Source: an uncultured Flavobacteriaceae bacterium (GTDB taxonomy: Bacteria; Bacteroidota; Bacteroidia; Flavobacteriales; Flavobacteriaceae). From it: a DNA stretch of 64,000 nt. The translations under genes were made by a program, and so were the position numbers. The notes beneath the pieces were generated by a model. The model saw only the letters and a program-made list of their open reading frames with translations. It was not told where the DNA came from and made no database searches. The first letter of the stretch is position 1. Every line of letters starts with the position of its first letter. Of this stretch, positions 1 to 64,000 are shown piece by piece. The stretch is from contig CAJWLL010000001.1 of NCBI GenBank assembly GCA_913043275.1, positions 1 through 64,000 of the forward strand. Direction: 5' to 3'.

Positions 1-110
1 ATTTTGATTTTAGTCTTATTCTAGAATGCGGTTTTGTTCCTTTTGACAAGTACAACAAGGAAATTATTGACTTATTTTTACATATAGAAAATAATTTTTC
101 AAATGAATAA
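1..110 (+). CDS. 3' end of an upstream gene (partial)
   Basis: An open frame enters from the left edge (complete codons from base 3) and ends at TAA 108-110. It gives about 35 residues ending in NNFSNE. It overlaps the start codon of the next glycosyltransferase by 8 bases, the same coupling seen between the following genes, so it is probably the previous member of the polysaccharide operon. The visible tail has no motif that identifies a family. Confidence 0.6.
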   Translation, partial: FDFSLILECGFVPFDKYNKEIIDLFLHIENNFSNE

Positions 111-996
111 CAATCCCCTATTTTCTGTAATTCTTCCTAATTACAATCATGGAAGTTTTCTAAAAAATTCTATTGCATCTGTAATTAATCAAGAATTTAC
201 AAATTGGGAATTAATAATTATTGACAACTTTTCTAATGATAACTCAGATGAAATAATTAATTCATTCAAAGATTCTAGGATAAAAATCTTTAAAATTCAA
301 AATAATGGTGTAATTGCAAAATCAAGAAATCTTGGGATAAAAAATGCTAAAGCAAAATGGATTGCTTTTTTAGACAGTGATGATATTTGGTATCCTTATA
401 AATTATCAGAACTAATAAAGCCTTTATATAATGACTATGATGTTGTTTGTTCAAATGAATATCATTTGAACATTTTAAGTGGAGAAAAAAAACCATCTAA
501 ATATTTAATAGAATCAAAAAACGCCTATAAAGAATTATTAATTTTTGGAAATCGTTTGTCAACTTCTTCAACAATTGTCAATAGAGATTTCTTGCTGAAA
601 AATAATTTATTATTTGATGAAAACGTTGATTTCATTACAGTAGAGGATTATGATTTATGGATGCAAATTGCTTTTCTTGGTGGCACTTTTGTTTTTTGCA
701 ATAAATTTTTAGGAGAATATAGAATACACGAAAAAAATAGCTCAAATAATTTTGATTTACATTTTAATAATTTAAAAAAACTATTGATGTATCATATCAA
801 TGAAGTCCAGAATTTCAGCGCAAAAGAAGCATTAATAGATAAAATAAAACCAAGATTAATATATGCATTAATTAAAAGACGGTTTAGTATTAATTTTCGA
901 ATGGGACTTAAATTTTTACTTTTGGAAATATTCAAAATGAAAATCAAAGATTTATATTTCTTTTCAAAATTCATCTTTTCTAAAATATCAACATGA
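103..996 (+). CDS. Family 2 (GT-A) glycosyltransferase
   Basis: Probable inverting glycosyltransferase adding one sugar to a surface polysaccharide repeat unit at the cytoplasmic face of the membrane. The 297-residue protein opens with the nucleotide-binding signature SVILPNYNHGSFL (residues 8-20). The DSDD stretch (residues 91-94) fits the metal-binding DXD motif of GT-A folds. An ED pair near residue 185, followed by WMQ, is the usual place for the catalytic base. No membrane helix is obvious. The start overlaps the preceding frame by 8 bases and the stop overlaps the next start as ATGA, indicating translational coupling. Donor and acceptor sugars cannot be told from sequence. Confidence 0.88.
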   Translation: MNNNPLFSVILPNYNHGSFLKNSIASVINQEFTNWELIIIDNFSNDNSDEIINSFKDSRIKIFKIQNNGVIAKSRNLGIKNAKAKWIAFLDSDDIWYPYKLSELIKPLYNDYDVVCSNEYHLNILSGEKKPSKYLIESKNAYKELLIFGNRLSTSSTIVNRDFLLKNNLLFDENVDFITVEDYDLWMQIAFLGGTFVFCNKFLGEYRIHEKNSSNNFDLHFNNLKKLLMYHINEVQNFSAKEALIDKIKPRLIYALIKRRFSINFRMGLKFLLLEIFKMKIKDLYFFSKFIFSKIST

Positions 997-1844
997 ATTA
1001 TATTAGATACCTGCTTTTTAATATTCTTGACATTTCTTATTATTTTGTAAAGGGTTTAAAGAGGTATGTTTATACAAATTCTTATTCAAATATTAGAATT
1101 TTAATTTATCATGATATTAAGACAAAAAAGCAAATAAAACTTTTTAAAAATCAAATTTTAAGTCTTTCAAAAGATTACGAATTTATTACTCCAGATGAAT
1201 TTGAAAATGGTTTCAAAAATATAAAAACAAAAAAAGATAAATTGTTATTAACTTTTGATGATGGATTTAAATCCAACAGGAAGTTAGCGGACCAAGTTTT
1301 AAATGAGTTTGATATTAAAGCATTATTTTTTATTATTTCGGATTTTATCGGGGTCGAAAAACAGACTTTAAATTACACTAAAATCATTAATAACATTTAT
1401 CCAGATGGGCCAAAAAAAAATGAACTAAGCTTACCTATGGATTATGATGATATTAGGTATTTAATATCTAAAGGACATGTAATTGGATGTCACACTTCTT
1501 CTCATAAAATGTTATCTAAAATCACTTCTATTGGGGATCTAAAAAATCAAATTATATTAAGTAAGGATAAACTAGAAAGTAATTTTAATATTAAAATCAA
1601 ACACTTTGCTTTTCCATTTGGGACATTTGATAGCATAAACCAATCATCTATTAAATTGCTTGATAATAACTTTGATTTTATATATACCGGCTTTAGGGGC
1701 AATAACAAAAAAGCGGCAAAGTTAAATTATAGAGATGCAGTAAATCCTGAAATGAGTTTTATAAGGTTAAAATCTTTTTTAATTGGTAATGCTGACTTTC
1801 TCTATAAAAGAAAATTTAACATTTTAAAAAGTTATTTAAATTGA
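993..1844 (+). CDS. Polysaccharide deacetylase (NodB/CE4-type)
   Basis: Probable metal-dependent N- or O-deacetylase acting on a sugar or polysaccharide intermediate. The 283-residue protein has the carbohydrate esterase 4 motifs. TFDDG (residues 87-91) supplies the base and a metal-binding Asp. HTSSH (167-171) supplies the two metal-binding histidines, and FAFPFG lies further on as the third motif. The N-terminus is hydrophobic but is not a clear signal peptide. It overlaps its neighbours by 4 bases on both sides (ATGA, then TTGA). Loss of an acetyl group fits with the amino-group chemistry suggested by the next gene. Confidence 0.85.
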   Translation: MNYIRYLLFNILDISYYFVKGLKRYVYTNSYSNIRILIYHDIKTKKQIKLFKNQILSLSKDYEFITPDEFENGFKNIKTKKDKLLLTFDDGFKSNRKLADQVLNEFDIKALFFIISDFIGVEKQTLNYTKIINNIYPDGPKKNELSLPMDYDDIRYLISKGHVIGCHTSSHKMLSKITSIGDLKNQIILSKDKLESNFNIKIKHFAFPFGTFDSINQSSIKLLDNNFDFIYTGFRGNNKKAAKLNYRDAVNPEMSFIRLKSFLIGNADFLYKRKFNILKSYLN

Positions 1845-3913
1845 TACCTCAAAGTCCATCAATTAACATATTAACTTTTTTTAATGCAAAAAAAAAGTTT
1901 TGGAATCCAAATCAAAACGAACTTTTTTTTTACTTATCAAGATCATCATGGTCTATTTTTTTTATCTGTCTACTTAGGTTAAAAAAATCAACAAAGAAAA
2001 AAATCAACATTTTTTTACCAGAGTATTTTTGTAAAGACCCTATACCACTTTTAAAAATGGGAAATATAAATATTGTTTATTATGAAATAGATGATGAATT
2101 TTATCCAGACCTACAAAACATCAAAAAAATCTCAGAAAAGGTAACTCCAGATATATTTCTTACAGTTCATTATTTTGGAAAGCCTATTGTGTCTAATGAT
2201 TTAAAAATGTTTTGCATTAAAAACAACTGTTGGTATATTGAAGATGCTACACATTGTATCAAAAGAGATAAAAATATCGGCGACCAAGGAGACTTTGTTT
2301 TGTTTAGCCCTTATAAGCATTTAGCCTTGCCAAATGGGGCTATCTCAATTGTCCGATCTGCTGGGCCTTCTAAATTAAATTTAGAAGATTTTTCTAACAT
2401 TAATATAAATCGATTTTTTAAAACCGAAATTCAAAAATTTGAATCTAATAAAGACTTAATTACAAATGACACTTTTTTTTCATTAAAATGGATATTTAAA
2501 AAATCAATAGTTTCATTAATTAATAAAACTAGCTTACTTAAAAGATTCTATACAAGAAATTATAAAGAAGGATTAAAACTTAATGATCCAGAAGTTAAAT
2601 ATCATTATAAGATATCCTATTTGTCAAAATTCTTGTTGGTTAGATATGATTTAAATAAAATCTCTTATATAATATGCAGAAACCAAAATTTTTTTAAAGA
2701 TGCCTTATCAGATAAAATTAAAATTCATGAGGCTTATAAATTTATCCCAAGCTACTCTTCACTGCCATTATATATGCTTCCAATTAAATTGAATTCTATT
2801 AATGAAGCTATTGATTTAATCAACAAAGGGATTCCAATAGTAAAATGGCCGTTATTTCCAAAAGAATCTTTAAAATCTTCCAAAAAATTTAAAAACATTT
2901 ATTTTATAAGTTTAAATCATACCATAAGTGAAAAATATTTTAAAAGTATTTTTAACCATAAAAGAGATTTAAAAAAGATAAAAATATCAAAATCATCACC
3001 TGAAGAATGTCTTGAAATTGAAGGATTAAATTCTTCGAATATTAATTTAACTCAATCTCCATATTATGGTAAATCTAAATCATACGTTGAGTATAAAGAA
3101 ATTGATTTTTATCAAATAGAAATTATCAATCAACCTGTAGGGTATTTCCAAATTCTAAAGAAAAAATACTTTAATATTATTACTCTTTTAAGAATAAATA
3201 GAGGTCCAATTCTTATTGATAGTATAAGCATAAATGATAGGATAAATATTATATTAAAAATTTTAAAGTTTGGTAATATTTTTAGGTTTAAGATATTATC
3301 AATTACTACAGATTCAAGTTATTTTTCAATTGAAAGCCTTTATTTAAAAGGGTTAAGATCCTTTAGATTAAAATTTACTAATTGGAAATCTAGTTTAATT
3401 TATTTAAATAAATCAATAGAAAACATATTAATTGATTTAAAACCAAAATGGAGAAACTCTCTTAGAAAAGCACTAAAAGAAGAAATAGACATCAACAAGT
3501 CTTCAAAAGCAATTGATATCAATATAGTTTTACAGCATAACATAGAGGATGCCAAGAAAAAAAAGTATAAAGGAATAAATCCTGAAATAATTAATAAAAT
3601 GGTTGAAATTCAATCTTTAAATGAGTGTATTTATGCGTTTAGAGCCGAACATAAAGGTAAAGATGTAGGTGGAATTTTAGTATCAAGACAAAAGAAAAAT
3701 ATTATTTATTTAATAGGATGGTCTTCAAAAGCAGGAAGGAAATTAAATGTTAATTACATTTTACTTTGGGAGGCGATTATTTATTTTAAATCAATTGATT
3801 GTAAAATATTTGATTTGGGAGGCTTGTTTGGAAATGATAGTCCAATTGATTTTTTTAAGCTAGGAATGAATGGAAACTATTATGAAAATAGTGGTGAATA
3901 TATTGCACTATGA
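1841..3913 (+). CDS. DegT-type aminotransferase fused to a FemAB-like acyltransferase
   Basis: A 690-residue two-part protein. Residues 1 to about 350 resemble DegT/DnrJ/EryC1 PLP-dependent aminotransferases: EDATHC contains the PLP-ring Asp (D135), and LFSPYKHLALPNGA contains the probable Schiff-base lysine K159. Residues from about 400 to 690 resemble FemAB/GNAT aminoacyl or acyl transferases, with QSPYYG, VGYFQIL, RINRGPIL, KWRNSLRKA and the late KLGMNG. Inference: the protein could make or bind an amino sugar and acylate its amino group. The only start near the previous gene is TTG at 1841 (TTGA overlap); the next ATG lies far downstream. Separate proteins are the norm for both families. 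Aminotransferase activity is not certain because the N-terminal half is divergent. Confidence 0.72.
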   Translation: MIPQSPSINILTFFNAKKKFWNPNQNELFFYLSRSSWSIFFICLLRLKKSTKKKINIFLPEYFCKDPIPLLKMGNINIVYYEIDDEFYPDLQNIKKISEKVTPDIFLTVHYFGKPIVSNDLKMFCIKNNCWYIEDATHCIKRDKNIGDQGDFVLFSPYKHLALPNGAISIVRSAGPSKLNLEDFSNININRFFKTEIQKFESNKDLITNDTFFSLKWIFKKSIVSLINKTSLLKRFYTRNYKEGLKLNDPEVKYHYKISYLSKFLLVRYDLNKISYIICRNQNFFKDALSDKIKIHEAYKFIPSYSSLPLYMLPIKLNSINEAIDLINKGIPIVKWPLFPKESLKSSKKFKNIYFISLNHTISEKYFKSIFNHKRDLKKIKISKSSPEECLEIEGLNSSNINLTQSPYYGKSKSYVEYKEIDFYQIEIINQPVGYFQILKKKYFNIITLLRINRGPILIDSISINDRINIILKILKFGNIFRFKILSITTDSSYFSIESLYLKGLRSFRLKFTNWKSSLIYLNKSIENILIDLKPKWRNSLRKALKEEIDINKSSKAIDINIVLQHNIEDAKKKKYKGINPEIINKMVEIQSLNECIYAFRAEHKGKDVGGILVSRQKKNIIYLIGWSSKAGRKLNVNYILLWEAIIYFKSIDCKIFDLGGLFGNDSPIDFFKLGMNGNYYENSGEYIAL

Positions 3914-5058
3914 AAAAAATAATTATATCAATTGATTCCACTAGCATAGTAAATACTGGTGGCTTTACACATCTCTATCATCTAATTGTTGATTTTAAAA
4001 AAGAAAAGCATCCTGAAATTGAAAAATTACTCATTTATAGTTCAAAAAATGTGCTGGATAGATTGCCAGATTATGATTTTATTATTAAAAAATCTCATTA
4101 TTTTTTAAACAGAGGAAAGTTTTTTCGTTTACTTTTTCAGCTTTTATTTTTTGATTATTTTCTTAAAAAGAATAAAGTAAATTTTTTGCTTTCAATAACT
4201 GGAGATTATGTAGGTAATTTTAGACCTTACGTTGGAATTTCTCAAAACATGCTTTTGTATGAAAGAGAATTTTGGAAGGAAATAAAAGGGTTAAAGGAGA
4301 AAATCAAATTGTGGATAAATTACAATAGACAAAAAAAATGCTTCAAATCAGCAAAAGGAATAATTTATATTTCAAGATACGCTAAAGAGTATATATCAAA
4401 TGAACTGAACCTTAAAATTAAACCTAGTAAAATAATTCACCATGGAAGTTCACCGATATTTGTAAATAAGAATTTTAAAAAATTAAAACAAAAAAATATA
4501 GCTTATAAGTTTAATTTTATTTATGTTTCTACAATTCATGTTTATAAAAATCAATGGAATGTAATAGATGCAATTTGGAGTTTAAGGCAAAGCGGGTTTG
4601 ACTTATCACTAACTTTAATTGGTCCAATAATCTATGCTCCTTCTGGGAGAAAACTACTTAAAAAAATAAAAGAAAAAGATCCAAATAATCAATTTATTAC
4701 TTACATACCGGAAGTTCCTTATGAAAAGTTACCATCATATTATTCAAATCACGATGCTATAATCTATGCATCTACCTGCGAAAATATGCCGAATATATTG
4801 ATAGAATCAATGGCTTCAGGTTTACCAATAGCATGTAGTAATAAGATGCCCATGCCAGAATTTTTAAAATCTGGAGGCTATTATTTTAATGCAAATTCCA
4901 TTGATTCAATTATTAGAGCAATAAAAGAGCTCTTAAACGATAAACAACCAATTTTAAAAATTGAACAAAATTTAGAATTTATAAAAAATTTAAAGTGGGA
5001 AGAAACATCAAAAAAAACATTTAATTTTATCAAATATATAGCTAATACTAATGTTTAG
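3910..5058 (+). CDS. Family 4 (GT-B) glycosyltransferase
   Basis: Retaining glycosyltransferase of the GT1/GT4 type, probably adding a sugar to the growing polysaccharide repeat. The 382-residue protein has the two-lobed layout of GT-B enzymes. The C-terminal lobe holds FIYVSTIHVYKNQ, LTLIGP, and the donor-binding ENMPNILIESMASGLPI segment with its two glutamates seven residues apart. No signal peptide. It is coupled to the preceding gene by an ATGA overlap and overlaps the next gene by 8 bases. Specificity is unknown. Confidence 0.87.
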   Translation: MKKIIISIDSTSIVNTGGFTHLYHLIVDFKKEKHPEIEKLLIYSSKNVLDRLPDYDFIIKKSHYFLNRGKFFRLLFQLLFFDYFLKKNKVNFLLSITGDYVGNFRPYVGISQNMLLYEREFWKEIKGLKEKIKLWINYNRQKKCFKSAKGIIYISRYAKEYISNELNLKIKPSKIIHHGSSPIFVNKNFKKLKQKNIAYKFNFIYVSTIHVYKNQWNVIDAIWSLRQSGFDLSLTLIGPIIYAPSGRKLLKKIKEKDPNNQFITYIPEVPYEKLPSYYSNHDAIIYASTCENMPNILIESMASGLPIACSNKMPMPEFLKSGGYYFNANSIDSIIRAIKELLNDKQPILKIEQNLEFIKNLKWEETSKKTFNFIKYIANTNV

Positions 5059-6034
5059 AGGATCAACACTTTTAATAACTGGAGGAACTGGTTCATTTGG
5101 GAATGCTGTCTTAAATAAGTTTCTTAATTCAGATCTCTCAGAGATAAGGATATTGTCAAGGGATGAAAAAAAACAGCATGATATGCGGGTTGTTTATAAT
5201 AATCCAAAAATAAAATTTTTTATAGGAGATGTTAGAGATAAAGATAGTATCGTTTCTGCAGTTAAAGGAGTAGATTACATTTTTCACGCAGCAGCTTTAA
5301 AACAAGTACCTTCATGCGAATTTTTTCCAGTAGAAGCTGTAAAGACTAACGTCTTAGGATCGGAAAATGTTCTATCAGTTGCAATAGAAAATAATGTCAA
5401 AAAAGTAATCTGTTTAAGTACAGATAAAGCGGTTTATCCAATTAACGCCATGGGTGTTTCCAAGGCAATGATGGAAAAAGTATTTGTTGCTAAATCTAGG
5501 ACTTCAGATTCAACTGTAATTTGTGGTACAAGATATGGTAATGTAATGGCCTCAAGAGGTTCAATAATACCTCATTTTTATGACCAAATTAAATCTGGAA
5601 AAGATATAACTGTTACTGATCCAACCATGACAAGATTCATGATGACTCTTGATGACGCAGTAAATCTTGTTCTATTTGCTTTTGAGAATGGTAATTCAGG
5701 AGATATTTTTGTTCAAAAATCTCCATCTTCTACAATTGGAGAATTGGCAAAAGCCATGAAAAAAATATATAATTCATCAGTTGAGATTAAAAATATTGGT
5801 ATTCGTCATGCTGAAAAAATGCATGAAACTCTTCTCTCAAGAGAAGAAAGATTAGTTGCCGAGGAACTTGAAAATTATTTTAGGGTACCTGCTGATAATA
5901 GAGACTTGAACTATAACAAGTATTTCTTTGAAGGAAAACAATTTAAAGATTTAGAAGAATACAACTCTTATAATACTCAAAGACTTTCTGAAAAGCAGCT
6001 TATAGATCTATTGGCAAGTATTGGCTACAAATGA
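5051..6034 (+). CDS. wbjB: UDP-GlcNAc 5-inverting 4,6-dehydratase (WbjB/CapE/FnlA type)
   Basis: First enzyme of the UDP-L-FucNAc/UDP-L-QuiNAc route. It converts UDP-GlcNAc to a 4-keto-6-deoxy-L-hexosamine intermediate. The extended short-chain dehydrogenase has the NAD(P) loop GGTGSFG near residue 11 and a NAMGVSKAMMEK segment where Met stands in place of the usual YxxxK tyrosine, as is typical of the CapE/WbjB group. HAEKMHETLLSREE near residue 250 is characteristic of the family. The 327-residue length is normal. The next two genes supply the following steps, which supports this assignment over a generic CapD-like dehydratase. Confidence 0.85.
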   Translation: MFRGSTLLITGGTGSFGNAVLNKFLNSDLSEIRILSRDEKKQHDMRVVYNNPKIKFFIGDVRDKDSIVSAVKGVDYIFHAAALKQVPSCEFFPVEAVKTNVLGSENVLSVAIENNVKKVICLSTDKAVYPINAMGVSKAMMEKVFVAKSRTSDSTVICGTRYGNVMASRGSIIPHFYDQIKSGKDITVTDPTMTRFMMTLDDAVNLVLFAFENGNSGDIFVQKSPSSTIGELAKAMKKIYNSSVEIKNIGIRHAEKMHETLLSREERLVAEELENYFRVPADNRDLNYNKYFFEGKQFKDLEEYNSYNTQRLSEKQLIDLLASIGYK

Positions 6035-6897
6035 AACTACTTATTCTTGGAGCTGATGGAATGATAGGCCATAAAATGGCTAAATCTTTTAGCCATTTTG
6101 ATCTCTATCTAAATTCAAGATCTCATGCCGATTACCTTAAAAAACGCTTTCCAAATTCAACTCATTCTGATTTTGATTTTCTAAATCAAAATGTAGAAGA
6201 TCTTCTTGATAAGTTCTCTCCCGATTACATAATAAATGCAGCAGGGATTACAATTAGACGTGGAGCATCAGACAGCAAAGAAACTAACTTTATAAATTCT
6301 CAATTACCCCAAAAAATTGACTTTTGGTGTAAGGACAACCAAAAAAAACAAATTTATTTTTCAACAGATTGTGTTTTTTTTGGTGATAAAGGAAATTATA
6401 AAGATTTTGATTTACCCGACGCAAAAGAATATTACGGTAGTTCAAAAGGGAAAGGAGAAATAAACTCTAAAAACACACTTACCATAAGGTCTTCAATGAT
6501 TGGAAGAGAAATTTATAATAAGACCGAACTTTTAGAATGGGTAATTTCAAAAAAGAATAAAAAAATCAAGGGGTTTGACAATGTGATTTATTCAGGGGTA
6601 ACAACTTTTTGGATGTCAAATGCTCTTATTGAAATCATTGAAAACTACCCTGATTTACATGGCATATATAATATATCATCTTCACCTATTTCAAAGTTTG
6701 ATTTAATAACTAAAATCAACCATTACTTCAAATTAAATATAGAAATAGAAAGGGAGTCCTCGTATTACTCTAATAAATCCTTAAATTCGGATAGGTTTTT
6801 TTCAGAAACAAAAATTAAAAAACCCAATTGGGACGAGATGCTTTCTGATTTGAATTTAGATAGTGAGAAAAACAATAATTTATACAACCTAAAATGA
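6031..6897 (+). CDS. RmlD-like UDP-sugar 4-ketoreductase (WbvR-like)
   Basis: Short-chain reductase of the RmlD superfamily, expected to reduce the 4-keto group of the product of the upstream dehydratase. GADGMIGH (residues 7-14) is the nucleotide loop, STDCVFFG is the RmlD-like STDxVF motif, and YYGSSKGKGE holds the catalytic YxxxK. At 288 residues it lacks the C-terminal cupin half found in CapF/WbjC (about 370 residues). It therefore fits the WbvR-type reductase of UDP-L-QuiNAc pathways better. It is coupled by ATGA overlaps on both sides. The exact sugar made is an inference. Confidence 0.75.
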   Translation: MKLLILGADGMIGHKMAKSFSHFDLYLNSRSHADYLKKRFPNSTHSDFDFLNQNVEDLLDKFSPDYIINAAGITIRRGASDSKETNFINSQLPQKIDFWCKDNQKKQIYFSTDCVFFGDKGNYKDFDLPDAKEYYGSSKGKGEINSKNTLTIRSSMIGREIYNKTELLEWVISKKNKKIKGFDNVIYSGVTTFWMSNALIEIIENYPDLHGIYNISSSPISKFDLITKINHYFKLNIEIERESSYYSNKSLNSDRFFSETKIKKPNWDEMLSDLNLDSEKNNNLYNLK

Positions 6898-8036
6898 CTA
6901 AAGTAGTTACAATAGTCGGGACTCGACCAGAAATAATTAAGCTCTCACGAGTAATTGCAGAACTTGAAAAACATGTAAATCATATATTGGTTCATACAGG
7001 TCAAAACTACGATTACGAACTAAATGAGATTTTCTTTAATGATCTTGGGGTAAAAAAACCTGACTATTTTCTATACGCTGTTGGTGATTCTACTGCTCAG
7101 ACTATTGGCAATATAATTTCAGAGTCTGATAAGATTTTAGAAAAAGAAAACCCAGATGCTGTTTTACTTTACGGAGATACTAATTCCTGTCTTTCAGTTA
7201 TCTCAGCTAAAAGAAGACAGATACCAATCTTCCATATGGAAGCAGGTAATCGTTGTTTTGATCAAAGAGTTCCTGAGGAATTAAATAGAAAGATAGTAGA
7301 CCATTTGAGTGATATCAACATGCCTTTAACCGAGCAGGCTAGAGATCACCTTATTGCTGAAGGGCTAAGACCTGAAACAGTAATTAAAACAGGGTCTTGC
7401 ATGAAGGAAATACTCCTGCACTACAAAGATAAAATTGAAAGTAGTGATGTTTTAAGTAAACTTAAAATTAAAAAAGGGTGTTATTTTATTGTGTCTTCAC
7501 ATAGAGAAGAAAATGTTGATTATAAAGAAAATTTAACCTCATTTATCGAGAGTTTAAATCAGCTAGTAAAAACATATAATCTTCCGATTATTGTATCAAC
7601 TCACCCTAGAACTAGACAAAGAATTGAAAAATTAAAAAACATCAAAATTGATGATAAAATTCAGTTCTTAAAACCCCTTGGTTTTTTTGATTATGTTAAT
7701 CTTCAGCAAAATTCAAAATGTGTGATTTCTGATAGTGGTACTATCTCAGAAGAGTCTTCAATTCTAGGGTTTCCAGCAATTATGATAAGAGCTGCTCATG
7801 AACGTCCAGAGGGAATGGATGAGGGTTCATTTATAATGTCAGGATTGGATAAAAATAGAATTATTGAATCTGTAAACATGGTTACCAAGCAGTTTGAATC
7901 GGGTAATACTCCAAAAATTGTAGGCGATTATGATGTAGAGAATGTGTCTTTAAAAGTTTCTAGAATCATACTAAGCTATATAGATTATATAAACAGAACT
8001 GTTTGGAAAAAAGATAGCTCCACCAGAATGACATAA
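6894..8036 (+). CDS. UDP-HexNAc 2-epimerase (WbjD/FnlC/WbvD type)
   Basis: Third enzyme of the module, a non-hydrolysing C2 epimerase of the WecB fold that would give a UDP-N-acetyl-L-6-deoxyhexosamine. The 380-residue protein has VGTRPEIIKLS at the N-terminus, YGDTNSC, the HMEAGNRCFDQRVPEE segment characteristic of the WbjD/FnlC branch, SSHREENVD, and SDSGTISEESS binding the UDP diphosphate. It lies directly after the reductase gene (ATGA overlap) and its TAA is followed without a gap by the next ATG. A plain WecB (UDP-GlcNAc to UDP-ManNAc) is possible but less likely in this order. Confidence 0.82.
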   Translation: MTKVVTIVGTRPEIIKLSRVIAELEKHVNHILVHTGQNYDYELNEIFFNDLGVKKPDYFLYAVGDSTAQTIGNIISESDKILEKENPDAVLLYGDTNSCLSVISAKRRQIPIFHMEAGNRCFDQRVPEELNRKIVDHLSDINMPLTEQARDHLIAEGLRPETVIKTGSCMKEILLHYKDKIESSDVLSKLKIKKGCYFIVSSHREENVDYKENLTSFIESLNQLVKTYNLPIIVSTHPRTRQRIEKLKNIKIDDKIQFLKPLGFFDYVNLQQNSKCVISDSGTISEESSILGFPAIMIRAAHERPEGMDEGSFIMSGLDKNRIIESVNMVTKQFESGNTPKIVGDYDVENVSLKVSRIILSYIDYINRTVWKKDSSTRMT

Positions 8037-9236
8037 ATGAAAATTCTATTTATATCTCAATATTTTTATCCAGAGAACTTTAGAATCAATGACCTAGTTT
8101 TTTCTTTAAAAAAAAGGAGTCATGATATTGAGGTATTAACGGGCAAACCTAATTATCCAAAGGGAGATTATTTTAAGGGCTATTCATGGGATAGTCCTAA
8201 AGAAGAAGAAATTGAGGGAATCAAAGTCCACAGAGCAAATTTAATCCTTAGAAAAAAAGGAGGTGGTTTCAGACTTTTTTTAAATTATTTCTCATTTGTA
8301 TTTTTCGCCTTTTTCAAAATATTGAAACTTAAAGGTGATTTTGAAAAAGTTTTTATTTATGCTCCCTCTCCAATTACTGTAGGTATTCTTGGAATTGTAG
8401 CTGCTAAAAAATTTAAGTGTAAGTCCTATTTATGGGTTCATGATCTATGGCCTGAATCTGTTCGAGTGGCAGGTGGCATTAAAAGCAGTATTGCATTGGG
8501 ATTAGTCAATCAAATGACTAAACTGATCTATAGATATACAGATCTGCTTTTAGTCCAATCCCCTGAGTTTAAAACCTATATTAAAAATCAAGGGGTAGCG
8601 GATAATAATATAATTTATTATCCTTATTATGCTGAAGATTTTTATAAAGTAGTTGAGAAGGATGTGCGTTACATTAAGCAATTTCCAAAGGGATTTAATT
8701 TGGTGTTCGCAGGGAATATTGGCGTAGCACAAAGCTTTGATACCATAGTAAGTGCTTTTGAAAAATTAAAGGAGCATGATATAAACTTAGTCGTTCTAGG
8801 AGACGGAAGAGATAAATCAAGAATACAAAAGCAAATTAAAGAAAAAGGGCTAACTGAAAAATTCTATTTTTTAGGGGCTTACCCACCAGAACAAATGCCG
8901 TATTATTTTTCTTGTACGAATGGGCTTTTAATAACGCTAAAAAAAGCTGATATTTTCTCCTTTACGATGCCTGGAAAACTGCAATCTTATCTGGCTTGTG
9001 GTAAACCAATTATAGGGTCATTAGATGGAATTGGAAATAAGATTATTTCTGAATCTAATTCAGGATTTGCCTGTGATGCTGAAAATCATGAGCTTTTGGC
9101 AGAGAATATTCTTAAGCTTTACAATCTTTCAGAAGTTGAAAAAGTTAAGTTATCAAATAATGCCCTGACCTATTTTGAGAATAACTTCAACAAGGAGTAC
9201 CTCTTAGATAGACTAGAACATATATTAGATGAGTAG
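8037..9236 (+). CDS. wbuB: WbuB-like family 4 glycosyltransferase
   Basis: Probable transferase of the L-FucNAc or L-QuiNAc residue made by the three preceding enzymes. The 399-residue GT-B protein starts with ISQYFYPENFRIND, followed by TGKPNYPKGDYF and VHDLWPES, all typical of WbuB homologues. The C-terminal lobe has FAGNIGVAQSFDT and a SFTMPGKLQSYLACGKPI donor-binding region. Its ATG follows the epimerase stop codon with no spacer. It is the last gene of the very AT-rich operon; a hairpin lies about 55 bases after its stop. Confidence 0.85.
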   Translation: MKILFISQYFYPENFRINDLVFSLKKRSHDIEVLTGKPNYPKGDYFKGYSWDSPKEEEIEGIKVHRANLILRKKGGGFRLFLNYFSFVFFAFFKILKLKGDFEKVFIYAPSPITVGILGIVAAKKFKCKSYLWVHDLWPESVRVAGGIKSSIALGLVNQMTKLIYRYTDLLLVQSPEFKTYIKNQGVADNNIIYYPYYAEDFYKVVEKDVRYIKQFPKGFNLVFAGNIGVAQSFDTIVSAFEKLKEHDINLVVLGDGRDKSRIQKQIKEKGLTEKFYFLGAYPPEQMPYYFSCTNGLLITLKKADIFSFTMPGKLQSYLACGKPIIGSLDGIGNKIISESNSGFACDAENHELLAENILKLYNLSEVEKVKLSNNALTYFENNFNKEYLLDRLEHILDE

Positions 9237-9290
9237 ACATCTAGTCTATATTAAAACTTCTCAAATGTTTATAACTTGATTTTAACCTTT

Positions 9291-9327
9291 AAAGGCTCAA
9301 TTGTTGTTTTAAAACAAAAATGCCTTT
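9291..9327. terminator. Stem-loop after the polysaccharide operon
   Basis: Outer arms AAAGGC (9291-9296) and GCCTTT (9322-9327) enclose the perfect palindrome TTGTTTTAAAACAA (9304-9317). The structure sits downstream of the last glycosyltransferase gene and over the stop codon of a small minus-strand remnant, so it could end transcription from either side. No clean T-run follows, so intrinsic termination is uncertain. Confidence 0.35.
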
Positions 9328-9799
9328 CAATTCTCATACTCTTTTAAAAGGTAACTATAGCGTTTAATCGTGTTGAGCCGAAGCCCAATAGAACCTGTTT
9401 TTCTATTCTTTCTATAAGATGTATCTTTGATTTGATTAGCCATAGCAATTTTAATTAATAAATTATTGTTTAACAAGTAATTAGTAGAGACTTACTTGAC
9501 TAATAATTTAAATGATTTTGTGCCTCTAATCTGGTCTAAATCTTCAGTATTTATAAGTTTAAAAAGTACTATTTTAAGTTTTTCATTAATCTTTTAGCCT
9601 CTTTATATCGAGGATTAACCCCTGATTTTTGGCCTGACAAAAACTCGGATTGATAAATAGTGGCAATGGAGAACTTAATTTTTTTTCCTTTAAAAGGTGC
9701 AAAAAGATATAGATTTGTACCTTTCTTTTTTGGACCGATGAAAGCCCAAATTCCATTTTTATAAAATCTAACATATGTTAAATCATGTTTTATTAATTT
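9327..9799 (-). pseudogene. Degraded minus-strand coding remnants in the gene-poor gap
   Basis: The 9237-9932 gap holds no intact gene but three minus-strand frames with protein-like composition. The first, 9799-9569, has 76 sense codons without a start codon (KNGIWAFIGPKKKGTNLYLF, then YQSEFLSGQKSGVNPRYKEA). The second, 9593-9492, has no start and ends TKSFKLLVK. The third, 9443-9327, is a 38-residue ATG-started frame with IGLRLNTIKRYSYLLKEYE. The second overlaps the first in another frame, as if one gene had been frameshifted. I do not recognise the family. Regulators and mobile-element genes are common in such positions, but nothing proves either. They could also be small intact genes with unusual starts. 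Confidence 0.4.
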
Positions 9800-9932
9800 T
9801 TAATAAATTACTAAGGCGTATTTTTACAACTTTTACACTATATACGATATGTTATTCTATGTTAGAAAACAAGAAAAATCGATTATTTATAAGGGATTAC
9901 AGCAGATTTTAATTTAAAACTGGAATATAATT

Positions 9933-10799
9933 ATGAAAGGAATTCTTCTCGCTGGGGGCTCCGGAACCCGATTACATCCAGTAACCAAAGGGGTCTCAAA
10001 ACAGTTACTACCTGTTTATGACAAACCCATGGTTTATTATCCGCTTTCGGTCTTGATGTCTGCAGGAATCAATAAGGTATTACTCATTAGTACCCCTACC
10101 GATTTACCTGCCTATCAACGTCTTTTGAAAGATGGAAGCCAATTTGGAATCCAAATCCAATATGCAGAACAAAAAGTCCCAAACGGACTGGCAGAGGCAT
10201 TTCTGATTGGTCAGGAGTTTATCGGTCAAGACCCTATTTGTTTGGTATTGGGTGACAACATATTCTATGGGGAGGGATTAAACACCTTGATGCGAGAATC
10301 GGTAAATCAACCTGAAATGGCCACTGTTTTCGGCTATACTGTCAAAGATCCCCAACGCTATGGTGTCATCGATTTTGACCAAACTGGCAAAGCCCTGTCC
10401 ATTGAAGAAAAACCAAAGGATCCCAAAAGCGACAAAGCCGTTGTCGGGCTATATTTTTATCCCAATGAGGTGGTTGAAATCGCAAAAAAAATAAAACCCA
10501 GTGCTCGGGGTGAATTAGAGATCACAGCTGTAAACCAAGCCTTTCTCAAAAAAGGCAAACTACAGGTAAAAATCCTTGGCAGGGGTTTTGCTTGGCTCGA
10601 TACCGGTACTCATGAATCCCTGATACAGGCAGGACAATTCATCCATACTGTCGAGAAACGTCAAGGACTAAAAGTCGCCTGTTTGGAGGAGATTGCCTTT
10701 GAAAAGGGATGGATCAGTCACGATCAACTCTTAACCTTGGCAAAAGATTTGTCCCAAACCGAATACGGTCAGTACCTCTTGGATCGTTATCAAAAATAA
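9933..10799 (+). CDS. rmlA: Glucose-1-phosphate thymidylyltransferase
   Basis: First step of dTDP-L-rhamnose synthesis: glucose-1-phosphate plus dTTP gives dTDP-glucose. The 288-residue protein has the pyrophosphorylase signature [20 protein letters not shown] at the N-terminus. GDNIFYG holds the metal-binding Asp, VVGLYFYP and [10 protein letters not shown] follow, and LDTGTHESL lies in the sugar-binding region. Length matches the family. It opens a four-gene cluster in the order A-C-D-B and is clearly less AT-rich than the operon to its left. No canonical -7 box was found in the AT-rich stretch before it. Confidence 0.96.
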
Positions 10800-10806
10800 G
10801 TAGTAG

Positions 10807-11358
10807 ATGACCATTACCCCCACAGAACTTCCTGAAGTACTATTGATACAATCCCATAAATTGGAGGATGAAAGAGGCTGGTTTATGGAAAGCTTTAGAA
10901 AGGACCTACTGGAAAAAGCAGTGGGCCATGCTCTACATTTTTGTCAAGACAATCAAGCCCAATCCTCCTACGGTGTGATCCGTGGCTTGCACTACCAAAC
11001 ACCTCCATACGCCCAATCCAAGCTGGTTTCTGTCCTCCGAGGAAAGGTTCTGGACGTAGTGGTGGACATCAGAAAAGGGGCTCCCCATTTTGGAAAACAC
11101 ATCGCCTTAGAATTGAGCAGCGAAAACCAAAAGCAACTTTTTATTCCTCGTGGTTTTGCCCATGGTTATGCCTGTTTGAGCAAAAATGCTTTTTTGACTT
11201 ACAAGGTGGACAATTATTACAACAAAGGCGCTGAGGCCAGTATCGCCTTCGATGATCCACAATTGGACATCGATTGGCAAATTCCTATCGGAGAGCAAGT
11301 CCTCTCTTCAAAAGATCGGGAGCATCCCACTTTTGAAGCTGCAAAGTGTTTTGACTAA
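10807..11358 (+). CDS. rmlC: dTDP-4-dehydrorhamnose 3,5-epimerase
   Basis: Third step of the rhamnose pathway, double epimerisation at C3 and C5 of the 4-keto sugar. The 183-residue cupin-fold protein carries ESFRKD, the RGLHYQ segment with the catalytic histidine, LVSVLRGKVLDVVVDIRKG, and PRGFAHGYACLS. Length is normal for the family. It starts 7 bases after rmlA and ends 11 bases before rmlD, so it is part of one transcription unit. Confidence 0.96.
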   Translation: MTITPTELPEVLLIQSHKLEDERGWFMESFRKDLLEKAVGHALHFCQDNQAQSSYGVIRGLHYQTPPYAQSKLVSVLRGKVLDVVVDIRKGAPHFGKHIALELSSENQKQLFIPRGFAHGYACLSKNAFLTYKVDNYYNKGAEASIAFDDPQLDIDWQIPIGEQVLSSKDREHPTFEAAKCFD

Positions 11359-11369
11359 AAGATCGATAT

Positions 11370-12230
11370 ATGACTAAGGTTTTAGTAATAGGAGCCAAAG
11401 GGCAACTGGGACAATCTTTTCAATATTGGGCGCCGCATTTCCCACATTTTAAATTCTTTTTCAAAGACCTGCCGGAGTTCAATCTTTTTGATGAAAACCA
11501 AGTAGAGCAATTCTTCAATACAACTAATATAAATATAGTAATTAATTGTGCGGCTTATACTGGTGTGGATAGTGCAGAAGATGAACCTCAAAAGGCCCAA
11601 AAACTTAATGTTGAGGCCATTGGTTCACTCTGTGAGTTATCCAAAAACTTTGGATTTAAACTCATTCATTATTCTACCGATTATGTTTTTGATGGTACAG
11701 CCAATACTCCCTATAGAGAGGAGCATCCCCCTAGTCCTATAGGGGTTTATGGCAAGACTAAAGAAGAAGGAGAAACAATCATGAAAACCGCTGGAATTGA
11801 TGGGTGGATCATACGCACTTCCTGGTTATTTAGTCTCTATGGTAAAAACTTTGTAAATACCATCTTCTCCTTATTGCAAAAAAAAGATGAAATCAATGTA
11901 GTGAATGATCAATTGGGAAGCCCTACCTATGCTTTGGACCTAGCAGATTCAACTCTCAGAGCTTTGGATCAAAACTCTATAATTTGTGGTGTCCAAGTTT
12001 ATCATTTCACCAACACAGGAAAAACGACCTGGTATGGTTTTGCAGACAAGATCAAGCAACTGACTAATATTTCGTGTAATGTTCATCCTGTTGAAACCTC
12101 AGTTTATCCAACAAAGGCCAAACGACCAAAATATTCGGTTTTAAGCTGTGAGAAAATAAAAAAGGAATTTAACTTGAACCCACGATCTTGGGAATTAGCA
12201 TTGGAAGACTGTTTGAAAAAAATAAAATGA
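11370..12230 (+). CDS. rmlD: dTDP-4-dehydrorhamnose reductase
   Basis: Final reduction to dTDP-L-rhamnose. The 286-residue short-chain reductase has GAKGQLGQS at the N-terminus (NADPH loop), NCAAYTGVDSAE, YSTDYVFDG, and the catalytic YGKTKEEGE (YxxxK). Its TGA overlaps the ATG of rmlB (ATGA), so the two are probably translationally coupled. It is more divergent and more AT-rich than its rmlA and rmlC neighbours but has every expected motif. Confidence 0.95.
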   Translation: MTKVLVIGAKGQLGQSFQYWAPHFPHFKFFFKDLPEFNLFDENQVEQFFNTTNINIVINCAAYTGVDSAEDEPQKAQKLNVEAIGSLCELSKNFGFKLIHYSTDYVFDGTANTPYREEHPPSPIGVYGKTKEEGETIMKTAGIDGWIIRTSWLFSLYGKNFVNTIFSLLQKKDEINVVNDQLGSPTYALDLADSTLRALDQNSIICGVQVYHFTNTGKTTWYGFADKIKQLTNISCNVHPVETSVYPTKAKRPKYSVLSCEKIKKEFNLNPRSWELALEDCLKKIK

Positions 12231-13231
12231 CAAAAGAATCAATTTTAATTACTGGCGGAGCTGGATTTATAGGTTCACATCTCGTTCGCCTGATGGTCAA
12301 AAAATATCCCGATACCCAAATCGTTAACCTCGATGCACTTACCTATGCAGGAGACACTTTAAAACTTTATGAAATTGAGGAACTCTCCAATTATCAATTT
12401 GTTCATGGAAACATTACCGACACTGCACTGGTCAAAAAACTATTTGCCCAATATGATTTTGATGGCATAATTCATCTAGCAGCAGAATCCCATGTAGACC
12501 AATCTATCAAAAACCCTCTAAACTTTGCTCAAACCAATGTTATTGGGACTCTGACCTTGTTGGAAACTGCTCGTAGGGCATGGGAGGGATCATTCGAAGG
12601 AAAATTATTCTATCATGTTTCTACTGATGAGGTTTATGGCAGTTTGGGAGCCGAGGGCAAATTTACCGAGACCACTGCATATGATCCTCGATCTCCTTAT
12701 TCTGCCTCTAAAGCCGCTTCTGATCACTTTGTAAGAGTCTATTTCCATACCTATGGGTTTCCCATAGTATTGTCCAATTGCTCCAACAACTATGGACCCG
12801 ATCAATACCCCGAAAAACTCATCCCTCTATTCATAAAAAACATTGTCCAGGAAAAACTGCTTCCTGTATATGGTGATGGCCAGAATGTGAGAGACTGGCT
12901 ATTTATAGAAGATCATGTGGATGCTATTGATTTAATTTTCCAAAAAGGCAAATTGGGTTCCACCTACAACATAGGCGGTAATAACGAGATCAAAAACATA
13001 GATATCGTTCAACAAGTCATATCCATAGCCGACAAATACTTGGGCCGGCCCAAAGGCTACTCTCAAAAGCTGATAAACTACGTTACCGAACGCTTAGGGC
13101 ATGATTTCCGCTATGCCATTGATGCTTCCAAAATCAAAAACGAATTGGGTTGGGCACCCAAAACTTCTTTCGAAGTGGGAATAGACCAAACCGTTTATTG
13201 GTATTTGAATCAATTCGATGCCCTCCCCTAA
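12227..13231 (+). CDS. rmlB: dTDP-glucose 4,6-dehydratase
   Basis: Second step of the pathway, making the 4-keto-6-deoxy sugar with tightly bound NAD. Motifs are TGGAGFIGSHL near the N-terminus, STDEVYGS, the catalytic YSASKAASDH, and NNYGPDQYPEKLIP. I place the start at ATG 12227, which overlaps the rmlD stop as ATGA and gives 334 residues. A longer frame opening at TTG 12188 would add 13 residues inside rmlD with no homologous character. With rmlA, rmlC and rmlD it forms a complete dTDP-L-rhamnose set. Confidence 0.96.
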   Translation: MTKESILITGGAGFIGSHLVRLMVKKYPDTQIVNLDALTYAGDTLKLYEIEELSNYQFVHGNITDTALVKKLFAQYDFDGIIHLAAESHVDQSIKNPLNFAQTNVIGTLTLLETARRAWEGSFEGKLFYHVSTDEVYGSLGAEGKFTETTAYDPRSPYSASKAASDHFVRVYFHTYGFPIVLSNCSNNYGPDQYPEKLIPLFIKNIVQEKLLPVYGDGQNVRDWLFIEDHVDAIDLIFQKGKLGSTYNIGGNNEIKNIDIVQQVISIADKYLGRPKGYSQKLINYVTERLGHDFRYAIDASKIKNELGWAPKTSFEVGIDQTVYWYLNQFDALP

Positions 13232-13287
13232 GTGGTTGATTTCCCTTTATTTCTGTACTTAAATTAAGTTTTTGAAACCAAAATAAT

Positions 13288-13295
13288 TATATTTG
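13288..13295 (+). promoter_or_regulatory. Probable rplU-rpmA promoter (-7 box)
   Basis: TATATTTG matches the Bacteroidota -7 consensus TAnnTTTG and lies 19 bases before the rplU ATG. A TTTTTG tract 13 bases upstream could be the -33 element, but the spacing is shorter than usual. Confidence 0.5.
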
Positions 13296-13314
13296 CAATC
13301 CAAAATTATAGAAA

Positions 13315-13875
13315 ATGTACGCAATTGTAGATATAGCAGGGCAGCAATTTAAAGTTGCGAAAGACCAAAAGCTTTTCGTACATCGTTTACAAGATAAAGA
13401 AGGGAGCAAGGTTTCCTTTGATAAAGTCTATTTGCTTGACGATGGAAAAAAAGTTACTGTTGGCGCCCCGGCTATAAGTGGCGCTGCTGTAGAGGCAAAA
13501 GTCCTGGGTCACCTCAAAGGGGACAAAGTCATCGTTTTTAAGAAAAAGCGACGTAAAGGCTATCGTGTTAAAAATGGACACCGTCAGGCCCTAACGGAAT
13601 TGATGGTAGAAAGAATTGTAGCTTCCGGATCCAAACCTGCTACTGCAAAACTCAAAGCTGCAAAAGCAGCACCAGCTAAAAAAGTGCCTGCCAAATCGGA
13701 GCATAAATCCAAAGCTACAAAAGCAGGGCCGTCCAAAAAATCGTCTTCAAAGGTTGTTAAGCTTAATTATTCCAAAATGACCGTTACTGAGTTGAAAGTT
13801 GCTGCCAAGGAAAAAGAAATCAGCGGATATACCAGCTTGAAAAAGACAGAATTAATCGCCGCTTTAAATAAATAA
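13315..13875 (+). CDS. rplU: Ribosomal protein L21 with a C-terminal extension
   Basis: Large-subunit ribosomal protein binding 23S rRNA. Residues 1 to about 103 are ordinary L21, from the [13 protein letters not shown] start to [15 protein letters not shown] and the LMVERI end. The protein then continues to 186 residues, nearly twice the bacterial norm. Residues 104-150 are a Lys/Ala/Ser-rich linker. Residues 151-186 form a small helical module ([19 protein letters not shown], then [13 protein letters not shown]) resembling the Rho N-terminal/SAP-like fold. It is followed 24 bases later by rpmA, the usual partner. The extension may bind nucleic acid; that is an inference. Confidence 0.95.
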
Positions 13876-13899
13876 AGAATACCATAAAATAATAATAAA

Positions 13900-14160
13900 A
13901 TGGCACACAAAAAAGGAGTAGGTAGTTCCAAAAACGGAAGAGAATCAGAATCGAAACGCTTGGGCGTTAAGATTTTTGGAGGTCAAGCTGCCAAAGTGGG
14001 GAACATAATCGTTCGTCAACGTGGAACAGTCCACAACCCTGGAGAGAATGTTTATCTCGGTAAAGATCACACACTTCATGCCAAAGTAGATGGATTGGTG
14101 AAGTTTACCAAAAAGAGAGACAATAAATCTTATGTTTCTATCGAGCCTTTCGAAGTTTAG
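13900..14160 (+). CDS. rpmA: Ribosomal protein L27
   Basis: Large-subunit protein reaching towards the peptidyl-transferase centre. The 86-residue protein begins [20 protein letters not shown] and contains [17 protein letters not shown] and [11 protein letters not shown], all typical. The N-terminus has no cleavable extension of the Firmicutes kind. It is cotranscribed with rplU and followed by a strong terminator. Confidence 0.97.
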
Positions 14161-14177
14161 ATAAGAAAAATTATCCC

Positions 14178-14207
14178 AAAAAAGCCCGCCAATCGGCGGG
14201 CTTTTTT
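14178..14207. terminator. Bidirectional intrinsic terminator between rpmA and ahcY
   Basis: An A6 tract, a perfect GCCCGCC/GGCGGGC stem with an AATC loop, and a T6 tract. The symmetry lets it end both the rplU-rpmA transcript and the oppositely transcribed ahcY transcript. Confidence 0.9.
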
Positions 14208-14229
14208 GTTGGACCTAATGGCCCCCTTA

Positions 14230-15552
14230 TTAATATCTGTAGTATTCTGGTTTAAAGGGACCTTTAACCGTTACCCCGATATATTCTGCTTGATCTTCTG
14301 AAAGATCGTCTAACTCAACTCCTAAATGTTCCAAGTGTAAGGCTGCTACTTTTTCATCCAAGTGTTTGGGCAACATATAAACCTTATTTTCGTAATTGTC
14401 AGCATATTTCCATAATTCGATTTGTGCCAAGGTTTGGTTGGTAAAGGAATTACTCATTACAAAGCTGGGATGACCAGTAGCACAACCCAGATTGACCAAT
14501 CGGCCCTCTGCCAAAACAATCAATTCTTTTCCTTCTTCAAGTGTATACATATCCACCTGTGGTTTAATCTCAACCTTGGTGTGGCCATAACTGTCGTTGA
14601 GCCAATCCATATCAATTTCGTTGTCAAAGTGACCTATATTACATACAATCGCTTTGTCTTTTAGGGCCAAGAAAAATTCTTTTCTCAATATGTCTTTATT
14701 TCCAGTAGCAGTAATAACGATATCAGCATTTCCAATGACATTGGACATTTTTTTCACTTCAAAACCATCCATAGCGGCTTGCAGTGCACAAATGGGGTCG
14801 ATTTCAGTTACCGTAACAATAGCTCCTGCACCTTTAAAAGAGGCTGCGGTTCCTTTTCCGACATCCCCATACCCTGCAACAACCACCCGTTTTCCAGCCA
14901 GCATCACATCGGTTGCCCGACGGATTGCATCTACAGCACTTTCCTTACAACCGTATTTATTGTCAAATTTGGACTTGGTTACAGAGTCATTTACGTTGAT
15001 CGCTGGGAGTGGCAAAGTTCCATTTTTCATTCTTTCATAGAGTCGATGAACTCCTGTAGTTGTCTCTTCAGACAAACCTTTAATGTTTTTGACCAACTCA
15101 GGATAATGATCCAATACCAAATTGGTCAGGTCACCTCCGTCGTCCAAAATCATATTCAAGGGTTCGCGGTCCTCTCCAAAAAACAGGGTTTGTTCTATAC
15201 ACCAGTTAAACTCCTCTTCATTCATTCCTTTCCAAGCATAAACGGGAATATCTGCAGCAGCAATAGCAGCAGCGGCGTGATCTTGTGTAGAAAAAATATT
15301 ACAAGAACTCCAAGTCACCTCGGCACCTAAAGAAGTTAGTGTTTCGATTAGTACGGCAGTTTGGATCGTCATGTGTAGACACCCTGCTATTCGAGCCCCT
15401 TTCAGTGGCTGATTTTCGCTATATTCTTTTCTCAAAGCCATTAAACCCGGCATCTCTGATTCGGCCAAGTGAATTTCTCTCCTGCCAAATTCAGCTAGGG
15501 ACATGTCCTTTATTTTGTAGGGTAAATAAGTAGATGCACTTTTAGTCTCCAT
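14230..15552 (-). CDS. ahcY: Adenosylhomocysteinase (S-adenosyl-L-homocysteine hydrolase)
   Basis: Cytoplasmic NAD-dependent enzyme splitting S-adenosylhomocysteine into adenosine and homocysteine, clearing the product inhibitor of methyltransferases. The 440-residue protein has [13 protein letters not shown], the [15 protein letters not shown] catalytic region, [11 protein letters not shown] (NAD loop), [14 protein letters not shown], and the C-terminal KPEYYRY. I choose the ATG at 15552 (METKSAS). An upstream in-frame ATG would add 19 hydrophobic residues not expected for this cytoplasmic enzyme and would run through the promoter box. It is divergent from the phosphopantetheinyl transferase gene. 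Confidence 0.97.
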
Positions 15553-15579
15553 AATTGTATCTTTATTATCAATTTTCAG

Positions 15580-15587
15580 CAAAAATA
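15580..15587 (-). promoter_or_regulatory. Probable ahcY promoter (-7 box)
   Basis: On the minus strand TATTTTTG matches TAnnTTTG and lies 27 bases before the chosen ahcY ATG. This supports that start over the longer frame. It occupies the 57-base divergent gap shared with the phosphopantetheinyl transferase gene. Confidence 0.5.
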
Positions 15588-15609
15588 CGCACTTTAATTT
15601 CAATATCAA

Positions 15610-16239
15610 ATGCCATTACACCAAAGGGTCAATATTGACCAAGAAACCCAAATTTTGATTTGGCATATTGAAGAACCTTTGGAGGAACTCAAAAGAAACC
15701 TCATACTGTCTAATACGGATGAAATCAGATTCCAAAAGCAAAAGGTCCTCTCCCATCAAAAAGAGTTTTTAGCTACTAGAAGACTCCTTTTGGAGGCGGG
15801 GATTGCTCCACATGATTTGAGTCATGATAACAATGGCGCCCCTTTTCTGGAATCGGGACGGCAGCTTTCCATTTCTCATACCAATAGGACAGCAGGAATC
15901 GCTTTGGGCACTACACCTCTGGGGATTGACCTAGAAGTTTACCGGCCCAAGATTCAAATTCTTGCACCCCGTTTTTTAAATACTGAAGAAAGCTTTGCTC
16001 TTAAAGGCTCCGGGGCAATTGAAAAACTTACCCTAATCTGGACCGCTAAGGAAGCTTTGTATAAAGCCCTTAAACAAAAAGGGATCATTTTTTCAAAGCA
16101 ATTGCTCGTGACACCTTTTGAATGGGGAGACTTCCAGGGTAATGCAAAAGTTATAATTTCAGATAAAACCTTCAATTTTTCTCTTAATTTTATAATTGAA
16201 AAAGCATATTGTGGTACTTTGGCCACGCCAAAAAACTAA
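15610..16239 (+). CDS. 4'-phosphopantetheinyl transferase (Sfp-like)
   Basis: Transfers the phosphopantetheine arm of CoA to a carrier-protein serine. The 209-residue length fits the Sfp/HetI type rather than the short AcpS type. Motifs are [24 protein letters not shown] (metal-binding Asp and Glu) and the hallmark [11 protein letters not shown]. No carrier protein or synthase gene is in this window, so the substrate may simply be the fatty-acid ACP. It is divergent from ahcY and followed 7 bases later by the thiamine-binding-protein gene. Confidence 0.9.
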
Positions 16240-16246
16240 AAAAATA

Positions 16247-16507
16247 ATGAATATTTCAGTAGAATTGACCCTGCTCCCAATCAACGACAATTTTGAAAAT
16301 TCCATCAAAAATTTCATTAAGAAACTCAGAGCACTGGGCTTTAAGGTTTTGGAAAACCCCATGAGTACCCAAATTTATGGGGAATACGATGCATTAATGT
16401 CCTCGCTTCAAGAAGCCATAAAGGAAAGTTTTGAAAATGAGCCTTCTGTGGTTTTAAATATGAAAATCATCAAAGGAGACCGAAGTGACTATGTCCCCAG
16501 TTTTTGA
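16247..16507 (+). CDS. Thiamine-binding family protein (MTH1187/DUF77 type)
   Basis: Small ferredoxin-like-fold protein of the family that binds thiamine or related ligands. The 86-residue frame has SVELTLLPI at the N-terminus and NPMSTQIYGEYDALMSSL in the middle, the conserved ligand-site segment. I choose ATG 16247, just after the stop of the phosphopantetheinyl transferase. The longer frame from 16196 lies inside that gene. It overlaps the following PnuC-type permease, and a TPP riboswitch lies 1.2 kb downstream, so a role in thiamine uptake or sensing is likely. Confidence 0.75.
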   Translation: MNISVELTLLPINDNFENSIKNFIKKLRALGFKVLENPMSTQIYGEYDALMSSLQEAIKESFENEPSVVLNMKIIKGDRSDYVPSF

Positions 16508-17129
16508 TTTTTTATTCGGCCAATACAGTACTTATGCCACAATAGACATTGTATTGGAAACTAACGCTATCCTATTTGGACTACTTAGTGTTTGGTATGC
16601 CAAAAAAAACAGCATTTGGGTTTATCCCACCGGGATGATTACCACCTCTATTTTTGTTTATTTACTGCTCAAATGGGCCTTATTGGGTGATATGATTATC
16701 AACGCTTATTATTTTATAATGAGTTTATATGGCTGGTACTATTGGTCAAAAAAGCAACAGCAGGTAGTTGTTCACCAGATAACTTCAACAACCAAAAAAG
16801 AATTTCAAATGTCTTTGCTGCTTTTTATGACGAGTATGTTATTTGTCTTTTGGGTCTATCAAGTTTTTGATAAGTGGGTGGATTGGACAGCCTATGTAGA
16901 CACCCTGACCACCGCCATTTTCTTTGTTGGTATGGGCCTGATGGCCCGGCGAAAAATAGAACACTGGTTGTTTTGGATTGTAGGAGACATCATCTCTATC
17001 CCCCTCTATTTCTATAAGGGACTTACCCTGACCAGTTTTCAATATATTATATTTACCCTTATTGCCATCTATGGCTACCGCTCATGGAAAAAGATCTTAA
17101 ACAAGTCCACTCCCATATCCTTAGGGTAG
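16491..17129 (+). CDS. PnuC/PnuT-family vitamin permease
   Basis: Facilitator of the PnuC fold, whose members carry nicotinamide riboside (PnuC), thiamine (PnuT) or riboflavin (PnuX). The 212-residue protein has about seven hydrophobic helices and the aromatic-rich segments NAYYFIMSLYGWYYWSKK and FQYIIFTLIAIYGYRSWKK typical of the family. The start is ATG 16491 (MSPVF); a GTG six bases earlier is also possible. It overlaps the thiamine-binding gene by 17 bases and the kinase-like gene by 46. Nearby thiamine signals favour PnuT, while the NadR-like neighbour would favour nicotinamide riboside. Confidence 0.8.
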   Translation: MSPVFDFLFGQYSTYATIDIVLETNAILFGLLSVWYAKKNSIWVYPTGMITTSIFVYLLLKWALLGDMIINAYYFIMSLYGWYYWSKKQQQVVVHQITSTTKKEFQMSLLLFMTSMLFVFWVYQVFDKWVDWTAYVDTLTTAIFFVGMGLMARRKIEHWLFWIVGDIISIPLYFYKGLTLTSFQYIIFTLIAIYGYRSWKKILNKSTPISLG

Positions 17130-17650
17130 TACTTTACGGCCCTGAATCAACAGGCAAAACCACTTTAGCCAAAGCTTTAGCCAATCACTATCAGACCCAA
17201 TGGGTGGAAGAATTTGCCAGAGAGTACCTCCAAAAAAAATGGGACGAGCAGCAAAGCATTTGCACTTTAGAAGATTTGCCCTTTATTGTTGCGGGTCAAT
17301 TAAAAAGGGAAAACCAAAAAGCGATCAAAGCCAAAAAGCTCTTATTCTGCGACACCAATGTGGTGGTCACAAGGGTATGGTCTGAAACCCATTTTGATGG
17401 TTATTGCAACCCTGCAATTTTGGAGTATTCCAAAAAGTCCAAATATGACCTTTATCTTCTTACAGGAATCGATGTCCCTTGGGTAAAAGACGATTTAAGA
17501 GACCGCCAGGAGGATCGTCAGTCGATGTTTGATCATTTCAAAAGTACTTTGGACGAGATGCAAAAAAAATATTTGATCTTAGAGGGAAATCCAGTAATTC
17601 GATTGAACAAGGCCATAGCTTTCATTGATCTATTGTTAAAAAAGCAGTAA
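17084..17650 (+). CDS. NadR-like ATPase/kinase domain protein
   Basis: P-loop protein of the NadR C-terminal (ribosylnicotinamide kinase-like, AAA_28) family. The 188 residues show VVLYGPESTGKTTLAKALA (Walker A), EEFAREYL, LLFCDTNVVVTRVWSE and the charged WVKDDLRDRQEDRQ segment. The HTH and NMN-adenylyltransferase parts of full NadR are absent. It overlaps the permease gene, and permease plus kinase is the usual metabolic-trapping pair. The substrate could be nicotinamide riboside (by family) or thiamine (by context). This is the open question of the locus. Confidence 0.75.
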   Translation: MEKDLKQVHSHILRVVLYGPESTGKTTLAKALANHYQTQWVEEFAREYLQKKWDEQQSICTLEDLPFIVAGQLKRENQKAIKAKKLLFCDTNVVVTRVWSETHFDGYCNPAILEYSKKSKYDLYLLTGIDVPWVKDDLRDRQEDRQSMFDHFKSTLDEMQKKYLILEGNPVIRLNKAIAFIDLLLKKQ

Positions 17651-17677
17651 AAGCTTTCCAATATTTTATTACTGACT

Positions 17678-17685
17678 TATCTTTG
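17678..17685 (+). promoter_or_regulatory. Promoter of the riboswitch-controlled receptor (-7 box)
   Basis: TATCTTTG matches TAnnTTTG exactly and ends 6 bases before the first pairing base of the TPP riboswitch. A transcript starting at about 17692 would therefore begin with the aptamer. No clear -33 element was seen. Confidence 0.6.
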
Positions 17686-17691
17686 CCACAT

Positions 17692-17767
17692 ATCTCGAAG
17701 GGGTGCCTGCCTTAGGCTGGCTGAGATGATACCCATTGAACCTGGGCGGGTAATGCTGCCAAGGGAT
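17692..17767 (+). ncRNA. Thiamine pyrophosphate (TPP/THI-box) riboswitch
   Basis: All conserved blocks are present in order: GGGGTGCC (17700), CTGAGA (17721-17726), ACCC then TTGAACCTG (17736-17744), GGTAATGC (17749-17756) and AGGGA. A short P1 helix can form between ATCTC (17692-17696) and GGGAT (17763-17767). It lies 59 bases before the TonB receptor ATG. It has no downstream T-run terminator, so control of translation or RNA stability is more likely than termination. AAGGGGTG (17698-17705) is complementary to CACCCCTT (17797-17804), a possible competing helix. Confidence 0.93.
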
Positions 17768-17826
17768 TTTAATTAACATTTAACACTAAGAATAATCACC
17801 CCTTTTATTCGAATAAAACTATTCGG

Positions 17827-20043
17827 ATGAAAACTATTTACTTAAGCTTTTTAGCGATGATCTTTCATAAGCCATTGCTTGCACAAACCACTATTGTTCA
17901 CGACAGCATTCCTGAAATTCAATTAGAAGAGGTCAAGCTGGCCGGACTGAGAGTCGACGAAGACCAGCCTTTTTCCTTTAGCAATATGGACAAGGAAGAA
18001 CTGGCCTCCAGAAACTTGGGGCAAGACCTGCCGATCATGCTCAATTATTTGCCCGGAGTTGTCACCACCAGTGATGCAGGAGCTGGAATCGGTTATACAG
18101 GAATTCGAGTTAGGGGCAGCGATGCCACCCGTGTCAATGTAACCATTAACGGGATTCCATACAACGACTCCGAAAGTCAGGGGGTCTATTGGGTCAATAT
18201 GCCCGATTTTACTTCTTCAGTCTCTTCTTTGCAGTTACAAAGAGGCGTAGGGACTTCTACCAATGGTTCTGGAGCCTTTGGTGCCAGTATTAATTTGCTG
18301 ACCGATGAGGTCTCCCAAAACGCTTATGCCGAAATTGCCTATACCGTGGGAAGTTTTAATTCTTTTAAAAACACTTTAAAATTTTCTACTGGACTACTCA
18401 ACAGTCATTTTGAGATTTCAGGGAGGTTGTCCAAGATCACTTCAGATGGCTATGTGGATCGAGCCAGTTCAGATTTAAAGTCCTACTTCTTGCAAGCGGC
18501 TTTTCAAGACGAAAATAGGCTGATCAAAGCCCTTGCTTTTGGGGGGCAAGAGATCACCTACCAATCCTGGTTTGGTTTGGATGCCAATACTTTAAACACC
18601 AACCGCAGTTACAATCCCGCTGGAGAAATTTACGACGATAACGGAAATTTGGAGGGTCATTATGACAATCAAGTGGACAATTACCGCCAAGACCACTATC
18701 AGCTCCATTGGAACCAAAAAGTCGATGCTTATACCAGTCTTTCGTTGGGATTGAACTACACCTATGGACGGGGCTATTACGAAGAGTACAAAGACCTCTG
18801 GTTCGAACAAAATGTCAATTTCTCATCCGACAACAATTTTAGTTACCTGGGACTTCAGCCCATAAATATCGGGGGAACGACTATTGATACTACTGAAAAT
18901 ATTATTCAAAAATGGCTGGACAACGACTACTATGTGGCTACCATATCACTCAACAAACAAAAAGGCAATACTGAATGGAATTTGGGCGCACTCTACAGCA
19001 GCTATGTTGGGGATCATTTTGGGGAGTTGATCTTTGCAAATTATGCTGCGGGTATTCAGCCGGGTCATCGTTTTTATAAAAATCAAGGCAATAAAAAAGA
19101 AGGAAATCTTTATACCAAAGTCAACCACCGATTCGATGAACGTATTTCGGGTTATTTGGATTTACAATACCGCTTTATATATTATACCGCAAATGGAAAC
19201 CTAAAAGGGCCCGAGCCTATTAGTATAGATGAAAAATATGGGTTTTTCAATCCCAAAGCTGGAGTCGTCTATACCCATAATACCAAAAACAAATTTTATC
19301 TTTCTTTTGCCAGAGCCCATAGAGAACCCAGCCGGGCGGACTTTGAAAATGGAAATCCCCAACAAGAGGAACTTAACGATTATGAATTGGGATGGCGTTT
19401 CAATACAGAAAAAGCCAAGCTTTTGGTCAACTTCTATTTCATGGACTACACCAACCAATTGTCCCTCACTGGTGCACTGGATGATGTGGGAACCCCCATC
19501 AGAGAAAATGTTGGGAAAAGTAGCAGATTGGGGATAGAAATTGAAGGAACAATTACGCTGGCCAACCGTTGGACTTGGCAACCCAATCTTACACTCAGTC
19601 GCAATCGTAATCATGATTTTTATTTTCAGCGCGATGGGGTTTTGAAAGATCTTGGAGATACCCACCTTTCTTTTTCCCCCGCAATAGTAGCTGGAAATAT
19701 TATTACTTTTCAGCCGTCAACCCATTGGAAAATATCCTTTCTCACCAAACATATAGGCGAGCAATACATGGGAAATATCGATTCTGAAACTTCTAAGCTG
19801 GATGCCTATAACGTATCTGATCTAAATGTCAACTACCTTATCCTTCCCAAAAGCCTGATTAAAGAAATTAATATTTCATTGTTGTTGAACAACTTTTTGA
19901 GAACAAAATACGTTTCTAATGGTTATTTCTATACTTTCAACGACGACTATTCTGTGCGGGGAGTAGTTAAGACTCTTGAAGGTGTGGGATATTATCCTCA
20001 AGCTCAGTTTAACTTTTTGGCAGGACTCAGTTTGAGATTCTAA
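17827..20043 (+). CDS. TonB-dependent outer-membrane receptor, probably for thiamine
   Basis: A 738-residue outer-membrane beta-barrel taking up a scarce nutrient with TonB energy. A signal peptide ends at LLAQ (about residue 20). Next comes a TonB-box-like IQLEEVKLAG region and the plug domain (LPIMLNYLPGVVTTSDAGAG, IRVRGSDATRVNVTINGIP, DFTSSVSSLQLQRGVG). The barrel ends in FLAGLSLRF with the usual terminal aromatic residue. The TPP riboswitch directly upstream points to thiamine or a precursor as substrate. Its stop overlaps the convergent gene by 4 bases (CTAA). Confidence 0.9.
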   Translation: MKTIYLSFLAMIFHKPLLAQTTIVHDSIPEIQLEEVKLAGLRVDEDQPFSFSNMDKEELASRNLGQDLPIMLNYLPGVVTTSDAGAGIGYTGIRVRGSDATRVNVTINGIPYNDSESQGVYWVNMPDFTSSVSSLQLQRGVGTSTNGSGAFGASINLLTDEVSQNAYAEIAYTVGSFNSFKNTLKFSTGLLNSHFEISGRLSKITSDGYVDRASSDLKSYFLQAAFQDENRLIKALAFGGQEITYQSWFGLDANTLNTNRSYNPAGEIYDDNGNLEGHYDNQVDNYRQDHYQLHWNQKVDAYTSLSLGLNYTYGRGYYEEYKDLWFEQNVNFSSDNNFSYLGLQPINIGGTTIDTTENIIQKWLDNDYYVATISLNKQKGNTEWNLGALYSSYVGDHFGELIFANYAAGIQPGHRFYKNQGNKKEGNLYTKVNHRFDERISGYLDLQYRFIYYTANGNLKGPEPISIDEKYGFFNPKAGVVYTHNTKNKFYLSFARAHREPSRADFENGNPQQEELNDYELGWRFNTEKAKLLVNFYFMDYTNQLSLTGALDDVGTPIRENVGKSSRLGIEIEGTITLANRWTWQPNLTLSRNRNHDFYFQRDGVLKDLGDTHLSFSPAIVAGNIITFQPSTHWKISFLTKHIGEQYMGNIDSETSKLDAYNVSDLNVNYLILPKSLIKEINISLLLNNFLRTKYVSNGYFYTFNDDYSVRGVVKTLEGVGYYPQAQFNFLAGLSLRF

Positions 20044-20783
20044 AAGTGGTAGACTACTGTAAGACGAAGCACGGGAATCCCCAATGATTCGGGGACTAAG
20101 GTATTGACAAATTTATTGAGCAGAAAAACCAATCGTATTTTTTGATTGAATTCGATACCAGTTTGCAGTCCGAATCCATAACTGATAGACTTCAATTCGT
20201 TATTAAAAAAAAGTTCAATGTCATTTTCACCCATTTGGCTTGCTATCAAGTGGGGGTAAATCCAAAAATCTATTCTTTCATTTTTAGGGGCGTCTTCAAA
20301 AAGTAATAGCTGATAGGACCCTCCAAGCATTCCATAGTTACTTATAAAGGTGTTTTCAAAACCCATGAGTGGGGAACCCTCAATCAATTTGAGCCCCATA
20401 CGAGAGTTGACTTTCAGGCTACTTTTTTCTTTTTCCTCTAAGGGAAATTGAAAGTATAAACTTCCATTTATTCCCCCCAAAGGATTGAGCAAATAGCAAA
20501 GGTTATTTTTTTTATTCTCTTTATTTCCTATAAATACGCTTGTTGTCCCTACAACCGAAAGGCCACTATCAAAACCATCTGAGCCACTGTAGTTGATGTT
20601 TATCACTTCACTACTCAGGTCAAAATGTCCCAAAGTAGTAACACCTCCCATGAATTGTTTAAAAAGGCCAATCTTAAATGAGCGTTCTTTTTTTAACGGA
20701 GAACGGTAATCCAGTTTTAAAAGTTGCCCATGCAGGGAAATAGAAGCTACAAAAAACAGCAAAAAGATCAATTTTTTCAACAA
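20040..20783 (-). CDS. Predicted outer-membrane beta-barrel protein of unknown function
   Basis: The 247-residue protein has a clear signal peptide (LIFLLFFVASISLHGQ). It then shows alternating hydrophobic strands with turns, and it ends in LRLTVVYHF with a terminal Phe, all features of a small outer-membrane barrel. No family motif was recognised. It follows the Rieske-like lipoprotein gene on the same strand after 8 bases, so the two are probably cotranscribed. Its stop codon shares CTAA with the TonB receptor stop. Confidence 0.6.
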   Translation of the reverse strand: MLKKLIFLLFFVASISLHGQLLKLDYRSPLKKERSFKIGLFKQFMGGVTTLGHFDLSSEVININYSGSDGFDSGLSVVGTTSVFIGNKENKKNNLCYLLNPLGGINGSLYFQFPLEEKEKSSLKVNSRMGLKLIEGSPLMGFENTFISNYGMLGGSYQLLLFEDAPKNERIDFWIYPHLIASQMGENDIELFFNNELKSISYGFGLQTGIEFNQKIRLVFLLNKFVNTLVPESLGIPVLRLTVVYHF

Positions 20784-20791
20784 TTGTGGAT

Positions 20792-21244
20792 TTAGTTGGA
20801 AACTATGAGCGTGTTGCCCGAACGCCTTACATTGTAAAACAGCATTGGATAGGGTTTTTTGCTATTCTCTTTGGGGTTTAGCAGTTGGCCTGTGGCCAAA
20901 CTGTATTCAAATCCCTCACAAGAACACTCTGCTAAAACACCTGTAATGGATAGATTTGAGCAATCTCTGATGGGATGGTTTGGACAACTGGCTTCCCAGG
21001 CTAAAAAATCATTTCCGTTGAGGTTAAACACCAAGAGTCCATTGATTCCCCCTTGACGAATAATAAGTCCACCGCCGGCATACCTCAAATTGTCATAAGC
21101 GGGCAAGTTGAGATTGAGGTTAATATTGAAATTTATAATGGATAAATAAGGGTTTCGATCAATTTTATCCTTCCCACAACTGTATAGAACCAACAGTAGT
21201 AGCAACATGCATTTAAATAAGAAAGTTTTATCAAAAACGCTCAA
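20792..21244 (-). CDS. Rieske-like lipoprotein with altered cluster ligands
   Basis: A 150-residue predicted lipoprotein: a hydrophobic segment (MLLLLLVLYSC) with Cys23 as lipid anchor, then a domain resembling Rieske [2Fe-2S] proteins. The first box reads SCPNH (C87-x2-H90) instead of CxH. The second reads ECSCEGFEY (C107-x2-E110) where the usual sequence is CxxH followed by G. The start is TTG 21244; an ATG 36 bases downstream would leave only a very short signal. It is probably cotranscribed with the barrel gene that follows. Electron transfer is uncertain given the ligand changes. Confidence 0.6.
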   Translation of the reverse strand: MSVFDKTFLFKCMLLLLLVLYSCGKDKIDRNPYLSIINFNINLNLNLPAYDNLRYAGGGLIIRQGGINGLLVFNLNGNDFLAWEASCPNHPIRDCSNLSITGVLAECSCEGFEYSLATGQLLNPKENSKKPYPMLFYNVRRSGNTLIVSN

Positions 21245-21249
21245 TTCCT

Positions 21250-21257
21250 TATCTTTG
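21250..21257 (+). promoter_or_regulatory. Probable greA promoter (-7 box)
   Basis: TATCTTTG matches TAnnTTTG and lies 52 bases before the GTG start of greA, in the divergent gap with the Rieske-like gene. Confidence 0.45.
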
Positions 21258-21309
21258 ATATTAGTTGTATTACAAATGGAATCATTTGTTTATATAAATT
21301 AACGAAAAA

Positions 21310-21786
21310 GTGAGTAAAGTATCTTATTACACAGAAGAAGGTTTGAAAAAGCTTAGGGATGAACTAAATCATCTTAAGGATGTAGAACGTCCCAAAGCCT
21401 CTCAGGCCATTGCAGATGCCCGGGATAAAGGAGATCTCAGTGAAAATGCTGAATATGATGCTGCCAAGGAAGCGCAAGGCCTTTTGGAGTTGCATATTTC
21501 AAAAATGGAGGCCATCCTTTCTAACGCAAGACTCATTGACGAATCACAACTTGATACCTCAAAAGTATTGGTGCATTCTACTGTGGTAGTAAATAACAAG
21601 AGCAATGGAGCCAAAATGAAGTACAAACTTGTCGCTCAAAGCGAAGCCGATCTGAAAACAGGTAAAATATCTGTCGATTCTCCTATAGGCAAAGGCTTAT
21701 TGGGAAAAAAGGAAGGAGAAATAGCACAGATCATTGTACCTAGTGGTACAATAGAGTTGGAAGTAGTCTCCATTAGTCGCGACTAA
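21310..21786 (+). CDS. greA: Transcription elongation factor GreA
   Basis: Rescues backtracked RNA polymerase by stimulating transcript cleavage. The 158-residue protein has the N-terminal coiled coil with the acidic tip (DARDKGDLSENAEYDAAKE; the DLSENAEY motif carries the catalytic acids). The C-terminal domain includes SPIGKGLLGKKEGE. Length matches the family. The start is GTG 21310. The HIT gene follows after 2 bases in the same unit. Confidence 0.96.
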   Translation: MSKVSYYTEEGLKKLRDELNHLKDVERPKASQAIADARDKGDLSENAEYDAAKEAQGLLELHISKMEAILSNARLIDESQLDTSKVLVHSTVVVNNKSNGAKMKYKLVAQSEADLKTGKISVDSPIGKGLLGKKEGEIAQIIVPSGTIELEVVSISRD

Positions 21787-21788
21787 AG

Positions 21789-22178
21789 ATGGGGGGTGTT
21801 TTTTCAAAAATCATTGCCGGAGAAATTCCTTCCTACAAAATCTACGAAGATGAAAACTGTTATGCATTTTTAGACATTAATCCAAATGCTGTGGGGCACA
21901 CCCTTTGCGTAACCAAAAAAGAGGTAAATAAAATCTTTGAGCTGTCAGAGAAAGACTACAGCTTGCTGATGCAATTTTCAAGAAAAGTCGCATTGGCCAT
22001 AGGCGAGGCCATTCCCTGCAAGAGGGTAGGGATGAGCGTTATCGGTTTGGAAGTCCCACATGTCCATGTCCATTTGATCCCCCTCCAAGCCATGGAAGAC
22101 GCAACCTTTCAAAAGAAAGTTAGCCTCACACCCGAGGAGTTAAAAACTACGGCAGTAAAGATTCAGGATTGCCTCTAA
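21789..22178 (+). CDS. HIT-family nucleotide hydrolase/transferase
   Basis: Histidine-triad protein, probably hydrolysing AMP-linked or dinucleoside substrates. The 129-residue protein has FSKIIAGEIPSYKIYED at the N-terminus, FLDINPNAVGHTL, and the triad HVHVHLIPLQ near the C-terminus. Length fits the HinT/Hit branch. It is cotranscribed with greA (2-base gap). Its TAA overlaps the convergent histidine-kinase stop in a CTAA. Confidence 0.92.
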   Translation: MGGVFSKIIAGEIPSYKIYEDENCYAFLDINPNAVGHTLCVTKKEVNKIFELSEKDYSLLMQFSRKVALAIGEAIPCKRVGMSVIGLEVPHVHVHLIPLQAMEDATFQKKVSLTPEELKTTAVKIQDCL

Positions 22179-23326
22179 TCCTTTTTCTTTAATACGACCT
22201 CAAAGGTCGTGCCCTTTCCCAATTCAGAAGTTTTAACGCTTATTTTTCCCTTGTGGTAGTCTGTGATGATTCGTTTGGCCAAAGAGAGCCCGAGACCCCA
22301 CCCGCGCTTTTTGGACGTAAAACCGGGACTAAAAATTTTTTTAAAGTTCTCTTTTTTGATTCCCGAACCAGTATCACTGATCAGGAGGCTGACTGTTTGC
22401 GCTTCTTCGATAAAGTGGAGCGTAATGCTTCCCTTGCCCTTCATCGCATCTATACCATTTTTGATCAGGTTTTCCAGTGTCCAGCTAAAGAGTTGGGTAT
22501 TCAGTGGAACCAGTATTTTCTTTTGGGGGAGGTCATTTTTAAAAGTTATCAAGTCAGAGCTTCTTTTTTCTAAATATTGTAATGTTTTTTTGGTTTCCCC
22601 AACGATATCAGCGGGTTGTAATTCAGGCAAGGAACCCACCTTAGAAAAACGGTCGGTGATGACCTGTAATCGCTCTATGTCTTTTTCCATTTCGTCCAAT
22701 GGCTCACTCCTCTCTTTTTCTTTGAGTAGGGTGATCCATCCTATCATGGAAGTGAGTGGTGTTGCGATTTGATGAGCAGTCTCCTTGGCCATAGCAGCCC
22801 AAAGTCGGTTTTGCTCCGAAACTTTAGAGGTCTTAAAAACGAAGTACAATACCGCCCCAAAAAGAAAAATAATCAATAATAAGGCCAGTGGATAATATTG
22901 TAATTTTTTGAGCAGCACCGAATCTCCGTAATACAATTTTTGATTTATGTTGGACAAACTGTCTTTATATTCAATCAAAATGGGCTGGTTTTCTCTTTTG
23001 ATTTTTTCCAATCTTTTATAAATCACTAAAGAATCCTCAGATCTTGGATTCCAGTCGATGTTTCTATGTCCAATAATTTTACCTTGCTCGTCAACTTGAA
23101 TCATGGGATTGATCCACGTCTGTTGTAATACTTGAAAAGTAAGGTTATTGACAGTGCTGTTTTCAACCAACTCTTTTTGGGCCATGCCCCATAGCTCCAT
23201 TTTGGCACGCTCTTCTTTTTTGAGTTTTTGAAATAAAATATTGGTGTTCCACAAAATCAAGGCAACGATCAAAAAGGCTACCAGAAGCCAACTGTTTTTC
23301 TTGTTTTTTTTGATGAAACCAAGCAC
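22175..23326 (-). CDS. Membrane sensor histidine kinase, orphan
   Basis: A 383-residue two-helix membrane kinase. TM segments lie at about residues 13-30 and 146-165, flanking a sensor region of roughly 115 residues outside the cytoplasm. A HisKA domain follows, with phospho-accepting H185 in AKETAHQIATPLTS. The ATPase domain shows ENLIKNGIDAM (N box), ISDTGSGI (G1), FSPGFTSK (F box) and GWGLGLSLAK (G2). No HAMP domain is obvious. No response-regulator gene lies nearby, so the partner is elsewhere. The start is GTG. Confidence 0.88.
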   Translation of the reverse strand: MLGFIKKNKKNSWLLVAFLIVALILWNTNILFQKLKKEERAKMELWGMAQKELVENSTVNNLTFQVLQQTWINPMIQVDEQGKIIGHRNIDWNPRSEDSLVIYKRLEKIKRENQPILIEYKDSLSNINQKLYYGDSVLLKKLQYYPLALLLIIFLFGAVLYFVFKTSKVSEQNRLWAAMAKETAHQIATPLTSMIGWITLLKEKERSEPLDEMEKDIERLQVITDRFSKVGSLPELQPADIVGETKKTLQYLEKRSSDLITFKNDLPQKKILVPLNTQLFSWTLENLIKNGIDAMKGKGSITLHFIEEAQTVSLLISDTGSGIKKENFKKIFSPGFTSKKRGWGLGLSLAKRIITDYHKGKISVKTSELGKGTTFEVVLKKKD

Positions 23327-23404
23327 TGGATGCAGTATTAGATAAAGCTAAGATACTGTAAATAAAAGAAAAGCATTCCAGCCTTATTCGGGCAAAACTT
23401 TTTA

Positions 23405-23412
23405 TAAATTTG
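23405..23412 (+). promoter_or_regulatory. Probable promoter of the DUF3127 gene (-7 box)
   Basis: TAAATTTG matches TAnnTTTG and lies 22 bases before the ATG at 23435. No clear -33 element was seen. Confidence 0.45.
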
Positions 23413-23434
23413 CCCTAATATCAAAAATCGAAAT

Positions 23435-23809
23435 ATGGAAGTCTCCGGAAAAATAAAATGGTTGGATGAAACCAAAACGTATGGCAACAATGGGTTCAGG
23501 AAAAGAGAGGTGGTCATTACGACAGAGGAGCAATATCCTCAACATATTCTGATAGAATTTATTCAAGATAAATGCGATTTGCTAAATGCTTTTCAGATGG
23601 GCCAAAATGTAAAAATAGGAATCAACCTTAGGGGCCGAGAATGGGTCAATCCACAGGGGGAGACCAAGTATTTTAATTCCGTTCAGGGGTGGCGCATCGA
23701 ACCTGATACAGCATCTTCAAATTCTGAAATGCCTCCCATGCCTCCACCACCTGCTTTTGAACCTGCAGATGACGCTACCGATGGGCCGGATGATGATTTG
23801 CCTTTCTAG
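23435..23809 (+). CDS. DUF3127 protein with an SSB-like acidic tail
   Basis: A 124-residue protein of the DUF3127 family common in Bacteroidota, function unproven. Residues 1 to about 92 are a compact beta-rich domain (GKIKWLDETKTYG, RKREVVITTEEQYPQHILIE, INLRGREWVNPQGETKYFNS), plausibly an OB fold. A proline-rich linker (MPPMPPPPAF) leads to the C-terminal tip DGPDDDLPF. That tip closely resembles the DDDIPF tail with which single-stranded DNA-binding protein recruits repair and replication partners. An ssDNA-binding role is inferred. The 3' end overlaps the convergent tag gene by 35 bases. Confidence 0.85.
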   Translation: MEVSGKIKWLDETKTYGNNGFRKREVVITTEEQYPQHILIEFIQDKCDLLNAFQMGQNVKIGINLRGREWVNPQGETKYFNSVQGWRIEPDTASSNSEMPPMPPPPAFEPADDATDGPDDDLPF

Positions 23810-24386
23810 ATGAATGGTTTATTTCCCCATAACGATAGCAATCCAGCAAATGGTCATTGACCATTCCCGTAGCCTGCATATGGGCGTAGATAACTGTTGG
23901 GCCTACAAACTGAAAACCGTTTTGCTTTAAATCTTTACTGATTCTCTGAGAAACGATCGTTTTTGCAGGGATTTCTTCTAGCGTTTTAAAACTATTTTGC
24001 AGAGGTTTTTCTCCGACAAAATCCCAAATGTATTGGGAAAAGGTTCCGTGTTTTTGGCGTATGGCAATAAAACGTTGGGCGTTGATTACAGCTGATTTTA
24101 TTTTTTGTTTGTTTCTGATGATACCTTGGTTATTCAACAAATTTTTTATTTTTTCATCCCCATAGCGCGCCACTTTTTCATAATTAAACTCACTAAAAGC
24201 CCTTTTAAAATTTTCTCTTTTTCTCAATATCGTAATCCAACTCAGTCCCGCCTGAAAGGTTTCTAAAGTGAGAAACTCGAACAATTTCAGGTCGTCAAAA
24301 ATGGGGACACCCCATTCCTGGTCGTGGTATTGTTCGTACAATGTATCTCCCTCGCACCAAGGGCATCGCTTATGATTGTTCTCCAT
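23775..24386 (-). CDS. tag: DNA-3-methyladenine glycosylase I
   Basis: Base-excision repair enzyme removing 3-methyladenine from DNA. The 203-residue protein has RCPWCEGD (zinc Cys), YHDQEWGVP (zinc His), the LFEFLTLETFQAGLSW segment of the HhH glycosylase core, and HLLDCYRY (zinc His and Cys) at the C-terminus, so the structural zinc site is complete. It overlaps the DUF3127 gene tail to tail. Confidence 0.94.
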   Translation of the reverse strand: MENNHKRCPWCEGDTLYEQYHDQEWGVPIFDDLKLFEFLTLETFQAGLSWITILRKRENFKRAFSEFNYEKVARYGDEKIKNLLNNQGIIRNKQKIKSAVINAQRFIAIRQKHGTFSQYIWDFVGEKPLQNSFKTLEEIPAKTIVSQRISKDLKQNGFQFVGPTVIYAHMQATGMVNDHLLDCYRYGEINHSSRKANHHPAHR

Positions 24387-24407
24387 ACTACAAGTTAACT
24401 TTATTAC

Positions 24408-24439
24408 AAAAAAAAAGTACCTCTAAAGGAAGTACTTTT
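24408..24439 (-). terminator. Intrinsic terminator after tsf
   Basis: Read on the minus strand, an 8-base perfect stem (AAAAGTAC at 24439-24432 and GTACTTTT at 24420-24413) with an 11-base loop is followed by a run of nine T residues (24416-24408). It lies 24 bases after the tsf stop and before the tag start. Confidence 0.8.
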
Positions 24440-24462
24440 ATAATTTTATTTGATTGCTTTTA

Positions 24463-25284
24463 TTAGCCCAAAGCAATACGTTTAAATCCTGTTATCACCA
24501 AATCAGGATCAGCAGATTTAACGTAGTCGGACACAGAAATCTTACCGTCTTTGATATAAGCTTGATTAATCAAGGTGTTATCTTTAAAAAAACGTTTGAT
24601 TTTCCCTTTAGCAATATTTTCTAACATCTCCTCTGGCTTGCCTTCTTGACGTAATTGGTCTTTGGCAATCTCGATTTCTTTTTCTACTATACTAGCATCT
24701 ACATCTTCCTCTTTAAGGGCAATGGGATTCATTGCGGCGGCTTGCATGGCTACATTTTTAGAGATCTCTCTGGCGTTGTCAACAATACCCGAAAGACCTA
24801 CCAAAGTGGCAATCTTATTACCGGCATGGATGTAAGACCCTACGTAGGGAGCAGAGAGTTTGCTGAATTCACCGATTTCAATTTTTTCACCAATTATTCC
24901 GGTTTGTTCGGTTAATTTTTCGGCTACTGTAATCCCTAGAAATTCGCTTGTCAAGAAATCTTCTTTGGATTCAAAACTAAGAGCGTGATCTGCAAGAGCA
25001 TGGGCCAGTTCTTGATAGGAATCATTCTTGGCGACAAAATCAGTTTCACAATTGACTGATAACAAAATACCGGCAGTGTTATCTTCGTTTACTTTGGCCA
25101 AGGCAGCACCTTCTGAGGATTCTCTATCCGCACGATTGGCAGCTATTTTCTGGCCTTTTTTTCTCAGGTTCTCAACTGCTTTATCAAAATCGCCTTCGGC
25201 TTCTACCAATGCTTTTTTACAATCCATCATGCCTGCTCCGGTGGACTTGCGTAGTTTATTAACTTCTGCTGCTGTAATTTTCAT
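24463..25284 (-). CDS. tsf: Elongation factor Ts
   Basis: Guanine-nucleotide exchange factor for EF-Tu. The 273-residue protein starts ITAAEVNKLRKSTGAGMMDC, the conserved N-terminal domain, followed by CKKALVEAEGDFDKA. The core contains the signature NCETDFVAKND and AMQAAAMNP. It lies 18 bases after rpsB on the same strand, the standard pairing, and is followed by a terminator. Confidence 0.97.
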   Translation of the reverse strand: MKITAAEVNKLRKSTGAGMMDCKKALVEAEGDFDKAVENLRKKGQKIAANRADRESSEGAALAKVNEDNTAGILLSVNCETDFVAKNDSYQELAHALADHALSFESKEDFLTSEFLGITVAEKLTEQTGIIGEKIEIGEFSKLSAPYVGSYIHAGNKIATLVGLSGIVDNAREISKNVAMQAAAMNPIALKEEDVDASIVEKEIEIAKDQLRQEGKPEEMLENIAKGKIKRFFKDNTLINQAYIKDGKISVSDYVKSADPDLVITGFKRIALG

Positions 25285-25302
25285 GTTAAATATATAGGCT
25301 AA

Positions 25303-26181
25303 TTATTCTTTACCAGTATCAGCTGATTCGTCTTCAGAGGTTTGAGTTTCTGGGGACGAGGGTTCTTCTTTTTCATCCTGAACGGCAGGACTTTCTTCTT
25401 CCTTTTCAGCAGTAGATGCTTCAGCATTAGCCTTGGAGTTTTTAGTTTCCAGAGCTCCTTCTATTTCTGCTTGTTCTAGTGATTCTTTTTCGTTTCTCCG
25501 TTCTTGAAGTCCTTCTTCGATAGCCTCAACCATCAAAGACATTATCTTATCGATAGACTTGGTAGCATCGTCGTTTGCAGGGATAACAAAGTCCACTTTT
25601 CTTGGATCAGAATTAGTATCTACCATAGCGAAAATCGGAATTTTTAGCTTTTGTGCTTCCTTGATTGCAATGTGTTCTCTTTTAATGTCCACTATAAAAA
25701 GCGCACCGGGCAAACGCGTCATATCGTTTATTGAACCAAGGTTTTTCTCCAATTTTCCTCTCAGTCGGTCGACCTGAAGTTTTTCCTTTTTTGAAAGGGT
25801 TTCAAAAGTACCGTCCTTTTTCATTCGGTCGATGGAGGCCATTTTCTTTACGGCTTTACGGATGGTGACAAAATTTGTTAGCATTCCCCCAGGCCAGCGT
25901 TCAGTGATATAAGGCATTTTAATTTTTTTAGCCGATTCGGCTACAATGTCTTTAGCTTGTTTTTTTGTTGCTACAAAAAGGACTTTTCTACCAGATATAG
26001 CAATTTTTTTCAAAGCCTTTGATGCTTCTTCGATCTTGGCCACTGTCTTATATAGGCTGATGATGTGTATTCCATTTCGCTCCATATAAATGTAGGGAGC
26101 CATGTTGGGATTCCATTTTCGGGTAAGGTGTCCAAAATGGACGCCTGCAGATAGCAGGTCTTTTACGTTGGTTTGTGCCAT
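25303..26181 (-). CDS. rpsB: Ribosomal protein S2 with an acidic tail
   Basis: Small-subunit protein. The N-terminus DLLSAGVHFGHLTRKWNPN and RWPGGMLTNF are typical. The core ends near residue 225 (IMSLMVEAIEEGLQERR). The remaining roughly 65 residues are a low-complexity Glu/Ser/Asp-rich tail, longer than most bacterial S2 proteins carry. It has its own -7 box and a 118-base leader, and it is followed by tsf after 18 bases. Confidence 0.96.
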   Translation of the reverse strand: MAQTNVKDLLSAGVHFGHLTRKWNPNMAPYIYMERNGIHIISLYKTVAKIEEASKALKKIAISGRKVLFVATKKQAKDIVAESAKKIKMPYITERWPGGMLTNFVTIRKAVKKMASIDRMKKDGTFETLSKKEKLQVDRLRGKLEKNLGSINDMTRLPGALFIVDIKREHIAIKEAQKLKIPIFAMVDTNSDPRKVDFVIPANDDATKSIDKIMSLMVEAIEEGLQERRNEKESLEQAEIEGALETKNSKANAEASTAEKEEESPAVQDEKEEPSSPETQTSEDESADTGKE

Positions 26182-26306
26182 AGTTTTAGTTTACGTTCTC
26201 TTGATAGTAGCAATAAACCTTTTAGTTTATTTAGATGCTAAACTGATTCCCGCCATAGCGGTTCAAGCAACAGGATTAAATTAAATGAATGAACTTATCA
26301 AATCTA
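26182..26306 (-). promoter_or_regulatory. rpsB-tsf promoter and structured leader
   Basis: On the minus strand TAGATTTG (26306-26299) matches TAnnTTTG, suggesting a start just downstream and a leader of about 110 bases before the rpsB ATG. The leader holds a CCGC/GCGG hairpin. It also holds AATAAAC pairing with GTTTATT (26230-26212), whose left arm could instead pair with an upstream AGTTTA. Mutually exclusive hairpins of this sort are compatible with S2 autoregulation, but this is an inference. Confidence 0.4.
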
Positions 26307-26314
26307 AAGTGTAA

Positions 26315-26701
26315 TTAACGTTTAGAGAATTGATATTTTTTTCTTGCTTTTTTCTGACCAAATTTTTTGCGCTCGACCATCCTGGGATCACGGGTCAGAA
26401 GCCCTTCGGGCTTTAGAACCGTTCTATTTCCCTCATCAATTTCACACAAGGCTCTTGAAATTGCAAGTCTCACCGCTTCCGCTTGACCATTGTAACCACC
26501 ACCTTTAACCGTCACTCTGAGATCATAACTGCTTTCGTTTTCAGTCAATGAAAGGGGTTGGATGATTTTGTATTGTAAAGTGGCAGTAGGAAAAAAATCG
26601 GTATAATTCTTTTTGTTGACCGTAATTACACCTTTTCCTTTGGAAACGTATAGACGGGCAACTGAGGTTTTTCTTCTACCAATAGTATGAATGACTTCCA
26701 T
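26315..26701 (-). CDS. rpsI: Ribosomal protein S9
   Basis: Small-subunit protein whose C-terminal tail reaches the P site. The 128-residue protein has TIGRRKTSVARLYV at the N-terminus, VKGGGYNGQAEAVRLAISRAL, and the basic end RDPRMVERKKFGQKKARKKY followed by QFSKR, all diagnostic. It starts directly after the rplM stop, the standard rplM-rpsI pair. Confidence 0.97.
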   Translation of the reverse strand: MEVIHTIGRRKTSVARLYVSKGKGVITVNKKNYTDFFPTATLQYKIIQPLSLTENESSYDLRVTVKGGGYNGQAEAVRLAISRALCEIDEGNRTVLKPEGLLTRDPRMVERKKFGQKKARKKYQFSKR

Positions 26702-27157
26702 TTATATATGTTCTTTGATATTAATGGTCTTAGGTTTTTGGGCCTCGTGGTTGTGCTCAGAACCAACAAATACCTTTAAATTTCTGAACAAAGCTGCTCC
26801 CAATTTATTTTTTGGCAACATCCCTCTTACTGCATTTTCGATCAAACGCTCAGGGCCCTTAGCGTTCAACTGCTCTGCGTTGAGTGATCTTTGTCCACCA
26901 GGGTATCCAGTGTGGCGGATATATTGTTTTTGTTTCCACTTATTTCCAGACAGACTTACTTTATCCGCATTTATAACAATGACATTATCCCCACAGTCAA
27001 CATGAGGGGTGTAATTTGTTTTGTGTTTCCCACGAATATGAAGCGCCACGACAGATGCAATTCTTCCTAGGGGAACGCTATCAGCATCTACCAAAACCCA
27101 TTGCTTGTTAACAGTTTTAGCGTTGGCCGAAATGGTCTTGTAACTCAATGTATCCAC
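26702..27157 (-). CDS. rplM: Ribosomal protein L13
   Basis: Early-assembly large-subunit protein. The 151-residue protein has WVLVDADSVPLGRIASVVA, GDNVIVINADKVSLSGNKW, YIRHTGYPGG and AVRGMLPKNKLGAALFRNL, all typical. It heads the rplM-rpsI unit and is followed on the same strand by rpsB-tsf. Confidence 0.97.
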   Translation of the reverse strand: MDTLSYKTISANAKTVNKQWVLVDADSVPLGRIASVVALHIRGKHKTNYTPHVDCGDNVIVINADKVSLSGNKWKQKQYIRHTGYPGGQRSLNAEQLNAKGPERLIENAVRGMLPKNKLGAALFRNLKVFVGSEHNHEAQKPKTINIKEHI

Positions 27158-27191
27158 AACTAAATTTTTTTAAAAACCCTTTTAAGGGCTG

Positions 27192-27199
27192 CAAATCTA
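27192..27199 (-). promoter_or_regulatory. Probable rplM promoter (-7 box)
   Basis: TAGATTTG on the minus strand, identical to the octamer before rpsB, lies 34 bases before the rplM ATG. Confidence 0.5.
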
Positions 27200-27329
27200 C
27201 AATTATTCCGTTTTCTGTAAAAGTATTTTGACCTTTTTATTAGTATACTGATTTTTTTTGACCTTTAACCAATTTAATTGTTTTGAAGTTTTTAGGCACT
27301 TTCGATCTCCACTATTAATTCCTTTAAAA

Positions 27330-30149
27330 TCAATGCGCCTCTAACCAATTAAGTCCAAAGCCTATATCTACTATTAGAGGTAGTCCGATATCAAAAGCCT
27401 TTTCCATTTCGGATTTTACCATTTTTTCAAATGCTTCTTTTTCACTTTTAAGCACGTCGAAGACTAATTCGTCATGGACCTGTAATAGCATTTTGGATTT
27501 CCAATTTTCGGTTTTTATTTTTTGGTGAATTTGGATCATGGCCAGTTTGATGATATCAGCAGCACTTCCTTGAATGGGAGCATTGACTGCATTGCGTTCA
27601 GCAGCGCCTCTGACCACCGCATTTTGGGAGTTAATTTCTTTTAAATAACGGCGGCGACCAAGTACCGTTGAAACATAACCGTGTTCACGAGCAAAGTCTA
27701 TTTGGTCAGCAATGTATTGTTTTAGCTGAGGATAGCTGGCATAATAGGTGTCAATCAGTTCTTTAGACTCGGAGCGGTTCAGGCTGGTCTGCTGGCTTAA
27801 ACCAAATGCCGAAACTCCGTAAATGATTCCAAAGTTTACTGTTTTGGCATTGCTCCTTTGTTCTCGGGTCACGTCCTCTGTTTTTACATTAAAGACCCTG
27901 GAGGCGGTAGCGGTATGTATGTCTTCGTTGTTTTGAAAAGCCATAACCATGGCAGGGTCTTTGCTCAAAGCAGCGATGATCCGTAGCTCAATCTGAGAGT
28001 AATCAGCAGCCATGAGGATATGACCTTTATCTCTCGGGATAAAAGCTTTTCTTACTTCTCGCCCTCTTGGGGTTCGGATGGGGATGTTTTGCAGGTTTGG
28101 ATTGTTGCTGCTCAATCGACCGGTGGCTGTAACTGCTTGGTTGAAAACAGTATGAATCCTTTGGGTATGTGGGTTTAGGTCGTTAGGCAAAGCTGAAACA
28201 TAAGTGTTTTCAAGTTTTTGTAGGGAGCGCCACTCCAAAATTTTGGCCACAATGGGGTGGTCCTTAGCCAAATAGGAGAGGATCTCCTCGGCAGTTGAGT
28301 ACTGCCCGGTTTTGGTTTTTTTGGGTTTGTCCACCAGTTTAAGCTTTTCAAAAAGAATTACTCCCAACTGTTTTGGTGAGGCCAGATTAAAAATTTCTCC
28401 AACTTCAGTAAAAATATTTTTTTCCAAAATCTCAATATCAGAAGTCAGTGTTTTGGACATTTCATTCAGGAAATTCACATTGAGATTGATACCTTCTGCT
28501 TCCATTTTGGTCAATACCTCTAATAAGGGAAGTTCTAACGTTTTAAAAAGTTTGGTGGTATCGGTTTGTGCTAATTCCTTTTCAAAATGATATTTGAGTT
28601 GGAAGGAGATATCAGCATCTTCAACGACATATTGAGTTTGTTGTTCAATAGGCACGTCTTTCATACTGCGCTGATTCTTCCCTTTTTTCCCGATTAATTC
28701 GGTGACTGATTGTGGACTATAATTGAGATAGGTTTCTGCTAAAATGTCAATATTGTGACGCATATCAGGATTGATGAGGTAGTGGGCAATCATAGTGTCA
28801 AAAAGCGGTCCAGCGATCCTGAGTTTGTATTTTAGTAAAACTTTAAGATCGTATTTCAGGTTATGACCGATTTTTTCGATTTGGGTATTTTCAAAAAAAG
28901 GACGAAAATTATCAATGATGATCAGGGCCTCCTCTCGGTCATTGGGCAGTGCTAGGTAGTAGCCTTTTTGTTTTTCCCAACTAAAAGCAATGCCTACCAA
29001 TTCAGCTCGCAACGGATCCAAACCTGTTGTTTCGGTGTCAAAACAAACGCTGGTTTGCTGAAGTAATTTTTCAAGCAATAGGAATCTTCCAGTAGGGCTA
29101 TTCACAAACTGGTATTGGTGGTTGACAGATTTTTGGCTATTTCTTGAAGATTCGGAAAAAGCGGCTCCTTCTCCAGGAGGGGGATTAAATAGGTCAAACT
29201 GGTCAGAAGGAAAAGGTTCAGTCTGAGAGGGTGTGGTTGTTATTTTGGAGCTTGACTTTATATTTGTTGAGAAAATCCTTTTAAAGTTTTCTCTTATCCT
29301 TCTGAATTCCAGTTCTTCAAAAATGGCGTTAGCGGATTGCATGTCGGGATTAGAAAGTATGTAATCCTTTTCTTCGAATTTTACAGGAACGTCTGTGTTA
29401 ATTGTCGCCAGTTTTTTGGATAGCACACCCAAATCTTTGTTCGCCTCAATTTTTTCTTTGAGTTTGCCCTGCACTTGATCAAGGTTGTCGAGTAGGTTTT
29501 CCATATTGCCAAATTGCTTGATGAACTTTTTGGCTGTTTTATCTCCTACCCCTGGCAGTCCAGGAATGTTGTCTACACTGTCCCCCATCATTCCCAAGTA
29601 GTCGATGACCTGCTCTGGCCTTTCGATTTCAAATTTTTCTTGAACTTCTGGAACTCCCCATATTTCGATACCGTTTCCCATGCGAGCCGGTCGGTACATG
29701 AAAATGTTTTCGGAAACCAGTTGTGCAAAATCCTTGTCAGGGGTTACCATAAAGGTTTGGTAATTTTCTTTTTCAGCTTGTTTAGCTATGGTTCCAATGA
29801 TATCATCAGCCTCAAATCCCTCCCTTACCACAACGGGAATATGCATTGACTTGAGGATTTTTTCAATGTAAGGAACTGCAATGAGAATTGCCTCGGGAGT
29901 TTCGTCCCGATTGGCCTTGTATTCAGTGAAAATCTTTGTCCTTTCCTTAGAACCCCCTTTGTCAAAACACACCGCCAAGTGGTCAGGCTTTTCACGGTTG
30001 ATTAGGTCCAAAAGTGAATTCATAAAGCCCATGATGGCTGAGGTGTCCATCCCTTTGGAGTTGATTCGGGGATTTTTGATAAAGGCGTAATAACCTCTAA
30101 AGATTAGGGCGTATGCATCAATAAGAAAGAGTCTTTTTTTTTCGCTCAT
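27330..30149 (-). CDS. polA: DNA polymerase I
   Basis: Repair and Okazaki-fragment polymerase of 939 residues with three domains. The 5'-3' exonuclease (residues 1 to about 290) has LIDAYALIFRGYYAF, EADDIIGT and GDSVDNIPGLPGVGDKTA. The 3'-5' exonuclease has CFDTETTGLDPL, YVVEDADISF and an Asp-rich core, and so appears active. The polymerase domain has motif A (DYSQIELRIIAALS), motif B (RSNAKTVNFGIIYG) and motif C (VHDELVF). Length is normal. It is transcribed alone, away from tadA. Confidence 0.97.
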   Translation of the reverse strand: MSEKKRLFLIDAYALIFRGYYAFIKNPRINSKGMDTSAIMGFMNSLLDLINREKPDHLAVCFDKGGSKERTKIFTEYKANRDETPEAILIAVPYIEKILKSMHIPVVVREGFEADDIIGTIAKQAEKENYQTFMVTPDKDFAQLVSENIFMYRPARMGNGIEIWGVPEVQEKFEIERPEQVIDYLGMMGDSVDNIPGLPGVGDKTAKKFIKQFGNMENLLDNLDQVQGKLKEKIEANKDLGVLSKKLATINTDVPVKFEEKDYILSNPDMQSANAIFEELEFRRIRENFKRIFSTNIKSSSKITTTPSQTEPFPSDQFDLFNPPPGEGAAFSESSRNSQKSVNHQYQFVNSPTGRFLLLEKLLQQTSVCFDTETTGLDPLRAELVGIAFSWEKQKGYYLALPNDREEALIIIDNFRPFFENTQIEKIGHNLKYDLKVLLKYKLRIAGPLFDTMIAHYLINPDMRHNIDILAETYLNYSPQSVTELIGKKGKNQRSMKDVPIEQQTQYVVEDADISFQLKYHFEKELAQTDTTKLFKTLELPLLEVLTKMEAEGINLNVNFLNEMSKTLTSDIEILEKNIFTEVGEIFNLASPKQLGVILFEKLKLVDKPKKTKTGQYSTAEEILSYLAKDHPIVAKILEWRSLQKLENTYVSALPNDLNPHTQRIHTVFNQAVTATGRLSSNNPNLQNIPIRTPRGREVRKAFIPRDKGHILMAADYSQIELRIIAALSKDPAMVMAFQNNEDIHTATASRVFNVKTEDVTREQRSNAKTVNFGIIYGVSAFGLSQQTSLNRSESKELIDTYYASYPQLKQYIADQIDFAREHGYVSTVLGRRRYLKEINSQNAVVRGAAERNAVNAPIQGSAADIIKLAMIQIHQKIKTENWKSKMLLQVHDELVFDVLKSEKEAFEKMVKSEMEKAFDIGLPLIVDIGFGLNWLEAH

Positions 30150-30179
30150 TCTAGTTTGGTTAATGGTTTTATCAATTTA

Positions 30180-30187
30180 CAAAGATA
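30180..30187 (-). promoter_or_regulatory. Probable polA promoter (-7 box)
   Basis: TATCTTTG on the minus strand matches TAnnTTTG and lies 30 bases before the polA ATG, in the gap shared with divergent tadA. Confidence 0.45.
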
Positions 30188-30231
30188 AAGTTTCACTTGT
30201 ACTTGCTGGTAGGGTTTTGTATTTTCAACTC

Positions 30232-30672
30232 GTGGAAATATTTGACGACCATTATTTTATGAAACAGGCATTGGTAGAAGCACAAAAGGCCTATGATGTG
30301 GATGAGGTTCCTGTGGGAGCTGTAGTGGTTATCGACAACAAAATCATTGCCCGAGCACATAATTTGACCGAGCGGTTGAATGATGTAACAGCTCATGCGG
30401 AAATGCAAGCCATTACTTCTGCTGCACATTATTTGAACGGAAAATACTTAAGCGATTGTATTCTTTATGTTACTCTCGAACCATGCGTGATGTGCATGGG
30501 TGCCATTTATTGGTCACAACTCAGCAAAATTGTTTTTGGAGCAAAAGATATCAAACGTGGATATCAGCAGGCCCAGTTAGGTCCTCATCCCAAGGCTAAG
30601 GTATACGGGGGGATTATGGCCGGTGAATCAGAATCTTTAATTCAGGGATTTTTTCAAAAAAAAAGGACATAA
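30232..30672 (+). CDS. tadA: tRNA adenosine(34) deaminase
   Basis: Zinc-dependent deaminase converting A34 to inosine in tRNA-Arg(ACG). Zinc motifs are TAHAEMQA (HAE) and EPCVMCMGA (PCxxC). VGAVVVIDNKIIARAHN and GAKDIKRG also fit. I choose GTG 30232 (residues EIFDDHYFMKQAL after the start), which matches the usual N-terminus and gives 146 residues. An ATG at 30163 would add 23 residues reading through the polA promoter region. A generic nucleoside deaminase is the alternative. Confidence 0.88.
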   Translation: MEIFDDHYFMKQALVEAQKAYDVDEVPVGAVVVIDNKIIARAHNLTERLNDVTAHAEMQAITSAAHYLNGKYLSDCILYVTLEPCVMCMGAIYWSQLSKIVFGAKDIKRGYQQAQLGPHPKAKVYGGIMAGESESLIQGFFQKKRT

Positions 30673-30715
30673 AAAAGCCTCCACAAGGGAAGCTTTAAAT
30701 TAGTCTTAATGTATA

Positions 30716-30907
30716 TTATAACAGGGAAATCTGTGAAGCTTGTTTTCCTTTTTTTCCTTCCTCTTCTACATATTCAACTTTATCACCCTCTTGGAGTGTT
30801 AGCCCATCAAGGGCAGAAACGTGAACGAAAACATCTTCTGAAGTTTCGTCATTGGTAATGAATCCATAACCTTTGGACCCATTAAAGAATTTAACTGTAC
30901 CAGTCAT
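30716..30907 (-). CDS. csp: Cold-shock domain protein
   Basis: Small RNA-binding OB-fold protein of 63 residues. GTVKFFNGSKGYGFI (RNP1) and DVFVHVSAL (RNP2) are both intact. VEYVEEEGKKGKQASQI completes the fold. It is an RNA chaperone of the CspA type, probably constitutive or stress-induced. It is convergent with tadA; a weak AAAGC/GCTTT hairpin (30674-30696) lies between the two stops. Confidence 0.95.
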   Translation of the reverse strand: MTGTVKFFNGSKGYGFITNDETSEDVFVHVSALDGLTLQEGDKVEYVEEEGKKGKQASQISLL

Positions 30908-30967
30908 ATTTTAATTTAAAAATTTTTTTGCAAGTTACACTTTCTTATGTGCCTAATATCAATTAGA

Positions 30968-31210
30968 TCATTTTTTTTGATCTAACTTACGAAGTTTTTC
31001 CAAATTTTCCTTGGATAAGGTATAGTCCTTGAGTCTTTTTCCTTTCCATCGGTGTACCAAAAAAATTGGCATAAAAATAAATGCTGCCGTCAATACTGTG
31101 AACCCTATGATCTTATTGCCCAAAAAAGTATTACCGGTAGAATTTGTATGAAGTCCAAACGATAAGCTAATTAGAATCCCCAAAAAAAGAAGCATCAAAA
31201 AATATTTCAT
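30968..31210 (-). CDS. Small two-helix membrane protein of unknown function
   Basis: An 80-residue protein from ATG 31210 (KYFLMLLFLGILISLSFGL) or 83 residues from ATG 31219. Two hydrophobic helices (about residues 2-19 and 35-53) are joined by a polar loop with NTFLGNKIIG. A basic cytoplasmic tail follows (HRWKGKRLKDYTLS, ENLEKLRKLDQKK). It lies directly after aspS on the same strand (about 26 bases), so it is probably cotranscribed. No function is recognised. Confidence 0.65.
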   Translation of the reverse strand: MKYFLMLLFLGILISLSFGLHTNSTGNTFLGNKIIGFTVLTAAFIFMPIFLVHRWKGKRLKDYTLSKENLEKLRKLDQKK

Positions 31211-31236
31211 ACCAAACAAGTCTATTATTAATGAAG

Positions 31237-33006
31237 CTATTTTTTTATACTAGGGTTCTTTGGGAGTGACTTAAGATACAGCTCTTCCAATTGAGCATCT
31301 TCTAATACCGTAGGTGCATCGATCATCAAATCCCTACCGTTATTGTTTTTAGGGAAAGCGATAAAGTCTCTGATGGTTTCACTGCCCCCGAGTATGGCCA
31401 CCAATCGGTCAAGTCCTAGAGCGATTCCTCCATGGGGCGGTGCTCCGTATTGGAAGGCGTCCATCAAAAAACCAAACTGTTCTTGGGCTTCTTTTTTGGT
31501 GAACCCCAGAAGACCAAATATTTTTTCTTGAAGTTCAGTATTGTGTATCCTGATCGACCCCCCTCCGATTTCGTTTCCGTTCAATACCAAGTCATAAGCG
31601 TTGGCCATTACTTTCCCTGGATCGGAATTCAGCAATCCAATGTCCTCTTTTTTGGGGGAGGTGAAGGGGTGGTGCATAGCATGGAAGCGTTCGTTTTCCT
31701 TGTCCCATTTTAATAGCGGGAAATCGGTCACCCATAGCGCGGCAAATTCATTGGGTTTCCTCAATCCCATTTGTTCAGCAATTTCCATGCGTAGGGCACT
31801 TAGTTTGATTCGGGTGGTTTGGGCTTCTCCTGACATCACAAAGATCAAATCTCCTGGCTGTGCTCCAGTAACCTCAGCCCATTGGGCAAGATCATCCTGG
31901 GTGAAGAATTTATCGACAGAGGATTTATAGCTTCCATCCTTGTTGCATTTTACCCATACCAAGCCTTCGGCACCTATTTGGGGTTTCTTCACCCACTCGA
32001 GCCACCTATCAATCTCTTTTCGGGTCATGTCTGCTCCACCTGATACCGCAATTCCCAAAACCAATTCTTTACTGTCAAATACATTAAACCCTTTGTTTTG
32101 AGCTAATGCATTCAATTCGCCAAAAGTCATCCCAAAACGTATGTCAGGTTTGTCATTACCATACTTTTCAATCGCTTCTTTAAAGGTCATTCTGGGAAAG
32201 TCATTCAATTCAACGCCTTTGATTTCTTTAAAAAGGTATTGGATCATATCTTCAAACTGTAACAAGACATCTTCTTGTTCTACAAATGTCATTTCGCAAT
32301 CTATCTGTGTAAATTCGGGTTGTCGGTCAGCCCTGAGGTCCTCATCTCTAAAGCATTTTACAATTTGGAAATATTTGTCAAACCCTGCAATCATAAGCAG
32401 CTGCTTAAACGTTTGAGGAGACTGGGGAAGGGCATAAAATTGTCCGCTGTTCATCCTTGAGGGCACTACAAAATCGCGTGCCCCCTCAGGGGTGGATTTG
32501 ATCAAGTATGGCGTTTCTACGTCTATAAAATCTGCTTTAGATAAAAAATTACGAATGGCCATGGTCACTTTATGCCTAAAGATGATGTTTTCTCTTACAG
32601 GGGTACGCCTCAAATCTAGGTAACGGTAATGCATCCTTAACTCGTCTCCTCCGTCCGTTTGATTTTCGATTGTAAAGGGTGGGGTTTTAGCTGCGTTTAA
32701 AACCGTTAATTCTTTTACCAGAATCTCAATACCACCAGTTGCAATTTTGGAATTTTTCGATTCCCTTTTGATTACTTTTCCTTTGATTTGGATTACGTCC
32801 TCACGTCCTATTTTTAGGCATTTTTTATAAACGATTTTGGGTGTTCGATCATCGTCAAAAACCAATTGGGTAATGCCAAAACGATCCCTCAAATCGATCC
32901 AAACTATAAAACCTTTATTCCTAATTTTTTGCACCCATCCGGCTAGGGTAACTTCTTCGTTGGAATGATTTTCATTCAATGCGCCACAATGGTATGATCT
33001 TAACAT
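31237..33006 (-). CDS. aspS: Aspartyl-tRNA synthetase
   Basis: Class II synthetase charging tRNA-Asp. The 589-residue bacterial-type enzyme has an N-terminal OB anticodon domain ([20 protein letters not shown]). Catalytic motif 2 is [19 protein letters not shown], the bacterial GAD insertion sits in the middle, and motif 3 is [14 protein letters not shown]. Length matches the bacterial type. The source organism's tRNA-Asn route cannot be judged from this gene alone. Confidence 0.97.
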
Positions 33007-33023
33007 TTTGTTTAAATTACTTG

Positions 33024-33058
33024 CAAAGTTAATAAGAAGACTCTCCCTTGTCCAAAAA
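33024..33058 (-). promoter_or_regulatory. aspS promoter with both -33 and -7 elements
   Basis: On the minus strand TTTTTG (33058-33053) and TAACTTTG (33031-33024) are separated by 21 bases, within the usual Bacteroidota spacing. The -7 box ends 17 bases before the aspS ATG. This is the best-formed promoter seen in the window. Confidence 0.6.
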
Positions 33059-36000
33059 TTATTTTTTAAATAGCTTTTTCAATTTTAGTTTGAGTTGGTA
33101 GATGATCAGAAAAGTAGCCGGAACAATAATCAGTGTTAAGAAAGTAGCAAAAGTTAAACCAAAGATTACAGTCTTGGCCAATGGTCCCCAAAAGATGACG
33201 TTATCTCCCCCTATAAAGACCTTAGGATCCCAGTTAGAAAATAGGGAGAAAAAATCTATGTTCAGTCCAATGGCCAGAGGAATCAATCCCAATATGGTGG
33301 TAACTGCAGTGAGAATTACTGGGCGTAATCTTGCAGTTCCTCCTTGGATTATGGCTTCAATGGCCTCAGCATTCGGCAACATGGTTTCCTTTGGAATCTC
33401 CAGAGCCATCTTTTTCCTGTCGATCAACAACTGGGTATAATCCAATAGTACAACACCATTGTTCACCACTATACCCGATAGAGAAATGATGCCCATCATT
33501 GTCATCAATATCACAAAAGGCATTTGGAATATTGTAATACCTAGAAACACCCCTGTAAAACTCAATAATATGGAGATAAGGATGATGATGGGTTTGGAAA
33601 TAGAGTTGAATTGAATAACCAGTAATAACATGATCAGGGCCAATGCCGATAAAAGAGCATTGGACAAAAAAGCCATATTTTTGTCTTGCTCTTCTATTTC
33701 TCCAGTGAATTTAAACTCAACCCCCATGTCAAGTGGGTAATTCATCAGGGAAGATTTGACATTGGCTACCACTTCATTGGCGTTATAGCCTGCCAAAACA
33801 TCAGAATACAAGGTCACCAGTCGAATAGATTTGCGGTGTTTAATGGCGCTGTAGGATGAAGAGTTTTTTGATGTGACAAGGGCTGCAATGGGAATCTCTT
33901 TGATTTTTCCTGAAGATTGGTCCCTAAAGGTTACGAATTGGTTTAACAAAGCGTTGTTATCATAACGGTATTGTTCTTGAAAACGGACATTGATTTCATA
34001 ATCTTCACCGTCTTTTTTAAAAACTCCTGCTTTGGCGCCAAAAAGAGAATTTCTCAATTGGGATCCAATCATGCCTGCAGAAACCCCCAATTCTCCAGCT
34101 TTTTTTCGATCGATGATCAGTTGGGTTCCTGGTTTGTTTTTGTTCACATCGATTTTTAGTTCCTCCACTCCGGGAATGTTTTCAGTATTGAGGAAGTCTT
34201 TCATCTCTTGGGCGCTTTTAATGAGTTTTTCGTAATCCCTACCAGAAATTTCTATGTTGACGGGATAACCCACTGGTGGACCATTGGCATCTTTTTCAAC
34301 AGAAATATACACACCTGGGTACCTGCCGCTGAGAAATTGTTGAATTTCACTGCGCAGGCTTTCACTCGAAAGACCATTTCTGAATTTAAATTCCCGCATA
34401 GTGAGGGATATTTTTGCTTTGTGAGGCATTTCGTTGGTTACTCCACCATCGATTTCTGGGTTCCCAGCTCCTGAACCAACCTGTGCCATTGCATTTTCAA
34501 CTAGATAATTGTGATCATTGTTTTTGTATTTTGGGTTATCAATTATTGATAAAATATCTTCTTCAATTTTAATAGCTATTGCATTTGTTTTATTTATGTT
34601 GGTTCCCTCTGGATATTCGATATATGTAAAAATTTGAAGTGGCTGATTTTCAGGAAAAAATTCAACCTTTGGAGGAAAGAGGCCCATCAAAACAAATGAT
34701 GAGAATAAAAGTATAAATGTAGCTATCAAAAAGGCGATTGGGCGGTATCCTCTCAGGGTTAATGATAGAAAGGAGCGATAACCCTTTTCCATTCGAGGTA
34801 AAAACTGATTTTGAAAAACAAAAGCTAATCTTTTAAGAAAATATTTATAGGCCCATAATAGTAATGTGAGAGCGATCATTATTGTTCCTAACCCTCTCAA
34901 AATGCCTTGGTTAAATATTAGAATCAAACCCAGACCTCCCAAGATGAGTGTAAACTTTAGTAGTCCTTTAAGAGTGATTTGTCTTTCGCTGATTTCCATA
35001 AAGCGGGATACGAGCATGGAGTTGAAAAACAATGCTACGATTAGAGATGATCCCAATACTACTGAAAGTGTAATAGGGAAGTAAATCATAAATTCACCCA
35101 TCAATCCTGGCCAAGCCCCCAAGGGAACAAATGCGGCAATAGTAGTGGCAGTTGAAACTATTATAGGAGAGGCTATTTCCCCAATCCCTACTTTGGCTGC
35201 TTGAATTCTACTCAGGCCCTCTTTTTCCATCAATCGATAAACATTTTCTACTACAACAATTCCATTATCTACTAGCATTCCCAGACCCATTACCAATCCA
35301 AAAAGCACCATGGTATTCATGGTATACCCTAATATAGAAAGGACCATAAATGACATGAACATTGACATGGGGATTGCAAAGCCAACAAAAAGTGCATTTC
35401 TAAAACCCAAAAAGAACATGAGTACCGTAACCACTAACATCACTCCAAAGATGATGTTATTTACCAAATCACTAACTTGATTTAATGTCACAGGGGATTG
35501 ATCATTAGAAATTGACAACTTCAAATTTTTAGGAAATTTATTTTCTTTTATTTCCATCACCAATTCTCTAATTTTTTGAGAGGCCTCTATAAGATTTTTA
35601 CCTCCTCTTTTTTTTACATGTAATAAGACAACTTTATCACCATATGATCTTGCGAAAGAGGAAATATCCTTTTCTTTAAATTTGATTTCAGCTATATCTC
35701 CAAGATAAGAAGCTCCTTTTTCACTTTTTACGACAAAATTTTTGAGTTCTTCAGGATCTGAAATCTCTCCAATAACTTTTAAACTCTTTCTTTGTCCGGC
35801 AGTTATAATATTTCCTGCAGAAATAGAAGTATTTTCTTTATTTATTGCATTAACAATGTCATTAAAACTAATTTTTGCTGCAGTCATTTTATAGATGTCA
35901 AGAGCTACTTCCACCTCAAATGATTGAATCCCTCGTACATCAACGGATTTAACTTCAGGTATTTGTTCAATTTTTTCTTCGAGATACCCAGCAAAATCTT

Positions 36001-36496
36001 TCATCTGCTGAATTGGATAATCTCCTACCATACTGATACTCAAAATGGGCATTAATTCAGAAAAATCTAATTCAGCAACAGTCGGCTCTACTTTTGCATT
36101 ATTAAAAATTGGCCAATCAGCTCCCGAGACCACTCCATCTACTAAATCTTTTGTTTTTTGCTTGGCTAGGTCCAGCGAAATATTTTCATCGAATTCCAAT
36201 TGTATGACGGCAAAATCCTCCTCTGACGTAGATGTAATATCGACCAAGTTGGATACCCCTTTAAGTGCATCTTCTAATGGATCGACAATCAATCGTTCAA
36301 TGTCTTCAGCTGTATTTCCGGGAAATACAGCAGAGACAAACATCCGCGTGTCATTGATTTCAGGGAAACTTTCGCGAGGCATTACCTTATAGGATCGAAT
36401 ACCTAAAAAGAAAAAGATGGCCATGACGACATAGATCACGGTTTTGTGGTCTATAGCCCAACTGGATAAAGGGAATTCTTTGAGTAGTTTCTTCAT
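33059..36496 (-). CDS. RND-family efflux permease (inner-membrane pump)
   Basis: A 1145-residue proton-driven pump with the twelve-helix, two-porter-domain RND layout. It is longer than AcrB because of extra hydrophobic sequence near residue 510-560. Signatures are [10 protein letters not shown] near the N-terminus, [18 protein letters not shown], and the TM4 segment [20 protein letters not shown]. AcrB has an Asp pair in TM4; here it is D410-N411. The TM10 region reads [13 protein letters not shown], with Asn where AcrB has the relay lysine. It is the last gene of a tetR-tolC-adaptor-pump operon, 14 bases after the adaptor. Substrate unknown. Confidence 0.93.
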
Positions 36497-36510
36497 TTTT
36501 TGCGATCCAA

Positions 36511-37677
36511 TTATGGAATGTTTTTGACCCTTTGATTATGTTCTACAATAGTTGCTCCCTCCTTTACCAAAAGGTCACCGGCTTGAATGCCCTCTAATAC
36601 TTCTACTTTATCCATGCTGTTTTTACCCAATTGAACAAAAACCTGTTTGGTACGATATACTTGTTCTTTTCCGTCAGGGCTTAATTTGAAAATATATTTT
36701 TCACCAATGGCGTTTTCTTTGATAATGCTGAGTGGAATCATCAATGCCTCAGGATTACTGTAATCGTTGATTTTTAATTTGCAACTCAGGTTGGGTTTGA
36801 TCATTTCATCGGTATTGGTGAGGGGAGTTTCCACCCTAAAACTGCGGTTGTTGGGATTGATAAAGTTCCCCGTCTGACGTATTGTGGTGAGATATTCTCG
36901 TTCTAACATGGGAATCTTTACTATTGCCTTTGTTCCTTTTTTGACCTGTCTGAGGTACCGTTCAGGTACGCTCGCTTCTGTGTACATCTTTTGGAGATTG
37001 ATGATTCTCAGCACTGGGGTTTGTCCGGGCAACAAGTTGGCCCCTGTATTAGCCACAATTTCGTCTATGGTTCCCGAAAAAGGGGCTAGAATCTGGGTTC
37101 GTTGTAATTGTTTTTTTAACTGTTCGATGGATTTTAATAAGCTTTCGTAGCTAGCTTTGGTTTGAAGTAACTGCATTTCGGAGCCTATGTTTTGACCCCA
37201 TAGCCTTTGAGTACGATCATAAGTTGTTTTTGAAAGTGACGCTTGAATCTGCAATTGTTCCAGTTGGTTTTTAAGCCCTGCATCGTCAATCTGTGCGAGT
37301 AGTTTTCCTTTTTTGACCTTTTCTCCTTCCCCAACAAAAACTTTTTTAAGTGTACCACTGTATTCGGGATAAAGTAGCACATTTTGTCGGGTTTTGATGT
37401 TGGCTTGTATCTCCAGATAATTTTCAAAATTTTCCGGTTTTACCTCAAACATAGAAATCAGCGGTAGTTTTTCGGTGGAATCCAAATTCGAAATAGCGGT
37501 ATTGATTTGGTTCAATTCTATTTTTATCGCATTTAGGGTTTTTAACTTAACTTCTTTTTTCGTTTTTAGTCCTTCAAGGTTTTTTGCTGCGATCAGATCT
37601 GAGGTAGAAACAGATTGATCCCCGCTGCAGCCTATAGTAAAGGCCATTATATATAGGCAGTATATAACTTTTTTCAT
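36511..37677 (-). CDS. RND efflux periplasmic adaptor lipoprotein
   Basis: Membrane-fusion protein linking the pump and the outer-membrane channel. The 388-residue protein has a lipobox-like signal ending at Cys17 (AFTIGC). A coiled-coil hairpin flanks the lipoyl half-motifs (YSGTLKKVFVGEGEKVKKG and LAPFSGTIDEIVANTGANL), and a beta-barrel domain follows. An extra predicted coil at residues 30-65 precedes the usual lipoyl region. It lies 3 bases after the TolC-like gene. Confidence 0.93.
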   Translation of the reverse strand: MKKVIYCLYIMAFTIGCSGDQSVSTSDLIAAKNLEGLKTKKEVKLKTLNAIKIELNQINTAISNLDSTEKLPLISMFEVKPENFENYLEIQANIKTRQNVLLYPEYSGTLKKVFVGEGEKVKKGKLLAQIDDAGLKNQLEQLQIQASLSKTTYDRTQRLWGQNIGSEMQLLQTKASYESLLKSIEQLKKQLQRTQILAPFSGTIDEIVANTGANLLPGQTPVLRIINLQKMYTEASVPERYLRQVKKGTKAIVKIPMLEREYLTTIRQTGNFINPNNRSFRVETPLTNTDEMIKPNLSCKLKINDYSNPEALMIPLSIIKENAIGEKYIFKLSPDGKEQVYRTKQVFVQLGKNSMDKVEVLEGIQAGDLLVKEGATIVEHNQRVKNIP

Positions 37678-37680
37678 GGA

Positions 37681-39024
37681 TTATTGAGTGTTAGATTGAT
37701 TGAGAAGGGTTTCAAGTGTAGTTTTATTGGTGATTACTTTTTGAATAGCTTTTACAAAATTACTTTGAGCAGTATATAGTTGAAGCTGGGCTATACGCAG
37801 TTCAAAACTTTGGATCATTCCCTCAAAATATTTGGTTTGATTTTTTCTCTCTATTCTTTCGGCAAGTCTCAAATTTTCTTTTTCGGTAAAGTAATTGTCG
37901 ATTGCCAATTGATATTCGTTTAGGGCGGCACTCACTTCAATTCTGATTTTCGACTGAATTTCCTCCAGTTGGGTTTTGGCTTGATCCAAACTGATTTTCG
38001 CTTTTTGCGTATTTGCATCTCTTCCCAAGGAGCTAAATATGGGAATTTTGACGTTCAAACCTAAAAGTGAAGAACCATACCACTTTTGTTCACTATCTGT
38101 GAAAGTAAATTCATTGCTGTTTCCTGTATAGGTTCGGTTTATAAAGGCATTAACCTTAGGAAGTGCTTTTGATTTTTCAAGCTTTAATTTTAGGGATTCA
38201 GATTTTACTGTGTTATCTGCAATTCTAATATCAATGTTGTTATCGATATTTTCTGAATTAGGTAGTGTTTTGAAGTAGAGATCTTCATTAAAAATATCAT
38301 CTAGTTCATTTTTGAGTTTGAGTGGAGAATCTATGGGATAACCAATCACAAATTTTAGCATCTTCTCCTCAATCTTCAACAAGCTTGTGGCGTATTTTAA
38401 TCGACTGTTCGTTTGGGACAATGTCAATTGGATTTGCTCTACGCTCTCTTCTTCTTCAAAACCATTTCGAAAAAGCTGATGGATTTCTTGGAAATTGTCT
38501 TCCAAAGAAGCTCTGTTTTTTTCTAAAAACTTGATATTATATTTTGCCAAAAGAGCATTAGAGTATAGGTTGGTGATCATTTTTTTTACCTCTAAATTTG
38601 TTTTTTCAAACAGGTTTTCTGAGATGGCAAGGTAAACTTTGGTAGCTTGAAGTCCTATCAGATAGGAACCGTCAAAAATGAGTTGTTCCATTTTAAATGA
38701 CCCAATCATATTTTGTTCTGTCCCAAAGGTAAGCTCACTAAGCTCTCCGGGTTTTCCTCCGAAAAACTCAGCAGGAACTAGTGAAACTGGCATTTCAAGA
38801 AAGTTTTGATAATTGACTTCAGAACTGACTTGCGGAAGTCCCAAAGCAATAGTTTTCCATTTCTCTTTTTTTGCTTTTTGTATTTCCCTATTGGCATTGA
38901 TAATCGAACGATTGTGTGTCAACCCATAATCGATGGCTTCTTCTAATGTAAGGGATTCAGGCAGTTCTTGGGCTTGTGTTGCGCAGAAGAGGAAGGTTAG
39001 AAACAATAATAAATGAATCTTCAT
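37681..39024 (-). CDS. TolC-family outer-membrane efflux protein
   Basis: Outer-membrane channel partner of the RND pump. The 447-residue protein has a signal peptide (LLLFLTFLFCATQAQ), then ESLTLEEAIDYGLTHNRSI, the standard OEP N-terminus. It shows the two long helical coiled-coil repeats of the family (from about residues 180 and 380). The C-terminal repeat has NALLAK and ALNEYQLAIDNY. It starts 4 bases after the tetR stop and is followed by the adaptor gene. Confidence 0.92.
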   Translation of the reverse strand: MKIHLLLFLTFLFCATQAQELPESLTLEEAIDYGLTHNRSIINANREIQKAKKEKWKTIALGLPQVSSEVNYQNFLEMPVSLVPAEFFGGKPGELSELTFGTEQNMIGSFKMEQLIFDGSYLIGLQATKVYLAISENLFEKTNLEVKKMITNLYSNALLAKYNIKFLEKNRASLEDNFQEIHQLFRNGFEEEESVEQIQLTLSQTNSRLKYATSLLKIEEKMLKFVIGYPIDSPLKLKNELDDIFNEDLYFKTLPNSENIDNNIDIRIADNTVKSESLKLKLEKSKALPKVNAFINRTYTGNSNEFTFTDSEQKWYGSSLLGLNVKIPIFSSLGRDANTQKAKISLDQAKTQLEEIQSKIRIEVSAALNEYQLAIDNYFTEKENLRLAERIERKNQTKYFEGMIQSFELRIAQLQLYTAQSNFVKAIQKVITNKTTLETLLNQSNTQ

Positions 39025-39028
39025 GGAG

Positions 39029-39628
39029 TTAAATTGTTTTGTTGTATTCTTCTAAATAATTTAATCCTTTGGGGGTAACAATAGCCCTGAGGTGATAATC
39101 AATGTATTTCCCAATAATGAGGTCAATATCTGTATCCTTGGGAGGAAAAAGCTCTATATCTCTTAATCCTCCAAAACCATTAAAGTAAATCCGTGTGATA
39201 AACTCAGTATCGATGGAAGTCCTGAAAAGTCCAGTATCTATTCCTTTTCTTAAACTCATTTTAAAAGTATCTCCTAGGGCAGAGAGTTCCTTCTTTCTGA
39301 TTTCTGCATAGATAGCAGGATAATATTTTTGCAATTGGTATTGGGGAGATTTGTCTTTTTTCCCCAAAACTTCTACCGCTATTTTTTTGATTTCATATAG
39401 GGCTTTAATCGGATTTTCAATAGAAGATTGAACAGCTATGATTTTGTCTTTTACTTGCTCAAAAACAAGAAAAACTGCCGATCTGACCAAAGAGGTCTTA
39501 TCATCAAAATAGTGATAGATAGTTTTTTTGGAGATGCTCAAGTGCTCAGCAATATCATCCATAGTAACAGCTTTATAACCATATTTGAGAAACAGAGAAG
39601 AAGCCGATGCAACGATTTCTTTATCCAC
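39029..39628 (-). CDS. TetR-family regulator of the efflux operon
   Basis: Repressor with an N-terminal helix-turn-helix (YKAVTMDDIAEHLSISKKTI, then YHYFDDKTSLV) and a variable ligand-binding domain. I choose GTG 39628 (DKEIVASASSLFLKYGY after the start), giving 199 residues. The longer frame from ATG 39682 would place its first 18 codons over an inverted repeat that looks like the operator. It is the first gene of the tetR-tolC-adaptor-RND operon, so repression is probably autogenous. The inducing compound is unknown. Confidence 0.88.
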   Translation of the reverse strand: MDKEIVASASSLFLKYGYKAVTMDDIAEHLSISKKTIYHYFDDKTSLVRSAVFLVFEQVKDKIIAVQSSIENPIKALYEIKKIAVEVLGKKDKSPQYQLQKYYPAIYAEIRKKELSALGDTFKMSLRKGIDTGLFRTSIDTEFITRIYFNGFGGLRDIELFPPKDTDIDLIIGKYIDYHLRAIVTPKGLNYLEEYNKTI

Positions 39629-39653
39629 AACAATTTTTTGCAAACATAAAACA

Positions 39654-39679
39654 GAAACTTTAAAAACAAAAAAAGTTTC
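39654..39679. promoter_or_regulatory. Candidate TetR operator (inverted repeat)
   Basis: GAAACTTT (39654-39661) and AAAGTTTC (39672-39679) form an 8-base inverted repeat with a 10-base spacer. A further AAAGTTT half-site lies at 39681-39687. It sits just upstream of the tetR start, where an autoregulatory operator is expected, and 29 bases before the -7 box of the divergent prenyl synthase gene. Confidence 0.5.
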
Positions 39680-39707
39680 CAAAGTTTTTATTTTTATTAT
39701 GTTCCTT

Positions 39708-39715
39708 TACCTTTG
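39708..39715 (+). promoter_or_regulatory. Probable promoter of the prenyl synthase gene (-7 box)
   Basis: TACCTTTG matches TAnnTTTG and lies 32 bases before the ATG at 39748. The inverted repeat attributed to TetR lies just upstream. Confidence 0.5.
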
Positions 39716-39747
39716 GGCGGTGTATTTTTAACAAAAATAAAATTTGT

Positions 39748-40725
39748 ATGAATCTTTTTAATGCATATCAAAAAGCATTTGAGTCTGCAATCGAAGATTT
39801 TAATCAAGAGCAACCGCCCCAAAACCTTTACAAACCCATGCATTATCTGTTGGATTTGGGTGGAAAGAGAATCCGTCCTTTTCTTACATTAATGGCAGGA
39901 GAAGCTTTTGGCGTTTCTGTAAAAGACACCATAGGTGCGGCGTTGTCGGTAGAAGTATTTCACAATTTTACTCTTATGCACGATGATATAATGGACAAAG
40001 CTACTTTGCGAAGAGGGAAACCCACAGTTCATGAAAAATGGGATGTCAATTCCGCCATATTGTCTGGCGACGCTATGTTGATTAAAGCCTATCAATCTCT
40101 AGAGATTTACCCTATCAATATATTTAAAAAACTAGCCCGCTTGCTAAGCAAAACTGCTATTGAAGTTTGTGAAGGTCAGCAATACGATATGGATTTTGAA
40201 ATCCGTCCAAACACATCTGAAGAAGAATACATAGAAATGATCCGTTTGAAGACAGCGGTTTTGGTCGGATGTGCTCTTCAAATGGGTGCTATCATTGGAA
40301 GGGCTAACGAGGAAGATCAGCAGGCCATTTATGACTTCGGCATTCAATTGGGATTGGCCTTTCAATTGCAAGACGATTATCTAGACACCTTTGGGGATCA
40401 ATATACCTTTGGAAAAAAGATAGGAGGGGACATACTCAAGGGTAAAAAAACCATTCTTTATCATTTGGCCCTTAAGTATGGAGAGGAAGCCCAAAGTAAA
40501 GAATTGCAATCCTTGTTGGGTGTAAATAAATTCATGGATGATGAGGAAAAAATCAAAAAAGTTAAGTCTTTATTTGAGGCGACATCAGCCCAATCTGCTT
40601 CCCGAGATTTGATTAAACATCACTCTGATTTGGCAGGCATCGAATTGCAGAAACTAACCATCACCGAGGATCAAAAAAACCATTTTAGGGAGCTTAAAGA
40701 TTGGTTGATGCACCGCGCCTACTAA
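39748..40725 (+). CDS. Trans-isoprenyl diphosphate synthase
   Basis: Chain elongation of isoprenyl diphosphates. The 325-residue all-helical enzyme has GGKRIRPFLTLMA, the first Asp-rich motif HDDIMDKATLRRGKPT (D79, D80, D83), GDAMLIKAY and the second motif QLQDDYLDTFGD. Product length (farnesyl, geranylgeranyl or longer) cannot be set from this alone. The neighbouring lycopene cyclase would fit a geranylgeranyl product for carotenoids. Its stop overlaps the convergent crtY stop in CTAA. Confidence 0.93.
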   Translation: MNLFNAYQKAFESAIEDFNQEQPPQNLYKPMHYLLDLGGKRIRPFLTLMAGEAFGVSVKDTIGAALSVEVFHNFTLMHDDIMDKATLRRGKPTVHEKWDVNSAILSGDAMLIKAYQSLEIYPINIFKKLARLLSKTAIEVCEGQQYDMDFEIRPNTSEEEYIEMIRLKTAVLVGCALQMGAIIGRANEEDQQAIYDFGIQLGLAFQLQDDYLDTFGDQYTFGKKIGGDILKGKKTILYHLALKYGEEAQSKELQSLLGVNKFMDDEEKIKKVKSLFEATSAQSASRDLIKHHSDLAGIELQKLTITEDQKNHFRELKDWLMHRAY

Positions 40726-41855
40726 AAAATTCTTTTCCAAAGGGCATTGACAAATTGCCTTACATTAAAGGACCGCATGATCTGAAATTCTTGCCACAAT
40801 GAACTTTTTTCATCCAAGAACTTAAATATTACTTCAGGCGAATTCTTTTTAAACATCCTTTTAAATAGGTCGACCCCATGAGGATTGTCATTGGCTAGTA
40901 CGTCAATAAAGAGAAGATCGTAAAACCAAAATCGATCTCTTTTACCAAACCGAGATAGGGGCTGTCCTTTTTTTAGGAAACCCACCAGTTCCTTTGTCTT
41001 TTCATTTATACGCTGGAATGTGTATCCTGTGCTCGGTTTTGTCCAACCTCCTGCCGTACCGATAAGCAAAAGGTTTGAACTGTTTTTTAAATCAAAACGA
41101 TAACAAGTCATGGGTATTTCGCCCTCCTCTTCCTCGATGACCTCATAACCTCCAGTTGGCAGCTCCTTAAGAAAAGCTGCTATGGCATCTAAATACTCTT
41201 TTTTTTCCAAAATATTTTTAGAAAAAAGGGTGTATTCTAGCAAAGCTTTATTGGGGCTTAATGGTAATAAATACATAAACCGCGTATTTCCTTTTTGGGG
41301 AACATTAAAGTTCATAAAATCAATTTTGCCTGTGTCAAAACAAGGCTTTTGGGTTTGCACCACTTGCCCCACAAAATGTTGTAATAAAACAGGGTATTTT
41401 TTTTGTTGGACTAAGCTTTTGGAATTGTAAATGCTTGAAAAAATTAGACCGCCATGATAAGATTGGACCTCAGTGGTAACAATGTTTTCATCGATACTGC
41501 TAACCTTTGCTTTGATTTGGGTAAGTTGATCGAATTCTGCCAATTTTATTTTCATTGATTGGTAAAAATCAAGACTTCGAATCATTTTGTAGCTAAATGG
41601 TTCTAGGGAAAAGTCCATTTCAAAATCATTGGCATTGAAATAAGCCTTATTCCATGTTTTATGAACGATCTCTTCCAAATCCCCTTTACCTGACTCCCAA
41701 AAGCACCAAGTACGGTCATTGGTGTTTTTGGTGTCTTTTTCTATCAACAGTATTGATCGGTCATCAAAAAAGGGATCATTACAAATCCTATATGCTAAAA
41801 GCAAACCCGATGCTCCCCCTCCACAAATAATATAGTCGTAACGATTTTTATTCAT
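40722..41855 (-). CDS. crtY: Lycopene cyclase (CrtY family)
   Basis: FAD/NAD-dependent cyclase forming beta-rings on lycopene, giving beta-carotene-type pigments. The 377-residue protein opens with YDYIICGGGASGLLLAYRI (dinucleotide loop). It also has DRTWCFWESGKGD, the IGTAGGWTKPSTGYTF motif and RMFKKNSPEVIFKFLDE, all typical of the CrtY branch. No other crt gene (crtB, crtI, crtZ) lies in this window. It is convergent with the prenyl synthase gene. Confidence 0.92.
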   Translation of the reverse strand: MNKNRYDYIICGGGASGLLLAYRICNDPFFDDRSILLIEKDTKNTNDRTWCFWESGKGDLEEIVHKTWNKAYFNANDFEMDFSLEPFSYKMIRSLDFYQSMKIKLAEFDQLTQIKAKVSSIDENIVTTEVQSYHGGLIFSSIYNSKSLVQQKKYPVLLQHFVGQVVQTQKPCFDTGKIDFMNFNVPQKGNTRFMYLLPLSPNKALLEYTLFSKNILEKKEYLDAIAAFLKELPTGGYEVIEEEEGEIPMTCYRFDLKNSSNLLLIGTAGGWTKPSTGYTFQRINEKTKELVGFLKKGQPLSRFGKRDRFWFYDLLFIDVLANDNPHGVDLFKRMFKKNSPEVIFKFLDEKSSLWQEFQIMRSFNVRQFVNALWKRIF

Positions 41856-41940
41856 CGCACTTCAAAATTAGTCAATCTATAGAACAGTCAGTATAATTAC
41901 TTAATTTTATATATATTTATCAGCAACTTAAACGGCTGTT

Positions 41941-42756
41941 ATGGACGTTATTATTGAATTCTTTTCTAATATAAGTCCTGTCAAAGGAGCATTTTATGCA
42001 TCCTTATTTACCTGGCTGTTGACGGCATTTGGAGCCTCCTTTGTTTTTTTGTTTAAAACCATGAACCGTGGATTTTTTGACGGCATGCTTGGTTTTACCG
42101 GAGGGGTAATGGTTGCTGCCAGTTTTTGGAGTCTTTTGGCACCGGGTATCGAAATGTCTCCAGGCGAGGGTTTTGTTAAGGTCATTCCCGCAGCTTTAGG
42201 TTTTGGTTTTGGGGCCTTATTTATTTTTAGTTTGGACAAAATATTACCCCATATTCATATAAATTTTAAGGATTCTGAAGGAATCAAAACCCCATGGCAC
42301 AAAACCACATTGCTGGTATTGGCTATTACATTACATAACATCCCTGAGGGATTGGCAGTTGGCGTACTTTTTGGAGGAGTGGCCGCTGGAATCCCCGAAG
42401 CTTCTATTGGAGGAGCTATCGCTTTGGCTATAGGAATCGGCATTCAAAACTTTCCCGAAGGAATTGCAGTTTCCATGCCATTGAGAAGACAGGGGATAAG
42501 TAAATTCAAAAGCTTTTGGTACGGTCAGTTGTCTGCCATTGTTGAACCCATAGCTGCAGTTTTGGGGGCTGTAGCGGTAACATTTTTCACCCCAATTTTG
42601 CCCTATGCTTTGGCTTTTGCCGCGGGTGCAATGATCTTTGTGGTTGTGGAGGAGGTGATTCCTGAAACCCAGCTAGACAAATATACGGATATTGCCACAA
42701 TGGGATTTATTGTTGGCTTTATCGTGATGATGACCTTGGATGTAGCCTTAGGCTGA
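41941..42756 (+). CDS. ZIP-family metal transporter
   Basis: Inner-membrane transporter for zinc or related divalent metals into the cytoplasm. The 271-residue protein has about eight hydrophobic helices. The metal-site helices show LHNIPEGLAVGVLFGG and QNFPEGIAVSMPL (HNxPEG and QNxPEG), and a VVEEVIPE segment follows. The GufA/ZupT-like branch is most similar. It is convergent with thiL, with a 9-base overlap. Confidence 0.92.
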   Translation: MDVIIEFFSNISPVKGAFYASLFTWLLTAFGASFVFLFKTMNRGFFDGMLGFTGGVMVAASFWSLLAPGIEMSPGEGFVKVIPAALGFGFGALFIFSLDKILPHIHINFKDSEGIKTPWHKTTLLVLAITLHNIPEGLAVGVLFGGVAAGIPEASIGGAIALAIGIGIQNFPEGIAVSMPLRRQGISKFKSFWYGQLSAIVEPIAAVLGAVAVTFFTPILPYALAFAAGAMIFVVVEEVIPETQLDKYTDIATMGFIVGFIVMMTLDVALG

Positions 42757-43800
42757 TTCGTCCTTATTGAAATTTTTCCAACCTTGTGCCTGCAGTGATA
42801 TGGATTGCCCCAACCCTGTAATCATTTTACAAACTTCTTTTTGATCCGTAAAATGACCAATGGGGGTAAGCAATGGATGACCTTTTATTTTATCGTAATC
42901 CTCAGTTTTTATGGCAATCAACAATTCGTAGTCTTCCCCACCATTGAGTAAGGCAGTACTGCTGTTTATTTTAAATTCTTCTGCCGTACTGAAGGTCTGT
43001 GGATCGGCGGGGAGTTTTTCTTCATAAACAGTGCATCCTACTCCCGAGGCCTTGCTAAGGTGAAATATTTCTGACGAGAGCCCATCACTGATGTCGATCA
43101 TGGCGTTGGGCAGGATATTCACTTCTTCCAAAAGTTCTATGATATCCTTTCTCGCTTCAGGCTTCAATTGCCTTTCTATACAATAGGAATAAAGGGCCAA
43201 ATCCGGTTGGTTGTTGGGGTTTACTTTAAAAACCTCTTTTTCGCGTTCAAGTACTTGCAAGCCCATGTAGGCTCCACCTAAATCTCCACTCACCACCAAT
43301 AGGTCGTTTGCTTTTGCTCCTGATCGATAGGTGATTTTTTCCTTTTGTGCTTGCCCCATTGCCGTAACCGATATAATCAGTCCTGTCTTGCTACTTGAGG
43401 TATCTCCTCCGACCAAATCGATCTTGTAATTCTTACAGGCCAATTCTATACCCGCATACAATTCCTCCAAAGCTTCCATAGGAAAACGATTTGAAACAGC
43501 TATGGATACGGTTATCTGAGTGGGATTTGCATTCATAGCATATACATCCGAAAGATTTACCATTATAGATTTATACCCCAAATGTTTTAAAGGCACATAG
43601 GACAAATCAAAATGAATGCCCTCGATCAAAAGATCCGTAGTCACAACTGTTTGCCCTTTTGTAAAGTTCATCACTGCTGCATCATCTCCAATTCCCTTTT
43701 GGGTGGTAGGATGAATCAAAGGAAATTTTTTTGTCAAATGTTCAATTAGGCCAAATTCTCCAATTTCGGAAAGAGATGTATTGTTCTTTTTTTCAAACAT
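42748..43800 (-). CDS. thiL: Thiamine-monophosphate kinase
   Basis: Last step of thiamine diphosphate synthesis: TMP plus ATP gives TPP. The 350-residue PurM-like protein has GIGDDAAVMNF (metal-binding Asps), TTDLLIEGIHFDL, HLGYKSIMVNLSDVYAMNA, VGGDTSSSKTG and DISDGLSSEI. No TPP riboswitch lies in its upstream region. It complements the thiamine uptake locus at 16-20 kb. If only thiamine is imported, a kinase producing TMP or direct pyrophosphorylation would be needed as well. Confidence 0.95.
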   Translation of the reverse strand: MFEKKNNTSLSEIGEFGLIEHLTKKFPLIHPTTQKGIGDDAAVMNFTKGQTVVTTDLLIEGIHFDLSYVPLKHLGYKSIMVNLSDVYAMNANPTQITVSIAVSNRFPMEALEELYAGIELACKNYKIDLVGGDTSSSKTGLIISVTAMGQAQKEKITYRSGAKANDLLVVSGDLGGAYMGLQVLEREKEVFKVNPNNQPDLALYSYCIERQLKPEARKDIIELLEEVNILPNAMIDISDGLSSEIFHLSKASGVGCTVYEEKLPADPQTFSTAEEFKINSSTALLNGGEDYELLIAIKTEDYDKIKGHPLLTPIGHFTDQKEVCKMITGLGQSISLQAQGWKNFNKDESA

Positions 43801-43887
43801 TTGTCAAAATTACTAAGATTTCAAACAAACTTTTAGTAGTTATTAAATTTTGATATAAATGTCTGCAAACATACCTAAATTTACCCT

Positions 43888-45144
43888 ATGAATATTAGAA
43901 TGCTCTCTGTTTTCTTTTTTACATTTCTTTCTATGTCCTGTAAAAAGGATTCGAATGAAGATGAACTTGTGGACTCTTCAGTATCGGTTGACATGGGAAA
44001 CACCAATACAACTGATAATCAAAAAATTGACACTCCATGTGAAAATGGATATGCGGGTAAATATCCATGTAAAGGCTTTGATTTGTTATCTCACATTGAC
44101 CTTTCCACTTTTGAAAGTTCAGATGGAAACGATTCTTGGGGCTGGACAGATCCTTTGACCCAAAAAGAGTATGTGTTGATGGGATTGGAAAATGGAACTG
44201 CTTTTATCGATATCAGCGATCCAATAAAGCCAGTTTTTTTGGGCAAATTGCCTACTGCAACAGAGTCTAGTCCATGGAGGGATATCAAGGTATACGAAAA
44301 TCACGCCTTTATAGTTAGTGAAGCAGCTGACCACGGCATTCAAGTTTTTGATCTCACTCGATTGAGGGAGGCAGAACCTAAACAAAACTTTACTGCTGAT
44401 AAGGTGCTTAAAACTGTTCCAACTTCTCACAATATGGTTATTAACCCGGAAAGTGGTTATGGATATGTAGTTGGCACCAATAGGAATGACGAATTTATGG
44501 GAGGGGTCCATTTCCTCGACCTCAATGTTCCCCAGAAAATCAGATTTGTGGGAGGATTTGGTTTAGGAGGTTACAGTCACGACGCACAAGTGGTTAATTA
44601 CAAAGGGCCCGATCAGGACTACATCGGAAGGGAAATTTTCTTGGGATCCAATGAAACCAAACTGGTTATTGTGGATGTCACCGAAAAAGAAAATCCATCA
44701 ACTATTTCCGAGATAAGCTATCAAAACCCAACCTACACACACCAAGGATGGTTTGATAAGGATCAAAGGTTTTTTATTTTAGGGGATGAATTGGATGAAT
44801 TAAGAATCGGTGGAAAAACTAGAACATTGATTTTCGACCTAAGTGACTTGGACAAACCTTTAGTTCACCACACTTATTATGGTCCCACTGAAGCTATTGA
44901 CCACAACGGATACATCAAAGAGGATTTGTTTTATTTGGCTAATTACACCGCAGGTATCAGGGTAATTGAAATTGATGGTTTGGCGAATAAAAAAATGAAT
45001 GAAATAGGGTTTTTTGATACTTTTCCGGAACACAATTCTACTACCTTCAACGGTGCTTGGAATGTCTACCCCTTTTTCGATAGTGGAGTAATCGCTATAA
45101 GCGATATTAACAGAGGACTATTCCTTATCAAAAAATCAGAATAA
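43888..45144 (+). CDS. Choice-of-anchor B lipoprotein with LVIVD repeats
   Basis: A 418-residue secreted protein with a lipobox at Cys18 (FLSMSC). An acidic linker and the PCENGYAGKYPCKGFDLLSH segment follow, then repeated beta-propeller units with ENGTAFIDISDPIKPVFLG, HGIQVFDLTRL and TKLVIVDVTEKENPS, the LVIVD pattern. NHxTHQGWF-like and DHNGYI segments add conserved histidines. It is probably displayed on the cell surface; function unknown. It shares an operon with the next repeat lipoprotein (2-base gap). Confidence 0.82.
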   Translation: MNIRMLSVFFFTFLSMSCKKDSNEDELVDSSVSVDMGNTNTTDNQKIDTPCENGYAGKYPCKGFDLLSHIDLSTFESSDGNDSWGWTDPLTQKEYVLMGLENGTAFIDISDPIKPVFLGKLPTATESSPWRDIKVYENHAFIVSEAADHGIQVFDLTRLREAEPKQNFTADKVLKTVPTSHNMVINPESGYGYVVGTNRNDEFMGGVHFLDLNVPQKIRFVGGFGLGGYSHDAQVVNYKGPDQDYIGREIFLGSNETKLVIVDVTEKENPSTISEISYQNPTYTHQGWFDKDQRFFILGDELDELRIGGKTRTLIFDLSDLDKPLVHHTYYGPTEAIDHNGYIKEDLFYLANYTAGIRVIEIDGLANKKMNEIGFFDTFPEHNSTTFNGAWNVYPFFDSGVIAISDINRGLFLIKKSE

Positions 45145-45146
45145 AA

Positions 45147-46487
45147 GTGTTTAGAAAATTACTTTTCATCATTTCTATATCATTTTTTTGGACTTGTTTA
45201 CCAGATCGCATTTCTGATACTACAGCACCCGTTTTCTTCTCGGGAAAATTGATAGATGTCAAACTTTTTGGGGGAAGTGATGAGGAAGTGGCAAGGGAAC
45301 TGATTGAACTTCAACAGGGGGGTTATGCAATGGTAGGCAGCACGAAGAGTACGGATGGAGATTTTAGTAATCGCATTGGTAATGACTGGGATTTATTCTT
45401 AATTAAAATGGATGAGCAGGGGGAGGTGACTTGGAAAAAAACTTACGGAGGCAGTGGAGACGATTTTGGTTTTTCTTTGGCAGAAACCCCAGCGGGAGGA
45501 TTTGTATTGATGGGCTATAGCAATAGCCAAGATGGGGATGTTCCCCCAACCAAAGGCTACCACGACAATTGGATAATCAAAGTAGATGCTTCAGGAGCAT
45601 TAATTTGGAAAAAATCTTTTGGTTATTCGGGCCATGACCATGCTTATAATGTCATCCCTACTAGAGACGGAGGCTATTTTTTCAATGGTTTTTTGGATGT
45701 CACTGCTTCCAATGGAGAGGGAAATTCAGGGAAATCTTTCAAGGCCAACCGACATGGCGTAGGGGAATTTTGGTGTCACAAAATCGATTCCAATGGCAAC
45801 ATAGAATGGCAAAGATATTTTGGAGGCACCAACAACGATAGATCTTATGACGCTATTCAAACCAAAGAAGGCAATTTTTTGGTAGTAGGCACTTCAGAAA
45901 GTGAAGATGTCGATGTAAAAAAACCAAAGGGAAGTTATGATGTTTGGGTTGTTCTGGTCTCCCCATCAGGAGAAATGCTTTGGGAAAACTCCTATGGAGG
46001 AAGTTTGGTTGATGAAGCTTCAAAAGTAATTGAAGATTCTTATGGAAATTTCAGAATCATTGGTAATAGCCACAGTGAAGACATAGATGTAGTTAATCCC
46101 AGAGGATCTTCGGATGTATGGCAAATTACACTTGATAAATCCGGTAGATTGATCGGCAGTTATAATTTTGGAGGTAGTGAGTTTGATTTGGGGACCTCTA
46201 TAAGTGAGGGGCAATGGGGGTCGCTATTCATTTCTGGCTATTCCCGGAGTCTTGATGGCAATCTGAACAGCAATAATGGAGAAAACGATTTGTTTTTGAT
46301 CTATTTGCCTACTGACGGTAGCAATGTAAAAACCATGACTTTGGGGGGAGAGGGTAATGACTTTGCATATGACGTTTTGGTCCAAAGAAATGGCGGGGTA
46401 ATTCTAGTAGGACAATCCTATAGCAAAAATCCGCCCTTTGATAAAAACAAAGGAGAAAGCGATGTTATAGTGGCCCGTTGGCGTTAA
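45147..46487 (+). CDS. Seven-repeat propeller-like secreted protein
   Basis: A 446-residue protein with a signal (FIISISFFWTC) and a probable lipid anchor at the Cys of WTCLPD. After that come seven tandem units of about 58 residues. The units start FGGS or YGGS, continue with a D then a GG-hydrophobic-GxSxSxDxDV stretch, and close with DxWxxKxDxxGxxxW. The third unit has an insertion of about nine residues. Seven units fit one complete beta-propeller. It starts at GTG 45147 right after the choice-of-anchor B gene. A calcium- or carbohydrate-binding surface role is only a guess. Confidence 0.7.
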   Translation: MFRKLLFIISISFFWTCLPDRISDTTAPVFFSGKLIDVKLFGGSDEEVARELIELQQGGYAMVGSTKSTDGDFSNRIGNDWDLFLIKMDEQGEVTWKKTYGGSGDDFGFSLAETPAGGFVLMGYSNSQDGDVPPTKGYHDNWIIKVDASGALIWKKSFGYSGHDHAYNVIPTRDGGYFFNGFLDVTASNGEGNSGKSFKANRHGVGEFWCHKIDSNGNIEWQRYFGGTNNDRSYDAIQTKEGNFLVVGTSESEDVDVKKPKGSYDVWVVLVSPSGEMLWENSYGGSLVDEASKVIEDSYGNFRIIGNSHSEDIDVVNPRGSSDVWQITLDKSGRLIGSYNFGGSEFDLGTSISEGQWGSLFISGYSRSLDGNLNSNNGENDLFLIYLPTDGSNVKTMTLGGEGNDFAYDVLVQRNGGVILVGQSYSKNPPFDKNKGESDVIVARWR

Positions 46488-46550
46488 GAATTGTCGATTG
46501 TGCAATAGTCAGAATTGATAGTAAAAGCCTGTTTTTCATATGAAATACGC

Positions 46551-46558
46551 TATCTTTG
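46551..46558 (+). promoter_or_regulatory. Probable suf operon promoter (-7 box)
   Basis: TATCTTTG matches TAnnTTTG and lies 28 bases before the sufA ATG. No binding site for a Fur or Rrf2 type regulator was recognised. Confidence 0.5.
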
Positions 46559-46586
46559 TAAAAATATAAATCAAGATTTGTCTATC

Positions 46587-46916
46587 ATGATCAAAGTATC
46601 GCCCAGTGCACAACAAAAAGTGTCGCAGTTGATGCGTGAAGAGGGATTTAACCCCATCCAAGATTTCGTCCGTGTAGGAGTGAAAAGTGGGGGATGCTCT
46701 GGTCTTTCTTACGATTTAAGTTTTGACAATTCAAAATCAGATCAAGATCGATTATTTGAAGACAATCAAGTCAAGATTTTAGTAGATAAAAAAAGCTTGC
46801 TTTACCTATTGGGAACCACATTAGAATATTCTGGAGGATTGAATGGCAAAGGATTTATTTTTAACAATCCCAATGCTGAGCGGACTTGTGGATGTGGGGA
46901 AAGTTTTTCCCTTTAA
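46587..46916 (+). CDS. sufA: A-type iron-sulfur carrier SufA
   Basis: Carries a nascent Fe-S cluster from the SufBCD scaffold to targets. The 109-residue protein has VKSGGCSGLSYDLSF and the C-terminal CGCGESF, giving the three conserved cysteines. I choose ATG 46587 (IKVSPSAQQKVSQLM). An upstream in-frame ATG at 46515 would add 24 residues running over the promoter box. sufB follows after 12 bases. Confidence 0.95.
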   Translation: MIKVSPSAQQKVSQLMREEGFNPIQDFVRVGVKSGGCSGLSYDLSFDNSKSDQDRLFEDNQVKILVDKKSLLYLLGTTLEYSGGLNGKGFIFNNPNAERTCGCGESFSL

Positions 46917-46928
46917 GAGAACAGAGAA

Positions 46929-48374
46929 ATGGGATATACTGAAGAAGAACTAAAAAAGGAATTGGAGACCAAAGAATACGAATACGGCTTTTATACCGAA
47001 ATCGATTCCGAGACTTTTCCTGTGGGCTTGAATGAAGAGGTAGTCCGTCGTATCTCTAAAAAAAAGAAGGAGCCTGAGTGGATGATTCAATGGCGTTTGA
47101 AAGCATACGAAGCTTGGAAAAAAATGGAGGAACCAGAGTGGGCTAACGTCCAATACTCAAAACCCGACTATCAGGCCATATCTTATTATTCTGCACCCAA
47201 GAAAAAAGATCAATACAAAAGCTTGGACGAAGTAGACCCCGAGTTACTCAAGACTTTTGACAAACTTGGTATTTCAATTGATGAGCAAAAGAAATTGGCT
47301 GGTGTGGCCTTAGATATTGTTATGGACTCTGTCTCTGTGGCCACTACTTTTAAAGAAACCTTGGCCGAAAAAGGGATCATTTTCTGCTCCATATCAGAAG
47401 CAATTCAGAAGCATCCTGATTTGGTGAAAAAATATATTGGCACCGTGATTCCCATTCAGGACAACTATTTTGCCGCTCTGAATGCTGCTGTATTTTCTGA
47501 CGGATCCTTCTGTTATATTCCCAAGGGAGTCCGCTGTCCTATGGAATTGTCCACCTATTTCAGAATCAATCAAGCTGGAACAGGGCAGTTTGAAAGAACA
47601 CTAGTTATTGCAGACAAATCGAGTTATGTGAGTTATTTGGAGGGATGTACTGCTCCCTCCAGAGATGAAAATCAATTGCATGCCGCAGTGGTAGAACTTG
47701 TGGCATTGGATGATGCAGAAATTAAATACTCTACAGTTCAAAATTGGTTTCCTGGAGACAAAAACGGTAAAGGAGGTGTTTACAACTTTGTCACCAAAAG
47801 AGGGATCTGTCACAAAAACTCTAAAATATCATGGACTCAGGTGGAAACAGGGTCTGCAGTAACTTGGAAATACCCTTCTTGTATTCTTAAAGGGGATAAC
47901 TCCATAGGGGAGTTTTACTCCATAGCTTTGACTAACAATTATCAGCAGGCCGATACTGGAACCAAGATGGTTCATTTGGGTAAAAACACCAAAAGTACTA
48001 TTATCTCCAAGGGAATATCTGCAGGAAAATCGCAAAATAGTTACCGTGGTTTAGTACAAGTGCACCCTAGGGCTATTAACGCCAGAAACTTTTCTCAATG
48101 TGATTCCCTTTTGATGGGAAATCAATGTGGGGCACATACCTTCCCATATATTGAGGCCAAAAACAAAACCGCTCAAATAGAACATGAAGCTACCACCAGT
48201 AAGATTGGAGAAGACCAAATATTTTACTGTAACCAAAGAGGCATAGACCCCGAAAAGGCCATCGCATTGGTCGTCAACGGTTTTAGTAAAGAAGTGTTGA
48301 ATAAGCTGCCCATGGAATTTGCTGTGGAAGCCCAAAAATTATTAGAAATCTCCCTAGAGGGATCTGTAGGATAA
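46929..48374 (+). CDS. sufB: Fe-S assembly scaffold SufB
   Basis: Core scaffold of the SUF system, forming a complex with SufC and SufD in the cytoplasm. The 481-residue protein has [19 protein letters not shown] at the N-terminus and a right-handed beta-helix core with [20 protein letters not shown]. The C-terminal helices include [18 protein letters not shown] and [19 protein letters not shown]. Length is normal. No intein or insertion was seen. Confidence 0.97.
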
Positions 48375-48383
48375 AAAAAAATT

Positions 48384-49130
48384 ATGCTAACCATAGAAAA
48401 CCTTCATGCTCAAGTAGAAGGCAAACAAATCCTAAATGGCATAGACCTAGACGTCAAAGCCGGGGAAGTACATGCCATAATGGGCCCCAATGGATCGGGA
48501 AAAAGCACCCTTTCTTCAGTTATTGCAGGTCATCAGGATTACGAAGTCACTAAAGGAAATATGCTTTTTCAAGGAGAAGATTTGGCCAAATTATCTCCCG
48601 AAGAACGTGCCCACAAGGGAATCTTTCTCTCTTTTCAATACCCCGTTGAAATCCCGGGGGTAAGTGTCACCAATTTTATCAAAACGTCTATCAATGCCTC
48701 CAGAAAAGCAAAAGGTATGGAGGATATGACCGCCAATTTAATGTTGAAAAAGATCAGAGAAAAATCATCTCTTTTGGAGATCGATTCGCGTTTTCTCTCC
48801 CGTTCATTGAACGAAGGCTTTTCCGGTGGAGAAAAAAAACGCAACGAGATTTTTCAAATGGCTATGTTGGAACCCAAACTTTCCATCCTTGATGAGACCG
48901 ATTCCGGCTTGGACATTGATGCACTGAAAATCGTGGCCAATGGAGTCAACAAATTGCGCTCTAATGACAACGCCATTATTGTCATTACCCATTATCAAAG
49001 ATTATTGGAATACATTGTTCCCGATTTTGTTCATGTTATTTTCGACGGAAAAACCGTCAAATCAGGAACTAAGGATTTAGCCATAGAATTGGAAGAGAAA
49101 GGATACGACTGGATCAAAGAAATGGTATAG
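48384..49130 (+). CDS. sufC: SUF ATPase SufC
   Basis: ABC-type ATPase powering the SufBCD scaffold. The 248-residue protein has Walker A (GPNGSGKST), a Q-loop region (LSFQYPVEIPG), the signature FSGGEKKRNEIFQ, Walker B (LSILDETDSGLDID) and the switch histidine in VITHYQRLL. It lies 9 bases after sufB and 5 before sufD. Confidence 0.97.
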   Translation: MLTIENLHAQVEGKQILNGIDLDVKAGEVHAIMGPNGSGKSTLSSVIAGHQDYEVTKGNMLFQGEDLAKLSPEERAHKGIFLSFQYPVEIPGVSVTNFIKTSINASRKAKGMEDMTANLMLKKIREKSSLLEIDSRFLSRSLNEGFSGGEKKRNEIFQMAMLEPKLSILDETDSGLDIDALKIVANGVNKLRSNDNAIIVITHYQRLLEYIVPDFVHVIFDGKTVKSGTKDLAIELEEKGYDWIKEMV

Positions 49131-49135
49131 ATTTT

Positions 49136-50452
49136 ATGGAATTCAAAGAAAAATTATTGGATTCACATCTGGCGTTCGAAGAAAGAATAGATCTTTCTGA
49201 TGCTATACACCAAACCCGTTTGGAATCCCTTAAGACTTTTGAGCAAAAAGGCTTCCCTTCTCGCAAAGACGAAGCTTGGAAATATACCTCTCTCAACGCC
49301 ATGGTGCTTAAAGATTATGCCCTTTTTCCCCAAACGGAAACCACCATACAACTCAAAAAAGTAAAGAAATATTTTTTGTACGAAATCGATACCTACAAAG
49401 TGGTGTTTATTGATGGCGTATACAGTCCTTTTTTGTCTGACACTACCCACGACGGCTTGGATGTTTGTCTGATGTCTGCCGCTTTGTCTAAGGCCAAATA
49501 CAGAAGTTTAATCGACACCTATTTCAACAAAATCATCAACAAAGAGGATAGCCTAACAGCACTCAACACTGCTTACGCCCAAGAGGGGGCCTATGTTTAC
49601 ATCCCTAAGAGTGTGGTTGCTGAAAAGCCTATTGAGATCATTCACTTTTCCACTGGCAAAGAAAAAGCTTTGTGGCTGCAACCTCGAAATTTGATTGTGG
49701 TTGATCAAAATGCTCAAGTACAAATCTTGGAGCGACACCAAAGTCTAAAAGAACACGTTGTGGTGACCAACTCTGTTACAGAAATTTATGCCCATCAAGA
49801 TGCTTTTGTGGATTATTATAAAATACAGAATGACCTTAGCACTGCTTCACTCATTGACAACACTTATATCTCCCAAGAGAAAAAAAGTAATGTTAGGGTA
49901 CATACCTTTTCACTAGGTGGAAAACTGACCCGTAATAATTTAAATTTTTGCCTCAATGGTCAACATTGTCATTCCACCCTCAAAGGCGTAACCCTATTGG
50001 AAGATCAGCAACATGTAGACCACTATACTTTGGTCGATCATGCTTCGCCTAAATGCGAAAGCCATCAAGATTACAAAGGAGTTTTTTCTGAAGGGTCCAA
50101 AGGGGTCTTCAATGGTAAAATTCATGTGGATCAATTGGCACAAAAAACCAATGCATTTCAGCAAAACAACAACATACTCCTTGACGATAAAGCTACAGTC
50201 AATACCAAACCCCAATTGGAAATTTTTGCCGATGATGTAAAATGCTCTCATGGGTGTACGGTAGGGCAAATGGATGAAGATGCCCTCTTCTATATGAGGT
50301 CCAGAGGAATTCCCAAAAAAGAAGCAAAGGCTTTGATGACCTATGCTTTTGCAAATAACGTATTGGAGAGTGTAGAGTTGCCTATTTTGAAAAAGCGCAT
50401 CAACAAATTGATTGCCAAAAAACTGGGAGTCAATCTTGGATTTGATTTATAG
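49136..50452 (+). CDS. sufD: Fe-S assembly protein SufD
   Basis: Partner of SufB in the scaffold complex. The 438-residue protein has the N-terminal FPSRKDEAWKYTSLNAM segment and a beta-helix core. The C-terminal KCSHGCTVGQMDEDALFYMR and RGIPKKEAKALMTYAFAN are the family hallmarks. It lies 5 bases after sufC and 3 before sufS. Conservation is lower than SufB, as is usual. Confidence 0.96.
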   Translation: MEFKEKLLDSHLAFEERIDLSDAIHQTRLESLKTFEQKGFPSRKDEAWKYTSLNAMVLKDYALFPQTETTIQLKKVKKYFLYEIDTYKVVFIDGVYSPFLSDTTHDGLDVCLMSAALSKAKYRSLIDTYFNKIINKEDSLTALNTAYAQEGAYVYIPKSVVAEKPIEIIHFSTGKEKALWLQPRNLIVVDQNAQVQILERHQSLKEHVVVTNSVTEIYAHQDAFVDYYKIQNDLSTASLIDNTYISQEKKSNVRVHTFSLGGKLTRNNLNFCLNGQHCHSTLKGVTLLEDQQHVDHYTLVDHASPKCESHQDYKGVFSEGSKGVFNGKIHVDQLAQKTNAFQQNNNILLDDKATVNTKPQLEIFADDVKCSHGCTVGQMDEDALFYMRSRGIPKKEAKALMTYAFANNVLESVELPILKKRINKLIAKKLGVNLGFDL

Positions 50453-50455
50453 CCC

Positions 50456-51667
50456 ATGGATGTTCAAAAAATTCGTAAAGATTTTCCCATCTTAGAGCGG
50501 GAGGTAAATGGCAAACTCTTAGTTTATCTGGACAATGCCGCTACTTCACAAACCCCTGTTCAAGTCATAGATACCATTGCTGATTACTACAAAAATTACA
50601 ATGCCAACATCCACCGTGGGGTACATGCCCTAAGCCAAGAAGCCACTGATGCATACGAGGGGGCAAGGCAGAAAATTCAAAAACATTTCAATGCGGCCTA
50701 TCCCCATGAGATCATTTTTAGCTCCGGAACAACGCATAGTATAAATATTGTGAGTAATGGATATGCCGAATTGTTAACCAAAGGAGATGAACTTATCGTC
50801 TCTGCCTTGGAGCACCATTCCAATATCGTACCCTGGCAGATGCTGTGTGAAAAAACGGGTGCCGTTCTTAAAGTAATTCCCATGAATGAAGACGGTGTTT
50901 TGTTGATCTCCGAATACGAAAAATTACTTTCTGACAAAACCCGATTGGTATTTGTCAATCACGTTTCTAATGCTTTGGGAACCATCAATCCCATAGCGCA
51001 AATCATCAGGATGGCTCATGCCGTAGGTGCGGAAGTATTAATTGATGGTGCGCAGGCCTCTCCCCACATCAAAGTAGATGTTCAAGCTTTAGATGTGGAT
51101 TACTATGTCACTTCTGCCCATAAATTATATGGCCCCACAGGAATAGGAATGCTCTATGGTAAAACCTCGTCTCTTAAGCGTTTGCCTCCCGACCAGGGCG
51201 GTGGGGAAATGATTGCTGAGGTAACTTTTGAAAAAACCACCTATGCCGATTTGCCCCATAAGTTTGAAGCCGGTACTCCTAATATTGCAGGAGGCATTGC
51301 CTTTGGCGCAGCATTGGATTACATCAATAGTATCGGGATAGAACAGATAACTGCTTATGAGGATGAGCTTTTGAATTATGCCACCAATGCACTCCAAAAA
51401 ATACCCCAATTAAAAGTCTATGGTACTGCTCCTAAAAAAACAGCCGTAATTTCATTCAATGTTAAGGGTATACACCCCTATGATATCGGGAGTATTTTGG
51501 ACAAACTTGGTATTGCTGTTAGAACAGGGCACCACTGTGCTCAACCCATTATGGACTATTATCAAATCCCTGGAACAGTAAGGGCCTCTTTCTCCTTTTA
51601 TAACACTTTTGAGGAGATTGACAGTATGGTTGAAGCCCTAAAAAAGGCCATCCAAATGTTACAATAA
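50456..51667 (+). CDS. sufS: Cysteine desulfurase SufS
   Basis: PLP enzyme giving persulfide sulfur from cysteine to SufE. The 403-residue class V aminotransferase has YLDNAATSQTP at the N-terminus, DGAQASPHIKVD, the PLP lysine in TSAHKLYGPTGIG, and the catalytic cysteine in RTGHHCAQPIM on a short loop (group II desulfurase). sufE follows after 16 bases. Confidence 0.96.
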   Translation: MDVQKIRKDFPILEREVNGKLLVYLDNAATSQTPVQVIDTIADYYKNYNANIHRGVHALSQEATDAYEGARQKIQKHFNAAYPHEIIFSSGTTHSINIVSNGYAELLTKGDELIVSALEHHSNIVPWQMLCEKTGAVLKVIPMNEDGVLLISEYEKLLSDKTRLVFVNHVSNALGTINPIAQIIRMAHAVGAEVLIDGAQASPHIKVDVQALDVDYYVTSAHKLYGPTGIGMLYGKTSSLKRLPPDQGGGEMIAEVTFEKTTYADLPHKFEAGTPNIAGGIAFGAALDYINSIGIEQITAYEDELLNYATNALQKIPQLKVYGTAPKKTAVISFNVKGIHPYDIGSILDKLGIAVRTGHHCAQPIMDYYQIPGTVRASFSFYNTFEEIDSMVEALKKAIQMLQ

Positions 51668-51683
51668 ATCACTAATTTTGAGT

Positions 51684-52109
51684 ATGGAAACCATTCAAGA
51701 GGCACAATATGAAATTGTAGAGGAGTTTTCAATGTTTGATGACTGGGAGGAACGCTATGAGTACATGATCGAGTTGGGAAAATCCCTACCCTTGATTGAA
51801 CCCTATTACAAAACAGACGATTACATTATCAAGGGATGCCAAAGTAAAGTATGGGTTCATGCCGATTTGGAAGGTGATAAGCTAGTTTTTACAGCCGACA
51901 GCGATGCCATAATTACCAAAGGCATTATTGCCATTTTGATACGAGTGTTTTCTCACCAACATCCTGACGCCATTCTTGACGCAGGGATAGATTTTATCGA
52001 CAAAATTGGGTTAAAGGAACATTTGTCACCTAACCGTGCCAACGGCTTATTATCTATGATCAAACAACTGAAAATGTATGCCATTGCTTTTAAAACCCAA
52101 TTGAATTAA
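51684..52109 (+). CDS. sufE: Sulfur acceptor SufE
   Basis: Accepts persulfide from SufS and passes it to the scaffold. The 141-residue protein has EFSMFDDWEERYEYMIELGK at the N-terminus and the acceptor cysteine in IKGCQSKVWVHA. LSPNRANGLLSMIKQLK closes the fold. I choose ATG 51684; a TTG six bases earlier is possible. Confidence 0.95.
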   Translation: METIQEAQYEIVEEFSMFDDWEERYEYMIELGKSLPLIEPYYKTDDYIIKGCQSKVWVHADLEGDKLVFTADSDAIITKGIIAILIRVFSHQHPDAILDAGIDFIDKIGLKEHLSPNRANGLLSMIKQLKMYAIAFKTQLN

Positions 52110-52111
52110 TC

Positions 52112-52438
52112 ATGTCAGAAGAAATTGTTGAAACAGCTGAACTGGGAGACAAAATAGTTAGGATGCTCAAGACTATTTTTGACCCAGAAATTCCAGTGGA
52201 TATTTACGAACTAGGATTGATTTATGACGTTTTTGTTAATGAAGATGCAGATGTCAAAATATTGATGACTCTAACTACTCCGAACTGCCCTGTGGCGGAA
52301 ACTCTTCCTCGTGAGGTAGAAGAAAAAGTAAAATCCTTGGACGAAGTAAAAGACGCTGAGGTAGAGATTACCTTTGACCCTCCTTGGTCTCAAGACCTAA
52401 TGAGTGAAGAAGCTAAATTGGAATTAGGAATGCTATAA
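52112..52438 (+). CDS. SufT-like DUF59/MIP18-family Fe-S assembly factor
   Basis: A 108-residue protein of the MIP18/DUF59 family, members of which act in Fe-S maturation. Motifs are IFDPEIPVDIYELGLIYD, LMTLTTPNCPVAETLPREV (with the conserved Cys) and ITFDPPWSQDLMSEEAK. It lies 2 bases after sufE and is followed without a gap by the DUF2480 gene, so it is an integral suf operon member. Confidence 0.92.
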   Translation: MSEEIVETAELGDKIVRMLKTIFDPEIPVDIYELGLIYDVFVNEDADVKILMTLTTPNCPVAETLPREVEEKVKSLDEVKDAEVEITFDPPWSQDLMSEEAKLELGML

Positions 52439-52948
52439 ATGGTAGATTCCATCGTCAATCGCGTGTCAAAAAGTGCCTTGATCACTTTCGATCTTGAAAA
52501 ACTTTATCAAATCGGAACCCGAAAATCTATTGACTTATCCCAGTGGTTGGACCAAGGACTCCTACTTAAAGAGAAGGAATTTAGAGCGCAACTCAAGGCC
52601 CACGATTGGAGAGCTTACCAAGATCATTTTATAGCCCTTCACTGTTCTACCGAGGCCATACTCCCCGCCTGGGCTTCCCTTTTGGTCACTACCCATTTAC
52701 AGCCCTATGTCCGAAAAGTAGTCTTGGGGACTTTAAAAGATTTGGAAGTACAGTTGTTTACCGAAGAAATTCAACTTTTGGATTTATCTCAATATAAAGA
52801 CCAACCCCTTATTATCAAGGGCTGTAGTGAAAAAAAAGTCCCTCAAGATGCCTATGTTCAACTGATTGCCAAATTACAGCCCGTGGTCAAAAGTCTTTTT
52901 TATGGTGAGGCCTGTTCTTCAGTCCCTCTCTTCAAAAAAAAGAAATAG
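52439..52948 (+). CDS. DUF2480 protein of the suf operon
   Basis: A 169-residue protein of the DUF2480 family, function unproven. It contains LDQGLLLKEKEFRAQLKAHD and IALHCSTEAILPAWASLL in the N-terminal half and LIIKGCSEKKVPQDAYVQ in the C-terminal half, giving two cysteines in conserved-looking contexts. Its ATG directly follows the SufT-like stop. Membership of the suf operon suggests a role in Fe-S assembly or delivery. Confidence 0.8.
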   Translation: MVDSIVNRVSKSALITFDLEKLYQIGTRKSIDLSQWLDQGLLLKEKEFRAQLKAHDWRAYQDHFIALHCSTEAILPAWASLLVTTHLQPYVRKVVLGTLKDLEVQLFTEEIQLLDLSQYKDQPLIIKGCSEKKVPQDAYVQLIAKLQPVVKSLFYGEACSSVPLFKKKK

Positions 52949-52973
52949 TTACTTTTGGGTTAATCTGTAACTT

Positions 52974-54260
52974 TTGAAAGATTCCAACAAAGTATTGATT
53001 TTAACCTATTATTGGCCACCTTCCGGGGGTTCAGGAGTTCAGCGATGGATGTATTTTGCAAAACACCTAAAAGCCTTGGGTTGGGAACCCTTTGTGATAA
53101 CAGTAAATGAAAGACAAGCTTCCTATCCCGTATGGGATCACAAGCTCGTGGAGCAAGTCCGCGACATAAAGGTCTTTAAGACCAAAACAAAAGAACCTTT
53201 AAAAGCCTATTCAAAATGGTTGACCGGCTCATCCAACAAAGGCATACCTCAAGGACAAGTTTCTAAAAAAGGATTTTTTGAGAAATGGGCTGCTTTTTTT
53301 CGTGGCAATTTTTTTATTCCCGATGCCCGAAGAGGCTGGAATTCCTTTGCCAAAATTGAGGCGGAAAAATGTATTCAAAAAGAGGGTATCAGAAAAGTAA
53401 TCACCACTGGACCTCCCCATTCCACTCATTTGGTGGGCTTGCAGCTAAAAGCACAATTCGGGATCCAATGGTGGGCTGATTTTCGAGACCCTTGGACAGA
53501 TATTTTCTACAACAAAGATCTTTATCGCTCCTCTTGGGCTCAGAAAAAAGATGCCTCTTGGGAACAAAAAGTTTTACAAAATGCCGATGGTATTTTGACC
53601 ACTGTGGGAGGAAATTTGGTCCGTAAACTAAAAGCCAAAGCAACCGATCAAAGCTTCCATGTATTGCCCAATGGCTACGATGCGGCATTGATGTCTTCCA
53701 CTCCTAAAATCACACTTAAAGTTTTTCATGTCGTCTATACTGGACTATTAAACGATAATCAGGACTATCTCTCGCCAATAGCGGTGCTAAATAAAGTAGC
53801 AGATCAATACCATATTCGCCTTTCTTTGGCGGGAAATATCTCTTCAACAATCATTGAAAAGATAAAAAAAACTGCTACGAGAATTGAGACGGACTATAAA
53901 GGATATATCTCCCACAAAGAAGCCATTGAACTTATGAAAAGTGGAGATTTATTACTCAATTTTATCTTTAAAGGAGCAGATCAAGACATGATCTCAGGTA
54001 AATTGTTGGAATACCTTGCCACGGAGGTTCCAATTCTTTCCATTGGTGATCCTCATTCAGAGGCAGGAAGACTTTTAGCCCAAGCCTCCTTCGCTCAAAT
54101 GATTGATGCTAACAATACTGACGCCCAAAAAACCTTTATTGATAAGGTAGCACGGCAGAAAGCAAAAGTCATAAATACAATGCCAGAGATTAAAAAATGG
54201 AGCAGGGAAAATATCACCGTAGCATTAAACAATATTTTGGAAAAGGAAAATTCTGATTAA
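52974..54260 (+). CDS. Family 4-like glycosyltransferase
   Basis: A 428-residue GT-B protein. The N-terminus VLILTYYWPPSGGSGVQRWM resembles many Bacteroidota GT4 enzymes. WWADFRDPWTDI, FHVLPNGYD, FHVVYTGLLND and the C-terminal SGKLLEYLATEVPILSIGD complete the fold. The start is TTG 52974, 25 bases after the DUF2480 stop. It may be read through from the suf operon or have its own promoter; nothing links its function to Fe-S chemistry. Confidence 0.83.
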   Translation: MKDSNKVLILTYYWPPSGGSGVQRWMYFAKHLKALGWEPFVITVNERQASYPVWDHKLVEQVRDIKVFKTKTKEPLKAYSKWLTGSSNKGIPQGQVSKKGFFEKWAAFFRGNFFIPDARRGWNSFAKIEAEKCIQKEGIRKVITTGPPHSTHLVGLQLKAQFGIQWWADFRDPWTDIFYNKDLYRSSWAQKKDASWEQKVLQNADGILTTVGGNLVRKLKAKATDQSFHVLPNGYDAALMSSTPKITLKVFHVVYTGLLNDNQDYLSPIAVLNKVADQYHIRLSLAGNISSTIIEKIKKTATRIETDYKGYISHKEAIELMKSGDLLLNFIFKGADQDMISGKLLEYLATEVPILSIGDPHSEAGRLLAQASFAQMIDANNTDAQKTFIDKVARQKAKVINTMPEIKKWSRENITVALNNILEKENSD

Positions 54261-54263
54261 TTT

Positions 54264-54602
54264 TCAACTAATAAAATCACCCCTAATAGGACTAAAGGAA
54301 TCAATAAGCTCTCCTTCTTCTAAACATATTGCACTATGGAGGGTGTTGGGAGGGACGTAAAAAGAATCTCCTTTTTCTAATTTTTGACTAACCCCATCGA
54401 TTGTTATTTCAAACACACCTGATCCAACTAGGGTTGACTGGGAGTGGTGATGTTGGTGTTCAGCACCAATGCCTCCTTTTTCAAAATGGACCTGAACCAA
54501 CATGAGTTGATCATCATAGCCTAATATTTTTCTTTTGATCTTTGGTTCTAATTCCTCCCAATCTTTAGAGGAAGTATTTAAAAATTTTTTACTCGTTTTC
54601 AT
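54264..54602 (-). CDS. Cupin-domain protein
   Basis: A 112-residue single-domain cupin. The first motif reads HFEKGGIGAEHQHHHSQSTL (metal-binding His cluster). The second motif is FYVPPNTLHSAI. No other domain is present. Such small cupins may be sugar- or amino-acid-related enzymes or ligand sensors; the substrate is unknown. It is the last gene of the yicC-gmk-nadD-cupin minus-strand run, 12 bases after nadD. Confidence 0.82.
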   Translation of the reverse strand: MKTSKKFLNTSSKDWEELEPKIKRKILGYDDQLMLVQVHFEKGGIGAEHQHHHSQSTLVGSGVFEITIDGVSQKLEKGDSFYVPPNTLHSAICLEEGELIDSFSPIRGDFIS

Positions 54603-54614
54603 TTAAAATATTTT

Positions 54615-55196
54615 TTAATGATAGGGATTGAATTTTTGAAGATAATCATGAATTTTAGTCGGGATTAAATTCGTAAAGGATTTTTTATTTTTAATTGCAT
54701 TTCGAATTTCAGACGCTGAAACTTCCATTAATGATGCCTCAAAATAATTAATCTTTGGATGCTTTAAAAGCCTTTGAGGGATTTTTTCAGATTCTGATCG
54801 GGGATAAACAAAGAGCTGAAATTTATCCAGAATTTGGTTGTGGTCTTTCCATTTGTTGAAGTGCGCTAAATTGTCTTGGCCCATAAGGAGGGCAAATTTA
54901 TTTTTAGGGTATTTATTCTTTAAATGGCGAAGCGTTTCTATTGTGTAATTGGGCGTGGGTAAATCTAATTCTTCTTTACAAGCTTTGAGTTTTGATTTAC
55001 CCTTAATGGCTAATTCGACCATGGCCATTCGGTGGCGCATTTCTATCAATTCATTTTTTCCCTTAAACGGACTTTGTAGACTGACCACCAACCATACTTC
55101 GTCTATACTTGTTTTTTTAGTAAAAAATTCGGCCACTGCCAGATGCCCCGAGTGAATGGGGTTAAAAGAACCAAAAAACAGCCCAATATTTTTCAT
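54615..55196 (-). CDS. nadD: Nicotinate-nucleotide adenylyltransferase
   Basis: NAD synthesis: nicotinate mononucleotide plus ATP gives deamido-NAD. The 193-residue nucleotidyltransferase has GLFFGSFNPIHSGHLAVAE (the HxGH motif), LMGQDNLAHFNKWKDH and the ISTxxxR-like SASEIRNAI. It lies 3 bases after gmk on the same strand. Confidence 0.94.
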   Translation of the reverse strand: MKNIGLFFGSFNPIHSGHLAVAEFFTKKTSIDEVWLVVSLQSPFKGKNELIEMRHRMAMVELAIKGKSKLKACKEELDLPTPNYTIETLRHLKNKYPKNKFALLMGQDNLAHFNKWKDHNQILDKFQLFVYPRSESEKIPQRLLKHPKINYFEASLMEVSASEIRNAIKNKKSFTNLIPTKIHDYLQKFNPYH

Positions 55197-55199
55197 TGC

Positions 55200-55766
55200 T
55201 TATTCTATAAATCTTTTGACTAGCTGAATGAGTTCTTTTTTAGTACTTTCCAAATTATCATTTACCAAGATAAAATCAAATTCGCAAGCAGATTCCATCT
55301 CTACTTTTGCCTTGGACATGCGTTCTTGAAGCAATACCTCACTTTCGGTTCCTCTAGCCCGCAATCGTTGCTCCAAAACCGCTAAACAGCGTGTTTGGAT
55401 AAAAACCGATAAAGTTTGCTCAGGGTATTGGGATTTGATGTTCAGTCCACCAACCACATCCACATCAAAAATAACGTGTTGGCCAGCAGACAATTTGTTT
55501 TCAACCTCAGAACAAAGGGTTCCATAAAATTTATCCGGATAAACTTCCTCGTATTCGACAAAAGCCTTTTCCTTAATTTTATTTTTAAAGTCTTTAGAGG
55601 TCATGAAATGATAATCGATTCCGTCTTGCTCATTCCCTCGTGGGAGGCGTGAGGTAGCCGAAATGGAAAAAACCAAGGGGAGGTTTTGTTCCAACAAATT
55701 ATGTACCAAGGTGGATTTGCCACTACCCGATGGGGCTGATACCACAATGAGTTTCCCTTCCTTCAA
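55200..55766 (-). CDS. gmk: Guanylate kinase
   Basis: Phosphorylates GMP to GDP. The 188-residue protein has VVSAPSGSGKSTLVHNLL (P loop), SATSRLPRGNEQDGIDYHF (GMP site), FDVDVVGGLNIK and RLRARGTES. The start is TTG 55766, directly after the yicC TAA; no ATG or GTG is available before the P loop. Confidence 0.95.
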   Translation of the reverse strand: MKEGKLIVVSAPSGSGKSTLVHNLLEQNLPLVFSISATSRLPRGNEQDGIDYHFMTSKDFKNKIKEKAFVEYEEVYPDKFYGTLCSEVENKLSAGQHVIFDVDVVGGLNIKSQYPEQTLSVFIQTRCLAVLEQRLRARGTESEVLLQERMSKAKVEMESACEFDFILVNDNLESTKKELIQLVKRFIE

Positions 55767-56624
55767 TTATAATACATTGAGTAATTGTTCCTTTATTTTT
55801 TCCAACTCATCTTTCATTTGGATGACTAGTATTTGAAGCTTGGCATGGTTGGCTTTTGACCCTATGGTATTTATTTCCCTGCCAATTTCTTGGGATATAA
55901 AACCAAGCTTTTTACCATTTGAAGTAATATTTCCCAGTGTTTTTTTAAAATAATCAATGTGACTTTTGAGTCGGACTTTTTCTTCAGTGATGTCGAACTT
56001 TTCTATATAATAAATCAATTCCTGTTCGAATCTATTTTGATCAATTTCTGCCTCGAGCGCATCCAAAGCGGATTTTAATTTTTCTTTAATCCTGTTACTT
56101 CTTTCAGGATCGATGATTTCTACTTCTTTAGAAAGATTCTCCAAATTTTCTAATCTTTTGCTTAATTCGGTTTCGAGAATTTTTCCTTCATCGGACCGGA
56201 ACCCAATAAGTGAATCAATGGACTTTTTCATTAGATTTTCGATAACTTTAATTTCGGCCTTTTCAAAATCTTCGATTTCAGTTTTGAGGGTATCGGGGAG
56301 CTTAAGGGCAATCTTGAGCAGTTCCATACGGTTTCCATCTTCGATGCCTTTCAACTGTTCGATGTATTGATTGATAGCAGCCACATTGATGGTTTTGGAA
56401 TTGGTTCCACTGATGTTCTCAATGTTGAGATTCATTTCGATTTTACCTCTTTTGAGGAACTTCCCAATGCTTTTTTTGAGCTTGATTTCGATTCCCCTAA
56501 CGTAGGTCGGCAGTCGGGCATTGATTTCTAATCCTTTACTGTTGAGCGAGCGCAGCTCTAGAATATAGTTTTTATTTTCGAATTGGATTTCGGCCTTACC
56601 ATAGCCAGTCATCGATTGAATCAT
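55767..56624 (-). CDS. yicC: YicC/YloC-family endoribonuclease
   Basis: A 285-residue protein of the YicC-like endoribonuclease family. The N-terminus IQSMTGYGKAEIQFENKNY and the C-terminal FISQEIGREINTIGSKAN are diagnostic, with a long helical middle. It is the first gene of the yicC-gmk-nadD run. The gap to the upstream DUF1080 gene is only 6 bases, so read-through from the sugar cluster is possible. Confidence 0.93.
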   Translation of the reverse strand: MIQSMTGYGKAEIQFENKNYILELRSLNSKGLEINARLPTYVRGIEIKLKKSIGKFLKRGKIEMNLNIENISGTNSKTINVAAINQYIEQLKGIEDGNRMELLKIALKLPDTLKTEIEDFEKAEIKVIENLMKKSIDSLIGFRSDEGKILETELSKRLENLENLSKEVEIIDPERSNRIKEKLKSALDALEAEIDQNRFEQELIYYIEKFDITEEKVRLKSHIDYFKKTLGNITSNGKKLGFISQEIGREINTIGSKANHAKLQILVIQMKDELEKIKEQLLNVL

Positions 56625-56630
56625 AGGATA

Positions 56631-57359
56631 TTAAAGTTCCCGGATTTTGATGTTGCGATAGCTGACGCCATCACCGTGATCTTGAAGCCCAATTTTTCCT
56701 GTTTTGAATTTGGCAAAATCCTCCCAATCTTGAAATTTGGAGTTAGCAATCAGGGTATCCCAATCCGGTCCGCTAAGTGGGAAGGTTACGATTTCCACAT
56801 CATTGAGTTTAACACTGCCCTTGTTGGAGTTGTAGTTGATAGAAATAAAAATGTGATTCCATTCTCCTGCTGGTTTACAGACCTTCTGTGTTGGTTGAAC
56901 CATATCGTAAAGTGCTCCTGCCTGGTGATAATCTGGATTGTTGAAGGAATCAGGGTGGCGCTCATTGTCTAAAACTTGGATTTCAGGCCCTGTCTGATAT
57001 GGTTTTTTGTAATTTTCACCTTCTTTTACTCCCCAAAAGATACCACTGTTTCCGACTTCTGCAATTTTCCATTCCATAGACAATTCGAAGTTTGTATATT
57101 CTCGATCAGTAACTATATCGTGACTAGTTCCCTCTTCTTTTTTTGAAGGGTCAAAGACCATAGCGCCATCTTCGATAATCCAAGCACTACTCATTTCGCT
57201 ACTGTTGAATTGATGCCAGCCGATAAATGAATCACCATTGAATAAATCCACCCATTCTTTTTGGGTAGCTAGGGCTTCGTTGACAGTTGTTTTTTTCTTA
57301 GGAGTCTGTTTGCATGCTAAACTAAGAGAGAAAAAGGTAATAAGTAATATTTTTTTCAT
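56631..57359 (-). CDS. DUF1080 (3-keto-glycoside hydrolase-type) lipoprotein
   Basis: A 242-residue secreted protein of the DUF1080/3-keto-disaccharide hydrolase family (concanavalin-like fold). I choose ATG 57359, giving a lipobox at Cys16 (LSLAC). Upstream codons from 57404 would spoil the signal. WVDLFNGDSFIGWHQFN, FELSMEWKIAEVGNSGIFW, NPDYHQAGALYDMV and the end LQDHGDGVSYRNIKIREL are typical. Characterised relatives act on 3-keto-glycosides. It is the last gene of the isomerase and dehydrogenase unit. Confidence 0.88.
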   Translation of the reverse strand: MKKILLITFFSLSLACKQTPKKKTTVNEALATQKEWVDLFNGDSFIGWHQFNSSEMSSAWIIEDGAMVFDPSKKEEGTSHDIVTDREYTNFELSMEWKIAEVGNSGIFWGVKEGENYKKPYQTGPEIQVLDNERHPDSFNNPDYHQAGALYDMVQPTQKVCKPAGEWNHIFISINYNSNKGSVKLNDVEIVTFPLSGPDWDTLIANSKFQDWEDFAKFKTGKIGLQDHGDGVSYRNIKIREL

Positions 57360-57369
57360 TTGTTTTTGA

Positions 57370-58422
57370 TTAAAGGTTGAGAATTTTTTTAAGATGATTT
57401 TCATCTATTTTGGTGCCAGCAAAGTCATCGAAGGTTTTTTGAGTAGCTTCAATAATGTGTGATTGAATAAAAGGTGCACCTTCTCGGGCTCCTTGCTCGG
57501 GACTTTTTATGCAGCACTCCCACTCCATCACAGCCCAAACATCACAGCCGTATTCCGTAAGCTTGGTAAAAATGGTTTTAAAATCAATTTGTCCGTCACC
57601 GGGAGAGCGATAGCGCCCTGCACGATCAATCCAATCTCCATAGCCTCCAAAGGCTCCTTTTTTTCCGGTGGGATTGAACTCAGAATCTTTCACGTGGAAG
57701 GACTTGATGAATTCGTGGTAGTGATCGATATATTTTATATAATCAAGTTGTTGCAGTACAAAGTGACTTGGATCATAAAGAATATTGGCTCTTTTATGAT
57801 TTCCGGTGGCTTCCAAAAAGCGTTCAAATGTTACTCCATCGTGGAGGTCCTCACCAGGATGAATTTCATAGCATACGTCTACCCCGTTTTCATCAAAGGT
57901 ATTAAGTATGGGTAGCCATCTTTTGGCCAGTTCTTTAAATCCCAACTCCACTAATCCATCGGGGCGTTGTGGCCAAGGATGCCAAGTGTGCCACAATAAA
58001 GCACCGGAGAAAGTAGCGTGAGCGTTCAGCCCTAGTCGATTGCTTGCTTTGGCTGCTTTTTTTAGAGTCTCAATGGCCCACTGGGTTCTGGCCTTGGGAT
58101 TGTTTTTGTAGGCATCAGGCGCGAAGTTGTCAAACATCAAGTCATAGGCAGGGTGGACTGCTACCAGTTGTCCCTGAAGGTGGGTAGAGAGCTCAGTGAC
58201 TTCCAACCCATAGGAATTGATTTTACCTTTGAGTTCATCACAATAGGTCTGACTTTCCGCCGCTTTGTCTAAATCAATCAAAAAGCTTTCCCAAGTGGGA
58301 ATTTGAATTCCTTTGTAACCCAGGTCGGCAGCCCATTTGCACATCCCATCCAGCGTGTTGAAAGGAGCTTGCTTGTCGACAAACTGCGCTAAAAAAACAG
58401 CAGGTCCTTTTATGGTTTTCAT
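57370..58422 (-). CDS. TIM-barrel sugar isomerase/epimerase
   Basis: A 350-residue protein of the xylose-isomerase-like TIM-barrel family. Conserved acids lie in VCYEIHPGEDLHDG, NILYDPSHFVLQQ, FHVKDSEFNPTGKKG and VMEWECCIKSP, the usual metal-binding Glu, Asp, His and Glu positions. I choose ATG 58422, which overlaps the upstream Gfo/Idh stop as ATGA; a start at 58443 lies inside that gene. It probably converts a keto-sugar made by the flanking dehydrogenases. Confidence 0.88.
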   Translation of the reverse strand: MKTIKGPAVFLAQFVDKQAPFNTLDGMCKWAADLGYKGIQIPTWESFLIDLDKAAESQTYCDELKGKINSYGLEVTELSTHLQGQLVAVHPAYDLMFDNFAPDAYKNNPKARTQWAIETLKKAAKASNRLGLNAHATFSGALLWHTWHPWPQRPDGLVELGFKELAKRWLPILNTFDENGVDVCYEIHPGEDLHDGVTFERFLEATGNHKRANILYDPSHFVLQQLDYIKYIDHYHEFIKSFHVKDSEFNPTGKKGAFGGYGDWIDRAGRYRSPGDGQIDFKTIFTKLTEYGCDVWAVMEWECCIKSPEQGAREGAPFIQSHIIEATQKTFDDFAGTKIDENHLKKILNL

Positions 58423-59561
58423 TGATTTTTCATGCTTACCCATACGTTCCCTTTTTGATTTGATTCAACAGTTTTTTCGATAAACAACATACCCCTAACC
58501 CCTTCATAGAGGGTCGGAAATTCCCCATTATAAGATTTTTCTTTCCGCAGGGCTTTTGCTACTCCTTTGTAGATGTTTCCCATGGCATCAAAAATACCTT
58601 CGGGATGTCCCGCAGGTAATTTGGCGCCGTCTAAAGACACATCCGTATTATATGCAGCGTTCCCTGGTTTGATGAGCCTTCTGGGTTCATCGTCTTTGAG
58701 ATGGTACAAATAATTTGGGTTTTCTTGTTCCCATTTCAGCGCACCTTTTCGTCCATAAATGGACACTGTAATGTTATTCTCGTCACCAGTAGCAATTTGG
58801 CTGGCGCGCAATAAACCTTTTACCTTTTTGTCCATTCGGATTAAAATCGATCCATCGATGTCCAGAGGGTTATCTTCATAAAGGGTATTGAGATCCGATA
58901 GTAATTCTGATACTTCCATCCCGGTTACGTATTCTACCATGTTAAAAATATGGGTGCCAATGTCACCGATGCAAGAACTGATACCCGCTTTTTTGGGATC
59001 CAATCGCCAGATTTTACTTCTCTTTTCTTTGTCGTGGATCACCGGGTTAATCCACCCTTGGTAGTATTGTAAATCTACTTTGTGAATATCACCAATAACC
59101 CCATTCGCAATCATATCTTTCATTTCTCTAACCATGGGATATCCTGTATAGGTATAGGTAACCGCAAAAATGGCTTGGTGCTTTTTTTGTAGTGCTTGAA
59201 GCTCTTTGGCCTCTTCCAGTGTAGTTGTTAGAGGCTTTTCACAAATGACGTGAAAACCATTTTCCAAGAGTTTTTTGGCCATGGGGTAATGAAGGAAGTT
59301 GGGGGTCAAAACAGAGACTACTTCCACCCTTTCGCTTTCAGGTTTGGCGGACTCTTCAGCTACAAAAGCATCAAAGTCCTTATAAACCCTATCGGTGTTT
59401 AAGCCAATTTGTTTGGAAAACTTGATATTTTCCTTATAGTCAGGGTTAAAAACGCCGCCCACAATCTCGTAGTGGTCATACATATATGAAGCTACCCGGT
59501 GAAGTACCCCAATCAGTGAATCTCCTCCCCCTCCCAATACGCCCAGTCTAATTTTACTCAT
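58419..59561 (-). CDS. Gfo/Idh/MocA-family dehydrogenase
   Basis: A 380-residue NAD(P)-dependent sugar dehydrogenase. The N-terminal GVLGGGGDSLIGVLHRVA is a Rossmann loop, FHVICEKPLTTTLEEAKEL holds the conserved EKP lysine, and SSCIGDIGTHIFNMVEYVTG supplies the active-site Asp and His. No signal peptide, so cytoplasmic. It overlaps the isomerase gene (ATGA) and is divergent from the GMC gene across a 221-base AT-rich gap with no further gene. Confidence 0.92.
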   Translation of the reverse strand: MSKIRLGVLGGGGDSLIGVLHRVASYMYDHYEIVGGVFNPDYKENIKFSKQIGLNTDRVYKDFDAFVAEESAKPESERVEVVSVLTPNFLHYPMAKKLLENGFHVICEKPLTTTLEEAKELQALQKKHQAIFAVTYTYTGYPMVREMKDMIANGVIGDIHKVDLQYYQGWINPVIHDKEKRSKIWRLDPKKAGISSCIGDIGTHIFNMVEYVTGMEVSELLSDLNTLYEDNPLDIDGSILIRMDKKVKGLLRASQIATGDENNITVSIYGRKGALKWEQENPNYLYHLKDDEPRRLIKPGNAAYNTDVSLDGAKLPAGHPEGIFDAMGNIYKGVAKALRKEKSYNGEFPTLYEGVRGMLFIEKTVESNQKGNVWVSMKNQ

Positions 59562-59782
59562 TTTGATTTATTTTTTACCGTTTGAGTAAAAATAGGATTA
59601 ATTTTTCAAAACCAAAATGGAATCAAAGCACAATAAAAGCCTCCCAGATTAAAAATAACATGCAGATATAAATCACTTTAATATATCTTTCATTTTTAGC
59701 ATTAAGATTATATTTTATTGAAGTTCGTGTTTCAAAAGAAAATTTTTACGATATTGACGATCAATTAAACTAAATTAAACTT

Positions 59783-61477
59783 ATGCTTGATAGTTACGAT
59801 GCTATTGTAATTGGTACTGGAATTAGTGGCGGCTGGGCTGCTAAAGAGCTATGTGAAAAAGGATTGAAGACCCTAGTACTGGAAAGGGGGAGAATGGTAA
59901 AACATATAGTTGATTATCATACAGCTCATATGGATCCATGGGACTTCAAAGGTGGAGATAAAACCACTCAAGAAATAATGAAAAAACAATACAAGCAAAT
60001 TAGATCAACTAAATATGCCATTCATGAGTCAACTTCTCATTTTTTTGTTAATGATGATGAACATCCATATAATGAAGATAAACCTTTTGATTGGGTTAGG
60101 GGTTATCATGTTGGTGGAAAATCTTTAATGTGGGCAAGGCAAGTTTACCGATTAAGCGAAATTGATTTTGAGGCTAATGCCAAAGAGGGTATTGGGATTG
60201 ACTGGCCTATTAGATATAAAGACTTGGCTCCTTGGTATAGTTATGTAGAAAAATATATAGGTGTTTCTGGAGAAAAATTAGGGTTACCACAACTCCCTGA
60301 CAGTGAGTTTTTAAAACCAATGGAATTAAACTGTGTTGAAGAAAAATTTAAAAATGACATAGCTAATAAATATAATGACCGTATAATAACAAACTCTAGG
60401 GTAGCTCATATTACAGAAGGAACAAAACCGGGACTTGGTCGTGTAACATGTCAATACAGGAATAGATGTAGAAGAGGCTGCCCATATGGTGCCTATTTTA
60501 GCAGTAATTCATCAACTTTACCTGCGGCAGAAGAAACTGGAAATATGACCCTAAGACCCAACTCAATTGTTCATCAGATTATTTACGATGAAAAAAATAA
60601 TAGGGCAAGTGGGGTTAGAGTAATTGACTCCGAGACGAAAGAAGTTATCGAATACAAGGCTAAAATTATTTTTCTATGCGCTTCAACTATTGCATCGACT
60701 TCAATCTTGTTACAATCAGTATCTAATCGTTTTCCTAATGGTCTTGGAAATGACTCAGGAGAATTAGGTCATAATTTGATGGATCATCATTTGAGGTTAG
60801 GAGCTAGTGCTGACATAGATGGTTTCAAAGATTCATATTATACAGGAAGAAGGCCAGGTGGTATTTATATTCCAAAATTTGTAAACATTGGGGGATCCTC
60901 AAATGTGAAGGACTTTTTAAGGGGATATGGTTTTCAGGGAGGTGCAAAAAGGGGGCCAAATAATGGAAATGGTCCCGAGGAATCTTATGGACCTAAGCTT
61001 AAAGAAATAATTCAGACTCCCGGAGCTTGGAGAATTAATATAGGCGGTTTTGGCGAAATATTGCCTTATCATGATAATAAGATGTATTTAGATTATGATA
61101 AGAAAGACAAGTGGGGATTGCCTACAGTTACTTTCGATGCTGAAATTAAGGAAAATGAAATAATAATGAGAAAGCATTTGCTTCAACAAGCAGGAGAAAT
61201 GCTTGAATCAGCTGGATTCAAAAATATTAAGACCTCTGATAAGGGATACTATTATGGTGCTGGAATACATGAAATGGGTACAGCGAGAATGGGACATAAT
61301 AAACAAACATCTGTACTAAATAAATATAATCAGATTCATTCTGCAAAGAATGTTTTTGTGACTGATGGATCATGTATGACTTCCTCGGGGAATGTAAACC
61401 CTTCATTGACATATATGGCAATAACAGCAAGAGCAGTAAATCATGCTGTAAAAGAACTTAAAAAAATGAACTTATAA
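59783..61477 (+). CDS. GMC-family flavoprotein dehydrogenase (glucoside 3-dehydrogenase-like)
   Basis: A 564-residue FAD enzyme of the GMC family, similar in layout to the large subunit of gluconate and glucoside 3-dehydrogenases. The N-terminal AIVIGTGISGGWAAKELCEK binds FAD. HEMGTARMG and NPSLTYMAITARAV near the C-terminus hold the catalytic His/Asn pair. Cysteines 223, 229 and 233 (TCQYRNRCRRGCPYG) could bind an Fe-S cluster as reported for FAD-glucose dehydrogenase large subunits. There is no signal peptide, so export would need the Tat-type partner encoded next. Confidence 0.9.
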   Translation: MLDSYDAIVIGTGISGGWAAKELCEKGLKTLVLERGRMVKHIVDYHTAHMDPWDFKGGDKTTQEIMKKQYKQIRSTKYAIHESTSHFFVNDDEHPYNEDKPFDWVRGYHVGGKSLMWARQVYRLSEIDFEANAKEGIGIDWPIRYKDLAPWYSYVEKYIGVSGEKLGLPQLPDSEFLKPMELNCVEEKFKNDIANKYNDRIITNSRVAHITEGTKPGLGRVTCQYRNRCRRGCPYGAYFSSNSSTLPAAEETGNMTLRPNSIVHQIIYDEKNNRASGVRVIDSETKEVIEYKAKIIFLCASTIASTSILLQSVSNRFPNGLGNDSGELGHNLMDHHLRLGASADIDGFKDSYYTGRRPGGIYIPKFVNIGGSSNVKDFLRGYGFQGGAKRGPNNGNGPEESYGPKLKEIIQTPGAWRINIGGFGEILPYHDNKMYLDYDKKDKWGLPTVTFDAEIKENEIIMRKHLLQQAGEMLESAGFKNIKTSDKGYYYGAGIHEMGTARMGHNKQTSVLNKYNQIHSAKNVFVTDGSCMTSSGNVNPSLTYMAITARAVNHAVKELKKMNL

Positions 61478-61488
61478 TTGAATTTACT

Positions 61489-62133
61489 ATGGATAGAAGA
61501 AAAGCATTAAAAACAATAGGAATTGGTACTGGAGCAATTACACTCACTCCCGCTGTAGTTGGGATCTTTCAAAGTTGTAAAAAAAATATTGGTCAATTTA
61601 CTCCAATCCACTTTTCTAATGATGATTTTTCAATTTTATCCAAACTGATGGATTTAATCCTTCCCAAAACAGATATACCTGGTGCTATTGAATTAAAATT
61701 ACCCGAGTTTTTGGATGGATATATAGATGTAATTTTATCTGACCCTGCTAAGCAGGAAATCTCAATTGGATTAGATCAATTTTTAAAAGTAGCACTTAAT
61801 GATTCTGGTAAAAATAAATCCAGTCAATTAGATTTAAAGGACTTAGATAATCAGCTTGCTAAATATCTAAAAGCAGGTGAGGGGAAACAAAAAGAATTGG
61901 ATAAAAAAGCCAAACAATTTTTTAATAAAAAAAAGACAAATAGTAAAGTTGAAATTCCCAATATAGCATTGGCTTCCAGTTTTGCAATAAAGCTCCGCTC
62001 ACTTACAATTACTGCTTTTAAAACTAATGAATATATTGGCGAGAATGTTTTAGCATATGCTCCAATCCCAGGAGAACAAATAGGTTGTATAGATTTGAAT
62101 GAAGCTACAGGAGGTAAAGCCTGGTCTTTATAA
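61489..62133 (+). CDS. Small subunit of the GMC dehydrogenase (gluconate 2-dehydrogenase subunit 3 family)
   Basis: A 214-residue partner of the GMC flavoprotein. The N-terminus DRRKALKTIGIGTGAITL is a twin-arginine-like signal. The body contains FSILSKLMDLILPKTDIPGA, typical of the subunit 3 family. It starts 12 bases after the GMC gene. Known relatives stabilise the catalytic subunit and carry it out through Tat. The protein has a Lys-rich, AT-rich central stretch. No cytochrome subunit follows. Confidence 0.85.
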   Translation: MDRRKALKTIGIGTGAITLTPAVVGIFQSCKKNIGQFTPIHFSNDDFSILSKLMDLILPKTDIPGAIELKLPEFLDGYIDVILSDPAKQEISIGLDQFLKVALNDSGKNKSSQLDLKDLDNQLAKYLKAGEGKQKELDKKAKQFFNKKKTNSKVEIPNIALASSFAIKLRSLTITAFKTNEYIGENVLAYAPIPGEQIGCIDLNEATGGKAWSL

Positions 62134-62141
62134 AATTATTT

Positions 62142-62654
62142 TCATTCTTTTACAATAAACTCCCCCTTCATCAAGCTATAGTGGCCAGGGAATGAACAGA
62201 TATAGATATACACTCCCGGTTTGGGTGCTTGAAAATTAATTGTTGTACTTTCACCACCACCAATCATTTTTGTGTAAGCAATGGTCTCATTTCCTTCTGG
62301 GATATAATCTAATTTTTTTGCTTTTACCGCTCTTTTTGCAAATTCATCAACATCAGTTCCTTTCTTCAAAAGAACAAAGTTATGTCCCATAAACTCTTTA
62401 CCAATTTTCCCTTTATGATTTAATGTTAAAAGGATTTTTTTTCCAGATTTAACCTCGATTACTTTCTTGTCAAATACCATTGTATCAAAAGAATTTAGAA
62501 CGATTTTAATCTGACCTTGATTATTTTCAGTGTTTTGACGGTTAGGTTCTACCTTAGTTTTTTTATACTCAAATTTATCCTTCTTTTTTTCATTTTTTGG
62601 TCCACAGGAGGATATTAATGTTAAAGTAGTAATTAGGAAAAAAATTATTTTCAT
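62142..62654 (-). CDS. Azurin-like type I copper lipoprotein
   Basis: A 170-residue cupredoxin with a lipobox at Cys17 (LISSC). A Lys/Asn-rich linker (residues 18-48) leads to a domain with the type I copper set: H91 (GHNFVLL), C153 (ICSFPGH), H158 and M162 (LMKG). It is an electron carrier anchored outside the cytoplasmic membrane. It is convergent with the GMC pair, 8 bases between stops, so it may accept electrons from that dehydrogenase (inference). Confidence 0.93.
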   Translation of the reverse strand: MKIIFFLITTLTLISSCGPKNEKKKDKFEYKKTKVEPNRQNTENNQGQIKIVLNSFDTMVFDKKVIEVKSGKKILLTLNHKGKIGKEFMGHNFVLLKKGTDVDEFAKRAVKAKKLDYIPEGNETIAYTKMIGGGESTTINFQAPKPGVYIYICSFPGHYSLMKGEFIVKE

Positions 62655-62752
62655 TTTTCAAATATGTTTAATGATTGGCACAAAAATAATAATATGTATT
62701 GTTAAAATCTGCTAGTGTGTAATAAATATTTTAGCTTACTTTTTAATAAGCT

Positions 62753-63637
62753 TTAATCTGTTTTTACGGAAACTAAGTAAACTCCTAGCATAATTATTAA
62801 ACATGCGATTGCTTTAACCACATTAAGGGTATCATTTCCAGTATAAACTGCATAGCTTATTGCAATTATGGGTTGTGCGTAGGCGAAAGCTCCAACTGTT
62901 GATGCTTGTAAATTTCTAAGGGCGAAAATATTGAGCAAATAGGTGAAAAAGGTTGTCCCCAATATCACAAAGAAAACTCTCCAAAGTATTTCAAATGGCA
63001 TGGTCTGCCAATCCACCTTTGTATATTCTTCCAACGTAACTGGTAGGGTTAGAATGAATCCAATTAAAAACAACCACTTCATGATCGAGACAGTATTATA
63101 TTTTTCTGCTAATGGTTTCACCACAATGATAAAACCCGAAAAGAAAATCGAGTTGATCATAAACAGAATATTTCCGGTCAAAACATTCGGAGCATTGCTG
63201 GTATTTTGGGAGCCGAAGAGCACCAGTACCAGGGCACCTGCAAATCCCATGGTAATGCCCAGAAACTTTCGCACTCCGATTTTTTCACCTAAAAACATAT
63301 AGGAGAGCAGCAGTATAATTATGGGGTTGGTTGTGGCAAAAATTCCACTGTTTACTGGAGTAGAGAGTTCTAGCCCTTTGAAAAAAGAAAGCATATTGAT
63401 ACACATCCCCATCAAGGAAGCCAAGAAAAACCTTAGATAATCGACACGTTCAATTTTTTCTTTGGGGAAAAACAAACTGAGCAGCCAAAAAAGTAGGGCT
63501 GCCCCAGCGGTACGAAGAAAAATAAAACCAAAGGCTCCAACATATTCCGGCATCACCAACTTAGCAATTGTATGGTTGAGTCCATAGATTGTAGTGGCAC
63601 CTGTAGCGGCCAAAAGAGCCCAACCTCTAATTTTCAT
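62753..63637 (-). CDS. EamA/DMT-family transporter
   Basis: A 294-residue inner-membrane protein with ten hydrophobic helices in two EamA repeats. The first repeat carries GLNHTIAKLVMPEYVGAFGF and LSTPVNSGIFATTNPIIILL. The second holds NSIFFSGFIIVVKPLAEKYN and ASTVGAFAYAQPIIAI. Substrate (metabolite or amino acid exporter) is unknown. It overlaps the upstream ArsC-like gene by 11 bases. Confidence 0.9.
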   Translation of the reverse strand: MKIRGWALLAATGATTIYGLNHTIAKLVMPEYVGAFGFIFLRTAGAALLFWLLSLFFPKEKIERVDYLRFFLASLMGMCINMLSFFKGLELSTPVNSGIFATTNPIIILLLSYMFLGEKIGVRKFLGITMGFAGALVLVLFGSQNTSNAPNVLTGNILFMINSIFFSGFIIVVKPLAEKYNTVSIMKWLFLIGFILTLPVTLEEYTKVDWQTMPFEILWRVFFVILGTTFFTYLLNIFALRNLQASTVGAFAYAQPIIAISYAVYTGNDTLNVVKAIACLIIMLGVYLVSVKTD

Positions 63638-63983
63638 TTATAAATTTTTTTGCAGCAGTCACCACTGCTTTACTGTTGCCAATAAAAATATTTTCATCAT
63701 AAATTAGAACAGGGCGCTTTAGAAAAGTATAATGTTCCAATAAAAGTGTTTTATATTCCTCCTCTGAAAGTTGTCTTTCTTTTAGGTTACGTTTTTTATA
63801 AATCTGCGCACGTTTACTGAACAACGCCTCATAACTCCCCGACAAGCTTTTCATTTTTTCCAACACTAAAGCAGTGATAGGCTCTACTTTAATATTGACA
63901 ATAGTAACAGATTGAGGAAGATTTAATTCGAATTGGATGCGCTTACATGTGTTACAACTGATTAAAGAATATAAGGCTCTCAT
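63627..63983 (-). CDS. ArsC/Spx-family thioredoxin-fold protein
   Basis: A 118-residue protein of the arsenate reductase-like/Spx family. The N-terminal LYSLISCNTCKRIQFEL holds a CxxC pair (C10, C13). RPVLIYDENIFIGNSK is the cis-Pro and C-terminal region. The middle FSKRAQIYKKRN carries basic residues. It is probably a disulfide- or glutathione-linked reductase rather than a true arsenate reductase, since no ars genes lie nearby. Confidence 0.82.
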   Translation of the reverse strand: MRALYSLISCNTCKRIQFELNLPQSVTIVNIKVEPITALVLEKMKSLSGSYEALFSKRAQIYKKRNLKERQLSEEEYKTLLLEHYTFLKRPVLIYDENIFIGNSKAVVTAAKKFINEN

Positions 63984-64000
63984 TACCTAAAATTAGTTGG

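Follow-up and report, generated by a model that had tools for sequence, protein, structure and literature searches.

Which protein accepts the electrons of a flavobacterial GMC dehydrogenase? To our knowledge, the natural acceptor of these enzymes has not been established in most Bacteroidota. The question is raised by a locus of an uncultured marine Flavobacteriaceae bacterium, in which a GMC flavoprotein and its small subunit converge on a gene for an azurin-like lipoprotein. The window, that is the whole stretch of DNA analysed, comprises positions 1–64,000 (64,000 nucleotides) of contig CAJWLL010000001.1 (GCA_913043275.1, an incomplete genome).

The GMC cassette of the window

Genes in the window and in its relatives are mechanical longest-ORF calls, and the six genes of the system were confirmed at the coordinates first read from the sequence. 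The features are as follows:

56631..57404, minus strand: DUF1080 (3-keto-disaccharide hydrolase family) putative lipoprotein; PF06439, 162.8 bits (cut-off 26.8); lipobox-like LAC read by eye
57370..58443, minus strand: TIM-barrel sugar isomerase/epimerase-like protein; PF01261 (AP_endonuc_2), 122.6 bits
58419..59561, minus strand: Gfo/Idh/MocA dehydrogenase (GFO); PF01408 (GFO_IDH_MocA), 75.8 bits, with C-terminal domains PF22725 and PF02894
59562..59782, no strand: 221 bases between the divergent GFO and GMC genes; holds TIM2 and NupG genes in many relatives
59783..61477, plus strand: GMC flavoprotein, catalytic subunit; PF00732 (GMC_oxred_N), 54.5 bits, and PF05199 (GMC_oxred_C), 71.9 bits
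60449..60481, plus strand: putative 3Fe-4S ligands C223-x5-C229-x3-C233 of GMC; fructose dehydrogenase alignment, positions hand-counted
61489..62133, plus strand: Gluconate_2-dh3 subunit (subunit 3); PF13618, 68.4 bits; Tat-like arginine pair and Cys30 at a lipobox-like site
62142..62654, minus strand: azurin-like blue-copper lipoprotein, convergent with subunit 3; Copper-bind, 55.8 bits (cut-off 21.2); azurin PDB match; conserved neighbourhood
62532..62606, minus strand: lipid-anchor tether/tag of the azurin, common to the slot cytochrome c of relatives; tether profile and pairwise matches
62753..63637, minus strand: EamA transporter, flanking marker of the slot, outside the system; Pfam match; adjoins azurin or cytochrome in many relatives

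The DUF1080 lipoprotein, the isomerase, and the Gfo/Idh dehydrogenase had been taken for one unit in the sequence-only reading, which is borne out by their Pfam matches and by same-strand overlaps of 35 bases (TIM/DUF1080) and 25 bases (GFO/TIM) at the mechanical starts. On the opposite strand, GMC and subunit 3 are separated by 11 bases, and 8 bases lie between the ends of the subunit 3 and azurin genes. Coordinates and Pfam assignments thus agree with the further claim of a GMC protein with a small Tat-type subunit and a convergent azurin-like lipoprotein. The TIM protein matches the NCBIfam IolE model partially and far under its cut-off, and a promoter consensus scan revealed no excess over shuffles.

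GMC, the Gluconate_2-dh3 subunit, and the DUF1080/TIM/Gfo-Idh genes form a cassette recurring in many Flavobacteriaceae; given this recurrence in relatives, the six-gene arrangement is not due to chance. In many of these relatives, genes for a second TIM-barrel protein and a NupG-type symporter are placed between GFO and GMC. Both are absent in the window, and a search of this incomplete genome yielded no member of the NupG family. By eye, signal peptides are present in the DUF1080 hydrolase and subunit 3, while none is seen in the isomerase and the Gfo/Idh dehydrogenase. Consequently, an uptake step would be needed between the two compartments.

All GMC rows (156/156) contain a C-x5-C-x3-C pattern, spaced as the 3Fe-4S ligands of the Burkholderia cepacia FAD-glucose dehydrogenase (BcGDH), which makes these cysteines putative 3Fe-4S ligands. 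In subunit 3, R3 is invariant, and R4 and C30 are kept in at least 90% of 48 sequences; the NCBIfam Tat model scores 13.4 bits, under its cut-off of 16.7. We propose that subunit 3 acts as exported anchor and escort of GMC. A fold search with its predicted structure (pLDDT 83.7) retrieved no PDB match at E ≤ 0.001, and not one of the 267 chains aligned had Z ≥ 5; likewise, the PF13618 subunit did not match the small subunits of BcGDH or fructose dehydrogenase among the matches listed.

Two carriers in one slot

In the PDB, the cupredoxin matches azurin best (E 2.6e-21), and lipid-modified azurins are also among its matches there. The NCBIfam azurin model TIGR02695 scores 97.3 bits, below the cut-off of 105.1, and “azurin-like”, the term chosen from the sequence alone, is therefore the right word. 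The motif GHN ... C-x2-4-PGH-x3-4-M, which we take to comprise the type-1 copper ligands of azurin, is found in 45/47 slot azurins; the remaining two deviate at P or G of PGH.

We surveyed 199 Flavobacteriaceae genomes, scoring GMC as present when matched at E ≤ 1e-120. The co-occurrence of azurin and the GMC pair expected from the first reading was found in relatives: GMC is present in 52/70 azurin genomes, and azurins within 12 kb of GMC are convergent with it in 34/34 cases (at least 34 pairs among the GMC matches listed; near-pair counts are lower bounds for GMC, PF13618, and EamA matches). This convergent orientation is seen both next to EamA/ArsC and next to ilv-aldehyde dehydrogenase, the two flanking contexts. 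Neighbourhoods were taken for 60 of the 74 azurins outside the window; in L072, clustering missed the azurin. One genome, L131, carries the cassette with no carrier adjoining it and encodes its azurin elsewhere. As 18/70 azurin genomes are without GMC at E ≤ 1e-120, azurin is probably not dedicated to GMC, and a role as dedicated GMC subunit was rejected as too strong.

In some relatives, the azurin position is occupied by a mono-heme lipoprotein cytochrome c with one CXXCH. Cytochromes without linkage to a nos operon that lie within 12 kb of GMC are convergent with it in 10/10 cases (at least 10 pairs among the GMC matches listed). The order cytochrome-EamA-ArsC is seen in L224 and in G020, a genome of the window's genus; in G020, where the contig breaks at the slot, the cytochrome probably belongs to that slot. 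In the GMC tree, moreover, the azurin rows of the window fall together with L224 and L231, which bear the cytochrome, and L246 and L247 encode azurin and cytochrome in tandem. No multiheme cytochrome c gene was found at the GMC locus, where the neighbour is a cupredoxin (window) or a one-CXXCH cytochrome (some relatives). In another group, a further carrier was suspected 3′ of the GMC pair, but the genes there are those of ribonucleotide reductase. Other c-type cytochromes are present in the genome of the window, among them a 133-aa protein whose adjoining gene we take to be a putative sugar dehydrogenase.

Replacement of azurin by cytochrome in one slot and on a like anchor suggests that the carriers are interchangeable for the sugar enzyme. 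The earlier proposal that azurin serves the GMC–subunit 3 pair as electron sink in place of a cytochrome is partly supported, by the co-occurrence, the slot cytochrome of relatives, and the rarity of both carriers together in GMC genomes.

Shared tether and distribution of the carriers

The azurin tether of the window matches two slot cytochromes pairwise (E 7e-10 and 4e-9) and the tether profile at E 1.3e-10, the latter with the window's own tether as a row of the model. A simple tether motif occurs in 26/55 azurins and 19/29 cytochromes of the HMM test set and in 0/437 other N-termini, which passed a rough lipobox filter and include some that do not belong to true lipoproteins. In a search of 15 genomes, chosen for FSY-type tethers except that of the window, no protein besides azurin and cytochrome matched at E ≤ 0.5. 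As tether models A2 and A3 include sequences from genomes then searched, the azurin and cytochrome matches are expected, and the informative part is the absence of others. Further, azurin and cytochrome tethers co-vary genome by genome. For these pairs, 39 of the 41 genomes with azurin and any cytochrome were used (all but G041 and G089), and 32 yielded both tethers; G027, with a misassigned cysteine, was left out of the co-variation set, and the lipid cysteine was reassigned in the azurins of G006, G017, G162, and G169. Nos-linked cytochromes carry the same tether as azurin. It is conceivable, and in our estimate somewhat short of an even chance, that flavobacteria use plug-in carriers: unrelated copper and heme domains would sit on one tether, whose short linear tag (FSYE, FEYKRT, or IKIG types) about 10 residues past the lipid anchor would dock both to a common co-evolving partner, so that carriers could be exchanged at the dehydrogenase locus or reused at the nos operon with the interaction already in place.

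The two carriers are distributed in a complementary manner. Among 107 GMC genomes, 49 contain azurin only, 43 a non-nos cytochrome only, 3 both, and 12 neither (at the thresholds used), corresponding to an odds ratio of 0.017; the 92 genomes without GMC divide into 15, 10, 3, and 64, respectively (odds ratio 1.28). A cytochrome was regarded as nos-linked within 4 kb of a NosZ-like match on the same contig, a split chosen after the contexts were seen; where contigs are short, a few of the copies counted as “free” may in fact be nos-linked. Before this split, all cytochrome matches taken together gave an odds ratio of 0.14 in GMC genomes, and nos-linked cytochromes, serving as control, have no relation to GMC (odds ratio 1.06). 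On the GMC tree, the carrier changed at least five times compared to 20.6 changes in shuffles and is thus mostly inherited, so that the complementarity counts are not independent and are inflated by shared ancestry. An independent-pairs test, which has low power and covers 72/107 GMC genomes, was not significant (median p 0.25; on average 0.3 pairs in the same and 3.4 in the opposite direction).

How far do these data argue for a link to GMC? One alternative, which we put at somewhat less than an even chance, is a general pool of tethered carriers fed by several exported dehydrogenases, with GMC as one main donor where present; it overlaps with our preferred explanation. It is consistent with the GMC-dependent complementarity and with the tether common to nos-linked cytochromes, as well as with every fact that favours general shuttles, whereas a second donor is not known. 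We regard it as rather unlikely that azurin and cytochrome are general respiratory shuttles, e.g., from complex III to oxidase or N2O reductase, which happen to neighbour the cassette while GMC uses another acceptor. Such shuttles would account for azurin in the 18 genomes without GMC, often after ilv genes and aldehyde dehydrogenase, and for the NosZ-like gene adjoining 87/150 cytochrome matches, copies with the same tether. They would also account for the 90/156 distinct GMC–subunit 3 loci with neither carrier among six downstream genes, 55 of these 90 in cassette context; since the loci were sampled around azurins or around GMC matches without near azurin, and cover many, not all, GMC matches, these shares do not represent a random sample. 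In contrast, some carrier is present in 95/107 genomes with GMC vs. 28/92 without, and mutual exclusion is confined to GMC genomes, both counts carrying shared ancestry; moreover, the convergent position is kept in two contexts.

Proposed electron route and relation to known systems

On balance, we lean towards a LacABC-like exported glycoside dehydrogenase with an exchangeable electron-accepting component. Subunit 3, via its Tat-like signal and lipobox-like cysteine, would carry GMC out and hold it on a membrane, where GMC would oxidize a glycoside. From FAD, electrons may travel via a putative 3Fe-4S cluster to a small carrier with a lipid anchor; this carrier would be an azurin-like copper protein in the window's lineage and a mono-heme cytochrome c on a like tether in some close relatives. 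The carrier would feed the respiratory chain, presumably represented by contig C2 genes resembling alternative complex III and heme-copper oxidase. DUF1080 would cleave the keto-glycoside, and the apparently cytoplasmic TIM and Gfo/Idh proteins would process the keto-sugar. Oxidation probably occurs at C3, by analogy to the LacABC/DUF1080 precedents (excerpt of PMC9007349). It is improbable that a non-carbohydrate alcohol is the GMC substrate and that GMC lies beside DUF1080/TIM/Gfo-Idh by virtue of a different pathway: its best NCBIfam match is cholesterol oxidase, but 63.4 bits are far under the cut-off of 850, so that family models do not fix the substrate, while the best PDB match is the fructose dehydrogenase large subunit over nearly full length (residues 4–560, E 6.3e-39), the cassette recurs with sugar-type genes, and lactose users have genes for LacA-like proteins close to DUF1080 (excerpt of PMC9007349).

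With at least five carrier changes on the GMC tree, some of them among near relatives, homologous enzymes and two unrelated carriers allow a direct test of the acceptor question. Since the tether is shared and co-varies, lipid-anchored redox proteins may follow a docking code, which could be of use in understanding marine flavobacterial respiration and in coupling enzymes to electrodes.

LacA is a GMC protein, LacC is subunit-3-like, and LacB is a cytochrome. As far as the excerpt of PMC9007349 describes it, Caulobacter LacABC is an exported three-component lactose 3-dehydrogenase with a DUF1080 gene nearby, whose product is proposed to cleave 3′-ketolactose in the periplasm, and LacA-like and DUF1080 genes are also near each other in Indibacter, Algoriphagus, and Halomonas. 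The locus of the window resembles this system, compared by description rather than by sequence, in having GMC/subunit 3 near DUF1080. It differs in its proposed third component, a convergent azurin-like lipoprotein or, in some relatives, a mono-heme lipoprotein. We regard the locus as a variant of a LacABC/DUF1080-type system. Within the openly licensed literature, titles and abstract openings among the matches listed contain no description of an azurin tied to GMC or swapped with a cytochrome, and azurin operons show no clear pattern in the genomes sampled by PMC8779525 (excerpt).

In the GMC dehydrogenase complexes of this type that are known, the partner is a cytochrome: in the excerpt of PMC6719666, BcGDH has a surface 3Fe-4S cluster (Cys212/218/222), a small escort subunit with export signal, and a multiheme c subunit. 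The window shares with BcGDH and fructose dehydrogenase a GMC protein with C-x5-C-x3-C and a small subunit with export signal, whereas a lipid-anchored single-centre carrier is proposed in place of the multiheme subunit. With azurins, including lipid-modified ones, the cupredoxin of the window shares the blue-copper domain, but stands apart in its score under the NCBIfam cut-off, its tether common to cytochrome, and its linkage to the GMC cassette. Were the swap driven by metal supply, it would parallel the exchange of plastocyanin and cytochrome c6, in which one partner is served by a copper or by a heme carrier, depending on the organism or the conditions (excerpt of PMC13036084). In contrast to that exchange, which concerns another pathway and other proteins, the present case involves one chromosomal slot and a shared lipoprotein tether.

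The six-gene locus and its family distribution

The window lies within contig C1 of a 2.0 Mb genome (64 contigs, 88% complete), and all six genes proposed in the sequence-only reading are confirmed in the following arrangement:

Minus strand: GFO-TIM-DUF1080 (Gfo/Idh/MocA, TIM-barrel and DUF1080 genes), with slight overlaps between genes
Plus strand: GMC-subunit 3 (GMC flavoprotein and Gluconate_2-dh3 subunit)
Minus strand: azurin-like lipoprotein gene, ending 8 bases away from where subunit 3 ends

The nearest named relatives of the window GMC are found in uncultured Flavobacteriaceae (loci L219-L223, 77-89% identity). In the gap between GFO and GMC (59562-59782), the window lineage is devoid of TIM2 and NupG, which many relatives have there; relative L231 has merely a 110-aa ORF at the expected NupG site, and a search of the window's 88% complete genome revealed no NupG-family (PF03825) gene. 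This genome further contains nine PF06439 matches and a second GMC gene on contig C25 (L149) that has no recognised subunit 3 neighbor. An additional DUF1080 gene shares a cluster with genes for two Gfo/Idh-like proteins and for proteins that bear CXXCH (L370:1492-14333, labels by eye).

Among 199 genomes of the same family, 107 are positive for the GMC query (E <= 1e-120), while the azurin query yields 75 stand-alone matches in 70 genomes, a count that leaves out longer, fused matches (azurin-like domains within open frames of ~640-1190 aa in other family genomes). Azurin and GMC co-occur in 52 genomes (Fisher p 2.6e-5, ancestry uncorrected), and the suggested association of both genes in relatives thus holds. 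For at least 34 of the 75 azurins, one of the GMC matches listed is no more than 12 kb away, and in all 34 cases the two genes are convergent. In the stretches inspected around 60 azurins, GMC-subunit 3, where near, is divergent from varying sets of TIM2, NupG-type symporter, GFO, TIM, and DUF1080, and 0 to 5 genes separate azurin from the facing subunit 3 (limit inspected, six). Azurin takes this facing position in two contexts: next to EamA/ArsC, as in the window, and next to branched-chain amino-acid genes and an aldehyde dehydrogenase. As the latter context is also found without GMC, azurin has an existence independent of it.

Azurin and cytochrome c as proposed exchangeable carriers

In 9 of 58 further GMC loci, the slot convergent with subunit 3 is occupied by a small gene with one CXXCH, mostly preceding EamA/ArsC, whose product belongs to Pfam Cytochrom_C and starts like a lipoprotein. 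The cytochrome query returns 150 copies in 126 of the 199 genomes: 87 lie within 4 kb of a match to a 653-aa nos-operon protein, which we take to be NosZ, and 63 do not. At least 10 of these 63 are within 12 kb of a GMC among the GMC matches listed, again all convergent (10/10). At E <= 1e-15, the genome of the window yields no slot-type cytochrome. In the same genome, a 133-aa CXXCH protein adjoins what is presumably a periplasmic sugar dehydrogenase (L369:1929-3451) and is another possible carrier.

Among 80 named GMC loci, the slot holds azurin in L219-L223 and cytochrome in L224 and L231. In G020, a genome of the window's genus, a contig starts with cytochrome followed by EamA, ArsC, and metB, which is the window's layout with azurin replaced. 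The join to GMC is not visible, since the GMC contig breaks off within that gene and the cytochrome copies occupy contig ends that are repeated. Two such ends (L199 and L200) both start with inverted cytochrome copies that are 94.6% identical, and this repeat may be what interrupted the assembly. Two loci (L246:3661-4593 and L247:12251-13180) carry cytochrome and azurin in tandem. The L246 cytochrome has a lipobox and a short linker without the F-x-Y tag, a short motif that its azurin retains, and this tandem looks like a replacement intermediate; the ORF call of the L247 cytochrome starts late.

Within the six genes downstream of 156 distinct GMC-subunit 3 loci, 49 have azurin, 15 cytochrome, 2 both, and 90 neither. 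These 90 loci, 55 of which are in cassette context, count against the slot-carrier pattern.

At the genome level, the 107 GMC genomes comprise 49 with azurin only, 43 with non-nos cytochrome only, 3 with both, and 12 with neither (odds ratio 0.017, p 3.5e-15, inflated because the genomes are related), compared to 15, 10, 3, and 64 of the 92 GMC-free genomes (odds ratio 1.28). Either carrier is present in 95/107 genomes with GMC versus 28/92 without. When all cytochrome matches are counted, GMC genomes give an odds ratio of 0.14, and nos-linked cytochromes show no association with GMC (odds ratio 1.06, 199 genomes). GMC trees (66 rows in one, 72 of the 107 genomes in the other) require at least five carrier switches as opposed to 20.6 on average with shuffled labels, indicating that carrier type is mostly inherited. 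An independent-pairs test on 72 of the 107 GMC genomes gave on average 0.3 same and 3.4 opposite pairs, too few for significance (median p 0.25). In the midpoint-rooted GMC tree, the window's azurin clade lies inside a group with the cytochrome-bearing L224 and L231 (SH-aLRT 97-99).

A shared lipoprotein tether

The N-termini of the window azurin and slot cytochromes align in BLASTP (E 7e-10 and 4e-9). A model of the azurin tether, the N-terminal lipid-anchor segment, picks up 26 of the 29 cytochrome tethers (E <= 0.0012), and all 437 other lipobox-like N-termini rank behind these (best, 0.013). Across 16 whole genomes, an FSY-type tether model matches 32 places in 15 genomes (16 cytochromes, 15 azurins, and one contig-edge fragment reading as an azurin start) and nothing outside azurin or cytochrome at E <= 0.5; the window's genome is unmatched. 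A model that includes tethers of the window's lineage gives 16 matches below E 0.01 across 18 genomes, and their coordinates place every one in an azurin or cytochrome gene; the window's azurin is one of these. Outside such genes lie three weaker matches (0.11-0.93); three genomes are unmatched, and G183 has weak matches elsewhere only.

In 32 genomes with both proteins, azurin and cytochrome tethers are more similar within than across genomes (mean score 64.0 versus 50.9, p 5e-5). In a cleaned set of 31 genomes the difference is 13.8, compared to 1.4 (sd 0.9) for shuffled azurin letters, and the co-variation is also present among the 15 genomes whose tethers fall outside the FSY/FTY class (p 2e-5). 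Such co-variation is what concerted change or gene conversion would predict; it is not expected of two separate genes that simply share their descent. Slot-cytochrome relatives also lead nos-like operons (L206-L212, L214, L215, and L217), and their tethers resemble that of their own genome's azurin where one is present.

Proposed electron path and relation to known dehydrogenases

The GMC protein aligns with fructose dehydrogenase along almost its entire length and keeps a C-x5-C-x3-C pattern present in 156/156 GMC rows. In subunit 3, a Tat-like arginine pair is accompanied by a cysteine that hardly varies and falls at a lipobox-like site. From these features, together with the Burkholderia cepacia glucose dehydrogenase and LacABC/DUF1080 precedents, we infer that tethered GMC-subunit 3 would oxidize glycosides, with electrons passing from FAD via a 3Fe-4S cluster to azurin or cytochrome, which would deliver them to the respiratory chain. 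Judged by heme counts, sizes, and order, contig C2 presumably encodes an alternative complex III and a heme-copper oxidase. That the azurin-like protein would replace a cytochrome as electron sink of the GMC pair is a proposal that comparison among genomes supports.

For the B. cepacia enzyme, passages of PMC6719666 describe a surface 3Fe-4S cluster bound by Cys212, 218, and 222, which passes electrons to a multiheme subunit, and a small subunit serving as export escort. Passages of PMC9007349 propose that a Caulobacter DUF1080 protein encoded near LacABC hydrolyzes 3'-ketolactose, and place LacA-like genes next to DUF1080 genes in Bacteroidota, too. The locus is a variant of this known sugar-oxidation system, its points of interest being the exchange of carriers and the co-variation of their tethers.
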